64,000 nt of DNA from positions 186,001-250,000 of the forward strand of contig JAVBYI010000008.1 in the NCBI GenBank assembly GCA_030824115.1. The letters run 5' to 3'. The translations under genes and the position numbers were made by a program. This stretch comes from Rhodocyclaceae bacterium (GTDB taxonomy: Bacteria; Pseudomonadota; Gammaproteobacteria; Burkholderiales; Rhodocyclaceae). The notes below the pieces were generated by a model, which ran no database searches, was not told the origin of the DNA, and saw only the letters and a list, made by a program, of their open reading frames with translations. Within the stretch, counting starts at the first letter, position 1. The number at the start of each line of letters is the position of its first letter. Positions 1 through 64,000 of this stretch are shown in pieces.

Positions 1-386
1 CCTTGGCGTAAAACTCCACGCCGCGCCGGCAACCATTCCCGCCAAGCCGGCGCGGACATCCCGAAGAAAGCCCGCCGGTGAACTAGCCGTAGCACAATGA
101 TTGTCGCGACCGGTTGAAATGTCGGCGCTGGGGTGACGGCCGGGATCGGCCAACTGCAGCCATTGCCGTTTGCAAGATCTACGACAGCACCAAACCTTGA
201 ACGGTCATTAGCAATACCCAAAACTCATATTATGAATGTGCTTGTCCATGCTTTTATCGCGCCTATAATCAGCTTGCTTTGGTATGGAGTGCCGCCAAAC
301 CTCATATCACTACCAAGTAACGTTATAACCCCGTAAGCACGAACTGGATACAGGGCAGGTTGAAACCACTAAGGGGCAATCAAGCA
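1..386. other. Upstream region without a supported gene
   Basis: No convincing coding frame is seen. Bases 21-30 and 46-55 form a perfect 10-bp inverted repeat (CCGCGCCGGC and its complement, 15-base loop); it could end a gene to the left, but no clear T-run follows on either strand. A degenerate copy of the 24-bp interspersed repeat lies at 117-140. From about 170 onward the sequence becomes AT-richer, like the gene that follows. The short open frame at 133-336 lacks a ribosome binding site and sensible protein composition, so I leave it out. Confidence 0.5.
117..140 (+). repeat. Interspersed 24-bp repeat, degenerate copy
   Basis: Strand is given as the one reading AAAAGTCGG. This copy differs from the consensus at three positions and is intergenic. 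Confidence 0.6.
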
Positions 387-1670
387 ATGAAACACAAACT
401 CATGTTGCATCTATATGCGGTAGCTGCTCTGTTTCTACTGTCAGGTTCTGCGCATGCATCGCTGACGGCATCCGTTAGTAACTGCAGTGGCACCCCCCAA
501 GTTTCGTCAAGCGGAATTACTGGATCAGTTTCTTGTACGGTCACTTGTAGCGATGGAGACAGCACAGGCAGTTCTACAGTCACGTTCAGCGGGTCTTTTT
601 CCGGTTCGTTGTCAGGAACCGTCAATGGTGGTTGTTCTGGCGGTAGCAGCAGCTTTTCCTCTTCTGGTTCATTTCAAGGGGCTGCATGGAATTGCTACGG
701 CTCAAGCAATGCTGGAAACATCACAGGTTCATGCTCAGTCGCGCTAGGTGGTGTAAGTGGCGGTGGTTCATCAGCAGGTGCTGAGGCCCAAGTGCAGGCC
801 ACCGTTGCGCAACAGGTATCAGCGATTTCCGCGTCCATAGGATCCAGAATGCTGTCAGGAGGAAGTGGTCCGCAATCCACGAAGCAAGCATCCATCAGCA
901 CTGGTATGGCTGCAGGAGATATAGCAAAGCGTTGGAACGCATGGGCCTCGCTATCCGAAAACTCAAATAAATACTCACCGACCGACGCTGGCAAAAAACG
1001 TTCAGCAACAATCAATAACGCCGTGGTTGGGGCAGACTACCAATTTGGCCCAAGAGTGGTTGCCGGACTTTCGGCGGCTTTTGATCGAGGCCATGGTTCA
1101 GTAAGCGCAGCGGCAACGGGCACTAATACCGAGGGTTACTCAATTGCTCCGTATATGGGATTGCAGCTTAGTTCAAACATGGCCCTTGATCTATCTCTCG
1201 GCTTGGGGCAAGGCATAGCCAGGCAAGTAGGTGGCCTTGAGGCAAAATCCGACCGCGAGTTCCTTGCCACTAACCTGAACTACGGTCAGTGGATCGACAA
1301 TATCCAGATTTCAGGCAAGGCCGGGTATCTAGTGTCTAAGGAAACCTATAAGGACTCAACGACGTATGGCCAAATCAATGCAGGGACTGCCACCAAAAAC
1401 CAGATTCAACAGTTGAATATTGGCATTGAGGCGGGTTACTGGATGAGCGGTGTAATGCCATATGTCGGTGTGGCATACACTAAAGACATTCGGATAAAAG
1501 TTGCGGTGACAGATAACAGTTGGGACAGGGATGCGATTGTTCTGAAGGCTGGCGCAAACTTTTTCTCTATCGCCAGTCAGATAACCGGGGGAATTGGCTA
1601 CACGGAGGAGCTCAGTCGTCGTAGCGCTAGGAACGCCACCCTTATGGGCAACCTTAACTTCAAGTTCTGA
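387..1670 (+). CDS. Autotransporter-type outer-membrane beta-barrel protein
   Basis: The ATG at 387 is preferred over an upstream TTG because it begins a clear signal peptide (MKHKLMLHLYAVAALF followed by a SGSAHA cleavage region). Residues about 25-130 are rich in Ser, Gly and Thr and carry six cysteines, an unusual passenger. From about residue 175 the protein has the alternating pattern of an autotransporter beta-domain (RWNAWASLSEN, VVGADYQFG, VVAGLSAAFDRG) and it ends in Phe (NLNFKF), as outer-membrane barrels do. The likely location is the outer membrane, with the short passenger outside. Its substrate or adhesion target cannot be told. Base composition is visibly more AT-rich than that of the neighbours, which hints at transfer. 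It stands alone, followed by a 350-bp gap before aceE. Confidence 0.72.
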   Translation: MKHKLMLHLYAVAALFLLSGSAHASLTASVSNCSGTPQVSSSGITGSVSCTVTCSDGDSTGSSTVTFSGSFSGSLSGTVNGGCSGGSSSFSSSGSFQGAAWNCYGSSNAGNITGSCSVALGGVSGGGSSAGAEAQVQATVAQQVSAISASIGSRMLSGGSGPQSTKQASISTGMAAGDIAKRWNAWASLSENSNKYSPTDAGKKRSATINNAVVGADYQFGPRVVAGLSAAFDRGHGSVSAAATGTNTEGYSIAPYMGLQLSSNMALDLSLGLGQGIARQVGGLEAKSDREFLATNLNYGQWIDNIQISGKAGYLVSKETYKDSTTYGQINAGTATKNQIQQLNIGIEAGYWMSGVMPYVGVAYTKDIRIKVAVTDNSWDRDAIVLKAGANFFSIASQITGGIGYTEELSRRSARNATLMGNLNFKF

Positions 1671-1812
1671 ACTGATAGCTGCCCGACTACTGCGCGAGGT
1701 GACAGACCGCTTCGGGTCGGTAGTCCACATTCGCTTGCTGACTGTTGATCATCCGCTTCGTTCGAGAGGCGAGAGTCCAAGCCGCCCAGCCTGACCAGCA
1801 GCCCGTCAGCCA

Positions 1813-1836
1813 AAAAGTCGGCGCTGGCGAGACGGC
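1813..1836 (+). repeat. Interspersed 24-bp repeat
   Basis: One mismatch to consensus (GAGAC instead of GGGAC). Intergenic, between the autotransporter gene and aceE. Confidence 0.85.
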
Positions 1837-1906
1837 AACATCCTGGCACTGCGCCTATTTTCACTCCGCTTTTCCGGCAATGCATCGGACATGTTGCAGT
1901 GCCCGA

Positions 1907-1935
1907 TTGCGGGGGGCTGTGTAACCCTTTACCAT
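1907..1935 (+). promoter_or_regulatory. Possible promoter of the pyruvate dehydrogenase operon
   Basis: TTGCGG and TACCAT are separated by 17 bases and precede the aceE start by about 90 bases. Both hexamers are partial matches to the sigma70 consensus, so this is only a candidate. Confidence 0.25.
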
Positions 1936-2023
1936 GCGATACGTCCGCCTACCCGGCAGACGCATTCCGCGTGCTGCATGTCACCCGTGCCGCACACCCA
2001 TAACAACTCCATCAGGAGGAGAC

Positions 2024-4726
2024 ATGTCCGAGATTCACCCTGGCGCGACCGCCGTTTTTGCCGCGCATGCCAATGATGCAGACCCGCAGGAAACCCGCGA
2101 GTGGCTTGATGCCCTTGAAGCGGTGATTGAAGAAGTCGGCCCCGAACGCGCCCACTTTCTTATCGAAAAGTTGATCGAGCTGGGCCACCGCGCCGGCATC
2201 AACATCCCCTATTCGGCCAATACCGATTACGTCAATACGATTCCCGTCGACCGCCAGCCGCTGGCTCCCGGCGACTATGCCATCGAGAACCGCATCCGTT
2301 CCTATGTGCGCTGGAATGCGCTGGCGATGGTGCTGCGCGCCAACAAGGGCGACTCGAACCTCGGCGGCCACATCGCCAGCTTTGCCTCTGCCGCCACGCT
2401 CTACGACGTCGGCTTCCAGCATTTCTGGCATGCGCCCACCGAGAATCATGGTGGCGACCTGATCTTCGTGCAGGGCCACTCGGCCCCCGGCATCTATGCG
2501 CGCGCCTTCCTGCTCGGTCGTTTCACGGAAGCGCAGCTGGATGGCTTCCGTCAGGACGTCGACGGCAAGGGCATCACCTCTTACCCGCATCCTTGGCTGA
2601 TGCCGGATTTCTGGCAGTTCACCACCGTCTCGATGGGCCTTGGCCCCTTGCAGGCGATCTATCAGGCGCGCTTCATGAAGTACATCCACGACCGTGGGCT
2701 GGCGCAGACCGCCGGCCGCAAGGTCTGGGCCTTCATGGGCGACGGCGAGACCGATGAGGTCGAGAGCCTCGGCGCGATCGGCATGGCCGGGCGTGAGAAA
2801 CTCGACAACCTGATCTTCGTCATCAACTGCAACCTGCAACGCCTCGATGGCCCGGTGCGTGGCAACGGCAAGATCATTCAGGAACTGGAAGCCGATTTTC
2901 GCGGCGCCGGCTGGAACGTCATCAAGGTGGTCTGGGGCAGTTACTGGGACCCGCTGCTGGCGCAGGACAAGCATGGCCTGTTGAGGAAGCGCATGGCCGA
3001 GTGCGTCGATGGCGACTACCAGACCTTCAAGTCGAAGGATGGCGCCTATGTGCGCGAGCATTTCTTCAACACGCCGGAACTCAAGGCGATGGTCGCCAAC
3101 TGGTCGGACGAGGACATCTGGCGCCTGAACCGTGGCGGTCACGATCCGCACAAGGTCTTCGCCGCCTACCAGTCTGCCGTCAATCACACCGGCCAGCCGA
3201 CGGTGATCCTCGCCAAGACCATCAAGGGTTACGGCATGGGCGAATCGGGCGAGGCGCAGAACATCACCCATCAGCAAAAGAAGATGGGCACGACCTCGCT
3301 CAAGGCTTTCCGCAACCGCTTCCGCTTGCCGATCACCGACGAGGAACTGGAGGCACTGCCCTACCTGAAGTTCCCCGATGGTTCGCCCGAACTGGAATAC
3401 ATGCGCGGCCACCGTGAGGCGCTCGGCGGTTATCTGCCGCAGCGCCGTCGCCGTGTCGAACCCATGCCGGTGCCGGCACTGGCCGCCTTTGATGCACTGC
3501 TGAAAGCCAGTGGCGAGGGTCGCGAGGTGTCGACAACAATGGCCTTCGTGCGCATCCTCAACACCCTGATCAAGGACAAGCAGATCGGCAAACGCATCGT
3601 GCCGATTGTGCCGGACGAGTCGCGCACCTTCGGTATGGAAGGGCTGTTCCGTCAGGTCGGCATCTGGAACCAGGAAGGCCAGAAGTATGTGCCGCAGGAC
3701 GCCGATCAGTTGATGTTCTACAAGGAATCGAAGGACGGCCAGATTCTGCAGGAAGGCATCAACGAGGCCGGCGCGATGGCCGACTGGATCGCTGCCGCGA
3801 CGAGCTACTCGACGCACGGCGTGCAGATGATTCCGGTCTACATCTTCTATTCGATGTTCGGCTTGCAACGCACGCTGGACTTGTGCTGGGCAGCGGGCGA
3901 CTCGCGTGCGCGCGGCTTCCTCGTCGGCGGCACCGCCGGGCGGACGACGCTCAACGGCGAAGGCCTGCAGCATGAGGATGGTCATTCGCACATCCTCGCC
4001 GCGACGATTCCCAACTGCATTTCGTATGACCCGACCTTCAGCTACGAAGTCGCGGTGATCGTTCAGGACGGCTTGCGCCGCATGGTCACCGAGCAGGAGG
4101 ATGTGTTCTATTACCTCACGGTGATGAACGAGAACTACGAGCACCCGGCCATGCCCGAGGGCGTCGAGCAGGACATCCTCAAGGGTATGTACCTGTTCAA
4201 GAAGGGTGCGGCGACCAACGGCCCGCGCGTGCAATTGCTCGGCTCGGGCACGATCTTCCGCGAGGTGATCGCCGCTGCCGACCTGCTGCAGAACGACTGG
4301 GGGGTGGCGGCTGATTTGTGGTCCGCGACCAGCTTCAACGAGCTGGCGCGCGACGGCCACAACTGCACGCGCTTCCATATGCTGCATCCGGGCGAGGCGC
4401 GCCCCGCCTGCCACGCCAAGGGATTGCTGGCCGATACGCGCGGCCCGATTGTCGCGGCGACCGATTACACGCGCATGTACGCCGAGCAGATTCGCCCCTT
4501 CATCACCGAAGGCGGGCGGCGTTATACGGTGCTCGGCACCGATGGTTTTGGCCGTTCCGATACGCGCGAGCAACTGCGCCGCTTCTTCGAGGTCGATCGT
4601 TATTACGTGACGGTAGCCGCGCTGTCCTCGCTGGCAGATGATGGCGCGATTGAAGTGAAGGTGGTGGCCGAGGCGATTGCGAAATATGGCCTCGATCCGA
4701 GCAAACCGAATCCGGTGGGGGTGTGA
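2024..4726 (+). CDS. aceE: Pyruvate dehydrogenase E1 component (homodimeric type)
   Basis: This enzyme decarboxylates pyruvate with thiamine diphosphate and passes the acetyl group to the lipoyl arms of E2. The start at 2024 (MSEIHPGATAVF) follows AGGAGGA and gives 900 residues, close to the family's usual 890. The thiamine diphosphate motif runs from GDGETDE to NCNLQRLDG (residues about 239-272). Other family segments are SYSTHGVQMIPVYIFYSMFG and the GRTTLNGEGLQHEDGHSHI stretch. The 3' end touches aceF (stop and next start within a few bases), so the two are cotranslated. It is the first gene of aceE-aceF-lpd, which supplies acetyl-CoA. Confidence 0.97.
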   Translation: MSEIHPGATAVFAAHANDADPQETREWLDALEAVIEEVGPERAHFLIEKLIELGHRAGINIPYSANTDYVNTIPVDRQPLAPGDYAIENRIRSYVRWNALAMVLRANKGDSNLGGHIASFASAATLYDVGFQHFWHAPTENHGGDLIFVQGHSAPGIYARAFLLGRFTEAQLDGFRQDVDGKGITSYPHPWLMPDFWQFTTVSMGLGPLQAIYQARFMKYIHDRGLAQTAGRKVWAFMGDGETDEVESLGAIGMAGREKLDNLIFVINCNLQRLDGPVRGNGKIIQELEADFRGAGWNVIKVVWGSYWDPLLAQDKHGLLRKRMAECVDGDYQTFKSKDGAYVREHFFNTPELKAMVANWSDEDIWRLNRGGHDPHKVFAAYQSAVNHTGQPTVILAKTIKGYGMGESGEAQNITHQQKKMGTTSLKAFRNRFRLPITDEELEALPYLKFPDGSPELEYMRGHREALGGYLPQRRRRVEPMPVPALAAFDALLKASGEGREVSTTMAFVRILNTLIKDKQIGKRIVPIVPDESRTFGMEGLFRQVGIWNQEGQKYVPQDADQLMFYKESKDGQILQEGINEAGAMADWIAAATSYSTHGVQMIPVYIFYSMFGLQRTLDLCWAAGDSRARGFLVGGTAGRTTLNGEGLQHEDGHSHILAATIPNCISYDPTFSYEVAVIVQDGLRRMVTEQEDVFYYLTVMNENYEHPAMPEGVEQDILKGMYLFKKGAATNGPRVQLLGSGTIFREVIAAADLLQNDWGVAADLWSATSFNELARDGHNCTRFHMLHPGEARPACHAKGLLADTRGPIVAATDYTRMYAEQIRPFITEGGRRYTVLGTDGFGRSDTREQLRRFFEVDRYYVTVAALSSLADDGAIEVKVVAEAIAKYGLDPSKPNPVGV

Positions 4727-4728
4727 TC

Positions 4729-6078
4729 ATGATGGAGATCAAAGTACCCGACATCGGCGATTTCAAGGACGTGCCCGTCATCGAGATTCACGTCAAGCCG
4801 GGCGATACGGTCAAGGCCGATGACTCGCTGGTCACGCTGGAATCGGACAAGGCGACGATGGATGTACCGGCCCCGGTGGCCGGCGTGGTGAAGGAAATCA
4901 AGGTTGCCCTTGGCGACAAAGTGGCGGAAGGCAGTGTGATTGTGTTGCTCGACGCGACTGCCGCCGAACCCGTGGTGACGCCAGCACCTGCGCCGGCCGC
5001 AGCACCAGCACAGGTTGCCGTCCCACCAGCGCCGACTTTTGCAGCACCGTCTGTTGTCGCTTCATCAGCGGCAGGCGCAGCCCCGCCGACCGCGAGCATT
5101 GCCATCCTGCCGCCGTCCGTGCATATTCCCACGCCGGCCGAAATCGTTGCCGAACTCGATGGCATCAAGCCGCATGCCTCGCCCTCCGTGCGGCGCTTTG
5201 CCCGTGAGCTGGGTGTTGATGTGGCGAAGGTCAAGGGCAGTGGGCCGAAAGGTCGCATCACCCAGCAGGACGTGCAGGCTTTCGTGAAAGGCGTCATGTC
5301 GGGGGCAGGTGCCGTCCTGCCAGCGCCGACTTCTTCCGGTGGAGGACTCGACCTGCTGCCCTGGCCGAAGGTCGACTTCGCCAAGTTCGGCCCCATCGAG
5401 GTCAAGCCGCTGTCACGCATCAAGAAGATCAGCGGCCCCAACCTCGCGCGCAACTGGGTGATGATCCCGGCGGTGACCTACCATGAGGATGCCGACATCA
5501 CCGACCTCGAAGCGTTGCGGGTCAGCCTCAACAAGGAGAACGAGAAGTCGGGCACCAAGGTGACAATGCTGGCCTTCATGATCAAGGCCGTCGTGGCGGC
5601 GCTGAAGAAATACCCCGATCTCAACTCGTCGCTCGACGGGGAAAATCAGGTCTTCAAAAACTACTGGCACATCGGCTTCGCCGCCGATACGCCGAATGGC
5701 CTGATGGTGCCGGTGTTGAAGAACGCCGACCAGAAGGGCGTGTTCGAGATTGCGCAGGAAACCTCGGAACTGGCGAAGAAGGCACGCGAAGGCAAACTGC
5801 CGCCTGCCGACATGCAGGGGGCAACCTTCACCATTTCCAGCGTCGGCGGCATCGGCGGAACGTCGTTCTCACCGATCGTCAATGCGCCGGAAGTGGCGAT
5901 TCTCGGCATCAGCAAGTCGAGCATGAAACCGGTGTGGAATGGCAAGGAATTCGTGCCACGCCTGATCGTGCCGCTGTCGCTGTCAGCCGATCACCGCGCC
6001 ATCGACGGCGCACTGGCGACACGCTTCAACGCCACCCTTGCCCAGTTACTCGGTGACTTCAGGAGGGTCATGCTATGA
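4729..6078 (+). CDS. aceF: Dihydrolipoamide acetyltransferase (E2 of pyruvate dehydrogenase)
   Basis: E2 transfers the acetyl group from lipoamide to CoA and is the core of the complex. A single lipoyl domain occupies residues about 1-80 (lipoyl lysine in ESDKATMD). An Ala/Pro linker follows, then an E3/E1-binding domain (SVRRFARELGVD, about 150-185), a second linker, and the catalytic domain with HRAIDG in LSADHRAIDGALATRF near the C terminus. Both linkers contain a copy of the 24-bp genomic repeat, read in frame as AVPPAPTF and AVLPAPTS. Start choice is between ATG 4729 and ATG 4732; GTG 4723 overlaps the aceE stop. The stop overlaps the lpd start. Having one lipoyl domain here fits E3 carrying its own. 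Confidence 0.96.
   Translation: MMEIKVPDIGDFKDVPVIEIHVKPGDTVKADDSLVTLESDKATMDVPAPVAGVVKEIKVALGDKVAEGSVIVLLDATAAEPVVTPAPAPAAAPAQVAVPPAPTFAAPSVVASSAAGAAPPTASIAILPPSVHIPTPAEIVAELDGIKPHASPSVRRFARELGVDVAKVKGSGPKGRITQQDVQAFVKGVMSGAGAVLPAPTSSGGGLDLLPWPKVDFAKFGPIEVKPLSRIKKISGPNLARNWVMIPAVTYHEDADITDLEALRVSLNKENEKSGTKVTMLAFMIKAVVAALKKYPDLNSSLDGENQVFKNYWHIGFAADTPNGLMVPVLKNADQKGVFEIAQETSELAKKAREGKLPPADMQGATFTISSVGGIGGTSFSPIVNAPEVAILGISKSSMKPVWNGKEFVPRLIVPLSLSADHRAIDGALATRFNATLAQLLGDFRRVML
5017..5040 (-). repeat. Interspersed 24-bp repeat inside aceF (first linker)
   Basis: One mismatch to consensus. Read by aceF in frame as AVPPAPTF, in the Ala/Pro-rich linker after the lipoyl domain. Confidence 0.88.
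5311..5334 (-). repeat. Interspersed 24-bp repeat inside aceF (second linker)
   Basis: Two mismatches. Read in frame as AVLPAPTS, between the subunit-binding and catalytic domains. Confidence 0.82.
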
Positions 6079-7784
6079 CGACCCTGGAAGTGAAAGTACC
6101 CGACATCGGCGACTTCAAGGGCGTGCCGGTGATCGAGATTCACGTCAAGCCGGGCGATGTCGTGAAGGCCGACGATTCGCTCGTCACGCTGGAGTCGGAC
6201 AAGGCGACGATGGATGTGCCCAGCCCGGCTGCGGGGACGGTAAAGGAGATCAAAGTCGCGTTGGGCGACAAGGTCGCCGAGGGGCATCTGATCGTGTTGC
6301 TTGAAGCTGGGGCGAGTACCGTCGCGCCGACACCTGCACCTGCCGTCTCGCCATCGCCGACTTCTTCAACCGCCGACATCGAATGCGAGATGCTCGTCCT
6401 CGGCGCCGGCCCCGGCGGCTACTCGGCCGCCTTCCGCAGTGCCGACCTCGGCATGAAGACGGTGCTGGTCGAACGCTACGCGACACTCGGCGGTGTTTGT
6501 CTCAACGTTGGCTGCATTCCCTCGAAGGCCTTGCTGCATGTCACTGCCGTGATGGACGAAGCGCAGCATCTCGGCGCTGCCGGTGTCACGTTCGCTCCTC
6601 CGCAGGTCGATATCGACAAGCTGCGTGCGCACAAGGAGAAAGTCGTCGGCAAACTGACCGGGGGCCTGGCCGGCATGGCCAAGGCGCGCAAGGTCGAGGT
6701 TGTGCAGGGCGTCGGGCAGTTTGCCGATGCCCACCACATGGCCGTCGCAACGGCCGCTGGCACAAAGACCATCCGCTTTACGCAGTGCATCATCGCGGCG
6801 GGTTCGCAGGCGGTGCATCTACCTTTCCTGCCCGACGATCCGCGCATCGTCGATTCCACCGGCGCACTCGAACTGCGTACCCGGCCGGAAAAGATGCTCG
6901 TCATCGGCGGCGGCATCATCGGCCTCGAAATGGCGACGGTGTATTCGACCTTGGGCGCCAAAGTCGATGTGGTCGAAATGCTCGACGCCCTGATGCAGGG
7001 GCCGGATCGCGATGCCGTGAAGGTCTGGGAAAAGCAGAACAGCCAGCGCTTCGACAAGATCATGCTGAAGACGAAGACCACCGCCGTTGAGGCGAAGGCT
7101 GATGGCCTCTGGGTCACTTTCGAAGGTGAAGCAGCACCGAAAGAGCCGCAGCGCTACGACCTGATTCTGCAAGCTGCCGGCCGCAGCCCCAACGGCAAGA
7201 AGATCGCCGCCGACAAGGCCGGTGTGAACGTGAACGAGCGCGGCTTCATTCCGGTCGATTCACAGATGCGCACCAACGTCCTGCACCTCTTCGCCATCGG
7301 CGACATTGTGGGCAACCCGATGCTGGCGCACAAGGCGGTGCATGAGGCGCATGTGGCGGCGGAAGCGGCGGCCGGACAGAAAGCGCATTTCGATGCAACC
7401 GTGATTCCGAGTGTGGCCTATACCCATCCCGAAGTCGCCTGGGTCGGCCTTACCGAAGCGCAGGCGAAGGAAGCCGGCCGCCCGATTGAAGTGGCGAAGT
7501 TCCCCTGGGCAGCCTCCGGCCGCGCCATCGCCAATGGGGCGGACTACGGTTTCACCAAACTGCTCTTCGATGCGGAGACCCATCGCATCGTCGGCGGCAC
7601 GATTGTCGGCCCAAGTGCGGGCGACATGATCGGCGAAATCTGTCTCGCCATCGAGATGGGTGCCGACGCGACCGACATCGGCAAGACCATCCACCCGCAC
7701 CCGACGCTGGGCGAAAGTATTGGCATGGCGGCGGAGGTGGCGCATGGCAGTTGTACGGATCTGCCGCCGCTGAAGAAACGCTAA
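6075..7784 (+). CDS. lpdA: Dihydrolipoamide dehydrogenase with N-terminal lipoyl domain (E3)
   Basis: E3 reoxidises dihydrolipoamide using FAD and NAD+. Residues 1-80 form a lipoyl domain ([15 protein letters not shown]) almost identical to that of the adjacent aceF, probably from duplication. After a short Ala/Pro/Ser linker, the flavoprotein begins with the FAD-binding [11 protein letters not shown]. The redox disulfide is in [17 protein letters not shown], the NAD-binding fold in [15 protein letters not shown], and the C-terminal His/Glu pair in HPHPTLGES. The fused lipoyl-E3 form (569 residues) is known from other betaproteobacteria. The ATG overlaps the aceF stop by four bases. The linker holds a diverged copy of the 24-bp repeat. 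An intrinsic terminator follows the gene. Confidence 0.96.
6342..6365 (-). repeat. Interspersed 24-bp repeat inside lpdA linker (diverged)
   Basis: Three mismatches. Read in frame as AVSPSPTS between the lipoyl and flavoprotein domains. Confidence 0.65.
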
Positions 7785-7812
7785 GACCGGTATACTTACC
7801 CCGACAATACAA

Positions 7813-7838
7813 GCCCGGCATGACCGGGCATCTTTTTT
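7813..7838 (+). terminator. Intrinsic terminator between lpdA and rpiA
   Basis: GCCCGG and CCGGGC form a 6-bp stem with a 5-base loop, followed by ATCTTTTTT. The T-run ends three bases before the rpiA Shine-Dalgarno sequence AAGGAGG, so it either ends the pdh transcript or attenuates readthrough into rpiA. Confidence 0.7.
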
Positions 7839-7854
7839 CCAAGGAGGACGCAAT

Positions 7855-8529
7855 ATGGCAACGCAGGACGAACTCAAGCAGGCCGTGGCTCAGGCAGCAG
7901 TCGATTATGTGGCCGCGCATGTGCCGGCGGGTAGCATTGTGGGCGTGGGCACTGGCTCGACGGCCAATTTCTTCATCGATGCACTGGCGAAGATCAAGGA
8001 TCGTATCAGCGCCACTGTGGCCAGTTCCGAGGCGACGAAGAAGCGGCTTGAGGGCCATGGCATCAAGGTACTCGACCTGAATGAGGTGACGAGTATGCCG
8101 GTGTATGTGGATGGCGCTGACGAGATCACCGCAAAGCTGGAGATGGTCAAGGGCGGCGGTGGCGCGCTGACGCGCGAGAAGATCGTCGCGGCGGTGGCCG
8201 ACAAATTCATCTGCGTTTGCGACGAGAGCAAGCTGGTCGGTACGCTTGGCAAGTTCCCGCTGCCGGTCGAGGTGATCCCGATGGCGCGTGCCTATGTGGC
8301 GCGCGAGATCATCAAGCTGGGCGGTCAGCCGAAGTTGCGCGAAGGGTTTGTTACCGACAACGGCAATGTGATTCTCGACGTGCATGGCCTGCAGATTGCC
8401 GATCCGGCGGGGCTTGAAACGACGCTGAACGGCCTCGTTGGCGTGGTGACCAATGGCCTGTTTGCCTGCCGTGGCGCTGATTTGCTGTTGCTGGCCACGC
8501 CTTCGGGCGTGAAGCAAATGGCGCGCTGA
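7855..8529 (+). CDS. rpiA: Ribose-5-phosphate isomerase A
   Basis: RpiA interconverts ribose 5-phosphate and ribulose 5-phosphate in the pentose phosphate pathway, and here also feeds the Calvin cycle. The 224-residue length is typical. Visible family motifs are [13 protein letters not shown] (phosphate binding), [21 protein letters not shown] and [14 protein letters not shown], the last two holding the catalytic Asp, Lys and Glu residues. AAGGAGG sits eight bases upstream of the ATG. A terminator-like hairpin directly before this site means the gene may have its own promoter; TATACT at 7791-7796 could be a -10 element, but no good -35 is seen. Confidence 0.96.
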
Positions 8530-8536
8530 AACAAAA

Positions 8537-8555
8537 CTGTCATTGAAACTGCCTA
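8537..8555 (+). promoter_or_regulatory. Possible PhoB box upstream of phoU
   Basis: CTGTCAT is followed, five bases later, by CTGCCTA. The PhoB consensus is a direct repeat of CTGTCAT with four bases between, so one half matches perfectly and the second is imperfect with off-by-one spacing. Its position 42 bases before phoU is what makes it worth noting. Confidence 0.3.
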
Positions 8556-8596
8556 AACTCGCCCGTTACTCACCCTAGATTCCTGGAGAACCCCGC

Positions 8597-9298
8597 ATGG
8601 TTGCACATACCCTCAAGCAGTTCGATGCCGAACTGGAAAATATTCGCGGCAAGGTGCTGCAACTGGGCGGCTTGGTCGAACGCCAGCTCCTGCGTGCGAT
8701 GGATGCGCTGGCCGAGGGTGATCTGGTGCTGTGTGAGCAGGTCATCAATACCGACCAGGAGGTTAATCGCCTTGAAGTCGAACTCGACGAAGCTTGCACG
8801 CATGTGATCGCCAAGCATCAGCCGACCGCGATCGACCTGCGCATGATCATGACGGTGATCAAGACGATTACCGACCTGGAGCGGATTGGTGACGAGGCCA
8901 AGAAGATTGCCAAGCAGGCACGGGCACTGTATTCAAGCGATGTGCAGTTCGTGCCGCGCATCGAGTTGCGCCATGGTGCCGAGATTGCAGCATCCATGTT
9001 GCGTCAGGCACTCGATGCCTTTGCCCGTGTTGACTGTTCCGTGGCGACGCAGGTGGTGCGGCGTGACAAGGAAGTGGATGCCGAGTTCAAGGCGGCGATG
9101 CGCCAGCTCATCACCTTCATGATCGAAGACCCACGCACCATCTCGCGTGCGCTCGAACTGCTCTTTATCGCCAAATCGATTGAGCGCGTTGGTGACCACG
9201 CCAAGAATATTTCGGAATATGTGGTTTATATGGAGAAGGGACGCGATGTGCGCCACCTTGGCCTGGAGGTGCTTGAGCGCGAAGTGGCCAAGCCCTGA
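8597..9298 (+). CDS. phoU: Phosphate transport system regulatory protein PhoU
   Basis: PhoU is a cytoplasmic all-helical protein that links the Pst phosphate transporter to the PhoR/PhoB two-component system and represses the Pho regulon when phosphate is plentiful. The 233 residues show two PhoU repeats, each with a metal-binding acidic motif: ITDLERIGDEAKKIA near residue 95 and AKSIERVGDHAKNISEYVVY near residue 190. No pst or phoBR genes are adjacent, so it is an isolated copy. The polyphosphate phosphotransferase about 1.7 kb further on belongs to related phosphate metabolism. A strong bidirectional terminator follows. Confidence 0.95.
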   Translation: MVAHTLKQFDAELENIRGKVLQLGGLVERQLLRAMDALAEGDLVLCEQVINTDQEVNRLEVELDEACTHVIAKHQPTAIDLRMIMTVIKTITDLERIGDEAKKIAKQARALYSSDVQFVPRIELRHGAEIAASMLRQALDAFARVDCSVATQVVRRDKEVDAEFKAAMRQLITFMIEDPRTISRALELLFIAKSIERVGDHAKNISEYVVYMEKGRDVRHLGLEVLEREVAKP

Positions 9299-9322
9299 CC
9301 GTTTCGTAGGCAACACAAAAGA

Positions 9323-9354
9323 AAAGGCCGCGCCCGTACGGGTGCGGCCTTTTT
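9323..9354. terminator. Bidirectional intrinsic terminator between phoU and yggX
   Basis: AAAGGCCGC and GCGGCCTTT flank GCCCGTACGGGT, giving a long near-perfect stem with A-run and T-run on either side. It suits the convergent phoU and yggX genes. Confidence 0.9.
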
Positions 9355-9369
9355 GTTGGGTGGCGTGCG

Positions 9370-9642
9370 TTATCCGCGCGGCGGGACAAAACCCGAAATA
9401 CGATCGGCACCTTCACCGAAGAAATGCTTGTCGACCTGCTCAGCCAGATACTTGCGATGCTGCGCATCGGCGAGATTGAGGCGGTTCTCGTTGATCAGCA
9501 TGGTTTGCAGGCGTACCCACTGTTGCCAGCCTTCTTTCGAGACATTCTCGAAGATGCGTTTGCCCAGTTCGCCGGGCATGGGGGGGAAGTCGAGACCCTC
9601 GGCCTCGCGACCGAGCTTGACGCAATTGACCGTTCTTGCCAT
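9370..9642 (-). CDS. yggX: Probable Fe(2+)-trafficking protein YggX
   Basis: The 90-residue protein begins [19 protein letters not shown] and contains [20 protein letters not shown] and [15 protein letters not shown], the conserved YggX family segments, with the family's invariant N-terminal cysteine at position 7. YggX proteins are cytoplasmic and protect iron-sulfur clusters against oxidative damage; the iron-trafficking role is inferred from homologues. The start follows GAGAGGAA with suitable spacing. It lies 32 bases downstream of argA on the same strand and may share its transcript. Confidence 0.95.
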
Positions 9643-9674
9643 GGGGAAATTCCTCTCGCGATAAAGGGCGAATT

Positions 9675-11024
9675 TTACAGGGTCTTGACGAACACCTTGG
9701 AGCGCCGCTGGTAGTTGTAAAGCTCGCGGCGGGCCGAGGGCAGGGCGGTGATGTCTTCCTCGACGAAGCCGCGTTCGATGAACCAGTGCGCCGTGCGCGT
9801 GGTGAGTACGAACAGGCGCTTGATTTTCAGCTTTTTGGCACGTGCCTCGATGTGCTTGCGCAGCCGGTCGCCATAGCCGATCTCGCGATAGTCGGACATC
9901 ACGGCGAGGCACGCCAGTTCGCCGGCGCGCGGTACGCCTTTTTCCGCAGAGAACGGGTAGAGGGCGGCACAGCCGACGATGACACCGTCGAGCTCCAGCA
10001 CCGAGAAACGTTCGATCTCCATCTCGATACGTTCGCGCCCGCGCTTGACCAGCGTGCCGTCGGCTTCGAGCGGCGCGATCAGGCCGAGGATGGCGCCGAC
10101 GTCTGCGATGGTGGCATCGCGCAGCCGCTCCAGCGGGGCGTGGGTCAGCACGGTGCCGATGCCATCGCGGGTAAAGAATTCCATCAGCATGGCGCCGTCG
10201 CGCTTGCGGTCGAGGAAGTGCACGCGGCCGGTCTTGCCGCGCACGGCGCGCAGGGCGCCACGCAGCACGCGGGTTACTTCCGGGGCCTGTTTGACGCGCT
10301 TGGTGAGCAGGGCATCGCCTTCATCGGCCGTGAGGGCTTCGATCAGCTGGCCCTTGCGGTCGAGCAGACCGGGGGCGTCACACAGGAAGATCAGCTTGTC
10401 GGCCTCGATGGCGGTAGCGACGGCTTCGGCCACTTCCTCCCAGGCGAGGTTGAAGATTTCACCGGAGGGAGAAGCACCGATCGGCGTGATCAGCACGACG
10501 TTTTCCTGTGCCAGATCGCCCTTGATTTCCTCGGCAATGACATTGCGTACCGCACCGGTGTATTGGTAATCGACCCCATCGACAATCCCCACCGGCTGGG
10601 CCGAGATGAAATTGCCGCCGGTCACCCGCAGGAAGCCGCCGGCCAGCGGGGTGTTGGGCAGGCCCTGCGACAACATCGCTTCGATTTCGATGCGCGTGAT
10701 GCCCATGGCGCGCTTGACGCATTCCAGCGCGGCCGCATCGGTGACACGCAGCCCTTTGTGAAAGCGTGGGGTCTGGCCGCGCGCCTGCATCTCGCTGTCG
10801 ATCTGCGGGCGGGCGCCGTGCACCAGCACAAGGCGGATGCCCATGCTGTCGAGCAGCGCGATGTCGTGGATCAGGGCAAGGGCGCTGGCGCGATCCTCCA
10901 GTGCTTCGCCACCGAAAGCGATGACAAAGGTGCGCCCCCGGAACGCATGAATGTAGGGCGCCGCCTGGCGTACCCAGGCGACCAGTCGTGCGTCGGAAAG
11001 CGCAGTGTTTTCGGGTTCCGCCAT
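9675..11024 (-). CDS. argA: Amino-acid N-acetyltransferase (N-acetylglutamate synthase)
   Basis: ArgA acetylates glutamate with acetyl-CoA, the first step of arginine biosynthesis. The first 280 residues or so form an amino acid kinase-like domain ([22 protein letters not shown]) and the last 150 a GNAT acetyltransferase domain ([27 protein letters not shown]). This two-domain layout at about 449 residues is that of the classical arginine-inhibited enzyme. The ATG at 11024 is preferred to TTG 11030, which overlaps the stop of the upstream gene. Another arginine gene, argJ, lies 42 kb away in the window. Confidence 0.94.
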
Positions 11025-11026
11025 GT

Positions 11027-12559
11027 TCAAGCCTTCTTGCCGCCTTTCCTGGTTTTCGCCGGTGCGAGGGGCGTCATCTGGTCAAGCGCCGCTTCGATGC
11101 GCTCGCAGATGGTGCGGATGATCTTGATACGGGCGAAGTTCTTGTCGTTCGCCTCGACCAGTGTCCATGGCGCATTGCCGGTGCTGGTACGGTCGACCAT
11201 GTCGCAGACGGCCTGATGGTAGTCGTCCCACTTCTCGCGGTTGCGCCAGTCTTCATCGGTGATCTTGAAGCGCTTGAACTCGATCTTCTCGCGTTCCTTG
11301 AAGCGCTTCAACTGCTCTTCCTTGCTGATCTGCAGCCAGAACTTGATGACGATGACGCCGGCGTCTGACAGATCGTGCTCGAAGTCGTTGATCTCCGAAT
11401 AGGCGCGCAGCCAGTCGGCTTCGGCGCAGAAGCCCTCGACGCGCTCGACCAGCACGCGGCCGTACCAGGTACGGTCGAAGATCGAGACACGGCCCTGACG
11501 CGGAATCTGCCGCCAGAAACGCCACAGATAGGGCTGGGCGCGTTCTTCCTCGGTCGGCGCGGCAACCGGCACGATCTGGTAGTCGCGCGCGTCCATCGCG
11601 GCGATCAGGCGGCGGATGGCACCGCCCTTGCCGGCAGCATCCGAACCCTCGAAGGCACAGACGACGGAACGCTGCTTGAAGCGCGGATCGCGCACCAGTT
11701 CCGAGAGCCGTCCCTGCCATTTGGCCAGTTGCGTTTCGTAGGTTTCCTTGGTGATCGGCTTGCGGTTGAGCTTGAGTTCGGAGAGCACATCGCGGCCGTC
11801 AATGTTGGGCCGTGACGGCGGGGCGACCGGGGTGAACTGCTTGCCGGCATTGGCGAGGCGCTGGCGAATCGCCTCGAGCAGGATCTTGCCGGTGGTGAGC
11901 GAACGATAGCGATCATCCTCGCCCTCGATGATGGTCCATGGCGCCCACGGCGTGTTGGTCATGCGCAGTACATGGCCGACCACGTCCTGCAACTGATCGT
12001 AGGTCTTGAGGCGATCCCAGTTCCACTTGCTGACGCGCCAGGCGGTCAGGGGGTCCTTTTCCAGCGCCTTGAGACGACGCTTCTGGCCGTCCTTGGTGAG
12101 GTGGAACCAGAACTTGAGGACCAGCGCGCCTTCGTTGACCAGCATGGCCTCGAAGCGGTTGATCTGGTCGATACGCGCATCCACGTCGGCCTTGGAGAGC
12201 AGGCCCTCGATGCGATCGTGGATCGGGCTGGAGTACCACGAGCCGGCAAAGATGCCGACCCGGCCCTTGGGCGGCAGGGCACGCCAGTAGCGCCACATGA
12301 AGGGGCGGGAACGTTCTTCATCGGTGGGGGCTGAAAAGGCCAGCGTCGAGATGTAGCGCGGGTCCATCCATTCGTAGAGCACATTGATCGTCTCACCCTT
12401 GCCGGCGCCATCCTGGCCGCTAACCAGCACGACGACGGGAATCTTGCCGTTTTCCTTGAGGTCCCACTGCGCATCCTGCAGCGCCGCGCGCAAGGCCGGT
12501 ACTTCCTTCTTGTAGGTTTCCTTGTCGATCTTGTGGCCCAGTTCTGCAGATTCAAACAT
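11027..12559 (-). CDS. pap: Polyphosphate:AMP phosphotransferase (two PPK2 domains)
   Basis: This class II PPK2 enzyme phosphorylates AMP to ADP using polyphosphate. The 510 residues hold two tandem PPK2 domains, each with a Walker A-type loop: SGQDGAGKGETINVL near residue 48 and FEGSDAAGKGGAIRRL near residue 305. The second also has the typical FDRTWYGRVLVERVEGF lid segment. In characterised fused enzymes only the C-terminal domain is catalytic; whether that holds here cannot be seen. It is two bases upstream of argA and 11 downstream of rsmE, so rsmE-pap-argA may be one transcript. The gene symbol follows the Acinetobacter enzyme. Confidence 0.92.
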   Translation of the reverse strand: MFESAELGHKIDKETYKKEVPALRAALQDAQWDLKENGKIPVVVLVSGQDGAGKGETINVLYEWMDPRYISTLAFSAPTDEERSRPFMWRYWRALPPKGRVGIFAGSWYSSPIHDRIEGLLSKADVDARIDQINRFEAMLVNEGALVLKFWFHLTKDGQKRRLKALEKDPLTAWRVSKWNWDRLKTYDQLQDVVGHVLRMTNTPWAPWTIIEGEDDRYRSLTTGKILLEAIRQRLANAGKQFTPVAPPSRPNIDGRDVLSELKLNRKPITKETYETQLAKWQGRLSELVRDPRFKQRSVVCAFEGSDAAGKGGAIRRLIAAMDARDYQIVPVAAPTEEERAQPYLWRFWRQIPRQGRVSIFDRTWYGRVLVERVEGFCAEADWLRAYSEINDFEHDLSDAGVIVIKFWLQISKEEQLKRFKEREKIEFKRFKITDEDWRNREKWDDYHQAVCDMVDRTSTGNAPWTLVEANDKNFARIKIIRTICERIEAALDQMTPLAPAKTRKGGKKA

Positions 12560-12570
12560 TGCGCTCTCCC

Positions 12571-13314
12571 CTAAAAATCACCCCAAATAGACTGCATCGC
12601 CGCCAGTACCGCAGCGCCGGCGGTTTCGGTGCGCAGCACGCGCGGTCCGAGCCGGATCGTTTGAAACCCGGCAACGTGCGCCGCCTGTATTTCGCTACTG
12701 TCCCAGCCTCCCTCCGGCCCGATCATGATGATGATCGGATCGGCAGGTTTTGTTAGTGCATGCAAAGCTGCTTCTGCCTGTGGCGCCAGCATCAGCCGCA
12801 TGGCATTCTGCGCCTTTGCAATACCGAGATATTGAGGCAAGTCAAGGATGGGTGCCACGACTGGCACGCTGTTTCGACCGGATTGCTCGCAGGCAGCGGC
12901 TGCAATGTGGTTCCAATGCGACACGCGGCGCTCCATACGCTCGGCCGAGAGGCGAATCACGCTGCGCTGCGCGGCGACGGGTTGGATGGCGGTGACACCG
13001 AGTTCGACGCCCTTTTCGACAATCCAGTCCATCTTGTCGCCCGAGGGCAGGGCCTGCACCAGGGTGATGTTGAGGGGCGATTCGCAATCGCGCGCATCAA
13101 AGGCGAGCAGGGCGGCGCGTGCCGTCCCGCCAGCGCCGACTTTTTCAAGTTCTGCCTGCCATTCGCCGCCCTGGCCATCGAACAGGATGAGCGGGTCGCC
13201 TTGCCGCATGCGCAGCACTTTCACGGCGTGGCGGGCGATGTTTTCCGGCAGTTCGAGATGGGCGCCGGGAGCCAGGGCACCGGCAGAAGTGGGGCAATGG
13301 AAGCGCGGTATCAT
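12571..13314 (-). CDS. rsmE: 16S rRNA (uracil-1498-N3)-methyltransferase
   Basis: RsmE methylates U1498 of 16S rRNA with S-adenosylmethionine. The SPOUT-family C-terminal knot is visible as IIIMIGPEGGWDSSEI and RLGPRVLRTETAGAA, and the N-terminal part has the PUA-like RHAVKVLRMRQGD segment. The start at 13314 (MIPRFHCPTS) fits the family; a longer version from 13338 adds eight unsupported residues. Residues 58-65 (KVGAGGTA) are encoded by a perfect copy of the 24-bp genomic repeat and lie at the end of the N-terminal domain, where homologues have an unremarkable strand-loop. Confidence 0.94.
   Translation of the reverse strand: MIPRFHCPTSAGALAPGAHLELPENIARHAVKVLRMRQGDPLILFDGQGGEWQAELEKVGAGGTARAALLAFDARDCESPLNITLVQALPSGDKMDWIVEKGVELGVTAIQPVAAQRSVIRLSAERMERRVSHWNHIAAAACEQSGRNSVPVVAPILDLPQYLGIAKAQNAMRLMLAPQAEAALHALTKPADPIIIMIGPEGGWDSSEIQAAHVAGFQTIRLGPRVLRTETAGAAVLAAMQSIWGDF
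13121..13144 (-). repeat. Interspersed 24-bp repeat inside rsmE
   Basis: Perfect match to consensus. Read in frame as KVGAGGTA by rsmE. Confidence 0.93.
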
Positions 13315-13353
13315 GAATGGATTATTCCACATGCCCATTGCTTGGAAACAGCC

Positions 13354-16300
13354 ATGAAACTTTCACTGCCCTTGTTGAAAAAGATTGCGCTGATTGGCGC
13401 CGGCATTTTTGTCGCCCTGATCCTGCTGTTGTGGCTTGCGCTGCCGCGCATTCTCCAGTCCCAGGCCGAGCAGTTCGTCAGTGAGAAGACGGGCCACCGG
13501 TTAAGTATGGCGCGTCCTGAGTTCAGCCCGTTTGCCTTGCGCTTGCGGCTGAGCGCCGTACAGTTGATCCAGCCCGACGGCGAGCCCTTGCTGGCGTTCG
13601 ATGAGCTGATTGTCGATGTTTCTGCTGCCAGCCTGCCGCTGCGCGCGCTGGTGTTCGACGATATCCGGCTGACCGGTCCTGAGCTGACCCTTACTCAGCA
13701 GGCGGATGGCGGGCTCAACTGGGGGCCGTTCCTCGCGTCGCTCAAGAGCCCGGAAACGCCGCCAGAAGAAAAGAAAGGCCTGCCACGTTTCGATATTCGT
13801 CATTTCGAACTGGCAGGCGGCCGCGTGGCCTTCGCCGACCGGCGTGACGGCAGGGATTTCAGCACGCGCGCGGAGCCGCTGGATATCACCCTGACCGATA
13901 TCTCCACCCTGCCCGACGACAGCGGGAAATTCTCGCTGCAGGCCAAAACCGCCATCGGTGCCGATCTGACACTGGCCGGAGAGGCGGACCTGAATCCGCT
14001 GGCATTCTCCGGCAATGTCGCGATGAAAGGGCTGGGGCTCGAACATCTGGCACCTTATCTCAGGGAGGCTTTACCTGCCGCACCGAAAGGCACCGCAGAT
14101 CTTTCTGCACGCTATCGCGTGGGCAATGGCGATGGCCGGGTTGATGTTCAGGTTGAGGATATTCAGGCGCAAGTGAAGGGCCTGCACATTCCGCTCGATG
14201 CCGCCGGTCGCGTGGGGGCGACGCTCGGTGACGTTTCCCTTGAAGGCGGCCGCCTTGATCTGGCGGAACAGCGTGTCGTGGTGGAGCGCTTGCGGTTTGC
14301 GCAGGGCGCACTCCAGATCGTGCGCAACCGTGAAGGCCGGATCGATGTGCTGGAAGCCATTCAGGCCATGGCCACGCGCCGCAAGTCGCCAGCTGCGACG
14401 CCGTCCCGTCAGGCAGAGGCCAAACCCTGGCAATTCCGCCTTGAAAAACTGGCGGTGAGCAATCTGGGTGTCCGCTTGCGCGATGAAGGCGTCAGTCCGG
14501 CTGGTGAGTTTGCTCTGGAGAAAATTGCGCTGAATGTGGAGGACGTGACGCAGGATTTGTCGCAGCCGCTGCCGGTACATCTGGCCTTCAACGTGGCCAG
14601 TGGCGGACAGTTTGAGGCAGCCGGCAAGTACACGCCAGCCAATGCACTGGCGGATATTCATATAAAACTAATGGATCTCTCCTTGAAGCCTGCCGAGGCC
14701 TATATTGCCAGCAAGGCCCATGTGCAGTTCGCCAGCGGTCGCGTCTCCACCGAGGGGCAACTGCTGATGGACAGCAAGGGGCCGAGCTATCGCGGCGACT
14801 TCTCCGTGCGCGATTTGCGCATCAACGAAGCCGGCACCAAGAATGTGTTGCTGGCATGGAAGAACTTCAGCACCAGCAGCCTGACCGTGACGCCGCAGAA
14901 ACTCGACATCGGCGAGTTGCGTTTGAACGCGCTCGATACCAAGCTGATCATCGACAAGAACAAGGTCATCAACTTCAAGAAAGTACTCAAGTCGCCACCA
15001 TCAGCACCTGTCGAGGCAGTGGCTGCCGAACCCGCTGCGCCAGCAGCGCCGGCGAAGGCTGATGGCTTCCTCGTCAATGTCGACCGGCTGCGCTTCTACA
15101 ACGGCGAAATGTGGTTTGCCGACGAGTCGCTGATGCTGCCCTTCGGCACGCGCATTCATGGCCTGCGCGGCAGCATGAGCCATCTGTCGTCGCGCCCGGG
15201 CGGCGCGCATGGTCAGCTCGAACTGGAAGGTGAAGTGGACGAGTACGGCATGGCGCGCGCGGTGGGACAGGTCGACCTGTTCGATCCGACCGGTTTCATG
15301 GATATTCGCGTGCTGTTCAAGAACGTCGAGATGACGCGCCTGACGCCCTACATGGCGACCTTTGCCGGGCGCAAGATCGATTCGGGCAAGCTCTCGCTCG
15401 ACCTGCAATACAAGATCAAGCAGCGCCAGTTGCAGGGTGAGAATCAGGTCATCGTCGATCGCATGAAACTCGGCGAGCGGGTCGAGAGCCCGACCGCCAA
15501 GGATCTGCCGCTGGATCTGGCCATCGCCATTCTCGAAGATTCGGATGGCCGTATCGACCTCGGCCTGCCGGTGGCGGGCAGTCTGGATGACCCCGAGTTC
15601 AGTTATGGCTCGATCGTCTGGAAGGCGATCACCAATGTGCTGACCAAGATTGTCACGGCACCGTTCCGTGCGCTCGGCGCCCTGTTTGGCGGGGGCGAAA
15701 AACTTGAAAACATCGTTTTCGAGGCCGGCGTCGGCCAGCTCACGCCCCCCGAGCGCGAAAAACTCACCAAGGTGGCCAGCGCCATGGCGAAGCGCCCGGG
15801 GCTGCAGCTCGGTGTCAGCGGCACCTATGCCGAGGCGGATCGGCTTGCCCTGCAGGACGTGCAACTGCGTCGTACCCTCCTCAAGCAGATCGGCGAGCGC
15901 GTTAGTGAAGAGCGCGATCCCGGCCCCTTGTCGACGGCGCTGCCGAAGGTGCGCGCGGCCCTTGAAGATTTATATGGCCAGCGCTATGGTGCGAGTGATC
16001 TGGCGGCGCTCAAGGAAGGCTTCCGTCAGGCAAATCCTGGCCAGCTCGAAGAGAACATGGCCGGCAAGATGATGTCGCGCCTGTCAGGTCTGCTGCGCGA
16101 GAAAAAGACCTTGAGCGAAGCCGAGGTCGGCCAGCTCAAGGGCGTCGATTTTTATGGCCTGCTGTATGAGCGTGTGCGTGCCAAGGAGAATGTCGGCGAC
16201 GAGCGCCTGCAGGCGCTGGCGCAAACACGGGCAGTGTATGCTGTGAACACGCTCAAGTCGGCAGGGGTGGCCGCCGAACGGATTCAGCAGCGCACTGCGG

Positions 16301-16368
16301 AAAAGGCTGAACCCAGCGAGGGCAGTGTGCCGCTGAAGCTGGCGCTGGAAGCGGCCAGAAAAGACTGA
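13354..16368 (+). CDS. DUF748 (AsmA-like) envelope protein
   Basis: The start at 13354 gives 1004 residues with one N-terminal membrane anchor (KIALIGAGIFVALILLLWLAL) and a long periplasmic beta-rich body. The DUF748 signature region includes TRLTPYMATFAGRKIDSGK, LDLQYKIKQRQLQGENQ and DLPLDLAIAILEDSDGRIDLGLP. A second short hydrophobic stretch with FRALGALFGGG lies near residue 770, and the C-terminal 200 residues are charged. The family is related to AsmA, TamB and YhdP, thought to be lipid-transfer bridges of the envelope; a role here is inference only. The gene diverges from rsmE with 39 bases between the start codons. Confidence 0.86.
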   Translation: MKLSLPLLKKIALIGAGIFVALILLLWLALPRILQSQAEQFVSEKTGHRLSMARPEFSPFALRLRLSAVQLIQPDGEPLLAFDELIVDVSAASLPLRALVFDDIRLTGPELTLTQQADGGLNWGPFLASLKSPETPPEEKKGLPRFDIRHFELAGGRVAFADRRDGRDFSTRAEPLDITLTDISTLPDDSGKFSLQAKTAIGADLTLAGEADLNPLAFSGNVAMKGLGLEHLAPYLREALPAAPKGTADLSARYRVGNGDGRVDVQVEDIQAQVKGLHIPLDAAGRVGATLGDVSLEGGRLDLAEQRVVVERLRFAQGALQIVRNREGRIDVLEAIQAMATRRKSPAATPSRQAEAKPWQFRLEKLAVSNLGVRLRDEGVSPAGEFALEKIALNVEDVTQDLSQPLPVHLAFNVASGGQFEAAGKYTPANALADIHIKLMDLSLKPAEAYIASKAHVQFASGRVSTEGQLLMDSKGPSYRGDFSVRDLRINEAGTKNVLLAWKNFSTSSLTVTPQKLDIGELRLNALDTKLIIDKNKVINFKKVLKSPPSAPVEAVAAEPAAPAAPAKADGFLVNVDRLRFYNGEMWFADESLMLPFGTRIHGLRGSMSHLSSRPGGAHGQLELEGEVDEYGMARAVGQVDLFDPTGFMDIRVLFKNVEMTRLTPYMATFAGRKIDSGKLSLDLQYKIKQRQLQGENQVIVDRMKLGERVESPTAKDLPLDLAIAILEDSDGRIDLGLPVAGSLDDPEFSYGSIVWKAITNVLTKIVTAPFRALGALFGGGEKLENIVFEAGVGQLTPPEREKLTKVASAMAKRPGLQLGVSGTYAEADRLALQDVQLRRTLLKQIGERVSEERDPGPLSTALPKVRAALEDLYGQRYGASDLAALKEGFRQANPGQLEENMAGKMMSRLSGLLREKKTLSEAEVGQLKGVDFYGLLYERVRAKENVGDERLQALAQTRAVYAVNTLKSAGVAAERIQQRTAEKAEPSEGSVPLKLALEAARKD

Positions 16369-16390
16369 GAAAAATGGAGGAGCAAGCCTC

Positions 16391-16948
16391 ATGGTGAGTA
16401 CGCCTACCCCCGTCTGCGACTTTGACCGCAAGGCTGTTGATTTCGACCTGCCTGGTGTCGATGGCAAGCGCCATACCCTGACCAGTGCCGCCGGCCCGAA
16501 TGGCCTGCTGGTGATGTTCATCTGCAACCATTGCCCCTATGTCAAGGCAGTGATCGAGCGCATCGTGCGCGATACGCGCGAACTGGCGACGCTCGGGGTT
16601 GGTAGCATCGCCATTATGAGCAACGATCCGAGCGACTACCCCGAGGATTCCTGGGAGCACATGGTGCAGGTGGCCAAGCAGTTTGATTTTCCGTTCCCCT
16701 ATGTGCTCGATGCATCGCAAGCCGTCGCTCAGGCCTATGGCGCCGTATGTACCCCCGACTTCTTCGGCTACAACGGCCGGCTGGAACTTCAGTATCGCGG
16801 CCGACTCGACGAATCGCGCAAGGAAACAGCATCGGCAAATGTGCGCCGCGACTTGTTCGAGGCCATGAAGCAGGTCGCGCTCACGGGTGCCGGGCCACGT
16901 GAGCAGATTCCGAGCATCGGCTGCTCGATCAAATGGAAAACGGCATGA
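16391..16948 (+). CDS. Thioredoxin-fold redoxin (AhpC/TSA-like)
   Basis: The 185 residues begin with a peroxiredoxin-like FDLPGVDGKRHTL and contain the active-site region VMFICNHCPYVKAVIERI near residue 45. The CNHC arrangement is a thioredoxin-type CxxC. IMSNDPSDYPEDSWEHM follows, a segment typical of this subfamily of cytosolic redoxins of unknown substrate. No signal peptide is seen. GGAGGAG lies nine bases before the ATG. The stop overlaps the next gene's start (ATGA), so the pair is translationally coupled. Confidence 0.85.
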   Translation: MVSTPTPVCDFDRKAVDFDLPGVDGKRHTLTSAAGPNGLLVMFICNHCPYVKAVIERIVRDTRELATLGVGSIAIMSNDPSDYPEDSWEHMVQVAKQFDFPFPYVLDASQAVAQAYGAVCTPDFFGYNGRLELQYRGRLDESRKETASANVRRDLFEAMKQVALTGAGPREQIPSIGCSIKWKTA

Positions 16949-17448
16949 ATCGGCTGCGCAGCCTGCTATGTCTCATCGGCCTGTGGTGCGGCCTGTGTTG
17001 GACTGGAGTTGTCGCGGCGGCCGATAACGTGCTGTTGATCCAGACCGGCCCGACTGGCTTTATCGTCTGGCATGTCGAGGGATCGAGCGTGCTGCCCGAC
17101 GATGACATCCTTGAAATTATGGCGACCGCTCGGCCCGAGGGCGGCGAATTCGTCAAGACGTCCTTGGGACGCGCCCAGGCTTTCGAACTGCCCGCCGGGG
17201 TGATGATCCGCCTGCCCGAGGCGCCCAGCGATCGTGCCTGGCTGGTTGATCGCGATGGCTGTGGGCATATTCACCTTTGGCATGCCGAGGGCACGACCCA
17301 ACTTACAGATGCCCAACTCAGCGATATCTACCTGTCGGCACTGCCCGAGGGTGGCCCACGGCTGCGGCTGGACGATCAGTACGCCAAAGCGTTCATCGGC
17401 AGGCTCGGTGTGACGGTGACCTTGTGGAAAGTGCCGGTCGGCAAATAA
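16945..17448 (+). CDS. Exported protein of unknown function with an internal duplication
   Basis: The start at 16945 overlaps the stop of the redoxin gene. A signal peptide (MNRLRSLLCLIGLWCGLCW, ending VVAAA) is followed by two related halves of about 60 residues. Half one has TGFIVWHVEGSSVLPDDDILEIM, PEGG and a closing MIRLPE; half two has CGHIHLWHAEGTTQLTDAQL, PEGG and VTLWKVP. The duplication is a direct observation; no known family is recognised. The product is probably periplasmic. Neighbours are a redoxin and a cyclic-nucleotide-binding protein. Confidence 0.7.
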   Translation: MNRLRSLLCLIGLWCGLCWTGVVAAADNVLLIQTGPTGFIVWHVEGSSVLPDDDILEIMATARPEGGEFVKTSLGRAQAFELPAGVMIRLPEAPSDRAWLVDRDGCGHIHLWHAEGTTQLTDAQLSDIYLSALPEGGPRLRLDDQYAKAFIGRLGVTVTLWKVPVGK

Positions 17449-17465
17449 CCTGGGTGGAGATGACC

Positions 17466-17969
17466 ATGAATACGAATGAAATCGAACCCCTGCTGCTGCG
17501 TTTGCTGTCATCCATCATTCTGTTTCGCGCATTGGAGATGGAGGATCTGGCCGATTTGCTGCGCAGTGCCTCCAAGGCAAACTTCGCGGCCGGTGGCATG
17601 GTCTTTGAAGAAGGATTTTCCGGCCATTCGATGTATGTGGTCGTGCAAGGAAGATTTGAGGTTTTCAAGTATGTCGCCAATGGCACGGAGGCGCATATCG
17701 CCTATGTCGATCCGGGTGAGCACTTTGGGGAGATGGCCCTGGTGACCGATAACCCGCGCATGGCCTCGGTCCGCGCTGTTGAAGATTCGACCGTTCTGCG
17801 CTTCACCAAGAGTGCCTTGTTCGGCCAGCCCAAGGTGGCGGTGTTCCTGCTCAAGAATATTGCGGCCCTGTTGGCCGAGCACTTGACCGACTTGAATCAG
17901 GAAGTGCTGCTGCTCAATACGTCGCGTGTGAAAAGCAAGCAGACCAATAGTTCGGCCCCCAGTGTTTAG
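17466..17969 (+). CDS. Cyclic nucleotide-binding domain protein
   Basis: About 167 residues, mostly one cNMP-binding fold: EEGFSGHSMYVVVQGRFEVFKYVANG and the phosphate-binding-cassette-like PGEHFGEMALVTDNPRMASVRAVEDSTVLRF. The conserved FGEMAL plus RxASVRA resembles the cassette that binds cyclic nucleotide, although no helix-turn-helix or enzymatic output domain follows, only an amphipathic tail. GGTGGAG at 17453-17459 favours ATG 17466 over ATG 17460. It may act as a stand-alone regulatory subunit; the partner is unknown. The end overlaps the next gene by eight bases. Confidence 0.82.
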   Translation: MNTNEIEPLLLRLLSSIILFRALEMEDLADLLRSASKANFAAGGMVFEEGFSGHSMYVVVQGRFEVFKYVANGTEAHIAYVDPGEHFGEMALVTDNPRMASVRAVEDSTVLRFTKSALFGQPKVAVFLLKNIAALLAEHLTDLNQEVLLLNTSRVKSKQTNSSAPSV

Positions 17970-18354
17970 ACCTTATCTTGCGCTCCCGCTGGTCTTGCTG
18001 GCGGCGCCTTGGCATGTTGCCTACGCGAACGATGTGGTTTGCCATGTGGATTATGGTGGCGAGCAGCGGGTGATTCGCGCCGCACCCACGTATGATCCTT
18101 ATGTCGTGACGCCGGTCGCCGTGGGTTCCTATTTCCTGTTCCGCGTGCTCTTCGAACATCCTGCGCGCGCTTTGCCCGGTATCAAGATCACCACCTTTGC
18201 CGACCGCGAGGATGGCCCGGTGCCGCTCCATGTGGCGCACTTTCCATATCCGGCGGCAGAGGGTGGCCATTTCGGGTTTACCGGTGAGCAGTTCGTCTAT
18301 GAACCGGTGCGCGATGGCGAATTGCGTTACTGGTGCACACTGGAACAGTCATGA
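17962..18354 (+). CDS. Small periplasmic protein of unknown function
   Basis: A GTG at 17962 overlaps the end of the preceding gene, and its stop overlaps the start of the next (ATGA), which supports expression in this operon. The 130 residues start with a signal peptide (LALPLVLLAAPWHVAYA) and contain two cysteines that could form a disulfide (VVCHVDYGG and RYWCTLE). The remainder is beta-rich. I do not recognise the family. Confidence 0.65.
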   Translation: MFRPYLALPLVLLAAPWHVAYANDVVCHVDYGGEQRVIRAAPTYDPYVVTPVAVGSYFLFRVLFEHPARALPGIKITTFADREDGPVPLHVAHFPYPAAEGGHFGFTGEQFVYEPVRDGELRYWCTLEQS

Positions 18355-19310
18355 ACCGTTTTGCGTGGCTACTTCTGCTGTGGACATCGCTGGCGTGTGC
18401 CGAGCCGGTGCGCTTGCTGTTTGTCGGTGACATCATGCTGGATGACGGGCCGGGGCGGACCATCGCGGCCGGTGGCGATCCGCTTGCCGGCTTCGATACC
18501 CTGTTGCGCACCGCCGATTTCCGCATCGGCAATCTGGAGTGCCCGATTGCGGTCAGCGGCACCCCGCTGGAGAACAAGATCTACAGCTTTCGTGCCGATC
18601 CACGCGTGATGCGGGTGCTGCGCGGGCGCTTCGATGTGTTGTCGGTGGCCAACAATCATTCCGGCGATCAGGGACGGAATGCCTTCATGGAAACCCTCAC
18701 CCATCTCGATGCGGCCGGGATTCGCACCGTGGGCGGCGGTTCCAATCTGGCCGCAGCCCATGCACCGCTGATGCTGGAGAAGCACGGCCTGCGCATTGCC
18801 CTGCTGGCCTACAACGAATTCAAGCCGCGCCGTTTCGAAGCGGGCGCGAACTGGCCGGGCATTGCCTGGAGCGAAGACAGCCAGGTGCTGGCCGACATTC
18901 GTGCCGCGCGTGCGGCGGGTGCCGATCTGGTGATTCCCTTCATGCACTGGGGCTGGGAACGCGAGACCGCGCCTTCGGCCCGTCAGCATCAACTGGCCCG
19001 CCTGATGATCGATGCCGGTGCGGACGTGATCGTGGGCAGTCATCCGCACGTCACGCAAGGTGCCGACATTTATCGCGGCAAGCCGATCATCTGGAGCCTC
19101 GGCAATTTCGTCTTCGATGGCTTTGAGTTGCCGGCGGCAAAGATCGGCTGGCTGCTGACATTGACGCTCGATCGCGACGGTGTTGTGATGTGGGAGACGC
19201 ATGCCGCGCAGATGGATGAGGCGGGTACGCCGACGCTGATGCCCGCTGCGAAGACGCCCTGCGGCAGGCGCGGGCAGCCGGCTGTGGGGCTTTGTGCTAA
19301 CCCTACCTAG
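18351..19310 (+). CDS. CapA-family (poly-gamma-glutamate synthesis type) phosphoesterase-like protein
   Basis: The start at 18351 gives 319 residues with a short signal peptide ending at SLACA. CapA metallophosphatase-fold motifs are seen in order: RLLFVGDIMLDDGPG, IGNLECPIAVSG, VANNHSGDQG, PFMHWGWERE and VGSHPHVTQG, holding the usual metal-ligand Asp, Asn and His residues. The family includes capsule-associated CapA, but most bacterial members have no known substrate and no other capsule genes are nearby. It is the last gene of the five-gene run that begins at 16391; a 24-bp repeat follows 15 bases after the stop. Confidence 0.85.
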   Translation: MNRFAWLLLLWTSLACAEPVRLLFVGDIMLDDGPGRTIAAGGDPLAGFDTLLRTADFRIGNLECPIAVSGTPLENKIYSFRADPRVMRVLRGRFDVLSVANNHSGDQGRNAFMETLTHLDAAGIRTVGGGSNLAAAHAPLMLEKHGLRIALLAYNEFKPRRFEAGANWPGIAWSEDSQVLADIRAARAAGADLVIPFMHWGWERETAPSARQHQLARLMIDAGADVIVGSHPHVTQGADIYRGKPIIWSLGNFVFDGFELPAAKIGWLLTLTLDRDGVVMWETHAAQMDEAGTPTLMPAAKTPCGRRGQPAVGLCANPT

Positions 19311-19325
19311 CGCCGCTTCCATCAT

Positions 19326-19349
19326 GCCGTCCTGCCAGCGCCGACTTTT
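19326..19349 (-). repeat. Interspersed 24-bp repeat
   Basis: One mismatch. Located 15 bp after the stop codon of the CapA-like gene. Confidence 0.88.
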
Positions 19350-19431
19350 AGGGAACGGTTGGTATTCGAGCTTATCGCCGCAGTTTTATTGGGTACTATT
19401 CGCCCCCTCAATCTGATAATTATTGAACCCA

Positions 19432-20826
19432 ATGTTGCCTTGTTTGCCTTCCCAGTTTTCCGAGCTTATCGATGCGCTTGACCAGGGATTGCTCTGGCTG
19501 GATCAGGACTATTACGTCCAGGGCTATAACGCTTCCTACCGCCGTTTGCTCGACATTACAAACGATGATTTCACCGGCCGCCCCTATGCCGAGCTGCTGC
19601 AGTATTTGCTTGCGCGCGGCGAGTTCTTTGACGAGGATCGTGAAACCTATCTTGCGCAGCGTCTGGCGTCGATGGCGCGGCGTGAATCGCTGTGTATCGA
19701 ACGTGTCCGCCCGAATGGTATTGCGCTCCTCGTCAAGGCGATTCCGTTGCCTGCCGGCGGTTACGTGTACAGCTTTCTGGATGTCACCCGGGAGCGGGCA
19801 GCGCGCGAGTTGCAGCGGCGCAGTGCCAAGGCCACGGTCGTGGCGATGGCCAACTTTGCCGAGCATCGCGATACCGATACCGGTGTGCATGTGCTGCGCG
19901 TGGCTCGCCTGGTCGGTCAGACCGCCCGCAAGTTGCTGCAGTCCGGGAAGTTCGACGGCAGAATGGACGAGGAATACGTCGAGCAGATTGCCACGGCGTC
20001 CATCCTCCACGACGTCGGCAAGATCTCGACGCCCGACCGCATCCTGCTCAAGACCGGCATGCTTTCCGGCGAAGAACGCGAAATCATCAAGAAGCATACG
20101 ATCGACGGCGCCTACCTGTTGAAACAGGCCAAACTGACGATGGGTAGCAGCCCGTATCTCGAACTCGGCGTGGAGATTGCCCTGACGCATCACGAATGGT
20201 ATGACGGTGGCGGTTATCCGCACGGTCTCGCCGGCGATGCGATTCCGCTGGCGGGGCGCATCTGTGCCGTCGCCGATGTGTTCGATGCCCTGACCTCGCG
20301 CCGCCCCTACAAGACACCCTGGGAGACCGGCAAGGCGGTGGCGCTGATCCGCGAACAGCGCGGTACGCAGTTCGACCCGGACGTGGTCGATAGCTTCCTC
20401 GAAGTCGTTGCGGAACGGGAGAAAGTCTCGGTGGTGCGCTGGCGCGACGAGTTCAGCGTCGGCAACCTGCATATCGACGAACAGCACTCGATCCTCATCG
20501 ATACGATCAATCAGCTTGCCAGTGCCGAGAGCCTGCATAATCACCACTGCGTCCTGATGATCATTGACGAACTGGCCAGTTATGCTACCTTTCACTTTGA
20601 TTACGAAGAGCGCCTGATGGAAAGCGCCGGTTATCCGCAACTCGAAGAACACAAAATCATTCATTCGGCGTTTGTGCGCTGGGTGAGCGAACTGCGGGAG
20701 GAATATGTGACTTATGGCAAGCGTCCCCTCGGCGAGTCCGTCCTGCTTTATCTGCGCGACTGGCTGAGTCATCACATCCTGGGTGAGGATCAGCGCTATC
20801 GCCCGTACACAGAATTACTTGACTGA
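19432..20826 (+). CDS. HD-GYP phosphodiesterase with N-terminal PAS-like and C-terminal bacteriohemerythrin domains
   Basis: The ATG at 19432 is chosen over TTG 19423. Residues 1-125 resemble a PAS-7 domain (LDQGLLWLDQDYYVQGYNAS). Residues about 140-320 are an HD-GYP domain with HDVGKI, THHEWYDGGGYPHGL and ADVFDALTSRRPYK, so the metal ligands and the GYP triad are intact, and it probably hydrolyses cyclic di-GMP. Residues about 335-465 are hemerythrin-like with all expected ligand motifs: HIDEQH, HFDYEE, HKIIH and HILGED. Hemerythrins bind a di-iron centre and O2, so the phosphodiesterase is probably gated by oxygen or redox state. No transmembrane segment is seen. A FapA/DUF342 gene follows 12 bases later. 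Confidence 0.9.
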   Translation: MLPCLPSQFSELIDALDQGLLWLDQDYYVQGYNASYRRLLDITNDDFTGRPYAELLQYLLARGEFFDEDRETYLAQRLASMARRESLCIERVRPNGIALLVKAIPLPAGGYVYSFLDVTRERAARELQRRSAKATVVAMANFAEHRDTDTGVHVLRVARLVGQTARKLLQSGKFDGRMDEEYVEQIATASILHDVGKISTPDRILLKTGMLSGEEREIIKKHTIDGAYLLKQAKLTMGSSPYLELGVEIALTHHEWYDGGGYPHGLAGDAIPLAGRICAVADVFDALTSRRPYKTPWETGKAVALIREQRGTQFDPDVVDSFLEVVAEREKVSVVRWRDEFSVGNLHIDEQHSILIDTINQLASAESLHNHHCVLMIIDELASYATFHFDYEERLMESAGYPQLEEHKIIHSAFVRWVSELREEYVTYGKRPLGESVLLYLRDWLSHHILGEDQRYRPYTELLD

Positions 20827-20838
20827 GCAGGGTTGCCG

Positions 20839-22473
20839 ATGAACGATGAGAATGCCGTATCACAATCAGGACTCGGCCTGACCTACCGATTGGATGCCGA
20901 TGCCAAGGCGCTGATTGCCACGGTGACGCCTGACCCGGCCGCACAGTCCATCGACGAAGCTTATCTGCGCGCCCGACTGGATTCCGAGGGTTATGGCGCC
21001 CTGCGTTTTCTGCCCGATGCCGTTACGCCGCTGCTGGCCCATTACAACGCCGGCATGGCCTTTGAAATCAAGCTGGCCGAGTGTGTGGATGGCAGCCTGC
21101 ATCTTGAGGTATCGCCAGATGGTCTAGAAGCCTTTCTGGATATTCTGCCGGCCGCAGGTGGTACGCCGGTCGACATTTCCGCAGTGCTCGCGGCACTGGC
21201 CGAAAATGGCATCGGCGAGGGTATTCTGACCGAGGCAATCGATGCCGCAGTAGCGGCCGGCGAGGCCAACAAGGTGGTGGTCGCCCGTGGTGTGCCCCCC
21301 GTCCATGGCGAAGATGGCCGGTTCGAATCCCTGATTCCTGAAGTGCGTTCGCGCGTGCCGCGCGTCGACGAGGGTGGGCATACCGATTACCGCGATTTGG
21401 GCGAGATTCTCGTGGTCCATGTCGGTGACAACCTGATGCTGCGTCATCCGCCGACCGAAGGTAAACCGGGCTTGACGCTGTTTGGCGAAAAGATCGAGGC
21501 AAATGCCGGGCAGGATGTGATGTTCTCTGCCAGCCTGCCCGGTACCGCCTATGCACCGGATAATCCCAATCTCCTGCAGGCGGCCATTACCGGTCAGCCC
21601 GTGGTGGTTCGTGGCGGTATGATGGTCGAGCCGGTCTTCACGGTGGATACGGTCAGCCTGTCGACCGGTAATATCAACTTTGATGGCAGCGTAGTGGTGA
21701 CGGGCGACGTCAGCGCCGGCATGAAAGTAAAGGTGAGTGGTGATATCCAGATTGGCGGCATTGTCGATATGGCCACGCTTGAGGCCGGTGGCAGCATCGT
21801 CGTCAAGGGCGGCGTGATGGGTTCGCTCGGGCGCAAGAACGTTGAGGATCAGCATGTGCATTGTGACGGCTGCTTCAATGCCGCCTATGTCCAGCAAGCG
21901 AAAATCGATGCCGGCGACAGCATCTTTATCGACGACATGGCCATGCAGTCCGATCTGACCGCCATCAACCACATTCGTGTCGGCAACAATAAGCGTGGCC
22001 ACATCATCGGCGGCCATGTTCAGGCGACGCTATCAATCACGGCCAGGGTGATCGGCTCACCGAACCGTGTGCGCACACTGTGCGAGATCGGCGTCAATCC
22101 GCTGATGCACAAGCAACTGCTGGAAATGAGCAAGCAGCGCGATGTCAAGGAAACCCAGTTGCTGGAAGTCAGCAAGCTGATGGACTTTGCCCGCAAGAAC
22201 CCCGGCAAGCTGCGCCCCGAGATGATCGAAAAGGCGCGGGCGACTGCGGCGGTGCTGTCAGCCGAGATCGCCGCGATGCGCGAGGAGCAGGACGGCATGA
22301 CCAACAAGATCGAACTCTCGCAGCAGTCACGGGTGACTGTGGAGCAGGCGATTTACGAAGGCGTCGAAGTGCACCTGGGCAACAAGCGCTATCGCGTGGC
22401 AGGCGAGCGTGGTCCCTGTGCGATCGGGCTGGCGTCCGACAGCCTTGAACTGGTCATCCTCGAAGGCGGCTGA
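20839..22473 (+). CDS. FapA-family protein (DUF342)
   Basis: The 544 residues contain the DUF342 core (GEKIEANAGQDV, VTGDVSAGMKVKVSGDIQIGGIVD, LEAGGSIVVKGGVMG), a right-handed beta-helix of stacked valine/glycine turns. A charged coiled-coil region with EMSKQRDVKETQLLEVSKLM and a small C-terminal beta domain follow. DUF342 proteins occur near flagellar, chemotaxis and c-di-GMP genes, and their biochemical role is unsettled. It lies directly downstream of the HD-GYP-hemerythrin gene, so the two are probably cotranscribed. A perfect 24-bp repeat starts eight bases after the stop. Confidence 0.86.
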   Translation: MNDENAVSQSGLGLTYRLDADAKALIATVTPDPAAQSIDEAYLRARLDSEGYGALRFLPDAVTPLLAHYNAGMAFEIKLAECVDGSLHLEVSPDGLEAFLDILPAAGGTPVDISAVLAALAENGIGEGILTEAIDAAVAAGEANKVVVARGVPPVHGEDGRFESLIPEVRSRVPRVDEGGHTDYRDLGEILVVHVGDNLMLRHPPTEGKPGLTLFGEKIEANAGQDVMFSASLPGTAYAPDNPNLLQAAITGQPVVVRGGMMVEPVFTVDTVSLSTGNINFDGSVVVTGDVSAGMKVKVSGDIQIGGIVDMATLEAGGSIVVKGGVMGSLGRKNVEDQHVHCDGCFNAAYVQQAKIDAGDSIFIDDMAMQSDLTAINHIRVGNNKRGHIIGGHVQATLSITARVIGSPNRVRTLCEIGVNPLMHKQLLEMSKQRDVKETQLLEVSKLMDFARKNPGKLRPEMIEKARATAAVLSAEIAAMREEQDGMTNKIELSQQSRVTVEQAIYEGVEVHLGNKRYRVAGERGPCAIGLASDSLELVILEGG

Positions 22474-22857
22474 TCTACTGCGCCGTCCCGCCAGCGCCGA
22501 CTTTTCAAATAGCGGCTATCGGTTGAATCCAAGGCCATCAACGGCCATTCGACACCAAAGCCTATCGGACCGTTTCAGACTGGGAAGAGACATTGAGGGA
22601 TTTTTCACAGACGCAGCATTCTCGCCCCGCTCTGATGAGTTAGCCCTCTACATAGCTGCCGTTGGTGATCTCAACCTATCGGCCAGAAGCGCTCCCTCAC
22701 ATGATCTGCCGGGCTGACACTCCTGCGGCTACTACGTGTTGAAACCTGCCGGATGATCTCCATACGCATCTGATACTCAACCCCAGGATTTTTGCCCAAG
22801 GTGGATAATGCCTCCACGCGTTTTATTTGTTGATTCAAAAGTTATCGTTGGAGGAAT
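22474..22857. other. Intergenic region with one repeat and no supported gene
   Basis: A perfect 24-bp repeat occupies 22482-22505. The remainder is AT-richer than average, has no open frame with a ribosome binding site, and contains a small hairpin (GTGGA and TCCAC, around 22801-22815). GGAGG at 22850-22854 serves the next gene. No RNA gene is recognised. Confidence 0.5.
22482..22505 (-). repeat. Interspersed 24-bp repeat
   Basis: Perfect match to consensus, eight bases after the stop of the DUF342 gene. Confidence 0.93.
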
Positions 22858-23862
22858 ATGCGTAGCGTTAAACAAACCATAGCTTCAGCCATAGGGTTGC
22901 TAGCACTTTCGTTGTTTCCTTTAGTTGCCTTATCTGAGCCTGATGAGAAGTTGCCCCCTGATGGAATTGCATACCGGCCAGAGGCAAAAACTTCGATCAA
23001 CAGCCTGGAAGTAGCACGAAACAATCTGGCCGAGCTATTGTCTGTAAGGGGCGGGGATATTCCGGGCATCCGGACGGCCACTACGCCGGCGACCTGCAGC
23101 GGCATATCGAGAGAGGCATTACACCGACTCGGCAAAGGTGGCCCGAGCCATGCGTCGCTTGCCTGTCGCAAGGACCAGCTGCTGTATGTAATCTATGAAA
23201 GCATTCAGGTTTTGTCGACGGGTCTGCATGCCAGCAACGAAGTGTCGGTTAAGTATTCCGATTTACTCGGTGCCGACCTGAGCGTCAGGCAGGTTTCTGC
23301 GAGCAGTGTGGGACTCGACTTAATGCAAACCTCATACCCCTATGGAGAACCCACCCCTGACGGTCGCCCAAATCCAATTGTTGCAGGTGCCCACCCTTTT
23401 CGCATTGTTCTCAAAAACGGGACATCCTTCCACTTCGGGAAGCTGGAAAATGCTTCCGCCTTCGCAGACAACCTGTTCTTTATCCAATCTGTGATGCAGG
23501 TTGCCGAGGAAGGCCGTACCGCCCGATTCGAAACCAGGCTTGCACAGTATCGTGCAGGTGTGAAGCCAGCGGTTACTGAGGATCAACGGCGTCTACTCGT
23601 GCAGGCGAATTTGATGACGCAACGTAAGAACTATGCCCAGGCCCTCGATCTCTATCAGCAGGCATTGGATATTGACCCCGTCGCGTATCCAGAGGCCTAT
23701 TTCAATAGTGCATTGCTGTTAGAGCTCATGGAGCGCTATGCAGCGGCAATCGACTTCATGAAGAAGTACCTCCTGCTGTTGCCAAACGGCAAGGATGCGA
23801 GGCAGGCTCAGGACAAGATCTACGAATGGGAATTGCTGAGCAGCATGACAGGGAAGCCCTAA
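22858..23862 (+). CDS. Exported TPR-like protein of unknown function
   Basis: GGAGG lies a few bases upstream of the ATG. A signal peptide (TIASAIGLLALSLFPLVAL) is followed by about 215 residues of unrecognised sequence with two cysteines (ATCSGIS, LACRKDQ). The last 90 residues hold tetratricopeptide-like helices (NYAQALDLYQQALDIDP, YFNSALLLELMERYAAAIDF). The protein is probably periplasmic or a lipid-free envelope scaffold. The stop overlaps the start of the next gene (TAATG), so the two are coupled. Codon choice is less GC-biased than in neighbouring housekeeping genes. Confidence 0.72.
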   Translation: MRSVKQTIASAIGLLALSLFPLVALSEPDEKLPPDGIAYRPEAKTSINSLEVARNNLAELLSVRGGDIPGIRTATTPATCSGISREALHRLGKGGPSHASLACRKDQLLYVIYESIQVLSTGLHASNEVSVKYSDLLGADLSVRQVSASSVGLDLMQTSYPYGEPTPDGRPNPIVAGAHPFRIVLKNGTSFHFGKLENASAFADNLFFIQSVMQVAEEGRTARFETRLAQYRAGVKPAVTEDQRRLLVQANLMTQRKNYAQALDLYQQALDIDPVAYPEAYFNSALLLELMERYAAAIDFMKKYLLLLPNGKDARQAQDKIYEWELLSSMTGKP

Positions 23863-25283
23863 TGCCTTCCTTCACCGCTCCGCTGCGGTGGCTCTGTCTG
23901 ACGTTGCTTCTTGTCAGTAACCTGAGCCAAGCGGGTGGCGTGCCGATGCCGACCGGTATCGAATGCGTTCGCGATTGCCCAGGAACCACCAAGTCCCAGC
24001 GCAGTTCGTCTTCCCGCCGCAGTTCTGGCGGGGACATGAAGGGCGCCATCGTTGGTTCGATATTCGGGGCCATCCTCGGTGCGGCATTGGCACCTCCTCC
24101 TGACAACAAGGAAGAAGATCAACGCAAACGGGAAAAGGAGGCCGCCTTGGCCGCCCAGCAGTTGGCCGAACAGCGCGCCCAGGCAATTGCTGCACAGGTC
24201 GCCTACGACCAGATGATGAAATCGTACAAGCAATTAGAGGGCACGGCCGCTGTGGGGTTCAAGAGCCTGTCAAACCCAAGCGTCAGCTTCAAGGCACTGG
24301 ATGATGGACTTGATGCACAGGCTGCAGCTGCCCGAATGCCCTTCGATACTCCCTTGGCGCAAGCACCTACCTCATCAGCAATGGCACCAACCCCGTTCTT
24401 CGGTGACCGCATGCCGATAGACGACATTCGTCTTCTCGTCGAACCCGCCAGTGATCCGCGCATCGTGGATCTGCGCAAAGCCCATAAATTTGTGGTCGAG
24501 TCGGCAAAGATGCCGCAAGACGCCAGAAGTGAAGGAAAACCCATCCAGACACGCCCCAGCCATCACGAGTGTGTGTCCATGCAAGGCAAGCTGAACAATT
24601 ACATTGACCAGCAAAACAAGTTTCATCAAACCATTCTGATGGCGAACGAACAGGTAGGCATCTGGGAGGATGCGAACCGGAATGCGCTGATCAATGCGGC
24701 CAAGGAAGGCGTTGAACATTTCGCCGGGCTATACCTTGATGCGCTTGGTCGACGCGGCGAGGCTGCCGAACGACTGGCACAGGCGCTTGACCGCAATAGA
24801 ACCCGTATGCTGGCCGATGGCGTGAATATCGCCGCCATTGAGCGAAAGATTACGCGCCTGAAGGCAACCACCCGATTGGGCAAGGCGGCAGGCGTTATCA
24901 CTGATGCGAAAGACTGGCAGGGCTTCATGAAAGACGGCATGTCTGCGGTGCTCAAGCAACTCACCACTTCGAATGCCGAGATACTGGACGATCCACTGAT
25001 GCAGCGCTACTTCTCGACCGAAATGCCGGAAATTCAGGCGATGATCGATCTCACGCAAATGGCGGCATCTGCCAAGCTCTTTGGCAAATGGGTCGCCAAG
25101 CAAATGCCGGTGGTGGCATGGACCTCCTATGCCATCAATCAGGCCTACAACGCAACCGATTGGCTGCTCAGTTTTCAGCGTCTGGCCGAGGCGCACGATA
25201 TCAACGGCAAAGTATTCGAGGCGACCAGATCGCTTCAGCGCAGGATGGAAAGCACCCGAATTGCACTCAAGGCGTGTCGGTAA
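23862..25283 (+). CDS. Exported protein with glycine-zipper segment, unknown function
   Basis: The start at 23862 shares a base with the stop of the upstream gene. After a signal peptide (LRWLCLTLLLVSNLSQAGG) comes a Ser/Arg-rich stretch, then a glycine-zipper-like hydrophobic segment (MKGAIVGSIFGAILGAALAPPP, near residues 59-80 of the mature region) that could insert in a membrane. A charged coiled coil (EDQRKREKEAALAAQQLAEQ) and about 350 residues of helical sequence without recognisable motifs follow. The paired TPR protein may be its partner. I do not recognise the family; the two genes look like an accessory pair. Confidence 0.68.
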   Translation: MPSFTAPLRWLCLTLLLVSNLSQAGGVPMPTGIECVRDCPGTTKSQRSSSSRRSSGGDMKGAIVGSIFGAILGAALAPPPDNKEEDQRKREKEAALAAQQLAEQRAQAIAAQVAYDQMMKSYKQLEGTAAVGFKSLSNPSVSFKALDDGLDAQAAAARMPFDTPLAQAPTSSAMAPTPFFGDRMPIDDIRLLVEPASDPRIVDLRKAHKFVVESAKMPQDARSEGKPIQTRPSHHECVSMQGKLNNYIDQQNKFHQTILMANEQVGIWEDANRNALINAAKEGVEHFAGLYLDALGRRGEAAERLAQALDRNRTRMLADGVNIAAIERKITRLKATTRLGKAAGVITDAKDWQGFMKDGMSAVLKQLTTSNAEILDDPLMQRYFSTEMPEIQAMIDLTQMAASAKLFGKWVAKQMPVVAWTSYAINQAYNATDWLLSFQRLAEAHDINGKVFEATRSLQRRMESTRIALKACR

Positions 25284-25464
25284 TCGTTTAAATATGACGG
25301 CGTTGCGTCTCTTGGTGGCCGGGTCGAGCCCAAACGAATTTCAAGTTGGTCGCCGAAAACCTGCCATTCATACATCAACCGACTCCAGCAGCGCGTATGG
25401 CTGCTCCCGCTGCACTGCCGACAGCGGGCCTGAAAACCTGACTGACCCTTCAGGGTCGCCTACC

Positions 25465-25488
25465 GCCGTCTGACCAGCGCCGACATTT
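25465..25488 (-). repeat. Interspersed 24-bp repeat (diverged), part of a hairpin
   Basis: Three mismatches. Its 3' half pairs with a flanking inverted copy to form the terminator at 25476-25506. Confidence 0.72.
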
Positions 25489-25506
25489 CATCGGCGCTGA
25501 TTTTTA
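25476..25506. terminator. Terminator-like hairpin built from the 24-bp repeat
   Basis: AGCGCCGA (25476-25483) and TCGGCGCT (25491-25498) form a perfect 8-bp stem with a 7-base loop, followed on the plus strand by GATTTTTATTT. It lies between the convergent 23862-25283 gene and cbbR. Confidence 0.72.
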
Positions 25507-26406
25507 TTTCATCAGCGCCGGCGCTTCAGCCAGCAGGAATTCCCGGAAGGTTTCGGCGACCGGCAGCAGTTCCTTGTCGGCGCGATGCACAACAAACCAG
25601 CGGCGGGTCACCGGCGTGCCGGCTACCGGCAGCTTGACCAGTCGCCCCACCTCGCATTCGAGCGAGACGGTGTGCCCGGAGATGAAGGCGAGGCCGAGCC
25701 CGGCCATGACGGCCTGCTTGATCGTCTCGTTGCCGACCATTTCGAGCACATGCTGCGGGGCGATGCCGGCATCGGCGAAGAAGCGTTCCATCGTCGCACG
25801 CGTGCCGGAGCCCGGTTCGCGGATCAGGAAGGTCTGTGCGTTGAGCTCGGCCGGCGTGATGTGCCTGGCCTTGGCGAGGGGATGATCGGGGGCGGCGACG
25901 ATGACCAGCGGGTGGTCGGCAAAGGCTTCCGAGACCGTGGTGAATTCCTGTGGTGGCTGGCCCATGATGGCCAGATCAATCTCGTTGTCGGCGAGTTGGC
26001 GCACGACGGTTTCGCGGTTATTGACGCGCAGGTTCAGCTCGATGCCGGGTTTGCTACGCAGGAACTCGGCCAGCAGGCGCGGGGCGAAGTATTTGGCGGT
26101 ACTGATCACGCCGATGGACAAGCGCCCGCCGCGCACACCCTTGATGGCATCGATGGCCTCGCCGGCTTCGCGCAGTTGTTGGGCGATGCGCCGTGCGTGG
26201 CGCGCAATTTCCTCGCCGGCCCCGGTGAGATAAACCTTCTTGCCGACCATCTCGGTGAGCGGCAGGCCGGCCTGTTCTTCGAGCTGCTTGACCTGCATCG
26301 AAACGGCCGGCTGGGTGAGGTGCAGTTCTTCGGCCGCGCGCGAGAACGAGAGGTGACGCGCCACGGACTCGAACACCTTGAGCTGGCGCAGGGTGACATG
26401 CTTCAT
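25504..26406 (-). CDS. cbbR: LysR-type transcriptional regulator of CO2 fixation genes
   Basis: The 300 residues begin with a LysR winged helix-turn-helix (MKHVTLRQLKVFESVARHL, SFSRAAEELHLTQPAVSMQ) followed by a periplasmic-binding-like effector domain (GGRLSIGVISTAKYFAPRLL, FLIREPGSGTRATMERFF, MVGNETIKQAVMAGLGLAFI), a set typical of CbbR. CbbR activates cbb operons in response to metabolites of the cycle. The divergent position relative to cbbY-cbbM and the shared operator-like modules at three nearby promoters support the assignment. The stop lies just past a repeat-derived hairpin. Confidence 0.93.
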   Translation of the reverse strand: MKHVTLRQLKVFESVARHLSFSRAAEELHLTQPAVSMQVKQLEEQAGLPLTEMVGKKVYLTGAGEEIARHARRIAQQLREAGEAIDAIKGVRGGRLSIGVISTAKYFAPRLLAEFLRSKPGIELNLRVNNRETVVRQLADNEIDLAIMGQPPQEFTTVSEAFADHPLVIVAAPDHPLAKARHITPAELNAQTFLIREPGSGTRATMERFFADAGIAPQHVLEMVGNETIKQAVMAGLGLAFISGHTVSLECEVGRLVKLPVAGTPVTRRWFVVHRADKELLPVAETFREFLLAEAPALMK

Positions 26407-26436
26407 TTTCCACTCCGTTTTTGTTGTCGTTGAATC

Positions 26437-26474
26437 TTATCATCACGATAACAAAACATGACTGTTACTTATGG
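26437..26474 (+). promoter_or_regulatory. CbbR-type operator module 1 (cbbR-cbbY intergenic)
   Basis: TTATC-N5-GATAA (a T-N11-A LysR box inside an inverted repeat) is followed after seven bases by TGACTG-N4-TTATGG, which includes TGA-N7-TTA, the TNA-N7-TNA form reported for CbbR sites. The same layout recurs at 27211 and 33926. Lies between the divergent cbbR and cbbY starts. Confidence 0.72.
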
Positions 26475-26499
26475 TTTGGTGCCATTATCTTTGCGGCCC

Positions 26500-27225
26500 A
26501 TGAAACCATTGCAAGCCCTGATTTTTGATGTCGATGGCACGCTGGCCGACACGGAGCGCGACGGCCATCGCATTGCCTTCAACGCGGCCTTTGCAGAAGC
26601 CGGGTTGAACTGGCACTGGGACGTAGCCCTCTATGGCGAGCTGCTGGCCGTGACCGGCGGCAAGGAGCGGATGTTCCATTACGCTCGCCTGCATGCGCCG
26701 GCACTGCTGGCCAGGCCGGAATTCGATAATTTGGTGCGCAAGCTGCACACCCTGAAGACCCAGCATTACGTCCACCTAGTGCAGGCCGGCAAGCTGCCCC
26801 TGCGTCCTGGTGTCGCCCGCCTGATTTATGAAGCGCGCGCGGCGGGCATCCGGCTGGCGATTGCGACAACGACGTCGCCGGAGAACGTGGCGGCGCTGTT
26901 GCGTGCCAGTTTGTCACCCGAGTCCGAAAGCTGGTTCGAGGTGATCGGCGCGGGCGATATCGTGCCGGCCAAAAAGCCGGCCCCGGATATTTACGACTGG
27001 GTGCTGGCGCGCCTTGGCCTGCCGGTGGAAGCCTGTCTGGCGTTCGAGGATTCCGAAAATGGTTTGAAGGCCAGCCGCGCGGCCGGCATTCCGACGCTGG
27101 TGACCGAAAATGATTACACGCGTGGCCATGACTTCACGGGCGCCCTCGCGGTGCTGTCCGATCTGGCCAAAACCACGTTCGCCGATGTACAGCAAATCTT
27201 TAATAAAAGCTTATCGTCGAGATAA
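26500..27225 (+). CDS. cbbY: HAD-family phosphatase CbbY
   Basis: HAD hydrolase motif I is IFDVDGTLADTERDGHR at the N terminus; later motifs include IATTTSPENVAALL and AFEDSENGLKASRAAGIPTLV. The ATG at 26500 is the one just before motif I. CbbY homologues dephosphorylate xylulose-1,5-bisphosphate, a misfire inhibitor of RuBisCO, which fits the position between cbbR and cbbM. The last 15 bases of the gene form the inverted repeat of the second CbbR-type module, so coding sequence and operator overlap. Confidence 0.93.
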   Translation: MKPLQALIFDVDGTLADTERDGHRIAFNAAFAEAGLNWHWDVALYGELLAVTGGKERMFHYARLHAPALLARPEFDNLVRKLHTLKTQHYVHLVQAGKLPLRPGVARLIYEARAAGIRLAIATTTSPENVAALLRASLSPESESWFEVIGAGDIVPAKKPAPDIYDWVLARLGLPVEACLAFEDSENGLKASRAAGIPTLVTENDYTRGHDFTGALAVLSDLAKTTFADVQQIFNKSLSSR

Positions 27226-27248
27226 AAACTTGTGACTGTTCTTTATGG
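27211..27248 (+). promoter_or_regulatory. CbbR-type operator module 2 (upstream of cbbM)
   Basis: TTATC-N5-GATAA, seven bases, then TGACTG-N4-TTATGG, closely matching module 1. Begins inside the cbbY 3' end and lies 64 bases upstream of the cbbM start, so cbbM probably has its own regulated promoter. Confidence 0.75.
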
Positions 27249-27312
27249 TAACGCCTGACTAACATGCATTCATCGCAGCAACCAAACGACAACTGAAAGA
27301 GGAGAAGGGACA

Positions 27313-28692
27313 ATGGATCAATCCAGCCGCTACGCCGCACTTGACCTGAAAGAAGACGACCTGATCAAGGGTGGCAAGCACATCCTGGTGGCCTACAAGA
27401 TGAAGCCCAAGGCCGGCACCGGTTATCTCGAAGCAGCCGCGCACTTTGCTGCCGAGTCTTCTACCGGCACCAACGTTGAAGTATCGACCACCGACGATTT
27501 CACCAAGGGTGTCGATGCGCTGGTGTATTACATCGACGAAGCCACCGAGGATATGCGCATCGCCTATCCGATCGATCTCTTCGACCGCAACGTCATTGAT
27601 GGCCGCTTCATGTTGGTTTCCTTCCTGACGCTGGCGATTGGCAACAACCAGGGCATGGGCGATATTGAGCATGCCAAGATGATCGACTTCTACATGCCCG
27701 ACCGTGTCATCCAGATGTTCGACGGCCCCGCCGTGGATATCACCAATCTGTGGCGCATTCTCGGTCGCCCGGTCAAGGATGGCGGCTATATCTCCGGCAC
27801 CATCATCAAGCCGAAACTCGGCCTGCGTCCTGAGCCCTTCGCCAAGGCGGCCTACCAGTTCTGGCTCGGCGGCGACTTCATCAAGAACGACGAACCGCAA
27901 GGCAACCAGGTGTTCTGCCCGCTCAAGAAAGTGCTGCCGCTGGTCTATGACTCGATGAAGCGTGCCCAGGACGAAACCGGCCAGGCCAAGATCTTCTCGC
28001 TGAACATCACTGCCGACGACCACTACGAAATGTGCGCGCGCGCCGACTACGGTCTGGAAGTGTTCGGTCCTGATGCCGACAAGCTGGCCTTCCTGGTTGA
28101 CGGCTACGTTGGCGGCCCGGGTATGGTGACTACCGCCCGACGTCAGTATCCCGGTCAGTACCTGCACTACCACCGCGCCGGCCACGGCGCCGTGACTTCG
28201 CCGTCCGCCAAGCGCGGTTATACCGCCTTCGTGCTGGCCAAGATGTCGCGTCTGCAAGGTGCGTCCGGCATCCACGTCGGCACCATGGGCTACGGCAAGA
28301 TGGAAGGCGAAGGCGACGACAAGATCATTGCCTACATGATCGAGCGCGACGAGTGCCAAGGCCCGGTTTATTACCAGAAGTGGCATGGCATGAAGCCCAC
28401 CACGCCGATCATCTCCGGCGGCATGAACGCGCTGCGCCTGCCCGGCTTCTTCGAGAATCTCGGTCACGGCAACGTCATCAACACCGCCGGTGGCGGCTCC
28501 TACGGCCACATCGATTCCCCGGCAGCGGGTGCCATTTCGCTGCGTCAGGCTTACGATTGCTGGAAGGCCAAGGCCGACCCGATCCAGTGGGCAAAGGAGC
28601 ACAAGGAATTCGCCCGCGCCTTCGAATCCTTCCCGAAAGATGCCGACAAGATCTTCCCGGGCTGGCGCGAGAAGCTGGGTGTCCACAAGTAA
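27313..28692 (+). CDS. cbbM: Form II ribulose-1,5-bisphosphate carboxylase/oxygenase
   Basis: RuBisCO fixes CO2 onto ribulose-1,5-bisphosphate. The 459-residue length and sequence ([33 protein letters not shown]) are those of form II; there is no small-subunit gene. The carbamylated lysine and metal ligands are in [14 protein letters not shown] (near residue 190), and the active-site loop region has [15 protein letters not shown] ribosome binding site (GAGGAGAAGG) precedes the ATG. cbbQ and cbbO downstream encode the activase that removes inhibitors from form II enzyme. An intrinsic terminator follows. Confidence 0.98.
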
Positions 28693-28705
28693 TCCCGGCT
28701 CTGCT

Positions 28706-28735
28706 AAAAAGCCTCGCGCAAGCGGGGCTTTTTTT
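28706..28735 (+). terminator. Intrinsic terminator after cbbM
   Basis: GCCTCGC and GCGGGGC (one G-T pair) with a four-base loop, preceded by five A and followed by seven T. It separates the highly expressed cbbM from cbbQO, which may be read by partial readthrough. Confidence 0.85.
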
Positions 28736-28772
28736 AACCGCCTATACCTGACCTAACTGATCGGATAAGTGT

Positions 28773-29573
28773 ATGGACAAGACCCAATACCTCGTCAAGC
28801 AGGAACCCTTCTATCAGGCGCAGGGCAAGGAAGTGGCCCTCTATGAAGCCGCCTATGCCGCGAAACTGCCGGTGATGGTCAAAGGCCCGACTGGCTGCGG
28901 CAAGTCGCGTTTCGTCGAGTACATGGCGTGGAAGCTGCAAAGGCCGCTGATCACCGTGGCCTGTAACGAGGACATGACGGCGAGCGATCTGGTCGGTCGC
29001 TATTTGCTCGAAGCCAACGGCACGCGCTGGCTCGATGGCCCGCTGACCACGGCGGCGCGCATCGGCGCGATCTGCTATCTCGACGAAATCGTCGAGGCGC
29101 GCCAGGACACCACCGTGGTGATCCATCCGCTCACCGACCATCGCCGCGTGTTGCCGCTCGACAAGAAGGGTGAACTGGTCGAGGCGCATCCTGACTTCCA
29201 ACTCGTCATTTCCTATAACCCTGGCTATCAGTCGCTGATGAAGGATTTGAAGCAATCGACCAAGCAGCGCTTCACCGCCTTTGACTTCGATTACCCGGCG
29301 CCGGAACTGGAAACGCTGATTCTCACCAAGGAAACGGGCTTGGCTGAAGGGACTGCTGCCAAGCTCGTCAAGATCGGCCAAGTGGGCCGCAACCTCAAGG
29401 GCCATGGTCTCGACGAAGGCATTTCGACGCGCCTGCTGGTCTATGCGGCGACGCTGATCAAGCGCGGTGTCGATGCGCAGGATGCCTGCCGCATGGCGCT
29501 GGTGCGGCCGATCACCGACGACGCCGACATCCGCGCGACGCTCGACCACGCCATCGACACGACGTTTGTTTAA
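28773..29573 (+). CDS. cbbQ: RuBisCO activase AAA+ subunit CbbQ
   Basis: CbbQ is a MoxR-type AAA+ ATPase that works with CbbO to release inhibitory sugar phosphates from RuBisCO. Walker A is [10 protein letters not shown] near residue 39, Walker B is [11 protein letters not shown] near 96, and sensor-1-like [12 protein letters not shown] near 146. The 266-residue length is standard. The stop codon TAA shares its last base with the A-run of a 24-bp repeat that fills the short gap before cbbO. Confidence 0.96.
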
Positions 29574-29596
29574 AAAGTCGGCGCTGGCGGGACGGC
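29573..29596 (+). repeat. Interspersed 24-bp repeat between cbbQ and cbbO
   Basis: Perfect match. It starts in the cbbQ stop codon and ends four bases before the cbbO ATG, so it occupies the place where a cbbO ribosome binding site would be. Confidence 0.93.
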
Positions 29597-29600
29597 ATCA

Positions 29601-31901
29601 ATGACCACGGGGATTCGCACAGTCGCAGACGCGCGCCAGCGCGCGTTTGAGCACCCACAGGTGCAGGACTACTGGAAAGCCGTCGACTGCGGCTTTGCCC
29701 AGGTGGCCGATGTTTTCGAAGAGTGCATCTACGATGCGCTGACTTCCCTGCACAAGGACGAAATGGCCGCCTATGTCGAGGCCGCGCGTCTGCTCGGCAA
29801 GCTTGGCCGCGGTGCGGAGCCGATGCTGGTCTTCCTACAGGAGTGGCCATCGGTCGCCCAGTCGGTTGGCCCCGGTGCGCTGGAGCCGGTGGTGCTGTTC
29901 ATCAAGGCGATGCAGAAATCGCCGAACGGCAAGGCCATCACGCCCTTCCTGCAAACGCTCGCGGCGGTGGCACGGCGCCTGCAGTCGGCCGAGCAGATTG
30001 AAAACTACCTCGACGTGGCGCGCGAGCTGATGGTGCGCACCACCGGCTCGATCCACGGCCACCACAGCACCTTCCCGAGTCCGGGCCTGCCGCATTTATT
30101 CGAACAGGCACCGTTCCTGCTGAACCTGCTGCCGCTCGGCGGCTTGAAGAACTGGGTCGACTACGGCATTCGCAACTACAGCCATCACCCCGAGCGGCAG
30201 GAAGAATATTTTGGTCTCAAGCTGGCCGATAGCAAGGCGGTGATGCAACGCGAGCGACGCGGCACGTTGTTCGCCGACGTCGAACGTCAGCTCGATCTCT
30301 ACCTGCGTGCGCTGTGGCAGGACGGCGACCAGCTGGTGCCGTATTCCACCGCCTTTGACGAGCTGCGCAAGCCGATTCCCTATTTCGATTCGCGCGGCCT
30401 GCGCGTGCCGGATGTGTTCGAGGATGCCGGCCAGATCGGTGGCATCGACCGGTATCGTGCCGTCCTTGCCCACATGGTCGGCCATCGCAAATGGAGCACG
30501 CCGCAGATTGCCGACAACTGGAGCCCGTTCCAGCGCATGGCGGTGGAGTTCTTCGAGGACTGCCGCATCGAGACGCTGCTGTGTCGCGCGTATCCCGGTC
30601 TGCGGCGCATCTTCCTCGCGCTGCATCCCAAGCCGGTCGAGGAGGCCTGCGATCCGGCAACAACCTCTTGCCTGCGCCATCGGCTGGCGATGCTGTCACG
30701 GGCCTTTCTGGATGCCGCGCACGGCTATCGCGATGCCGAGCTGAATCTTGTTGTGGCACGCTTCCACGCCTTGCTGCAGGACGGCCCATCGAACACGGCC
30801 GAAATGGCTAGCCTAGCCCTCGCCTATGTCGCCAAGACGCGCCGCCAGAGCGACCAGTTGGCCAAAGTGCACTTCGATGACACGGTGATCGACTACCGCG
30901 ACGACAACCGTCATCTGTGGCAATTCATCGAAGACAGTGACGACGAGGATTTCTTCGATGATCCGGACAAAAAGCTCGCCAAGGAATCCGAGATCGTCGG
31001 CCTGCCGCCACGCCACTATCCCGAATGGGATCACCACACCAAGACCTATCGCCCCGATTGGACGAGCGTCTACGAAGCCCTGCATCCGAGCGGCAATCCG
31101 GCCGACATCGACAAGCTGCTGGAAAAACATGCTGCGCTCGCCAAGCAGTTGAAACGCCTGCTCGACCTGCTCAAGCCGCAGGACAAGGTACGCATCCGTT
31201 ATCAGGAAGAGGGCAGCGAACTCGATCTTGATGTTGCCCTGCGCGCGCTGGTTGATTTCAAGGGCGGTGCCACGCCCGACCCGCGTATCAACATGAGCCA
31301 TCGCACCGATGGCCGCAACATTGCGGTGATGCTGCTGGTCGACCAGTCGGAGTCGCTACATCAAAAAGTCGGCGCTGGCGAGACGGCACAGAGCATCCTC
31401 GAACTCAGCCAGGAAGCCGTTTCCCTGCTCGCCTGGGCGATTGATCGGCTCGGCGATCCGCTCGCCATCGCCGGCTTCCACTCCAACACCCGCCACGAAG
31501 TGCGCTACCAGCACATCAAGGGCTTCAGCGAACGCTGGGACGACACCGTCAAGGCGCGCGTCGCCGCGATGGATGCCGGCTACTCCACACGCATGGGCGC
31601 GGCCCTGCGCCATGCCGGCCACTACCTGGGCGCCCGCAAGGCCGACAAGCGCATCCTGCTGGTGCTCACCGACGGTGAGCCGGCCGACATCGATGTCACC
31701 GATCCCGAACATCTGCGTGCCGACACCAAGAAGGCGGTCGAGGAACTCGACACCAAGGGCATCACGACCTTCTGCCTGAGTCTGGACCCGAAAGCCGATG
31801 AGTATGTGCGCGAAATTTTCGGCAATCGCTTTCGTGTGCTCGACCGCATCGAACGCCTGCCGGAACAACTACCGATGCTCTATCTCAGCCTGACGAAATA
31901 A
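29601..31901 (+). CDS. cbbO: RuBisCO activase subunit CbbO (von Willebrand factor A protein)
   Basis: CbbO is the adaptor that carries the CbbQ ring to RuBisCO. The 766 residues have a long helical N-terminal region and a C-terminal VWA domain with the MIDAS motif DQSES in AVMLLVDQSESLHQ and later ILLVLTDGEPADIDV. Residues HQKVGAGETAQS directly after the MIDAS strand are encoded by a copy of the 24-bp repeat. No clear Shine-Dalgarno sequence precedes ATG 29601; a repeat lies there instead. The stop codon is formed by the A-run of a second, long repeat copy. Confidence 0.95.
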   Translation: MTTGIRTVADARQRAFEHPQVQDYWKAVDCGFAQVADVFEECIYDALTSLHKDEMAAYVEAARLLGKLGRGAEPMLVFLQEWPSVAQSVGPGALEPVVLFIKAMQKSPNGKAITPFLQTLAAVARRLQSAEQIENYLDVARELMVRTTGSIHGHHSTFPSPGLPHLFEQAPFLLNLLPLGGLKNWVDYGIRNYSHHPERQEEYFGLKLADSKAVMQRERRGTLFADVERQLDLYLRALWQDGDQLVPYSTAFDELRKPIPYFDSRGLRVPDVFEDAGQIGGIDRYRAVLAHMVGHRKWSTPQIADNWSPFQRMAVEFFEDCRIETLLCRAYPGLRRIFLALHPKPVEEACDPATTSCLRHRLAMLSRAFLDAAHGYRDAELNLVVARFHALLQDGPSNTAEMASLALAYVAKTRRQSDQLAKVHFDDTVIDYRDDNRHLWQFIEDSDDEDFFDDPDKKLAKESEIVGLPPRHYPEWDHHTKTYRPDWTSVYEALHPSGNPADIDKLLEKHAALAKQLKRLLDLLKPQDKVRIRYQEEGSELDLDVALRALVDFKGGATPDPRINMSHRTDGRNIAVMLLVDQSESLHQKVGAGETAQSILELSQEAVSLLAWAIDRLGDPLAIAGFHSNTRHEVRYQHIKGFSERWDDTVKARVAAMDAGYSTRMGAALRHAGHYLGARKADKRILLVLTDGEPADIDVTDPEHLRADTKKAVEELDTKGITTFCLSLDPKADEYVREIFGNRFRVLDRIERLPEQLPMLYLSLTK
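31364..31387 (+). repeat. Interspersed 24-bp repeat inside cbbO
   Basis: One mismatch. Read in frame as KVGAGETA right after the MIDAS motif of the VWA domain. Confidence 0.9.
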
Positions 31902-31950
31902 AAGTCGACGTGACCGAAGGGAATCCCCTTTTCGGGACTGGCGGGACGGC
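31900..31950 (+). repeat. Interspersed repeat, long 51-bp variant
   Basis: The first 11 and last 13 bases match the 24-bp consensus (one mismatch). Between them lies a 27-bp insert containing CCGAAGGG and CCCTTTTCGG as an imperfect hairpin. The same insert recurs at 61247-61273. It overlaps the cbbO stop. Confidence 0.88.
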
Positions 31951-32000
31951 GAGGGGAGAACAAAACGGGCGGAAAGACAGCGCCCCTCTGGAGCGATAAG

Positions 32001-32306
32001 TTAGGCATGCACGGCTTGGGCTACCAACTTGACGCCCAGCGCTGCGCATACGCGGTTTACGGTGTCGAAGCGTGGTTGTGCATCCGGACGCAGCGCCTTG
32101 TATAGCGCCTCGCGGGTAATACCTGACGCCTTTGCGATTTCGCTCATGCCGCGCGCACGTGCGATGTCACCCAAGGCGGCTGCCAGCAGTGCTGGGTCGT
32201 TAGCAGTGAGAATGTCAGTGAGATAGGCCGCGATAGCCTCTTCACTGTCGAGATAGGGCGCAGCGTCGAATTCGGGTAGTTCGGCAACCTTGATGCGTTT
32301 GGTCAT
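32001..32306 (-). CDS. Addiction-module antidote protein
   Basis: The 101 residues match the putative addiction-module antidote family: acidic N terminus (FDAAPYLDSEEAIAAYLTDI), then a helix-turn-helix (MSEIAKASGITREALYKAL, FDTVNRVCAALGVKL). It probably neutralises the toxin encoded 14 bases upstream and represses the pair's promoter. The gene order is toxin first, as in HigBA-type modules. Its stop codon is the TAA of GCCTAAC, the heptamer that begins integron attC sites and also ends the small gene at 32745. Confidence 0.86.
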   Translation of the reverse strand: MTKRIKVAELPEFDAAPYLDSEEAIAAYLTDILTANDPALLAAALGDIARARGMSEIAKASGITREALYKALRPDAQPRFDTVNRVCAALGVKLVAQAVHA

Positions 32307-32320
32307 GGCTATTTCTCCAG

Positions 32321-32614
32321 TCAGTCCAGCAGCGCAGCCAATGTCTTGGCGTGCTTGATATCCCGCTTCTGGGTGCGCTTTGATCCGCCGGCGAGCAAGA
32401 CGATCACCTGCATGCCGCGTTGAGCGAAATACACGCGCCAGCCGGCACCCAAATGAATGCGAAGTTCCGATACGCCTTCGCCAACCGGCTCGACATCACC
32501 CATCAACCCCAATTCCAGACGCTTGAGCCGGGCGATTACAACACTGCGGACGGTTATGTCAGGTAGTGCGTCAAGCCAAGCGGAAAATTGAGGAAGAGGT
32601 TTTAGCGAGAACAT
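32321..32614 (-). CDS. RelE/ParE-superfamily toxin (addiction-module killer protein)
   Basis: The 97 residues show the killer-protein family pattern: FSAWLDALPD, RSVVIARLKRLELGLMGDVEPVGEGVSELRIHLGAGWRVYFAQ, and VIVLLAGGSKRTQKRDIKHAK. Members fold like RelE and usually cleave mRNA at the ribosome. Conserved basic residues in the last third are kept. It is paired with the antidote gene downstream. A 24-bp repeat lies 50 bases upstream, in the promoter region. Confidence 0.87.
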   Translation of the reverse strand: MFSLKPLPQFSAWLDALPDITVRSVVIARLKRLELGLMGDVEPVGEGVSELRIHLGAGWRVYFAQRGMQVIVLLAGGSKRTQKRDIKHAKTLAALLD

Positions 32615-32663
32615 GCGACGATCGTAATCGAACGATTACACAATGTCAAATTACATTGGAGCG

Positions 32664-32687
32664 AAAAGTCGGCGCTGGCAGGACGGC
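32664..32687 (+). repeat. Interspersed 24-bp repeat upstream of the toxin gene
   Basis: One mismatch. Lies between the toxin start and the small gene at 32745-32915. Confidence 0.88.
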
Positions 32688-32744
32688 GGAAATCGTGGTC
32701 CGCCCCCTATTTATAGCTTCTCGGGCTTCCCCTGGAGCGGCGGG

Positions 32745-32915
32745 TTAGGCCACCCGCAGTGGATTTTTGAACAATTGCTTGAGATTTCTTTCATGTTCGG
32801 CCTTGGTGGCTGTGTAAAGAATGCAGTGCGCTAGCAAAGCTTTCTTTAGTGCGGCAGACGAGACAAGCTCGTTTGGTTTGATGTGAAGCACCTTAACTTC
32901 ACCGTTAGGCCACAT
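32745..32915 (-). CDS. Small hypothetical protein (56 residues)
   Basis: This frame is too short for common gene callers but has plausible composition: it starts MWPNGEVKVLHIKPNEL, continues with an amphipathic helical stretch (AALKKALLAHCILYTATKAE) and ends NLKQLFKNPLRVA. It begins 10 bases after the stop of the gene at 32926. The start codon sits in ATGTGGCCTAAC and the stop in GCCTAAC, so both ends carry the integron-type heptamer. No family is recognised. Absence of a clear ribosome binding site keeps confidence moderate. Confidence 0.42.
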   Translation of the reverse strand: MWPNGEVKVLHIKPNELVSSAALKKALLAHCILYTATKAEHERNLKQLFKNPLRVA

Positions 32916-32925
32916 GGCGCCCCGA

Positions 32926-33471
32926 TTAGTCGGCCGCGATTACGCACGTTTGTAGCTCTCCAGCCGTTGGGTCAATAAGAATGAATTCAGCATAGTAGTC
33001 GAAGATGAAGGCCGACTCGTGCTTTAGCGCGGCGATGCTTTCCGTTCGGAGCCGGAACACGGCGCTAGTGTTGGGCGAGGAGGCCGCGCTCAGAACCCTT
33101 TGAGCATTTGCAAAGCGATGTTGCTCGCTGCCTGTTCTTTCTTCCGGGTTCCCGAAATTCTCAGCAAGAATGCGCTCAACCGAAGCTCGAAATTCGGAAG
33201 GTGAAAGCGCCTCATACGCTGACAAACCAAGCGAAGATAATTCATCGGCGACAAACGGACCGTGAACGCCTGGAACGTCTTTGACTCTCTGCTCATAGAA
33301 CGAGCGACAAAAGACTTGATCGGTGAGGTAGAACTCCAGTGCTTCACTTGGCGCAAGCGGATGACCAGAATTCGTTTCGTAGCGATATCGCTCGACGAGG
33401 AACCATCGGTAGCCACGCCAGATTGCTGAAGCGTCACCGATGTACTCGAAATAGCGGCTACGGTCAGTCAT
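32926..33471 (-). CDS. Hypothetical protein (181 residues)
   Basis: The ATG at 33471 starts MTDRSRYFEYIGDASAIW. The protein is soluble, slightly acidic and helical, with no signal peptide and no motif I recognise. The gene is bounded by a perfect 12-bp inverted pair, GTTAGGCCACAT at 32904-32915 and ATGTGGCCTAAC at 33474-33485, which contain the integron-type heptamer. The lower GC content and the location between toxin-antitoxin genes and repeats suggest an accessory, possibly cassette-borne, gene. Confidence 0.6.
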   Translation of the reverse strand: MTDRSRYFEYIGDASAIWRGYRWFLVERYRYETNSGHPLAPSEALEFYLTDQVFCRSFYEQRVKDVPGVHGPFVADELSSLGLSAYEALSPSEFRASVERILAENFGNPEERTGSEQHRFANAQRVLSAASSPNTSAVFRLRTESIAALKHESAFIFDYYAEFILIDPTAGELQTCVIAAD

Positions 33472-33659
33472 CAATGTGGCCTAACGTTAAGTGGACTTCC
33501 GAAAAGATGGGAAATATTGCGTCTGGCATTGTTCATGCCAGAAATCCATTCCTGGAAATCGTTGAACTTCAGTGTGATACGTGTTTTTAGTGCATCCCTT
33601 GCGGGAAGGCTGGCGGCGAGGATAGCGTCGGTGAATGCCGCTGGCAAGTTGAATGTCAT
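33471..33659 (-). CDS. Possible small hypothetical protein (62 residues)
   Basis: An open frame starting MTFNLPAAFTDAIL and containing RITLKFNDFQEWISGMNNAR ends with a TGA that overlaps the ATG of the next gene (TGATG). Its ATG directly abuts a 24-bp repeat and has no ribosome binding site. The overlap favours a real coupled gene; the lack of a start signal argues against it. Confidence 0.27.
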   Translation of the reverse strand: MTFNLPAAFTDAILAASLPARDALKTRITLKFNDFQEWISGMNNARRNISHLFGSPLNVRPH

Positions 33660-33683
33660 GCCGTCTCGCCGGCGCCGACTTTT
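33660..33683 (-). repeat. Interspersed 24-bp repeat
   Basis: Two mismatches. Opposite in orientation to the copy 180 bp downstream at 33862. Confidence 0.82.
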
Positions 33684-33709
33684 CACGCCGGACATGAATC
33701 GGCTCCGAT

Positions 33710-33850
33710 ATGCTGCTGACCGTGTGCGCACAACTGGCGCACAATTCGGCGTCCTTGCTTGAGGCTTGGCGCAAAAAGCTGCCACGCTATCCTGTGCCGG
33801 TGGCTCTGGGCTTGGACTCGGTTCAGCTTGCCGATGCCTGTCGCTGATTC
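33710..33850 (+). pseudogene. Possible remnant of a GNAT-type acetyltransferase gene
   Basis: An open frame ends after RKKLPRYPVPVALGLD, resembling the KKLPRYPxPVxLLGRLAVD segment found before the acetyl-CoA loop of TacT-like GNAT toxins. A shift of frame just after PVP gives GSGLGLGSA, similar to the GxGLG loop itself. This looks like an internally deleted, decayed gene. The evidence is short-motif memory only. Confidence 0.25.
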
Positions 33851-33861
33851 CGCGTAGTCTG

Positions 33862-33885
33862 AAAAGTCGGCGCTGGCGGGACGGC
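33862..33885 (+). repeat. Interspersed 24-bp repeat
   Basis: Perfect match, about 40 bp upstream of the third CbbR-type module. Confidence 0.93.
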
Positions 33886-33925
33886 GGATGTCAGCCGGAT
33901 ATGCTGCACAGCAACAGCAGAGACC

Positions 33926-33963
33926 TTATTCTCATCATAAGAAAAAGTGACTGGCGCTTATGG
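33926..33963 (+). promoter_or_regulatory. CbbR-type operator module 3 (upstream of the fbp operon)
   Basis: TTATT-N5-CATAA, seven bases, then TGACTG-N4-TTATGG, with the same spacing throughout as modules 1 and 2. It implies that the fbp-prk-tkt-gap-pgk run has its own CbbR-controlled promoter, about 200 bases before fbp. Confidence 0.72.
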
Positions 33964-34068
33964 GTTCCGAGCATTAGAGTCCGCTCATCTGCTCAATAAC
34001 ACCAAAGGCAGTGTTGCCCGGTGTTGTTGAAACTGTTTCTCCACTCCCTCTGGCGTTTGCCAGTTTGG

Positions 34069-34097
34069 CCCTGCCCCCGATCGGGGGCAGGGATTTT
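34069..34097 (+). terminator. Intrinsic terminator in the fbp leader
   Basis: CCCTGCCCCCGA and its exact complement form a 12-bp perfect palindrome followed by ATTTTTC. It stands downstream of the CbbR module and 72 bases before fbp, so it could attenuate the operon as well as block upstream transcription. Confidence 0.8.
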
Positions 34098-34168
34098 TCT
34101 CAAGGGAGAAGTGACAGCCAGCAGACCAAAAACATAAATTTGGCAGGCGCCATTACAAGGAGGGGAAT

Positions 34169-35206
34169 ATGCAGGAAAGCCGCATCACGCTGACCCAGTT
34201 CATGAACGAGGAGCAGCGCAAGATTCCGGGCGCCACGGGCGACTTTACCGGGCTGCTCAACGACATCATCACCGCGAGCAAGATCATCGCCAATCAGGTC
34301 GGCAAAGGTGCGCTCCTGGCCAGCGGCAAGGATCTGAATCAAAAGCTCGAGTCGATGGCCAACGAGGTGATGCTGGAGGCCGCCAAGATGACCGGCCACC
34401 TGTCGGCGATGGCTTCCGAGGACATGGATGGCATCAGTTCCACCCAGCCGCGCGGCAAGTACCTGTTGACTTTTGATCCCCTCAACGGCTCGGGCAACCT
34501 CGACATCAACTTCCAGACCGGCACGATCTTCTCGATCCTGCTGGCGCCGGATGCCAAGCGCAAGCCGAAGGCGGAAGATTTTCTCCAGCCGGGTGCCGAA
34601 ATCGTCTGCGCCGGCATGATCCAGTATGGCGCCTCGACGCGCCTGATCATGACCACCGGGCATGGTGTAAATGGGTTCACGCTCGACCGCGAGATCGGCG
34701 AGTATGTGCTGACACATCCCAAGATGACGATTCCGACCGAGGCGAGCACCTTCGCGATCAATGCCTCGAACGAAAAATACTGGGAGCCGCCGGTGCGCCG
34801 CTATGTGCAGGAGTGCATGGCCGGCAAGGAAGGCCCGCGCGGCAAGGACTTCGGCATGCGCTGGGTGGCTTCGCTGGTGGCCGAGGCCTACCGCATCCTT
34901 ACCCGTGGCGGTGTGTTCCTCTACCCGCATGACGAGCGTACCCGCGAGCAGGGTGGCCGTCTCGGTCTGATCTACGAAGCCAACCCGATTGCCTTCATCA
35001 TCGAGCAGGCCGGCGGCGGCGCGATTACCGGCCGTAACCGTATCCTCGACATCAAGCCCGCAGAACTGCACCAGCGCGCGCCTTTCATCTTCGGTTCGAA
35101 GGACGAGGTGGATCGCCTGCATCGCTACCATCAGGAATACGTCGAAGGCAAGGACCCGAGCAGCTACGATATGCCGCTCTTCTCCTCGCGCTCCCTGTTT
35201 CGCTAG
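34169..35206 (+). CDS. fbp: Class I fructose-1,6-bisphosphatase
   Basis: It hydrolyses fructose 1,6-bisphosphate in the Calvin cycle and gluconeogenesis. The 345 residues align with class I enzymes: TLTQFMNEEQRK, NDIITASKIIANQVGKG, ASEDMDGI, GGVFLYPHDER and the substrate segment near YEANPIAFIIEQAGGGAITGRNRILDI. The metal-binding motif, normally DPLDGSSN, reads DPLNGSGN here, so a conserved aspartate ligand is asparagine; the upstream SEE is SED. GGAGGGG precedes the ATG. First gene of fbp-prk-tkt-gap-pgk-pyk-fba. Confidence 0.93.
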   Translation: MQESRITLTQFMNEEQRKIPGATGDFTGLLNDIITASKIIANQVGKGALLASGKDLNQKLESMANEVMLEAAKMTGHLSAMASEDMDGISSTQPRGKYLLTFDPLNGSGNLDINFQTGTIFSILLAPDAKRKPKAEDFLQPGAEIVCAGMIQYGASTRLIMTTGHGVNGFTLDREIGEYVLTHPKMTIPTEASTFAINASNEKYWEPPVRRYVQECMAGKEGPRGKDFGMRWVASLVAEAYRILTRGGVFLYPHDERTREQGGRLGLIYEANPIAFIIEQAGGGAITGRNRILDIKPAELHQRAPFIFGSKDEVDRLHRYHQEYVEGKDPSSYDMPLFSSRSLFR

Positions 35207-35259
35207 GCGGTTCGTCCGCCGGCCTCCCTTATTTCAATTCACTTTCTTCGGAGAAGTCC

Positions 35260-36138
35260 ATGTCGGTCAAGCACCCAGTCATCGCGATTACCGGTTCTTC
35301 GGGAGCAGGTACATCCACCGTCACCAAGTCTTTCGCGCATGTGTTCCGTCGCGAGAAGCTCACCGCCGCGATCATCGAAGGCGATTCCTTCCACAAGTTC
35401 GACCGCAAGTCCATGAAGGATGCAGCCGCAGAGCAGACCAAGAAGGGCAACAACCACTTCAGCCATTTCGGCGCCGACGCCAACGAACTCGAACTGCTTG
35501 AGCAGTTGTTCAAGCAATACGGCGAAAACGGCACCGGCAAGCGTCGCTACTACCTGCACAACCACGAAGAAGCCGCGCCGTGGAAGCAGGAGCCGGGCAC
35601 CTTCACGCCTTGGCAGGATCTGCCACCTTCCGACCTGATGTTCTACGAAGGCCTGCATGGCGGCGTGGTGACCGACAAGGTCAATGTGGCCCAGCATGCC
35701 GACCTGCTGGTTGGCGTGGTGCCGACCATCAACCTCGAGTGGATCCAGAAGCTGATCCGCGACAAGGGCGCACGCGGTTATTCGACCGAGGCCGTGGTCG
35801 ATACCATCCTGCGTCGCATGCCCGACTACATCAACTACATCACGCCGCAGTTCTCGCGTACCCACGTGAACTTCCAGCGTGTGCCGACCGTGGATACCTC
35901 CAACCCCTTCATCGCGCAGGACATTCCCACGCCGGACGAGAGCTTCGTGGTGATCCGTTTTGCCAATCCGAAGGGCATCGACTTCCCCTACCTGCTGTCG
36001 ATGATCAAGGACTCCTTCATGTCGCGGCCGAACATCATTGTCGTGCCCGGCGGCAAGATGGAAATTGCGATGCAACTGATCTTCACGCCGATGATCCTGC
36101 GCCTGATGGAAAACAAGCGCCGCGCGATGGCACTGTAA
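35260..36138 (+). CDS. prkB: Phosphoribulokinase
   Basis: Prk phosphorylates ribulose 5-phosphate to the RuBisCO substrate, and is diagnostic for the Calvin cycle. The P-loop is ITGSSGAGTSTVTKSF near residue 10; IIEGDSFHKFDRKSMK and FYEGLHGGVV are family segments with catalytic aspartate and substrate-binding residues. The 292-residue length matches the proteobacterial class I enzyme. It lies 53 bases after fbp with its own ribosome binding site (GGAGAAG). Also known as cbbP. Confidence 0.97.
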   Translation: MSVKHPVIAITGSSGAGTSTVTKSFAHVFRREKLTAAIIEGDSFHKFDRKSMKDAAAEQTKKGNNHFSHFGADANELELLEQLFKQYGENGTGKRRYYLHNHEEAAPWKQEPGTFTPWQDLPPSDLMFYEGLHGGVVTDKVNVAQHADLLVGVVPTINLEWIQKLIRDKGARGYSTEAVVDTILRRMPDYINYITPQFSRTHVNFQRVPTVDTSNPFIAQDIPTPDESFVVIRFANPKGIDFPYLLSMIKDSFMSRPNIIVVPGGKMEIAMQLIFTPMILRLMENKRRAMAL

Positions 36139-36210
36139 AACCGCTTTCAACAACATTGATAAACGGGTTTCGCGGATAATTCCGCGCTTCCCTTCGGAGG
36201 AAAACACCTT

Positions 36211-38226
36211 ATGTCCGCAACTTTTAGCGATTTCGAGCCGCCCGTGTTCAACAACCTGACCAGCGCGATCCGTGCCCTTGCCATGGATGCCGTGCAAAAA
36301 GCCAATTCCGGCCACCCCGGCGCCCCGATGGGCATGGCCGAGATTGCCGAGGTGCTGTGGAACCACCACATGCGCCACAACCCCAGCAACCCCAAGTGGC
36401 CGAACCGTGACCGTTTCGTGCTGTCCAACGGCCATGGCTCGATGCTGATTTATGCCCTGCTGCACCTCACGGGCTATGACGTTTCCATCGACGACATCAA
36501 GAGCTTCCGCCAGTTGCACTCCAAGACCCCGGGCCACCCGGAGTATGGCTACACCCCCGGCGTTGAGACCACCACCGGCCCGCTCGGCCAGGGCATCACC
36601 AACGCCGTCGGCATGGCGATGGCCGAAAAGCTGCTGGCGGCTGAATTCAACAAGCCCGGCCATGAGATCGTCGATCACCGTACCAACGTCTTCCTCGGCG
36701 ACGGCTGCCTGATGGAAGGCATCTCGCACGAAGCCTGCGCACTGGCCGGTACCTGGGGCCTCGGCAAGCTGACCGCCTTCTGGGACGACAACGGCATTTC
36801 CATCGACGGCCACGTCGAAGGCTGGTTTACCGACGATACCCCCAAGCGCTTTGAAGCCTACGGCTGGCACGTCGTGCCGAACGTCAATGGCCATGATCCC
36901 GAGGCCCTGCACAAGGCCATCGAGGCGGCCAAGGCCGTCACCGACAAGCCCACCCTGATCTGCTGCAAGACCGTGATCGGCGCCGGTTCGCCCAATAAGC
37001 AGGGGACGCATGACGTGCATGGCGCACCGCTCGGCGATATCGAGATTGGGCTGACCCGTCCGCACATTGGCTGGAACTTTGGTCCCTTCGAAATTCCCCA
37101 GGAAGTCTATGAGACCTGGGACGCCAAGAAGAAGGGCGCCGAATGGGAAGCCTCGTGGAACCAGAAGTTCGAGCACTACGCTAAAGCTTTTCCTGTTGAG
37201 GCCGCCGAGTTCAAGCGCCGCATGGCCAGCGAACTGCCCGCCAACTGGGCCGACTTCGCCAAGAAAGCGATTGCCGCGACCAACGACAAGGGCGAGACCG
37301 TTGCCACCCGCAAGGCTTCGCAACTGGCGATCAACGCCCTGGCCCCGGCGCTGCCCGAGTTCCTCGGCGGCTCGGCTGACCTGACCGGCTCCAACCTGAC
37401 CAACTGGACGGGTTGCAAGCATGTCTCCGGCAAGAGCACCGGCAACTACATCTCCTACGGCGTGCGCGAGTTCGGCATGGCCCACATCATGAACGGCATG
37501 GCGCTGCATGGCGGCCTGCTGCCCTTCGGTGGCACTTTCCTGATGTTCTCCGAATACATGCGCAATGCAATGCGCATGTCGGCCCTGATGAAGCAGCGGG
37601 TCATTTATGTTCTCACTCATGACTCCATCGGCCTCGGCGAAGATGGCCCGACGCACCAGCCGGTCGAGCAGATTGCCACGCTGCGCCTGATCCCCAACAT
37701 GGATCTCTGGCGTCCCTGCGATACCGTCGAGACCATGGTGGCCTGGACCGCCGGCGTCGAAAAACTGACCGGACCGACCACGCTGGCCCTGTCGCGCCAG
37801 AACCTGCCCTTCGTCAAGCGCGATGCCGCGACGATCGAAGCGATCAAGAAGGGTGGCTATGTGCTGTCCGCTGCTCAGGGCACGGCCAAGGCCGTGATCA
37901 TCGCCACCGGTTCCGAAGTCGAACTGGCCATGAAGGCCCAGGCGGCACTGGCCGAGAAGGGCGTGGGCGTCACCGTGGTGTCGATGCCTTCGACCAATGT
38001 GTTCGACCGTCAGGATCAGGCTTACAAGGACAGCGTGCTGCCCAAAGCCCTGCCGAAGATTGTCGTCGAAGCGGGTGTCACCGATAGCTGGTGGAAGTAT
38101 GTCGGCGGAGCGGGTAAAGTAATCGGTCTTGACCGCTTCGGCGAGTCGGCCCCGGCTGGCGTCTTGTTCAAGGAATTCGGCTTCACGGCAGACAATGTCG
38201 TGAAGACCGTCGAGTCTTTCATCTAA
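36211..38226 (+). CDS. tkt: Transketolase
   Basis: Transketolase moves two-carbon units between sugar phosphates, using thiamine diphosphate, in the regeneration half of the Calvin cycle. The 671 residues show the N-terminal cofactor motif ([25 protein letters not shown]), the [11 protein letters not shown] start segment, and the central pyrimidine domain ([35 protein letters not shown]). GGAGG precedes the ATG. The gap before it holds two small hairpins, including CGCGGA and TCCGCG at 36171-36186, without a T-run. Confidence 0.97.
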
Positions 38227-38241
38227 TCATTAAATCTCTAG

Positions 38242-39252
<1,011 letters not shown>

Positions 39253-39269
39253 GTAGAGATTAGCAATCC

Positions 39270-39303
39270 AAGCATTGCGTCCTGTCATATGGACGCAATG
39301 CTT
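39270..39303 (+). other. Long hairpin between gap and pgk
   Basis: AAGCATTGCGTCC and its exact complement form a 13-bp stem with an 8-base loop, but no T-run follows. It is better read as an mRNA-stabilising or processing structure than as an intrinsic terminator. Confidence 0.6.
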
Positions 39304-39347
39304 CAGTGGTTAATTTCACCTATTCCAAAAATAAACAAGGAGACCCC

Positions 39348-40532
39348 ATGCCCAAGTTCATTCGCATGACCGATCTGGACCTCGCCGGTAAGCGCGTATT
39401 CATCCGCGCTGACTTGAATGTGCCCGTCAAGGACGGCAAGGTGACGTCCGATGCGCGTATTACCGCCTCGATGCCGACCATCGAGCATGCCCTGAAGGCC
39501 GGTGCCAAGGTGATGGTGACTTCCCACCTCGGGCGTCCGACCGAAGGCGAATGGAATGAGGAAGTGTCGCTCAAGCCGGTTGCCGATGTCATGGCCGCCA
39601 AACTGGGCAAGCCGGTGCGTCTGATCAAGGACTGGGTCAATGGTGGTTTTGAGGTTGCTGCTGGCGAAGTTGTGCTGCTGGAAAACTGCCGCGTCAACAA
39701 GGGCGAGAAAAAGAACGTCGAGGAAACCGCGAAGAAGTACGCCGCGCTGTGCGATGTCTTCGTGATGGATGCCTTCGGCACCGCCCACCGCGCCGAAGCC
39801 TCGACCTACGGCATCGCCCAGTTTGCCCCGACGGCTTGCGCCGGCAAGCTGGTCAGCGAGGAACTCGAAGCGCTGGACAAGGCGCTGGCCAATCCTGCCC
39901 GCCCGATGGTGGCCATCGTTGGCGGTTCCAAGGTGTCGACCAAGCTGACCGTGCTCGAAGCGCTCTCCGAGAAGTGCGAACAACTGGTGGTCGGCGGCGG
40001 CATTGCCAACACCTTCCTGAAGGCCACCGGCAAGAACGTCGGCAAGTCGCTGTGCGAGGATGATCTGGTGCCCACCGCCCAGGCCCTGATGAGCAAGATG
40101 ACCGCGCGTGGCGCGACCATCCCAATCGCTGTCGATGTCGTCTGCGGCAAGAAGTTTGATGCCAATGAGCCGGCCGTGAGCAAGGATGCAGGCGCGGTGA
40201 CGGATGACGACATGATCTTCGACATCGGCCCGAAGTCGGCCCAGGAACTGGTCGACATCATCATGAAGGCGGGCACCGTGGTGTGGAACGGTCCGGTCGG
40301 CGTGTTCGAATTCGATCAGTTTGGTGCCGGTACCAAGGCGATTGCCATGGCCATTGCCAACACCAAGGCGTTTACCCTCGCGGGCGGTGGTGACACGATT
40401 GCCGCCATCCAGAAATACGATATCTACGACAAGGTATCCTACATTTCCACTGCCGGCGGTGCATTCCTTGAATATCTGGAGGGCAAGGTCTTGCCTGCCG
40501 TGGATATTCTTGAAAAACGCGCCAAGGGTTAA
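39348..40532 (+). CDS. pgk: Phosphoglycerate kinase
   Basis: Pgk phosphorylates 3-phosphoglycerate, the RuBisCO product. The start at 39348 ([12 protein letters not shown]) follows AAGGAG; the upstream in-frame extension is discarded. Family segments are [42 protein letters not shown] and GGGDTIAAI, with the nucleotide loop near [10 protein letters not shown]. Length 394 residues. A strong terminator lies seven bases after the stop. Confidence 0.97.
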
Positions 40533-40538
40533 TCTGTC

Positions 40539-40566
40539 GGGCCGCCACTGTGCGGCCCATGTTTTT
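40539..40566 (+). terminator. Intrinsic terminator between pgk and pyk
   Basis: GGGCCGC and GCGGCCC with a six-base loop, then ATGTTTTTC. It ends nine bases before the pyk ATG, so pyk is probably expressed at a lower level than the upstream Calvin-cycle genes or from another promoter. Confidence 0.82.
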
Positions 40567-40574
40567 CAGCCCTC

Positions 40575-42020
40575 ATGACTTCGATGCTTAGAACAACCAA
40601 AATTGTCGCCACCCTCGGACCTGCTTCGTCAGATGCCGAAACCATGGATCAGCTCGTCGCGGCGGGGATTGATGTCGTGCGGCTGAATTTCTCGCACGGC
40701 ACGCCGGACGATCATCGCAAGCGCATCGAAGTGTTACAACAGTCGATGCGCACGCATGGCCGCACCGTCGCCATGATGGCCGATTTGCAAGGGCCAAAGA
40801 TTCGCATCGGCAAGTTTGCCGGCAGCAAGATCCTGCTCAAGCCGGGCCAGCCCTTCATTCTCGATGCTGCCTGCGAGTTGGGCGATTCCCAGCGCGTCGG
40901 CCTTGACTATCCCGAACTGATCGATGATGTGGCACCGGGCGATACGCTGTTGCTCGACGATGGCCGCGTGGTCATGGATGTCGAACGCATTGAGGAAACC
41001 GAAATTTTCTGCGTGGTACGCCATGGCACGGAGCTGTCGAACAACAAGGGGATCAACAAGCAAGGCGGTGGTCTGTCTGCACCGGCCCTGACGCCCAAGG
41101 ACATGGAAGACATTCAGACGGCGGCAGAGCTGCAGGTGGACTATGTCGCCGTGTCCTTCCCCAAGACCGGCGGCGATCTGCGTCTGGCGCGCAAGCTGCT
41201 GCACAAGGCCGGGTCGCAGGCCCAGATCGTGGCCAAGATCGAGCGCTGCGAAGCCATCGACAATCTCGAAGACATCCTGCATGCCTGCGATGGCGTGATG
41301 GTGGCGCGCGGCGATCTGGCCGTCGAGGTGGGCGATGCGGCCGTACCGGCGCTGCAGAAGAAGATCATCCGCCTGGCGCGCGAGCACAACAAGTTCGCCA
41401 TTACCGCGACGCAGATGATGGAGTCGATGATCCATTCCCCGGTGCCGACGCGTGCCGAAGTATCGGACGTCGCGAATGCCGTGCTTGATGGCACCGATGC
41501 CGTGATGCTGTCGGCCGAAACCGCTGCTGGCGATTACCCGGTCGCAACCGTTCAGGCCATGGCGCGCATCTGCCACGAAGCCGAAAAGTCGATGGACCCG
41601 GCCGCGCTCGACCGTCACTTCCTTGACCGTGTCTTCACGCGTATCGACCAGTCGGTGGCGATGGCCGCGTTGTTTACCGCGCATCACCTCAAGGTCAAGG
41701 CGATTGCCGCGCTGACCCAGTCCGGTTCGACGGCTTTGTGGATTTCGCGCCTCGATGTCGGCGTGCCGATCTATGCGCTGACGCCGGATAGCCAGACGCG
41801 CTACAAGGTCAGCGTTTATCGTGGCGTTTATCCGCTGATGATGCGCTATGTCGGCCACGACCGCGATGAGTTGCTGTTCGAAGCCGAAGAGGAACTGTTG
41901 CGCTCGGGTGCCGTCGAACTGGGAGACCTGATCGTGATGACCTACGGCGAACCGATCGGCCAGGCCGGCGGCACCAATACGCTCAAGCTCGTGCGGGTCG
42001 GCGAACATCGTCCCGCCTGA
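40575..42020 (+). CDS. pyk: Pyruvate kinase
   Basis: It makes pyruvate and ATP from phosphoenolpyruvate. The 481 residues begin with TKIVATLGPASS; the catalytic metal site is in KIERCEAIDNLEDIL and MVARGDLAVEVG, and the signature region ITATQMMESMIHSPVPTRAEVSDVANAV is present (broken here for length). The start codon is uncertain: ATG 40575 and ATG 40584 both lack a good ribosome binding site because a terminator occupies the region just upstream. Confidence 0.95.
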   Translation: MTSMLRTTKIVATLGPASSDAETMDQLVAAGIDVVRLNFSHGTPDDHRKRIEVLQQSMRTHGRTVAMMADLQGPKIRIGKFAGSKILLKPGQPFILDAACELGDSQRVGLDYPELIDDVAPGDTLLLDDGRVVMDVERIEETEIFCVVRHGTELSNNKGINKQGGGLSAPALTPKDMEDIQTAAELQVDYVAVSFPKTGGDLRLARKLLHKAGSQAQIVAKIERCEAIDNLEDILHACDGVMVARGDLAVEVGDAAVPALQKKIIRLAREHNKFAITATQMMESMIHSPVPTRAEVSDVANAVLDGTDAVMLSAETAAGDYPVATVQAMARICHEAEKSMDPAALDRHFLDRVFTRIDQSVAMAALFTAHHLKVKAIAALTQSGSTALWISRLDVGVPIYALTPDSQTRYKVSVYRGVYPLMMRYVGHDRDELLFEAEEELLRSGAVELGDLIVMTYGEPIGQAGGTNTLKLVRVGEHRPA

Positions 42021-42062
42021 CTCGTTTAACACCGATTACTTTACCTAGAAGAGGAGATATCA

Positions 42063-43127
42063 ATGGCACTCGTATCCATGCGCCAACTACTGGACCACGC
42101 CGCCGAGAACGGCTATGGCTTGCCAGCATTCAACGTTAACAACCTCGAGCAGATCCAGGCCATCATGGAAGCTGCCGAAGAGACCAACAGCCCGGTCATC
42201 ATGCAAGGCTCGGCCGGCGCCCGCAAATATGCCGGCGAAGCCTATCTGCGCAAGCTGATCGAAGCCGCGATTGAAACCCATCCCGACGTGCCAATCGTGA
42301 TGCACCAGGACCACGGCGCCAGCCCGGCCATCTGTATCCAGTCGATGCGCTCCGGCTTCTCCAGCGTGATGATGGACGGCTCGCTGATGGAAGACGCCAA
42401 GACCCCGTCGTCCTTCAAGTACAACGTTGACACCACCAAGCACGTCGTCGATATCGCCCACGCCATCGGCGTGTCGGTCGAAGGCGAACTGGGCTGCCTC
42501 GGCTCGCTCGAATCCGGCATGGGCGAAAAGGAAGACGGCCACGGCGCCGAGGGCGTGCTGTCGCACGACCAGCTGCTGACCGACCCTAACGAAGCCGCCG
42601 AATTCGTCAAGGCAACTGGCGTTGATGCACTGGCCATCGCCATTGGCACCAGCCACGGCGCCTACAAGTTCACCCGCCCGCCCACCGGCGCCGTGCTGCG
42701 CATCGACCGCATCAAGGAAATCCACGCGCGCCTGCCCAACACCCACCTGGTGATGCACGGCTCCTCCAGCGTGCCGCAGGACTGGCTCAAGATCATCAAC
42801 GAAAACGGCGGCGAGATGGGCGCGACCTACGGCGTGCCGGTCGAAGAAATCGTCGAGGGCATCAAGAACGGCGTGCGCAAGGTCAACATCGATACCGACC
42901 TGCGCATGGCCTCCACCGGCGCCATCCGCCAGTTCCTCAACAAGGATCGCAAGAACTTCGATCCGCGCAAGTATCTGGCCGAAGCCCGCAAGGCGATGAA
43001 GGAAATCTGCAAGGCGCGTTACGAAGCCTTCGGCTGCGCCGGCATGGCCGCCAAGATCAAGGTCATCGACCTCGAGAAAATGGCCAATCGCTACAAGAAG
43101 GGCGAGTTGAACGCCGTCATCAAGTAA
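42063..43127 (+). CDS. fba: Class II fructose-bisphosphate aldolase, Calvin-cycle type
   Basis: The enzyme condenses dihydroxyacetone phosphate with an aldose phosphate and also makes sedoheptulose bisphosphate in the Calvin cycle. Zn-dependent class II motifs are visible: [13 protein letters not shown] near residue 80, [13 protein letters not shown], and the glycine-rich [11 protein letters not shown] and NIDTDLRMA phosphate sites. The 354-residue length is that of the cbbA subtype. AGAGGAG lies before the ATG. It is the last gene of the cbb run and is followed by a terminator and a 24-bp repeat. Confidence 0.96.
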
Positions 43128-43149
43128 GCCGTTTTACTTCAGCAAGCAG

Positions 43150-43184
43150 GGCCGCCCGTGTAATTGGGGCGGCCTTTTGTTTTT
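43150..43184 (+). terminator. Intrinsic terminator after fba
   Basis: GGCCGCCC and GGGCGGCC form an 8-bp stem, followed by TTTTGTTTTT. It ends two bases before a 24-bp repeat. Confidence 0.87.
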
Positions 43185-43186
43185 CA

Positions 43187-43210
43187 AAATGTCGGTGCTG
43201 GCGGGACGGC
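43187..43210 (+). repeat. Interspersed 24-bp repeat
   Basis: Two mismatches. Lies between the fba terminator and the stop codon of the convergent DUF2461 gene (three bases away). Confidence 0.85.
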
Positions 43211-43213
43211 GCC

Positions 43214-43891
43214 TCAGTAGCGCACTCCCGCTGCCTCGCACAGAAAACGCATGAAGGGTGCGGCGGCGGCGAAACGTTCCGCCGACAGGTCGACGAGTCG
43301 TCCGCCCGTCACCTCCTTGCGCGTCAGCCCTGCAAGGCCGATGAAATCTTTGCGCTTGATGTCCTCAATCTCCGGGTGATCAGCCGCATAACCGCGTGGT
43401 GGGCGCGTCAGGCTGCCGCCCACCAACTGCCACTGCGCGGAAAAATCGTGGTCGTCGCGCGCGGCATGCCAGCGCTTGGGCTGCGCCACAATCAGGTCGC
43501 GGATGCGCCCGAGCAAATCGGCCTCCGGGTGCCAGCTTCCCACCCCGAGAAAGCACTCCTCCGGCGCGACATGCAGATAGAAGCCGGGCGCATGCACATC
43601 CTTGCCGAGCGCGTGGCGGAACTGGATGCCGACATTGGTCTTGTAAGGCGTCTTGTCGCGCGCAAAGCGCGTGTCGCGATACACGCGCATCAACGAACCG
43701 CCCAGCTTGCGCGCATCGGCGCGAAACTCTGGCGCAAAATCCGCCAACAGTGGCGCCATCGCGTGGATGTAATCCAGCGCCGGCCCGCGCACCAATTCCT
43801 CGTACTCGGCCTTGTGCGCCTCGAACCAGATCTTGTCGTTGTGATCGGCAAGCTGCTCAAGGAATCTGAAAGTGGCGGGGCTGAAGAACAT
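43214..43891 (-). CDS. DUF2461 family protein
   Basis: The 225 residues match the DUF2461/TIGR02453 family: FFSPATFRFLEQLADHNDKIWFEAHKAEYE is the usual start (broken by the family name FRF and WFxxxK positions), followed by GGSLMRVYRDTRFARDKTPYKTN and GFYLHVAPEECFLGVGSWHP. The family is widespread and its biochemical role is unknown. It is soluble and without signal peptide. Monocistronic and convergent with fba. Confidence 0.88.
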   Translation of the reverse strand: MFFSPATFRFLEQLADHNDKIWFEAHKAEYEELVRGPALDYIHAMAPLLADFAPEFRADARKLGGSLMRVYRDTRFARDKTPYKTNVGIQFRHALGKDVHAPGFYLHVAPEECFLGVGSWHPEADLLGRIRDLIVAQPKRWHAARDDHDFSAQWQLVGGSLTRPPRGYAADHPEIEDIKRKDFIGLAGLTRKEVTGGRLVDLSAERFAAAAPFMRFLCEAAGVRY

Positions 43892-43973
43892 GGCGGCATC
43901 CTCCGTTGCGCGTTAATGCAGATCAATATACCGCTCTCGGGAAACCGCAGCGCCAGCAGCAGCACTAACCAGA

Positions 43974-43997
43974 AAAAGTCGGCGCTGGCGGGACGGC
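43974..43997 (+). repeat. Interspersed 24-bp repeat
   Basis: Perfect match, 28 bases downstream of the stop of the putative nuclease gene. Confidence 0.93.
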
Positions 43998-44025
43998 AAG
44001 GCGGCGACTAGATGCGTACGACTTG

Positions 44026-45036
44026 CTAAGTGTTCGGAGGTAACAAGAACGCTGGCATGGCGTGTGGCCGTACATGGAATATGTGGGACACGACCTTCTG
44101 CTGGAAGGCAGATTCCAATGCGGCTGAGAAGTTAGCCACGTTTGCGGTCACCTGATCTCTCCTCAACAGGCCACGCCAGTGTGGTCGGTTATCGTGTGGT
44201 GATTCCCAATTAAGCAGATGAACCAGTGCCGTATGTGCGAACTGCATGCCCTCCTTGCGGGCAACGAAGCGCAGATAAATGTGCGAGTCGTTGTGCTCCT
44301 CCTGCTCGTCCAGATCCCATGTGCCGAGAAGCGACTGGACCTCTCCGCATAAGTCTTCTCGTCGGTTGCCCTGATAGTCGGTGAAGGTGACCTCGTCGAT
44401 GGTCATCATCCACTGCTCCGTGTAGCCATCGTCGGTCTCATCTTTCTCAACCAGATTGTCCTTGCGGAACCGAAGATGGATACCTGCACCAGCACCGATC
44501 TTGTACGCAACATCGCCGGCCAGAGCGCCGAGAAGGTTTTCTCGCATGGCCGTCTCCAATGTGATGTTGAAATTCCTATCAGCCATTTTCATGTGCCTTG
44601 CCTCAAAAAGCATCCACAGGTTGTGGAACTTCCACGCGATCAGTAAAGGCATGCCCAACAGATCGGCGTAGTTCTGTAGACGTTGCAAATAGTCTGGCTT
44701 GAAAGAGAGGAGCTTCTTCTTCTTTGACTTCACCTCGATCAGCACAGGGGACTTGCTGGTCTGGGTCGAGAACTTGGCCAGTAGGTCCGGCACTTGGAAT
44801 TCCTGTCGAGACGCGACGGGTACTTGCTGCTGGTCCAGCTTGTGAAGGATCAGGCACTTCCCGAGCCAAGCACAGACGACAGAGAACTCATCCTCTACTG
44901 GCAACCCAACGTCAAGGCGCCTAACGCCCTCAGCAACGGCCGCAGCATCTGCTGACCACCCTAAGTCAGATAAAACATCCTGAATGAGTCTCTCGCCGTC
45001 TGCGGGCATTACCGTCTTCAAGTCTTCTGTGGACAC
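44026..45036 (-). CDS. Putative PD-(D/E)xK nuclease-like protein
   Basis: I place the start at GTG 45036 because GGGGAG lies six bases upstream; the open frame continues further but the added residues are Arg/Pro-rich antisense-like sequence. Residues about 80-125 have VPDLLAKF, SPVLIEVKSKKKKLL and YADLLGMPLLIAWK, the Asp, Glu-x-Lys and following helix of a PD-(D/E)xK endonuclease core, as in some type I or IV restriction and repair-associated proteins. The remaining 200 residues are unrecognised. AT content is higher than the neighbours, so it may be an acquired defence or repair gene. Function is inferred from one motif. Confidence 0.58.
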   Translation of the reverse strand: MSTEDLKTVMPADGERLIQDVLSDLGWSADAAAVAEGVRRLDVGLPVEDEFSVVCAWLGKCLILHKLDQQQVPVASRQEFQVPDLLAKFSTQTSKSPVLIEVKSKKKKLLSFKPDYLQRLQNYADLLGMPLLIAWKFHNLWMLFEARHMKMADRNFNITLETAMRENLLGALAGDVAYKIGAGAGIHLRFRKDNLVEKDETDDGYTEQWMMTIDEVTFTDYQGNRREDLCGEVQSLLGTWDLDEQEEHNDSHIYLRFVARKEGMQFAHTALVHLLNWESPHDNRPHWRGLLRRDQVTANVANFSAALESAFQQKVVSHIFHVRPHAMPAFLLPPNT

Positions 45037-45071
45037 CGCGTACTCCCCGCCATCAGCAGAACATAGCAGGA

Positions 45072-45368
45072 TTACCGTGGCTTTGACCAGATGCGCTTGA
45101 GTATGACGATAACGGCGAAATCGGCGAAGGCGGAAATGACCAGGGCGAGGCCGAGGAAGAACGAGGTTTGCTCGGGCAGCGGGCTGCGGCCCCCTGTCAG
45201 CAGCCAGAGGCCGGCGACCAGAAAACCCAGCGCTGCGAAAAAGATGATGTGCAGGATCAGGTGCTGGTGGCGCGGTAGCGTCTGAGGAATGGCGGCGGGC
45301 GACTGGGTATCGCCGGATGCGGAGCGGTTCGCCGAGGTAAGGCCGATATTGCGAAAGTCTTTGGTCAT
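45072..45368 (-). CDS. Small membrane protein, unknown function
   Basis: The start at 45368 (MTKDFRNIGLTSAN) gives 98 residues with two predicted membrane helices, ILHIIFFAALGFLVAGLWLL and SFFLGLALVISAFADFAV. A better start than the longer frame, whose extra part is coded by a 24-bp repeat and trpC antisense. CAGGAG lies eight bases upstream of the ATG. No family recognised. Confidence 0.62.
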   Translation of the reverse strand: MTKDFRNIGLTSANRSASGDTQSPAAIPQTLPRHQHLILHIIFFAALGFLVAGLWLLTGGRSPLPEQTSFFLGLALVISAFADFAVIVILKRIWSKPR

Positions 45369-45385
45369 TGCGGACTCCTGTGGCG

Positions 45386-45409
45386 AAAAGTCGGCGCTGG
45401 CAGGACGGC
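45386..45409 (+). repeat. Interspersed 24-bp repeat downstream of trpC
   Basis: One mismatch. Two bases after the trpC stop codon. Confidence 0.88.
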
Positions 45410-45411
45410 AA

Positions 45412-46203
45412 CTAGAAGCCGAACAGCCGCGCGAGTTCTGCGCCGGGGGACGGGGCGCGCATGAAGGCTTCGCCGACGAGGAAGGCATGCACGTTGTGCT
45501 GCTTCATCAGGGCGACATCCGCCGGGGCGAGGATGCCCGATTCGGTGATGACGATGCGGTCGGCGGGGATGCGGGCGAGTTGCGAGAGCGTGGTGTCGAG
45601 GCTGACCTCGAAGGTGCGCAGGTTGCGGTTGTTGATGCCCTGCAGTGGGGTCTTGAGCTTGAGCGCGCGGTCGAGTTCGCCGGCATCGTGGCTTTCGACG
45701 AGGACGGCCATGCCGAGCGAGAGGGCGAGGTCTTCGAGTTCGGCCATTTGCGTATCGGTGAGCGCGGCGACGATCAGCAGGATCGCGTCGGCGCCCATCG
45801 CGCGGGCTTCGTAGACCTGATAGGGGTCGATCATGAAGTCCTTGCGCAGCACCGGCAGGGCGCAGGCGGCACGGGCGGCTTGCAGGTATGCCGTGCAGCC
45901 CTGGAAGAACTGGCGGTCGGTGAGGACCGAGAGGCAGGCGGCGCCGTGCTTTTCGTAATCGGCGGCGATTTCGGCGGGATGGAAGTCGGGGCGGATGACG
46001 CCCTTCGAGGGGCTGGCCTTCTTGATTTCTGAAATGATTGCCGTCCCGCCAGCGCCGACTTTTGCTTTGATGGCACCGACGAAGTCGCGTGGCGTTGCTT
46101 GCGCTTCCGCCTCGGTGCGAATCGCGGCGAGCGGCTTGGCGGCTTGCGCGGTGGCGACTTCCTCGCGTTTCACCGCGAGAATCTTGTTCAGGATGTCGCT
46201 CAT
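45412..46203 (-). CDS. trpC: Indole-3-glycerol-phosphate synthase
   Basis: TrpC closes the indole ring in tryptophan synthesis. The 263-residue TIM barrel shows [42 protein letters not shown] and ITESGI, with catalytic Lys and Glu residues at the usual places. It is a monofunctional TrpC without the TrpF half. Residues 48-55 (KVGAGGTA) just before the first barrel strand come from a perfect 24-bp repeat; homologues have a segment of about the same length there. The ATG overlaps the trpD stop. Confidence 0.96.
46040..46063 (-). repeat. Interspersed 24-bp repeat inside trpC
   Basis: Perfect match. Read in frame as KVGAGGTA, immediately before the conserved [10 protein letters not shown] strand. 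Confidence 0.93.
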
Positions 46204-47222
46204 ACCTTGTTCGTGAAGGCGATGAACGCGTCGAGCTTGGCGCGTGCCTTGCCGCTTTCGATGGTCTGGCGCGCCAGCTTGATGCCGGCGCCGATGTCGG
46301 GCGCGAGGTTGGCGGCGTAGAGCGCGCTGCCGGCGTTGAGGCAGACGATCTCGAGTGCCGGGCCGGGCTGGTTTTCCAGCACGCCGAGCAGGCGGCCTTT
46401 CGATTCGGCGGCGTCGGCGACCTTGAGCGTGCGGTTGGAAATCATCGCCAGGCCGAAGTCCTCGGGATGCACTTCGTATTCGAGAATCTTGCCGTCCTTC
46501 AGTTCGCCCACCATCGTGGCGGCGCCGAGGGAGATTTCATCCATGCCGTCCTTGCCATACACCACCATGACGTGCTGCGCGCCGAGCTGCTGCATGACGC
46601 GCACGAGAATGCCGACGAGGTCGGGGTGGAAGACGCCGAGCAGCGTATTCGGTGCGCCGGCCGGGTTGGTCAGCGGGCCGAGGATGTTGAAGATGGTGCG
46701 CACGCCCATTTCCTTGCGCACCGGGGCGACGTTCTTCATCGCCGGGTGGTGGTTGGGCGCGAACATGAAGCCCATGCCCGTAGCCTTGATGCACTCGGCC
46801 ACTTGCGGCGCCTGCAGATCAATCTTCGCGCCGAGTGCTTCGAGCACGTCGGCGGCGCCGGATTTCGACGAGACGCCGCGATTGCCGTGCTTGGCGACAG
46901 TGGCGCCCGCGGCGGCGGTGACGAAGGCAGATGCGGTGGAAATGTTGAAGGTGTGCGAACCATCGCCGCCGGTGCCGACGATGTCGACGAAATGCGGATT
47001 GTGCGGGGTTTCAACCTTGGTACACAGTTCGCGCATCACCGTTGCGGCGGCGGCGATTTCGCCGATGGTTTCCTTTTTGACGCGCAGGCCGGTGAGGATC
47101 GCGGCCATCATCACGGGCGAGACGTCGCCCTTCATGATCAGCCGCATCAGATGCAGCATTTCGTCGTGGAAAATCTCGCGGTGCTCGATGGTGCGCTGAA
47201 GCGCTTCCTGCGGAGTGATCAT
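46200..47222 (-). CDS. trpD: Anthranilate phosphoribosyltransferase
   Basis: TrpD joins anthranilate to phosphoribosyl pyrophosphate. Family motifs are [19 protein letters not shown] near residue 80, [22 protein letters not shown] and [15 protein letters not shown] 47222 is preferred to TTG 47228, which overlaps the trpG stop. The stop overlaps the trpC start by four bases. Length 340 residues, as usual. Confidence 0.97.
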
Positions 47223-47224
47223 CT

Positions 47225-47791
47225 TCAAACGCCTTTCAAGAAGTTTTGCAGCAGCTGGTGGCCGTGCTCGGTCATGATCGATTCGGGATGGAACTGCACG
47301 CCCTGAATGGCATGTTCCTTATGACGCACGCCCATGATCTCGCCGTCCTCGGTCCACGCGGTCACTTCGAGGCAGGCGGGCAGCGTCTCGCGACGAATTG
47401 CCAGCGAGTGGTAGCGCGTCGCCTTGAAGGGATTGGGCAGATTGGCAAAGAGGCCGACGTTGGCATGCTGCACCGCCGAGACCTTGCCGTGCATCAGTTG
47501 CTTGGCATGGACAATCTCGCCGCCGAAGGCGTAGCCAATACTCTGGTGACCGAGACAGACGCCGAGGATCGGCAGCTTGCCGGCGAATTCCTTGATGGCG
47601 TCCACCGAAATGCCGGCTTCCTTGGGCGAACAGGGGCCGGGCGAAATCACCAGCTTGTCCGGCTGCATCGCGGCGATTTCCTTGAGCGTGATCGCGTCGT
47701 TGCGGAACACGCGCACGTCCTCGCCGAGTTCGCCGAAATACTGCACGAGGTTGTAGGTGAAGGAGTCGTAGTTGTCGATCATCAGCAACAT
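47225..47791 (-). CDS. trpG: Anthranilate synthase component II (glutamine amidotransferase)
   Basis: TrpG releases ammonia from glutamine for TrpE. The triad class I amidotransferase residues are visible: nucleophile Cys in [11 protein letters not shown], and His/Glu in [25 protein letters not shown] is the typical N terminus and [13 protein letters not shown] the oxyanion region. 188 residues. It lies ten bases after trpE and two before trpD. Confidence 0.97.
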
Positions 47792-47801
47792 GTCGTTCTC
47801 C

Positions 47802-49289
47802 TTATTCGAAACGCGTGTCGAGGCCGGATTCGGCCATCTCGGCGGCGCGCAGTTGCGCCTTCGCCTTGTTCAGCGTTTCCTGCCATTCGCTGTCGGGGTC
47901 GGAGTCGGCGACGATGCCGGCGCCGGCCTGGACGTGGATCTTGCCGTCCTTCAGCACGGCGGTGCGGATGGCGATGGCCAGATCCATGTCGCCATTGAAG
48001 CCGAGGTATCCCACTGCTCCCGCGTAAATTCCACGTTTTGTCGGCTCCAGTTCGTCGATGATTTCCATCGCGCGTACTTTCGGCGCACCGGAGACGGTGC
48101 CGGCGGGGAAGGTGGCCTTGAGCACCGAGACCGGGCCTTCGTCGTCCTTGAGTTCGCCTTCGACGTTGGAGACGATGTGCATGACATGGGAGTAACGCTC
48201 GATCATGTACTGGTCGGTGACTTTCACCGTGCCGATCTTGGCGACGCGGCCGATGTCGTTGCGACCGAGGTCGAGCAGTTGCAGGTGCTCGGAACGCTCC
48301 TTCTCGTCGGCGAGGAGTTCGGCGGCGAGGGCGGCATCCTCGGCGGCGGTGGCGCCGCGCTTGCGCGTGCCGGCGATCGGGCGTGCGGTGACTTTTCTGA
48401 TCTCCCCTTCGCCTTCGAGCCGCACCAGAATTTCCGGCGAGGCGCCGACGACCTGGAAGTCGCCGAAGTCGAAGAAGAACATGTAGGGCGACGGGTTGAG
48501 CGTGCGCAACGCCCGGTAAAGCGCCAGCGGACTCGCCGCATACGGCTTGCTCATGCGCTGCGAGAGGACGACCTGCATGACGTCGCCATCGACGATGTAC
48601 TGCTTGGCCTTCCTGACGGCGGCCTTGAAGTCCTCTTCGCTGAACTCAAAGGTCGGCGCTGACGGGACGGCAGCCGTGTCCATGGGAATGGTCGCCGGGG
48701 CACGCAGCTTGGCGAGCAGTTCCATGAGCCGTGCCTGCGCCTGTTTCCAGGCACCGGGAAAGCCCGGCTCGGCGAAGACGACGAGGGTCAGCTTGCCGGA
48801 GAGGTTGTCGACGATGGCAATTTCTTCCGACAGCAGCAGCAGGATGTCCGGCACACTGAGCGGGTCCGGCTTCTGCGTGTCCGCCAGCTTGGGTTCGATG
48901 AAACGCACCGTGTCGTAGCCGAAGTAGCCGACGAGACCGCCGCAAAAGCGCGGCAGGCCGGGGGTATCGGGCACCTTGAAGCGGGCCATGAACTCCGAGA
49001 CGAAGGACATCGGGTTGGTGTGCTCGCGGCGCTCGGCGACGCGGTTGCCGGAGAGCAGCAGGATGGTCGAGCCGCTGACGGAAATGCGCGTTGAGGTGGT
49101 CAGGCCGATGAAGGAGTAGCGGCCGAAGCGCTCGCCGCCCTGCACGGATTCGAGCAGGTAGGAATGCGGGCCTTCGGCGAGCTTGAGGTAGATCGAGAGC
49201 GGCGTGTCGAGATCGGCGAAGGTCTCGAGCGTGACGGGGATGCGGTTATAGCCTTCATGGGCCAACCGGTCGAAATCGGATTCTTTCAT
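47802..49289 (-). CDS. trpE: Anthranilate synthase component I
   Basis: TrpE converts chorismate to anthranilate. The start at 49289 ([14 protein letters not shown]) gives 495 residues. The N-terminal allosteric domain has the LLES element of the tryptophan site ([19 protein letters not shown]), and the chorismate-binding domain shows [21 protein letters not shown] and [18 protein letters not shown]. Feedback inhibition by Trp is expected. A 24-bp repeat encodes AVPSAPTF in the loop between the domains. The gene follows the trpL leader and attenuator. Confidence 0.97.
48648..48671 (+). repeat. Interspersed 24-bp repeat inside trpE
   Basis: Two mismatches. Read in frame by trpE as AVPSAPTF in the interdomain loop before [10 protein letters not shown]. 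Confidence 0.82.
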
Positions 49290-49299
49290 GACAACTCCA

Positions 49300-49363
49300 C
49301 AACAAAACTTGTAGGAAGGCGCATGTCCATGCATGCGCACTGGCAACGGAAACTCAGTGCCAG
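49300..49363 (-). promoter_or_regulatory. trp operon attenuator region
   Basis: Downstream of the trpL Trp codons, CTGGCA and TGCCAG (49358-49363 and 49340-49345) can pair over the leader stop. Further on, GCGCATG and CATGCGC (49332-49338 and 49319-49325) form a 7-bp stem with a six-base loop, followed by CTTCCTACAAGTTTTG. The T-run is weak, so terminator strength is uncertain, but the order leader peptide, pause stem, later stem matches classical attenuation. Confidence 0.6.
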
Positions 49364-49431
49364 GGTCGCCAGGGCCAGGCCTCGGCCTCGATGAGGCGGG
49401 CGGTCATAGGTGTTGTGGAGAGGGTGTTCAT
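49354..49431 (-). CDS. trpL: trp operon leader peptide
   Basis: A 25-codon open frame lies between gph and trpE. It begins MNTLSTTPM and ends Ala-Trp-Pro-Trp-Arg-Pro-Trp-His, giving three Trp codons within six positions just before the stop. The ATG overlaps the gph TGA (ATGA), so translation is probably coupled to gph since no Shine-Dalgarno sequence is seen. When charged tRNA-Trp is scarce, a ribosome stalled here should favour readthrough into trpEGDC. Too short for standard gene callers, but the Trp cluster and location are diagnostic. Confidence 0.83.
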   Translation of the reverse strand: MNTLSTTPMTARLIEAEAWPWRPWH

Positions 49432-50105
49432 TGTGTCTTGATCAGGCGTGCAGCGTCTGCAATGGACGAAACTATAGCATCGGCCGCCAGGCCTTGCACA
49501 TCCTGCCCCTCGTTGTAGCCGTAGGGCACCAGGAACACCTTGCAGCCGGCATTGCGGCCGGCATGAAAATCATGCAGCGAGTCGCCGATCATCAGCGTGT
49601 CGGCGGGTGAGACATTCATGCGCCCGCAGGCCCAGACCAGCGGCATCGGGTCGGGCTTCGGTTTGGGCAACTGGTCGCCGCTGACGGTGACGCTCATGTA
49701 GAGCATCAGGCCGGTGCGCTCCAGCAGCGGCACCGTGAAAGCTTGCGCCTTGTTGGTGATGACGCCTAGCGGCAGGCCCATTGCCTTGAAGGCGTCGAGA
49801 CCTTCGATCACGCCGGGGAACGGCTTGGCGGCGCGGCCGTTGAAATGCTCGTAATGCTTCTTGAAACTCGCCAGCGCATCAGCCGGCGGCGGGGTGGGAT
49901 CGTCCGCCGCTTCCAGCTTGCCGGCCAGCACGCGCTTGACGAGGTTGGGAATGCCTCGCCCGACATAGGCGCGGATTTCCTCGACTGCCACTGGCGGGCG
50001 GCCGAGGTCGGCGAGCATGCCGCAGGCAGCGGCATGCAGGTCGAGCACGGTGTCGAGCAGGGTGCCGTCCAGATCGAGCAGGACGGCTTTGATTGGCCTT
50101 GTCAA
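49428..50105 (-). CDS. gph: Phosphoglycolate phosphatase
   Basis: Gph dephosphorylates 2-phosphoglycolate, the product of RuBisCO oxygenase activity and of DNA repair. HAD motif I is [21 protein letters not shown]; later motifs are [12 protein letters not shown] and [19 protein letters not shown]. The start is a TTG at 50105 that overlaps the rpe TGA, so the two are coupled; no better ATG is seen before motif I. 225 residues. The rpe-gph-trpE order is common in betaproteobacteria. Confidence 0.94.
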
Positions 50106-50785
50106 ACTTTCGCCAGTTCGGCGCGCATGGCGGCGATGACGCTGTTGTAACGCTGCGGATCGCTGTCCTTGCCGGCGCCGAACACGGCCGAGCCGGCGAC
50201 GAAGGTGTCGACGCCCGCACGGGCCACATCGGCGATGTTGGCCGGGCCGACGCCGCCGTCGATTTCCAGTTCGACTTTCAGACCGCGATCATTAATCATC
50301 TTGCGTACGGCACGTGCCTTGTCGAGCACGTAGGGAATGAACTTCTGGCCGCCGAAGCCGGGGTTCACCGACATCAAGAGCACCATGTCGAGCTTGTCGA
50401 GCGTGTATTCGAGGACGTCGAGTGGCGTGGCGGGATTGAAGACGAGGCCGGCCTTGCAGCCGCATTCCTTGATCAGGCCGATGGTGCGGTCGACGTGCTC
50501 GGAAGCTTCCGGGTGGAAAGTGATGTAGGTGGCGCCGGCTTTGGCGAAGTCGGGGATGATGCGGTCGACCGGCTTGACCATCAGATGCACGTCGATGGGT
50601 GCGGTGACGCCATGCTTGCGCAGGGCTTCGCAGACCAGCGGGCCGATGGTGAGGTTGGGCACGTAGTGGTTGTCCATGACGTCGAAGTGCACGATGTCGG
50701 CGCCGGCGGCGAGGACGTTGTCGACTTCCTCGCCGAGCTTGGCAAAGTTGGCGGAAAGAATGGACGGCGCGATACGGTACGTCAT
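50102..50785 (-). CDS. rpe: Ribulose-phosphate 3-epimerase
   Basis: Rpe interconverts ribulose and xylulose 5-phosphate in the pentose phosphate and Calvin pathways. The 227-residue TIM barrel shows [58 protein letters not shown] and [11 protein letters not shown], with the metal-ligand His and Asp residues intact. GGAGGG precedes the ATG. First gene of the rpe-gph-trpLEGDC run; it is divergent from apaG. Confidence 0.97.
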
Positions 50786-50876
50786 GGAGAACCCTCCTCG
50801 TTGAATTAGAATGGCTTCGATTCTAGCGGTGCCGCTTATCAGGCCTGCTAAGACTTTCTAATGGCAGGTATAAGCA

Positions 50877-51260
50877 ATGGCCGAGTCAAAAAAATACGAG
50901 ATTGAAATCGAGGTGGCAACGCAATATCTGCCCGAGCAGTCGAATCCTGACGAGGAACGCTATTTCTTTGCTTACAGCATCACCGTGACCAACACCGGCA
51001 CCGAGGCGGCGCAACTGATCTCCCGCCACTGGGTGATTACCGATGCTGCGGGCAAGGCTGAAGAAGTGCGCGGTCTGGGCGTGGTGGGCCATCAGCCCTT
51101 CCTCAAGCCCGGCGAATCGTTTGAATACAGCAGCGGCTGCCCGTTGGCGACGCCCGTGGGGACGATGCACGGCAGCTATCAGATGGTTGCCGAGGACGGC
51201 ACGCGCTTCGAGGCCCCGGTTTCAGAGTTCATCCTGGCGATGCCCAGAACGCTTCATTGA
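50877..51260 (+). CDS. apaG: ApaG family protein
   Basis: The 127 residues show the ApaG fibronectin-like fold signature: FFAYSITVTNTGTEAAQLISRHWVITDA, VVGHQPFLKPGESFEYSSGC and GTMHGSYQMV. ApaG is linked to Co2+ resistance and Mg2+ efflux by genetics in enterics, and its biochemical role is unresolved. The 3' end overlaps the convergent methyltransferase-like gene by 39 bases. Confidence 0.95.
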   Translation: MAESKKYEIEIEVATQYLPEQSNPDEERYFFAYSITVTNTGTEAAQLISRHWVITDAAGKAEEVRGLGVVGHQPFLKPGESFEYSSGCPLATPVGTMHGSYQMVAEDGTRFEAPVSEFILAMPRTLH

Positions 51261-51887
51261 TGGCTCCATGAGCGCGTCGGCCTCGGCCGGCGACAGGCGT
51301 TTCCAGGGCAGGGGAATCAGCCCCGGCACCTTTTCCTTGTAATCGCGATAGGCCCGGCCAAAATGCGCTTCCAGCTTGCGCTCCTCCAGCCATGAGCCGA
51401 AGATGAAATACAGCGTGATGGCGCTGGCCGAGACCAGCAGCGGTGCATTCATGTTGCGTGTCCAGATCAACAGCAGCGACAGCGCATACCAGGGGTGGCG
51501 CACGAAACGGTGGAGTGTGGAAATCCGTAGGCCATCATGCTCAGCGGCATCGCGACGCTTTTCGCGCCAGGGGCGCAGGCCGAGAAATTCGCCCATGTCA
51601 TAGGTGCCGGCCGAAAACAGGAAGCCCGCCAGTGCGGCCAGCGCCAGCCCATTGGCTAGCCAGGCTCCAAGTCCGGTCCAGCGCCACAACCATTCACCGG
51701 GAATGGCATACGTTGCCCACACCAGCGGCAGTACCAGCAGGATGGCCAGCGCATTGAAGCTGAGGCGGTAATAAGGTGCAAAAGCGGGGTGACGACGAGT
51801 CGCCCACGCCTTCACACTCAGCGCAGCCAGCAAGGAATGCAGTGCTGCGTAAGCGATCCAGCCGAGGGCGAGATAAGTCAGGTTCAT
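51222..51887 (-). CDS. Membrane methyltransferase-like protein (isoprenylcysteine methyltransferase/NnrU-like)
   Basis: About five hydrophobic helices are visible in 221 residues (LTYLALGWIAYAALHSLLAA, LSFNALAILLVLPLVWATYA and so on). The C-terminal part has RFVRHPWYALSLLLIWTR and SWLEERKLEAHFGRAYRDYK, the RHP-x-Y and EE-x-x-L motifs of the ICMT/PEMT-type membrane methyltransferases. The substrate is unknown. The gene ends within the 3' end of apaG, on the opposite strand. Confidence 0.78.
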   Translation of the reverse strand: MNLTYLALGWIAYAALHSLLAALSVKAWATRRHPAFAPYYRLSFNALAILLVLPLVWATYAIPGEWLWRWTGLGAWLANGLALAALAGFLFSAGTYDMGEFLGLRPWREKRRDAAEHDGLRISTLHRFVRHPWYALSLLLIWTRNMNAPLLVSASAITLYFIFGSWLEERKLEAHFGRAYRDYKEKVPGLIPLPWKRLSPAEADALMEPSMKRSGHRQDEL

Positions 51888-51906
51888 CTGCGAACCTGCT
51901 TTGCGA

Positions 51907-52542
51907 CTACTTTTTCAGTAGCCCAATGACATCCTGAGCAAAGTCCGGCTTTTCCTTGATCAGGTCGCTGACCGGGTGGCCACTGCCGCCCAGTTCGATG
52001 ATTTGCTTCGGCTCGGCCGATTTCTCAAAGGCGGCCTTCTGCCATTTTGGCCACTTGTCGTACTTGTTGTAGGCAAACAATTTTTTCGTTTGCGTCATGG
52101 GCAGTCCCTGATCATCCACCGAAGCCAGCTGGATCACCGTATCGAAGGTGCCGTCGGGTTGTTGCTTGGCGTAGTTTGCGGCCAACTCACCGCCCCGGCT
52201 GTGCCCCATCAGGGAGATTTTCTTGGCGCCGGTTTCCTTGGCGTAACTGACGGCAAGGGCGACTTCACTGAACCCCATGCCGGCCTGGCCTGCCCAGGTG
52301 GGTGCGACAACCCGGAAGCCGGCTTTTGCCAGTGCCTGTCCCAACTCGCCGCCACGGTCGATGAAGAAAAAACGCCGGTCATTGCCACCTGCACCATGCA
52401 GGGCGATCACGACGTGGTCGCCTTCGCCCATGGTCATGGCAGAGACCATGCTGTCACCTACTTTGAGATCCGTCTCGACTTGTGCGGCTACGGTACCAAC
52501 CGCCGCTGCGGCAACCAGAACAGCAAGGAACTTCTTGAACAT
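51907..52542 (-). CDS. Exported alpha/beta-hydrolase fold protein
   Basis: The start at 52542 gives 211 residues with a clear signal peptide (MFKKFLAVLVAAAAVGTVAA). The nucleophile elbow is SLMGHSRGGELAANY with Ser as nucleophile, an oxyanion segment is VIALHGAGGNDRRFF, and a C-terminal His lies in LGGSGHPVSDLI. It is probably a periplasmic serine hydrolase of the dienelactone-hydrolase or esterase type; the substrate is unknown. GGGAGAAA precedes the ATG. Confidence 0.8.
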   Translation of the reverse strand: MFKKFLAVLVAAAAVGTVAAQVETDLKVGDSMVSAMTMGEGDHVVIALHGAGGNDRRFFFIDRGGELGQALAKAGFRVVAPTWAGQAGMGFSEVALAVSYAKETGAKKISLMGHSRGGELAANYAKQQPDGTFDTVIQLASVDDQGLPMTQTKKLFAYNKYDKWPKWQKAAFEKSAEPKQIIELGGSGHPVSDLIKEKPDFAQDVIGLLKK

Positions 52543-52587
52543 TAATTTCTCCCTTTTTGAGTGATTGAAACGACAACGAAACTGCAA

Positions 52588-53826
52588 CTACGAACGGTAA
52601 TCCGCGTTGATCTTCACATAGTCATAGCTGAAGTCACAGGTCCAGACATGGGCGGTTTGGCTGCCACGCCCGAGGTCGACGCGGATTTTGATCTCCGCAG
52701 GTTTCATCGCGGCAGCGCCATCTTCTTCCTTGTAGCTGATGGCGCGACCACCATTTTCCGCGACCAGTGTTTCACCAAGCCAGACCTTGACCTTGGTGTC
52801 GTCGAGGTCGGCCAGGGCCGGGTCGTTGTTCCAGGCGTAGCCGATGGCGGCGAGGATGCGGCCGAGGTTGGGGTCGGAGGCGAAGAAGGCGGTTTTCACC
52901 AGCGGCGAGTGGGCGATGGCGTAACCGGCGGCCTTGCATTCCGAGATTGAGCGGCCACCCTCGACGGCGATCTGGATGTACTTGGTGGCGCCCTCGCCGT
53001 CGCGCACGATGGCTTGGGCCAGTTCGCGGGCGACTTCGATGACGGCCTGTTTGAACTCGGCCCAGCCCGGTGCATCGATGGTCTCGAATTTCGCCGTGCC
53101 CTGGCCGGTGGCGATCAGCACGAAGGAATCGTTGGTCGACGTGTCGCCGTCGACGGTGATGCAGTTGAAGGATTCGTCGGCGGCTTCCTTGACGAGGCGT
53201 TCCAGCATCGGCTGGGCGATGGCGGCATCGGTGGCCATGAAGCCGAGCATGGTCGCCATGTTCGGGCGGATCATGCCGGCGCCCTTGCAAATGCCGGTGA
53301 TGGTACTTGCCGTCGCGCCAGCGCCGACTTTTCGGGAGGCGGCCTTGGCGACGGTGTCGGTGGTCATGATGGCGTGGGCGGCGTCATGCCAGCCGTCGGC
53401 CTTGAGCGCTGAGAGGGCGGCGGGCAGGCCGGTCTTGAGGCGCTCGACCGGCAGCGGTTCGAGGATCACGCCGGTGGAGAAGGGCAGTACCTGGGCGGCA
53501 CCAAGGTCCATCAGCTTGGCGACGGCGGCGCAACTCTGGCGTGCGGCTTCCATGCCTGGTTCGCCGGTGCCGGCGTTGGCGATGCCGGTGTTGATGACGA
53601 GGGCGCGGATGCCTTCCTGCTTCAGGTGGGCGCGGCAGACATGCACGGGGGCGGCGCAAAAGCGGTTCTTGGTGAACACGCCGGCGACGCGGCTGCCGGG
53701 CGCCAGTTCGATGACCGTGAGGTCGCGGCGGTTGGCCTTGCGGATGCCGGCTTCAGCGGTTCCCAAGCGTACGCCGGCGACGGGGAAGAGTTGGTCGGGG
53801 GCAGGGGTGGTGTAATTGACGGGCAT
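52588..53826 (-). CDS. argJ: Bifunctional glutamate N-acetyltransferase / amino-acid acetyltransferase
   Basis: ArgJ recycles the acetyl group from N-acetylornithine to glutamate. The precursor self-cleaves between Ala and Thr in [16 protein letters not shown]; the new N-terminal Thr is the nucleophile. Other family segments are [29 protein letters not shown] and [11 protein letters not shown]. The 412-residue length is normal. Residues KVGAGATA, 12 positions before the cleavage motif, are encoded by a 24-bp repeat and replace an equal-length segment of homologues. It starts one base after glnE and is probably cotranscribed with it. Confidence 0.96.
53309..53332 (-). repeat. Interspersed 24-bp repeat inside argJ
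   Basis: One mismatch. Read in frame as KVGAGATA, shortly before the autocleavage site. Confidence 0.9.
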
Positions 53827-53827
53827 G

Positions 53828-56497
53828 TCATTCTCCGAAGACGTGTTTCCAAAGGGCGCGCACCGTGACGATGCGTTCCCGGTGCGGGGCGGCGTCGACG
53901 CGGCTGTCGAGATTGTTGAGGCGCCGCAAATGCTGCTGACGGCGATATTCGCGGTAGGCGTCGCCTACCGTCGTGGCGAGATCGGCGGGAATGAGACCGC
54001 AAGCCGCAGCGATGCGCAGCAGCGCGATGTTGCCGCGGTTGGCGGTGAGCTCGGGGTGGTCACAGGCGTACGCCAGAACCAGATACTGCACCGCGAACTC
54101 GACGTCGACCAAACCGCCGAAATCCTGCTTGAGATCGAAGACTTCATCGTTGCCGCGCGAGGACAGACTGTCGAACATTTTCCGGCGCATGGCCAGTACT
54201 TCCTCGCGCAGCTTTTGCCGGTCGCGTCGCTGGCAGAGAATTTCGTGCCGGATGGCGTCGAACTGTCCGCCGATAGCGGGATCACCCGCGATGAAGCGGG
54301 CGCGTGTCAGTGCCTGGTGTTCCCACAACCAAGCCGATTCGAGCTGGTATTTGCGGAAAGCCTCGATGGAGGAAACGACGAGGCCGGCATCGCCATTGGG
54401 GCGCAGGCGCAGGTCGGTCTCGAACAGGATGCCCGCCGAAGTGCGGGAGGATATCCAGGTATTGAGTCGCGTGCCGAGTTTGGCGTAGATGTGGCCGGCA
54501 TCCTGGGCTGGATCGTCGTAGAGGTAGACCAGATCGAGGTCGGAGGCGTAGCCGAGTTCCTTGCCACCGAGCTTGCCGTAACCGATGACGGCGAAGGCGG
54601 GTGTGTCGCGGTGTTTGGTCAGCAGCTTGCGCCAGGCCAGTACGATGGTGCGATCGACGAGAATGTCGGCCAGTTCGGAGAGGTGGTCCGAGAGCTTTTC
54701 GACGGTGAGCAATCCGGCCACGTCCTGGCTGGCAAGGCGGAAAACCTGCGCATGATGGGCCTCGCGCAGCGCATCCATTTGCTGCTCGGTGTCGGGCTCG
54801 AGACTGTCGGTTTGTTCGGTCAGTTGCTGGCGGAAGGCGATCCAGTCGGGGGCCATTTCCAACAGGCGCGGGTCGAGCAATTCGTCGAGCAGGACCGGGT
54901 GGTGCAGCAGATAGTCGGCTGCCCAGGACGAGGCGCTGACGATACGCGCCACCTGATCCAGTGCCTGCGGATATTGCTGCAGCAGCGCGAGATAGGCGGA
55001 GCGGCGACTGATGGCTTCGAGCAGGCCGAGCATGCGCAACAGCGTGTCATCGGGATTGGCGGCGGCAGCGGCTGCCTGAACGGCGCGCGGCACGATGGCA
55101 TCGAAACGCGATTTGGCTTGCTCGCTCATCTGCTGGTAACGCGATCCCGAGCGGATGGCGGCGAGGCGTTCACACAGCGCGGCCGTGTCGTCAAAGCCGA
55201 GTTTGGCCAGTTCGCCGGCATGACTGTTCTGGGTGTCGGCCTGCGTCCAGACCGGATCGAGCTGGTGCTGCTTTTCGTTGGGGTCGGCGAAGACTGCTTC
55301 GAAGTGGCGCGCCACGGTCTGGCGATGATCGTCCAGCTCCATCAGCAGGCTTTCGTAGTTGGCGAAGCCCATGGCCTGTGCGACGCGCTGCTGGTCATCG
55401 GTATTCTCCGGCAGCGCATGGGTTTGCGCGTCGTCGAGATACTGCAGGCGATGTTCGAGGCGACGCAGGAAACGATAGGCGGCAGAGAGGGCGATAACGG
55501 TTTCAAGCGCCAGCTGGCCGCGATCAACCAATAGTTTGAGCACCTCCAGCGTTGGCTTGACCTGCAGGGTGCGGTCGCGACCACCCCGGATCAGTTGGAA
55601 CACCTGGGCAATGAACTCGATCTCGCGGATGCCGCCGGGGCCAAGCTTGACGTTATTCGCCATGTCCTTCTTGGCCACTTCGCGGCGAATCTGTGCATGC
55701 AGGTCGCGCATCGCATTGATGGTGCCAAAGTCGAGATACTTGCGGAAGACGAAGGGGCGGCGGATGGCCTCAAGATCCTCCCAGCGTTCTCCCGTCATCG
55801 GTCGCGCCTTGATCCAGGCGTAGCGCTCCCATTCGCGGCCCTGAGTGATGAAGTAGTTTTCCAGCATGTCAAAGGAGCAGACCAGCGGGCCGGAATCGCC
55901 ATTGGGCCGCAGGCGCATGTCAACGCGGAAGACCTGTCCGTCGCCGGTGATTTCGGCAATGGCATTGATCAGGCTCTTGCCAAGACGGCCGAAGAATTCA
56001 AAATTGGAGATCGACTTACCTCCATCGGTATCACCGTCTTCCGGGTAAATAAAGATCAGGTCGATATCCGATGAGACATTCAATTCCCGCCCGCCCAGTT
56101 TGCCCATGCCGATCACGATCAGCTGCTGGCGTTCGCCTTTGGCATTGCGCGGCTCGCCATAACGGGCCACCAGCGCGGCTTCGGATACTTGCAGGGCGGC
56201 ATCGACCGCCGCATCGGCAACCAGGCTCATGCTTTCGACGACTTCGGCCAGATCGGCCTGGCTGGTCAGGTCGCGGCTCGCAATACGTGCCATGGCACGC
56301 TGCTTGAGGCGGCGTAGCGCCGGCTTGAGGTTGTCTTCGGTCAGGGGTAGAGGGGACAGTTGCGCCAGCCACGCTTCCAGCAGGGGCTTGGAGAGTGGTG
56401 CCGTGCCGATGACCATTTCGCAGGCCAGTTCCGGGTGCGCCTGGAGCAGCCGGGACAGATAGCGTGAGTAGTCGCAGGGAGAGGGGGGTAGGGTCAT
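53828..56497 (-). CDS. glnE: Bifunctional glutamine synthetase adenylyltransferase/deadenylyltransferase
   Basis: GlnE adds and removes AMP on glutamine synthetase in response to PII. Two nucleotidyltransferase halves are visible: [22 protein letters not shown] near residue 165 (broken motif GG..SDID) and [22 protein letters not shown] near residue 650. The 889-residue length is typical for the class, slightly shorter than in enterics. ATG 56497 is preferred to TTG 56512. The first base pair after its stop leads into argJ. It diverges from the yhdP-like gene. Confidence 0.95.
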
Positions 56498-56562
56498 CGA
56501 ATAGAATTGCAACCGTTGCTGTTTAACGCCTCAATTTTTCCATTCTAGCCGCCCTCATCTCT

Positions 56563-59500
56563 TTGCCTAAGCCCGCTTTTCTCCCTGCCGGTCGCTTGCG
56601 TTCTGTTCTCGTATGGGCGGGGCGCATGCTGTTGCTGGCCTACTTTGCGGCGGGTGCGCTGATTCTGTTCGGGCGTTATTACCTGATGCCGGAAATCTCC
56701 GGCCAGCGCGAGTGGATTGCTGCCAAGCTAACTGAGGCGGTTGGTCTGCCGATTCAGGTGGCGGGGCTGACGGCGGCCTGGCCCGGCTTGCATCCACAAT
56801 TGGTCATCAATGGCCTGCAGATTCACGACCGTGAGGGGCGGCCGGCACTCATGCTTGAGCGTGTCGAGGCCGAGGTGGGCTGGTCGTCGCTCTGGCATCT
56901 CGGCCTGCGTCTGCATCGCCTGCAGATTCAGGCGCCCGCACTGGAACTGCGGCGCGATCCGCAGGGGAAAATGTTTGTGGCGGGCCTGCCGATGGAGGGC
57001 GAGGAGGAGGGGGGCTTTCTGCCCTGGCTGCTGCAACAGAGCAAGGTGGTGATCCGCGATGCGCGGATTGTCTGGCATGACGAGCTGCGCGCTGCACCGC
57101 CGCTCGAATTCAATCCCTTGCAGTTTGAATTGCGCAATTTCGGTCGTCATCACAGCTTTGGACTTAGCGCTCAGCCGCTGAATGCAGGGGCGCGTCGTCT
57201 TGATTTGCGCGGCAACCTGGTCGGTAGTGATCCGGGCAAGCTGGCGGATTGGCGTGGCGAGTTGTATGCCGACCTCGAAGAGGCCGACATCAGTGTCTGG
57301 CAAGCCTGGCTTGATCTGCCGTTTGAAATGCACCAGGGGCGGGGCGGTGTGCGCTTCTGGCTGGAGTTCGAGAATTTACAGCCGCTGGCCGTGACGGCAG
57401 ACTTGAGCCTGTCGGGCATGAGCGCGCGCTTGCGGCCGGATCTGCCGGTGCTGGCACTGGAAACGCTGCATGGGCGACTGGCTGTGCGAAAAACCGCAGA
57501 TGGCTATGCGGGCGAGATGCGTCGTTTCGGCCTCACAACCAGCGATGGTATTGTCATGCCGAGTAGCGAGGCACAAATCGCATTGAATACGGCGGGACGT
57601 CGTTTGGGTGGCGAGTTCTCGATTGCGCATCTGGACTTGGGCATGCTGGCCGCGCTGGCCCAATATCTGCCCTTGCCCGACCACTTGCTGGATCGCCTGA
57701 AATCCTTTGCCCCTACCGGTCAGGTGGATGAAGTCAAATTGACGTGGCGCGGGGCAATCGATGCACCCGAGGATTGGTCGGCAAAGGGCCGCTTTACCGG
57801 GCTGGCGCTGGCGGCACACAAGGAGCTGCCAGGGTTCGCTGGTATGTCCGGCCGCTTCTCGGGGGAAGCCAAGGCTGGCGAGATCGTTCTTGACAGCCAG
57901 GATGTGCGGATTGAACTGCCTGCCGTCTTCCCGGAACCGACTTTATCGCTGGCAAAACTGCAGGTTGAAGCAGGTTGGCGCGCGCGCGCGGACGGTATTG
58001 AGTTCCAGTTGGCGCGTGCCAATTTCCGCAACGAGGATGCAACGGGCGAGGCGGCGGGTACCTATCACTACACGGGGGCGGGGTTGGGCGTCATCGACCT
58101 TTCGGCCAAGCTCAAGCAGGCGTCTGGCCACGCCGTGTGGCGCTATATGCCGCTGGTGGTGAACACCGATGCGCGCGACTGGTTGCGGGCCGGGATTGTC
58201 GGCGGGACGTCCGACGAAACGAGCTTGCGCCTCAAGGGGCCGCTGGATGCCTTCCCCTTTGCCGATGGCAAGCAGGGCATTTTTCAGGTCAAGGGCACGA
58301 TTCGCGGGGCCAGCCTGAATTTCGCGCCCAAGTGGCCGCAGATTACCGGCATTGATGGCGACCTGTTGTTCGAAGGCGTGCGCATGCTGATTCGCGGCCA
58401 GCGTGCCGAGATGATGGGCGTTGCCTTGAGCGATGTCCGTGCGGAAATCGCCAACCTGGACGCGCCCGAAGAATTGCTGGTGGTTACCGGCAAGGCGCAG
58501 GGCGAAACGCAGCGCTTCTTCGATTTCATCGAGGCCAGCCCGGTGGGCGAGATGATTGATCATTTCACCGCACCGATGAGTGCGAAAGGTAATGGCAATC
58601 TTGATCTCAAGCTCAAACTACCCTTGCGCAAACTCGGCGAAACGCGCGTTCAGGGCAAGTACCGGTTTGCCGACAACCAGTTGCGTGTGCTGCCTATGCT
58701 GCCCGTGCTGACGACGACACAGGGCGAATTTGACTTTACCGAGGATCGACTGGAGGGCAAGGGGCTGCGTGCCCGTTTGCTCGGGGCACCCGTGACCGCC
58801 AGTGTGACGAGCGGTAAAGGCGGGGCGGTGCGCATCGATGCCAGGGGCACGCTGACGACACGGGGTGCACGGCAGGAATATGGCTGGCCGGTGCTGGAAC
58901 ACCTCTCCGGCGAAGCGGGCTGGACGGCCAACATCCGGGTCAAGAAGCCGGGCGCGGAGGTGCGCATTGAATCGTCGCTGGAAGGCATTTCATCGAGTCT
59001 GCCGGCACCATTCAACAAGCCGACACGCATGGCGCTCCCTCTGAAATTGAACGCGCGCATCGACAAAGGCGTGGATGAATGGACCGGTACGGTCGGCGAT
59101 ATTGCGGCTTTGCGGCTGCTGATGGGGGACGCCCCAACTCCCGTGCGCGGCCGTTTGGCCCTGGGTGACGCAGCCAAGGCCGGCATTCCCGCCCTGCCGG
59201 GCCAGGGGCTGACCGTGACGATTGCCCAGCCCAGTTTCGATCTGGATGCCTGGCGTCCGCTGCTGACGGGCAATGGAACGGGTAACAATGGCAGCAATGC
59301 GGATGGCGCAGCGGCATTCAGCATGCCCGCGATTGAATTGAAGAGCGGTACGCTACGCGCCCTGCAGCGCGAGTTTCATGATGTTCGCTTCAGTGCGAGC
59401 AATATCGGAGGGACTGGCATCAGTGCGTCCCCCCGTTGGCGCATGAATCTGGAGAGCCGCGAGGCGCGTGGTCAATTGACCTGGGATGCTATTGGGCCCG

Positions 59501-60417
59501 GCCGCCTGTCGGGCCGGATGCCCTTGCTGGCACTGCCGGCAACCATTACGTCTGCGCCGGTTGGCGCGGAGACACCTCATGATCAGGAGACGCCACCGGA
59601 TCTCGATTTGATCATCGACGATTTCCGTCTGAAGGACATGGCGTTTGGCGAAGTGCGCATCAATGCGGAAAATCGTGCCGGTGCGTGGCTGGCCAAGCTG
59701 GATGTCAAGAACGAGGCCGCGCGCTTTGCCGGCGAGGGCCGCTGGCGTCTGGGTCAGGGACAGCCGGAAACGTCGCTGACCTTCAAGCTCGATGTCGAGG
59801 ATGGCGAAAAGTTGCTGGGGCGCCTGGGTTTTGTGGATGCGGTGCGGCGCGGCAGCGGCAAGCTGGAGGGCGATGTCGCCTGGCCCGGCGGTCCGGTCGA
59901 TTTCGAATTGGCCAGGCTGTCCGGTCGCGTCAAGGCGGATATTGGCAAGGGACAGTTCAAGAAGCTCGAACCGGGGGTCGGCCGCTTGTTAGGCGTGCTG
60001 TCCCTGCAGTCCTTGCCACGGCGGATTACGCTGGATTTTCGTGACATCTTTAGTGAAGGCTTTGCGTTTGACAGCATTGTCGGCAGCGCTGTCCTCGACA
60101 AGGGGCGGCTGCAGACGGATGAATTGCGTATTCGCGGTCCGGCCGCGAAAATTCTGCTCTCGGGCCAGGTCGATCTGATGCAGGAAACGCAGGATCTCAA
60201 GGTGCGCGTGCAGCCCTCGGTGGGCGAGACCGTCGCGACGGGGGCGATGCTGGTCAACCCGGTGGTTGGCGCGGTCGCCTGGCTGGCGCAGAAAGCCCTT
60301 AACGATCCGCTCGACCAGATCTTTGCGTATGAATATGCCGTGAGCGGCAACTGGAAAGACCCGAAAGTCGACAAGCTGCATCAGGCGCCGAAGAGCACGG
60401 GAGTTGCGCCGCCATGA
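56563..60417 (+). CDS. yhdP: YhdP-family AsmA-like envelope protein
   Basis: The 1284 residues have one N-terminal membrane helix (MLLLAYFAAGALILFGRYYL) and a very long beta-rich periplasmic body with the YhdP/TIGR02099 pattern (GLTAAWPGLHPQLVINGLQI, ARDWLRAGIVGG, LGRLLGVLSLQSLPRRITLDF). YhdP-type proteins are proposed phospholipid transporters between the membranes, and the tail with AWLAQKALNDPLDQIFAYEY is characteristic. The TTG start at 56563 lacks a ribosome binding site, and ATG 56626 is an alternative. The stop overlaps the nitrilase start. It is the second AsmA-like protein in the window. Confidence 0.88.
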   Translation: MPKPAFLPAGRLRSVLVWAGRMLLLAYFAAGALILFGRYYLMPEISGQREWIAAKLTEAVGLPIQVAGLTAAWPGLHPQLVINGLQIHDREGRPALMLERVEAEVGWSSLWHLGLRLHRLQIQAPALELRRDPQGKMFVAGLPMEGEEEGGFLPWLLQQSKVVIRDARIVWHDELRAAPPLEFNPLQFELRNFGRHHSFGLSAQPLNAGARRLDLRGNLVGSDPGKLADWRGELYADLEEADISVWQAWLDLPFEMHQGRGGVRFWLEFENLQPLAVTADLSLSGMSARLRPDLPVLALETLHGRLAVRKTADGYAGEMRRFGLTTSDGIVMPSSEAQIALNTAGRRLGGEFSIAHLDLGMLAALAQYLPLPDHLLDRLKSFAPTGQVDEVKLTWRGAIDAPEDWSAKGRFTGLALAAHKELPGFAGMSGRFSGEAKAGEIVLDSQDVRIELPAVFPEPTLSLAKLQVEAGWRARADGIEFQLARANFRNEDATGEAAGTYHYTGAGLGVIDLSAKLKQASGHAVWRYMPLVVNTDARDWLRAGIVGGTSDETSLRLKGPLDAFPFADGKQGIFQVKGTIRGASLNFAPKWPQITGIDGDLLFEGVRMLIRGQRAEMMGVALSDVRAEIANLDAPEELLVVTGKAQGETQRFFDFIEASPVGEMIDHFTAPMSAKGNGNLDLKLKLPLRKLGETRVQGKYRFADNQLRVLPMLPVLTTTQGEFDFTEDRLEGKGLRARLLGAPVTASVTSGKGGAVRIDARGTLTTRGARQEYGWPVLEHLSGEAGWTANIRVKKPGAEVRIESSLEGISSSLPAPFNKPTRMALPLKLNARIDKGVDEWTGTVGDIAALRLLMGDAPTPVRGRLALGDAAKAGIPALPGQGLTVTIAQPSFDLDAWRPLLTGNGTGNNGSNADGAAAFSMPAIELKSGTLRALQREFHDVRFSASNIGGTGISASPRWRMNLESREARGQLTWDAIGPGRLSGRMPLLALPATITSAPVGAETPHDQETPPDLDLIIDDFRLKDMAFGEVRINAENRAGAWLAKLDVKNEAARFAGEGRWRLGQGQPETSLTFKLDVEDGEKLLGRLGFVDAVRRGSGKLEGDVAWPGGPVDFELARLSGRVKADIGKGQFKKLEPGVGRLLGVLSLQSLPRRITLDFRDIFSEGFAFDSIVGSAVLDKGRLQTDELRIRGPAAKILLSGQVDLMQETQDLKVRVQPSVGETVATGAMLVNPVVGAVAWLAQKALNDPLDQIFAYEYAVSGNWKDPKVDKLHQAPKSTGVAPP

Positions 60418-61229
60418 GTATCCAGCTTGCCGCTGTGCAAATGATCTCTGCGCCTGAAGTTGGCCCCAATCTTGTGACGGCGGCGCGGCTGATTGCCGAA
60501 GCTGCCGATCAGGGGGCGCAGTTGGTGGCCTTGCCAGAATATTTCCCGATCATCGGCCCGAGTGATGCGACGCGGCTGCTGGCGCGCGAAGCCGATGGTC
60601 ACGGGCCGTTACAGGACTTTCTGGCCACTATCGCACAACGTCATGGCATCTGGCTGGTGGGCGGCTCGATTCCCTTGGTGGCTGCTCATCCCGACAAGCT
60701 GTTGAACAGTTGTTTGGTGTTCGACCCGGCGGGGCAGCGCGTGGCCCGCTACGACAAGATCCACCTGTTTGGTTTCAGCAAGGGTGCGGAGACTTACGAC
60801 GAAGCGCAGACCATCGAGGCCGGGCCGGCCAAACCCGTGACCTTCGATATGGCAATTGACGACGAGACCCTCCGTGTCGGTCTGGGCATCTGCTACGACC
60901 TGCGTTTCCCCGAACTGTTTCGCGCCATGGCCCCGGTGGACTTGATCGTGTTGCCTGCTGCTTTTACCGACACCACCGGGCGTGCGCATTGGGAAATCCT
61001 GCTGCGCACCCGGGCCATCGAGAACCAGTGCTACGTGCTGGCAGCCGCGCAGGGCGGTCAGCATCCGACTGGACGCATGACCCACGGCAACAGCATGATC
61101 ATCGACCCGTGGGGCGAAATTCTCGCCCGACTCGACAAGGGCGAGGGCGTTGTGCGGGCCGCGCTTGAGTGGGCGCGCATTGCCGAAATACGCAGCAGCC
61201 TGCCGGCACTTGCGCATCGCAGACTGTAA
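60414..61229 (+). CDS. Carbon-nitrogen hydrolase (Nit1/deaminated glutathione amidase-like)
   Basis: Nitrilase-superfamily catalytic residues are all present: Glu in ALPEYFPI near residue 42, Lys in YDKIHLFGF near 112 and Cys in GLGICYDLRFPELFR near 155. The length, 271 residues, and the sequence around the cysteine are those of the branch that includes deaminated glutathione amidase, a metabolite-repair enzyme. The exact substrate is inferred. The ATG overlaps the yhdP stop, so the two are coupled. Confidence 0.9.
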   Translation: MSIQLAAVQMISAPEVGPNLVTAARLIAEAADQGAQLVALPEYFPIIGPSDATRLLAREADGHGPLQDFLATIAQRHGIWLVGGSIPLVAAHPDKLLNSCLVFDPAGQRVARYDKIHLFGFSKGAETYDEAQTIEAGPAKPVTFDMAIDDETLRVGLGICYDLRFPELFRAMAPVDLIVLPAAFTDTTGRAHWEILLRTRAIENQCYVLAAAQGGQHPTGRMTHGNSMIIDPWGEILARLDKGEGVVRAALEWARIAEIRSSLPALAHRRL

Positions 61230-61235
61230 ACTCCG

Positions 61236-61286
61236 GAATGCCGGCGTGACCGAAGGGAATCCCCTTTTCGGGACTGGCAAGACGGC
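61236..61286 (+). repeat. Interspersed repeat, long 51-bp variant
   Basis: Carries the same 27-bp insert as the copy at 31900-31950. The outer parts are more diverged (five mismatches to the two consensus halves). It begins six bases after the nitrilase stop. Confidence 0.8.
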
Positions 61287-61319
61287 GTGAAAACCCTTAT
61301 TCGACCCCATATAGACCCC

Positions 61320-62762
61320 ATGACGACTGACACCCATTTCCAGACCGCCGAACGCCACCTGCTCACACCCTACGATCTGAGTCCCGCCCATCTGTCCGGC
61401 GTGTTTGGCGAGTTGTTCAGCCACCAGATCGACTATGCCGACCTGTATTTCCAGTTTGCCCGTTCCGAAGCCTGGAGTCTGGAAGAGGGCATTGTCAAGT
61501 CGGGCAGCTTCAACATCGAGCAGGGTGTGGGGGTGCGTGCCGTCAGTGGTGAGAAGACCGCTTTCGCCTATTCCGACGAAATCAGCCTGCCGGCCTTGCG
61601 CAGCGCGTCCAGTGCTACGCGCGCCATTGCCCGCACAGGCGGTAACGGGCGCGCGCCAAAACTGGCCGGCCGTTCGCAAACCGCGCTGTATGCCGGCAAC
61701 GATCCCTTGGCCTCGTTGCCGGACGAAGCCAAAGTGCAGTTGCTCGAACGCCTCGAAAGTCTGGCCCGTGCGGCCGATACGCGCGTGACGCAGGTCATGG
61801 CGCACATCGCCGGCAGTTGGGAAACGGTATTGGTAGTGCGTTCCGACGGTCATCTGGCGGCCGACGTGCGGCCGCTGTCGCGTGTCTCGGTAACGGTGAT
61901 TCTGGAAGAGGACGGCCGCCGCGAACAGGGTTCATCGGGCGGCGGTGGGCGTTTCGACTATGGTTATTTCACCGATGCCGTGTTGGCCGACTATGCCGAG
62001 AAAGCCGTCCATCAGGCGCGTGTCAATCTGGCGGCAACCCCTGCGCCGGCGGGTGAGATGACGGTGGTGCTGGGCAGTGGCTGGCCCGGCATCCTGCTGC
62101 ATGAGGCGATCGGCCACGGCCTCGAAGGCGACTTCAATCGCAAGGGCAGTTCGGCCTTCTCCGGGCGGGTGGGCGAACGTGTGGCGGCCAAGGGTGTCAC
62201 CGTGGTTGACGACGGCACGATTCCCGACCGGCGCGGCTCGCTCTCCATCGACGACGAAGGCAATCCGACCCAGCGCACGGTGCTGATCGAAGATGGCATT
62301 CTCGTTGGCTACCTGCAGGACAGCCTGAATGCGCGCCTGATGGGCGTGGCGCCCACAGGGAATGGGCGACGTGAATCCTTTGCTCATGTGCCGCTGCCGC
62401 GCATGACCAACACGACGATGATGGCCGGTGACAAAGAACCTGCAGAAATCATCGCCTCGGTGAAAAAGGGCCTGTATGCCGCCAACTTCGGCGGTGGGCA
62501 GGTCGATATCACCAGCGGCAAGTTCGTTTTTTCCGCCGCCGAGGCCTACTTGATCGAAAACGGCAAGATCACCCGGCCGGTGCGCGGTGCTACCTTGATC
62601 GGCAACGGCCCGGATGTGCTGACACGTGTTTCGATGATCGGCAACGATCTGGCGCTCGATCCGGGGGTCGGCACCTGTGGCAAGGAAGGCCAGAGCGTGC
62701 CGGTCGGCGTGGGGCAGCCGACAGTGAAGATCGACGGCCTGACGGTGGGTGGGACGGGCTAA
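61320..62762 (+). CDS. tldD: Metalloprotease TldD
   Basis: TldD pairs with PmbA/TldE as a zinc protease that processes modified peptides and the CcdA antitoxin. The zinc motif is [18 protein letters not shown] near residue 260. Other family segments are [34 protein letters not shown] and [18 protein letters not shown]. The ATG at 61320 starts the family-typical region; GTG 61287 would add 11 residues next to the long repeat. No tldE gene is in the window. 480 residues. Confidence 0.95.
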
Positions 62763-62774
62763 TAGACTGGCTAA

Positions 62775-63722
62775 TTAAGCCACCAGCTCGGCACGGTTGC
62801 GCCCCTTGGCCTTGGCTTCTTCGAGTGCCACGCGCACGCGCGTGAACATGCTGGTCATCGAATCTTCGGCCTTGACCGGAATGACGCCGCAGGAAATGCT
62901 GAGCGGCTCCTTGCTCGGCGGCACGATGATGCTGGCCTCAAGGACAGCCCGGCACAGGCGATTGCCAACGGCGAGGGCTTCGGTGGTGGACGTGTTGGGC
63001 AGCAGAACGGCAAATTCGTCGCCACCCCAGCGGCCGACCAGATCTTGCGGCCGCAGCGATTCGGCGAGCGCGCGCGAGGCGTGCTTGAGGGCGTTGTCGC
63101 CGGTCAGGTAGCCGTTGCGTTCGTTGATCTGCGCCAGAAAATCAACGTCAGCGAGCAGCAGGCAGATGGGGGCAAGATCCTGGCGGCAGCGGCGTACCTG
63201 GCGCATGAAGGTGGATTCGATCCAGCGCCGGTTGTGCAGGCCTGTCAATGGATCGACTGTGCTGGCCTGGGCGAATTCGAGTGAATCGCTTTGTGTGGTG
63301 ACCAGTGTCAGGTTGTTGTTGCGCAAGCGGCCGGACATGATGGCCAGCAGGTTGCGCGCGACCATCGGGTCGGCATCCATCATTTCCCACATGCGCTCAT
63401 GCGGGATGCCGAGTAATTCACTCGGGGCCGCTGCGAGTACCAGTGCCGAACTCTTCTGTCCATCGATAAACGACATCTCACCTGCGCAATCGCCGGCTTC
63501 GAGCAGGGCATTGGCGGGCGTGTCGCGGCCGCCGGCATAAATGCGCAGCTGTCCCGACAAGACCAGATACAGCGTCTGATTGCGGGCATCAGCCTCGATG
63601 ACGGTATCGCCTGGCATCAGTTGGTGGCGGGTGCAACTGTTCAGCATTGACTCGACCATCGCGAGATTGACCTTGCGGAACAGGCGGCTTGCCGCCATCA
63701 GGGCGCGCAATTCTGGGGACAT
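62775..63722 (-). CDS. Diguanylate cyclase with N-terminal cyclic nucleotide-binding domain
   Basis: Residues 1-140 form a cNMP-binding domain (MPGDTVIEADARNQTLYLVLSGQLRIY, GDCAGEMSFIDGQKSSALVLAA). Residues about 155-315 are a GGDEF domain with DPLTGLHNRRWIES and an intact active site GRWGGDEFAVLLPN. An inhibitory-site RxxD (RPQD) lies five residues before the signature, so product inhibition by c-di-GMP is likely. The start at 63722 is preferred over a longer frame. It may oppose the HD-GYP phosphodiesterase encoded at 19432. Cytoplasmic, divergent from the DAHP synthase gene. Confidence 0.92.
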   Translation of the reverse strand: MSPELRALMAASRLFRKVNLAMVESMLNSCTRHQLMPGDTVIEADARNQTLYLVLSGQLRIYAGGRDTPANALLEAGDCAGEMSFIDGQKSSALVLAAAPSELLGIPHERMWEMMDADPMVARNLLAIMSGRLRNNNLTLVTTQSDSLEFAQASTVDPLTGLHNRRWIESTFMRQVRRCRQDLAPICLLLADVDFLAQINERNGYLTGDNALKHASRALAESLRPQDLVGRWGGDEFAVLLPNTSTTEALAVGNRLCRAVLEASIIVPPSKEPLSISCGVIPVKAEDSMTSMFTRVRVALEEAKAKGRNRAELVA

Positions 63723-63844
63723 TATGAGGACACGGGGGTGCGTGTGTGGAAGACCGCCAGAAGGATATAGGCTCACCCGGCAGGCAGCAAGCCCTGTTTG
63801 CTGCGCTGCGCTAAAATCGCGCCCTTTCGATCCAGACGCCTGCC

Positions 63845-64000
63845 ATGAAACATATTGTTGATGATGTTCGCATTCGCGAGATCAAGGAACTCTCTCCGCC
63901 CGGCCACGTCCTGCGCGAGTTTCCGGCTACCGAGTTGGCGGCGACCACGACTTACGATGCGCGCAGTGCCATCCATCGCGTCCTGCATGGTGCTGATGAT
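63845..64000 (+). CDS. aroG: 3-deoxy-7-phosphoheptulonate synthase, class I (5' part)
   Basis: The window ends 52 codons into this gene. The visible part, starting MKHIVDDVRIREIKELSPP and continuing HVLREFPATELAATTTYDAR and AIHRVLHGADD, matches the N terminus of the AroF/AroG/AroH family, which makes DAHP from phosphoenolpyruvate and erythrose 4-phosphate at the head of the shikimate pathway. The feedback-inhibition subtype cannot be told from this fragment. The gene is cut by the window edge, not broken. Confidence 0.82.
   Translation, partial: MKHIVDDVRIREIKELSPPGHVLREFPATELAATTTYDARSAIHRVLHGADD

What the first reader, a model, noticed from the sequence alone, without database searches (positions are those of the whole stretch)
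49300..49431. An unlisted trpL leader peptide with three Trp codons controls trpEGDC from within an rpe-gph operon
The 25-codon frame ending Trp-Pro-Trp-Arg-Pro-Trp-His lies between gph and trpE, its ATG overlapping the gph stop. Two stem structures follow in the order expected for attenuation. Coupling of the leader to gph translation, without its own ribosome binding site, would tie Trp attenuation to expression of a phosphoglycolate phosphatase, an unusual arrangement.
Basis: partly seen in the sequence, partly recalled or inferred. Interest (0 to 1): 0.55.

Follow-up and report, generated by a model that had tools for sequence, protein, structure and literature searches.

The report
Tryptophan leader peptide controlling trpE
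A tiny tryptophan-rich gene in front of the tryptophan-synthesis genes of a proteobacterium is a real, conserved regulatory leader whose own coding sequence appears to fold over and hide the start signal of the next gene, and which several close relatives lack.

Summary
The 25-codon frame (49431-49354, minus strand; [25 protein letters not shown]) is real and overlaps the gph stop as ATGA. A comparable Trp-rich frame arose in 9 of 20,000 shuffled gaps. Many Rhodocyclaceae keep a Trp-rich frame between gph and trpE, often ending EAWPWRPW: a genuine trp leader. (1) Coupling to gph: the ATGA overlap occurs in 10 of 52 leaders, and a -10-like element written with rare codons lies in the gph 3' end in 97 of 101 distinct loci (TGCTATAGT type in 67), so the leader probably has its own promoter. 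(2) Ordinary terminator attenuation: the second stem lacks a convincing U-tract. Instead the leader's 5' codons pair with the trpE ribosome-binding site, 10 perfect pairs here; predicted in 52 of 54 relatives, in 36 of 37 representatives against 11.6 expected from shuffles, and co-varying (swap test 0 of 20,000). The leader is absent in 11 of 19 genus genomes, including the nearest relative, which are not one clade. Verdict: a known kind of regulator in a variant with a leader-encoded Shine-Dalgarno lock. One ribosome stalled at Trp did not open that lock in the fold model, so the output step stays inferred.

The parts
49354..49431 (-). trpL leader ORF, 25 codons, Trp at codons 19, 21 and 24; ATG overlaps the gph stop (ATGA)
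   Evidence: relatives; chance 9 of 20,000
49411..49420 (-). 5' strand of the SD-lock helix (CTCCACAACA, within leader codons 4-7)
   Evidence: MFE; P(SD paired with leader 5' part) 1.00; longest run 10 bp, 0.003 by 300 shuffles
49295..49304 (-). 3' strand of the SD-lock helix (TGTTGTGGAG), containing the trpE Shine-Dalgarno sequence
49340..49372 (-). first stem (8 bp) with Trp codons 21 and 24 in its arm and loop
49319..49338 (-). second, GC-rich stem (7 bp, 6-nt loop) with a poor U-tract; candidate weak terminator
   Evidence: not listed as a terminator
49471..49479 (-). candidate extended -10 promoter element TGCTATAGT inside the 3' end of gph; predicted transcript start about 33 nt before the leader ATG (inferred)
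   Evidence: GCTATAGT in 67 of 101 distinct loci; only copy of TGCTATAGT in the genome; rare codons
49428..50105 (-). gph, phosphoglycolate phosphatase
50102..50785 (-). rpe, ribulose-phosphate 3-epimerase
47802..49289 (-). trpE, anthranilate synthase component I
47225..47791 (-). trpG
46200..47228 (-). trpD
45412..46203 (-). trpC

Best explanation
A ribosome-sensed tryptophan leader (trpL) controls trpEGDC. Step 1 (sequence evidence only): transcripts start at an extended -10 promoter inside the gph 3' end, as well as reading through from rpe-gph. Step 2 (strongly supported by comparison, not measured): the short Trp-rich ORF is translated and its Trp codons report charged tRNA-Trp. Step 3 (structure supported by comparison, function inferred): the leader's 5' codons are the complement of the trpE Shine-Dalgarno region, so an RNA without ribosomes on the leader's first half keeps trpE closed. 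Step 4 (inferred): when Trp is short, ribosomes queue behind the stalled one and occupy the leader's first half, which frees the trpE start; when Trp is ample they clear and the lock closes. Transcriptional read-through, by the weak stem or by Rho on untranslated RNA, may add to this.
For: Leader: Trp-rich frame in the gph-trpE gap in 6 of the 7 genus genomes with a gap over 100 nt, and a WPWR motif upstream of trpE in 44 of 66 trpE-tree rows. In 55 leaders the Arg codon after WPW has C as first base in 54 and all four bases at the wobble (22/13/10/9), both free of the search pattern: a protein-level signature. No TrpR or TRAP match in the genome; TrpR over its cut-off in 0 of 19 genus genomes. 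SD lock: P(SD paired with leader 5' part) above 0.5 in 52 of 54; 36 of 37 representatives against 11.6 expected with the 5' part shuffled; cognate duplexes -39.2 against -35.2 kcal/mol for swapped partners, 0 of 20,000 permutations as good. Control partners show no such preference: swapped partners as good or better in 4998 of 5000 (62 nt upstream of the leader) and 654 of 5000 (trpE codons 2-20). Cognate longest perfect run 7.49 against 6.37, 0 of 20,000. Promoter.
Against: Folding with one ribosome footprint stalled at the first Trp codon leaves the SD as masked as before (mean 0.92 to 0.92 over 54); stalled plus queued gives 0.79, stalled plus initiating 0.59. The Trp signal therefore does not open the lock simply, and queueing is an assumption. 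Leaders of other sequence types in the family do not clearly share the lock (18 of 43, of which 4 could not be scored and one is a duplicate; no shuffle control was run on them). In the upstream control real partners are worse than swapped ones, which I cannot explain. No expression data of any kind. Thermodynamic folding ignores co-transcriptional kinetics. Close relatives do without the leader.
Confidence: 0.5

Rival explanations
1. Classical transcription attenuation as in E. coli trp: the stem at 49338-49319 is an intrinsic terminator, a stalled ribosome favours an alternative pairing, and the SD lock is a secondary feature that only keeps trpE closed on untranslated RNA.
For: Leader, Trp codons in the first stem, and by my reading of the 32 sequences printed a GC-rich stem after the leader in most; some have better U-tracts, for example ...GCGCGCAGATTTTTCG in L107 and ...GCGCCGATTTTTCG in L098.
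Against: In the window the stem is followed by CTTCCTACAAG and is not listed by the terminator scan. My own loose scan found candidates in 35 of 55 WPWR leaders and 40 of 45 others, mostly with weak U-tracts and often not at the homologous stem. The region after the stem is part of the conserved lock helix.
Confidence: 0.35
2. Rho-dependent attenuation: when trpE stays locked, the untranslated trpE mRNA is terminated by Rho, so the lock acts on transcription through loss of translation.
For: Weak intrinsic terminator and a masked trpE start; a published case joins uORF stalling, a masked ribosome-binding site and Rho in E. coli toiL-topAI (PMC12121999, passages seen).
Against: No Rho site was tested here.
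Confidence: 0.15
3. The leader is a decaying remnant on its way to loss in this species, no longer regulating.
For: The nearest relative (98% TrpE) and 10 other genus genomes lack it; weak terminator.
Against: Three Trp codons, intact frame, 10-bp perfect lock helix and a fold better than 194 of 200 shuffles. Window and nearest relative have diverged to about 92% in DNA, enough for an unneeded frame to begin to decay (inference).
Confidence: 0.1
4. Leader translation is driven only by ribosomes finishing gph (termination-reinitiation), tying Trp control to gph expression.
For: ATGA overlap and no visible Shine-Dalgarno before the leader.
Against: Overlap in 10 of 52; conserved promoter-like element downstream of the gph start in 97 of 101 distinct loci.
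Confidence: 0.1

Closest known systems
E. coli-type trp leader / Trp attenuator (trpL; Rfam Trp_leader RF00513)
   Same: Short ORF with clustered Trp codons before trpE, followed by stems
   Different: No Rfam match in the window; weak U-tract; the leader 5' codons pair with the trpE ribosome-binding site
LEU element of actinobacterial leuA (PMC1262725; abstract and passages seen)
   Different: There the regulatory Leu codons themselves pair with the SD, with a pseudoknot; here 5' codons upstream of the Trp codons pair, and the phylum and amino acid differ
toiL-topAI uORF of E. coli (PMC12121999; passages seen) and ermC-type translational attenuation (recalled)
   Same: Ribosome stalling on a short upstream ORF is proposed to unmask the next gene's ribosome-binding site
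   Different: Those sense antibiotics; here the clustered codons are Trp and the gene makes Trp, and a single stall did not open the lock in the fold model
Candidate attenuators of amino acid operons in proteobacteria (Vitreschak et al. 2004; seen only as a reference in PMC1262725; paper not read)
   Same: By its title, leader-type attenuation of amino acid operons in proteobacteria
   Different: Cannot say whether Rhodocyclaceae or an SD lock are covered; not available here

Membership tests
Trp leader peptide (ribosome-mediated attenuator) | Short ORF with clustered Trp codons directly upstream of a trp biosynthesis gene | tested here: met
Trp leader peptide (ribosome-mediated attenuator) | Trp codons conserved in relatives that keep the gap | tested here: met
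   6 of 7 genus genomes with a gap over 100 nt; the 55-leader set was selected on two TGG codons, so their invariance there is by construction
Classical transcription attenuator | Intrinsic terminator (GC stem plus U-tract) between leader and first gene | tested here: inconclusive
   GC stem present, U-tract poor in the window; variable in relatives
Classical transcription attenuator | Mutually exclusive antiterminator set by ribosome position | not tested
   No antiterminator was modelled or tested for covariation
Rfam Trp_leader RF00513 | Match at the gathering score | tested here: not met
   no Rfam match in the window; not filed under this family
Translational attenuator (SD masking) | Helix masking the SD of the regulated gene, conserved beyond chance | tested here: met
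Translational attenuator (SD masking) | Ribosome stalled at the regulatory codons opens the helix | tested here: not met
   a single stalled ribosome does not open it in an equilibrium fold model; partial opening with a queued or an initiating ribosome. So it is not filed as a member; it may still work like one
Translational attenuator (SD masking) | Trp-dependent expression | not testable with these tools
   needs reporter assays

The most novel reading that the evidence does not exclude
In one clade of Rhodocyclaceae the trp attenuator has been rebuilt as a translation lock. The leader's own 5' codons are under double constraint, as peptide-coding sequence and as the antisense of the trpE ribosome-binding region, so Trp starvation is read out by ribosome queueing on the leader rather than by a terminator. 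The device sits on a promoter hidden in the upstream gene and has been repeatedly lost, leaving gph overlapping trpE.
Probability: 0.3. Interest if true: 0.6.

Novelty: new variant of a known kind. Interest (0 to 1): 0.45.

Why it matters
Trp attenuation is a textbook system known best from gamma-proteobacteria. Here is a betaproteobacterial-type family (Rhodocyclaceae) with leaders of several unrelated sequences before trpE, one type carrying a conserved, co-varying ribosome-binding-site lock made from the leader's coding sequence. No TrpR or TRAP was found in the window's genome, and no TrpR over the cut-off in 19 genus genomes. Within one genus, sister species with and without the leader give a natural experiment on what attenuation is worth.

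Tried and rejected
Rfam gave nothing. Intrinsic terminator scans did not help: the loose scan found candidates in 35 of 55 WPWR leaders and 40 of 45 other gaps; it picks the best hairpin anywhere in the region and is not a test of the homologous stem. RNAalifold on MAFFT alignments of three clades showed few compensatory pairs in the lock, which I put down to blocks that shift between sequences; I used partner-swap and shuffle tests instead, and no covariance model was built. Recombination as the source of the window's leader was looked for by identity blocks along the operon: no clear jump, so not supported but not excluded. That three species which are not each other's sisters (L083, L084, L161) share the same 20-nt gph-trpE overlap junction is unexplained under independent loss. 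The class-wide promoter pattern (2 of 274) used TGYGAT and so could not match the window itself (GCCGAT); it shows only that this 14-mer is not class-wide. The EAWPWR DNA pattern was found in 86 of 297 family genomes and 12 of 274 class genomes; not every match lies before trpE and I did not check each.

Rows dropped before counts. One search kept only loci with TrpE identity of at least 70% and a near-complete N-terminus. One search dropped truncated L058 and duplicate trpE sequences, leaving 66 rows; its 9 rows without the WPWR motif but with a gap were counted as leader-bearing, including L167, which has no Trp-rich frame. One search used 22 hand-chosen rows (17 of the genus, 5 outgroups; L167 left out as a long row, G576 truncated) and 21 for gph. 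One search counted 102 loci; one (L190) duplicates another (L040), so one search gives 101. One search used 48 of 55 leaders (identical 5' parts merged). One search used 43 of those 48 (five with an uncertain start or offset removed by hand). One search scored 54 of 55 (one without a GGAG). One search used 37 hand-picked representatives of 55, to thin near-duplicates. One search lists 43 leaders of other types, 4 without a scorable SD, one pair duplicate. The 55 leaders were found with the pattern TGG-CCN-TGG-NG, so those letters are fixed by construction; in some loci (for example L015, L024, L096, L108, L109, L182, L184) the leader or trpE start is uncertain by some codons.

Papers: PMC1262725 abstract and passages; PMC12121999, PMC3766115, PMC5343134 and PMC2965389 passages only; the others seen only as search listings with starts of abstracts. 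No paper on a trp leader in Rhodocyclaceae appeared in those ten searches, which cover only open-licence PMC texts.

Full report
What is there. On the minus strand between gph and trpE lies a 25-codon frame, [25 protein letters not shown], at 49431-49354. Its ATG overlaps the gph stop in ATGA. The neighbours are rpe, gph, trpE, trpG, trpD and trpC. In dinucleotide-shuffled copies of the gap a frame of 10-60 codons with three or more Trp in its last eight codons appeared in 9 of 20,000. The gap folds better than most shuffles (z -2.3, 6 of 200 as good).

Where it comes from. The window's nearest named relatives are metagenome assemblies labelled Rhodocyclaceae, TrpE up to 98% identical. In all 19 genomes of its genus trpE was found. 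By the gph-trpE gap six carry the leader (G000, G247, G571, G575, G211, G574), eleven have no gap at all (gph overlapping trpE by 4 or 20 nt: G126, G187, G286, G274, G260, G159, G080, G570, G572, G573, G019), one has a 124-nt gap without a Trp-rich frame (G231), and one is truncated there (G576). All six leaders end in EAWPWRPW plus one residue. Beyond the genus, 44 of 66 rows of the trpE tree have the WPWR motif upstream, and 86 of 297 family genomes hold the EAWPWR DNA pattern against 12 of 274 class-wide (not each match was checked for trpE). Other members of the family, Thauera among them, have Trp-rich frames of different sequence, for example CWRGGWRWPLGH.

Selection on the peptide. In 55 leaders the Arg codon after WPW has C as first base in 54 and all four bases at the wobble position (22, 13, 10, 9), and the Ala codon before varies at the wobble (39, 12, 2, 1). 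The two TGG codons are invariant there, but the set was chosen by them.

Loss. On careful trees of trpE and of the gph body for 22 and 21 hand-chosen rows, five changes are needed in each. The 11 leader-less rows as one clade are rejected (p-AU 7e-85 for trpE, 1.6e-4 for gph). On the 66-row tree the minimum is nine (quick tree). The window and its nearest relative, G126, are sisters in both trees; one has the leader and the other does not. The outgroup rows carry leaders, so losses are the simplest reading. However, three species that are not each other's sisters share the same 20-nt overlap junction, so some transfer of the region between species is possible.

Own promoter. The gph 3' end contains TGCTATAGT, an extended -10 hexamer (consensus recalled), at 49479-49471. 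Of 101 distinct loci with a known gph end, 67 have GCTATAGT there, 17 CTACTATC, 13 TAGTATC and 4 none of these. GCTATAGT is in 40 of 40 WPWR rows with a known gph end, 11 of 13 leader-less rows, 2 of 9 rows of other type and 14 of 39 further distinct family loci. In the second type I read TGGACA 18 bases upstream as a -35 (by eye). The codons used are rare: ATA is 4.6% of Ile, GCT 7% of Ala and CTA 2.1% of Leu in 29 long ORFs of the window. TGCTATAGT occurs once in the genome, here; the pattern read backwards occurs 12 times. The tool's strict promoter scan did not list this site, having no good -35. This is evidence for a promoter, not proof. It weakens the proposal that leader translation is tied to gph, as does the position of the leader start: an ATGA overlap in 10 of 52, otherwise from -32 to +102 nt.

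The Shine-Dalgarno lock. The minimum-energy fold of the window's leader RNA pairs CTCCACAACA (within leader codons 4-7) with TGTTGTGGAG, which contains the trpE Shine-Dalgarno sequence. Across WPWR leaders the SD is predicted to pair with the leader's 5' part with probability above 0.5 in 52 of 54. Shuffling only the 5' part of 37 representatives drops this to an expected 11.6 against 36 observed. Swapping partners among 48 distinct leaders worsens the duplex from -39.2 to -35.2 kcal/mol on average, 0 of 20,000 permutations reaching the observed value. With trpE codons 2-20 as partner swapped pairs are as good in 654 of 5000; with the 62 nt upstream of the leader in 4998 of 5000, that is, real partners there pair worse than swapped ones, which I cannot explain. 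Longest perfect runs agree (7.49 against 6.37, 0 of 20,000; 20 of 43 cognates have 8 bp or more against 14% of swapped pairs). Paired blocks differ between species, for example ACGAAAGTC with GACTTTCGT, CTACGAAGA with TCTTCGTAG, CGACAAGG with CCTTGTCG, CCACAAAGCAA with TTGCTTTGTGG. In Rhodocyclaceae leaders of other sequence types the lock is seen in 18 of 43 (4 unscorable, one duplicate, no shuffle control), so it looks like a property of this clade.

How it may work, and what speaks against it. The genome has no TrpR or TRAP match, and there is no TrpR over the family cut-off in any of 19 genus genomes, with one sub-threshold match in G576; this agrees with a published survey in which TrpR is conserved in gamma-proteobacteria and absent in other classes (PMC5343134, passages). 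A Trp-sensing leader is therefore the likely control. A simple stall-opens-the-lock model is not supported: masking one ribosome footprint at the first Trp codon leaves the SD masked (0.92 to 0.92, mean of 54), a queued second ribosome lowers it to 0.79, a stalled plus an initiating ribosome to 0.59. So the lock answers to ribosomes on the first half of the leader, and Trp starvation would act through queueing. Terminator-based attenuation remains a serious rival: a GC-rich stem follows the leader in most sequences printed and some have fair U-tracts, but the window's is poor.

Known and new. Trp leader peptides are classical. Pairing of leader codons with the next gene's Shine-Dalgarno box is described for the actinobacterial LEU element (PMC1262725), and unmasking of a ribosome-binding site by stalling in an upstream ORF is proposed for toiL-topAI (PMC12121999). 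My ten searches of open-licence papers turned up no description of this arrangement for trp or for Rhodocyclaceae, but the 2004 survey of proteobacterial attenuators was not available to me. I file it as a new variant of a known kind: a Trp leader peptide, with an SD lock that works like, but is not shown to be, a translational attenuator.

Noticed in passing
window 49479-49471 (-): Extended -10 element TGCTATAGT inside gph, made with rare codons; GCTATAGT in 67 of 101 distinct loci, CTACTATC in 17 and TAGTATC in 13 at the gph 3' end.
   Followed up: partly
L083, L084, L161 (gph-trpE junctions): Three species that are not each other's sisters share the same 20-nt gph-trpE overlap with near-identical junction (TGATCCAGCATGAAAGAA); independent loss would hardly give this.
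   Followed up: no
L004, L005, L010, L039, L048 downstream of trpE: Identity with the window falls to about 50% or coverage is lost soon after the trpE end, so trpGDC seems not to follow trpE directly in these relatives.
   Followed up: no
L167 (G231): A genus member with a 124-nt gph-trpE gap but no Trp-rich frame; possibly a decayed leader.
   Followed up: no
L036-L044, L057, L185-L239: Rhodocyclaceae outside the WPWR clade have Trp-rich frames of several unrelated sequences before trpE (WRGGWRWPLGH, WRRWRSWPAGH, NEWHGWRPWRR), often with GTG starts.
   Followed up: partly
whole genome G000: TGCTATAGT occurs once, the reversed control 12 times: such -10-like words may be avoided elsewhere.
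   Followed up: no
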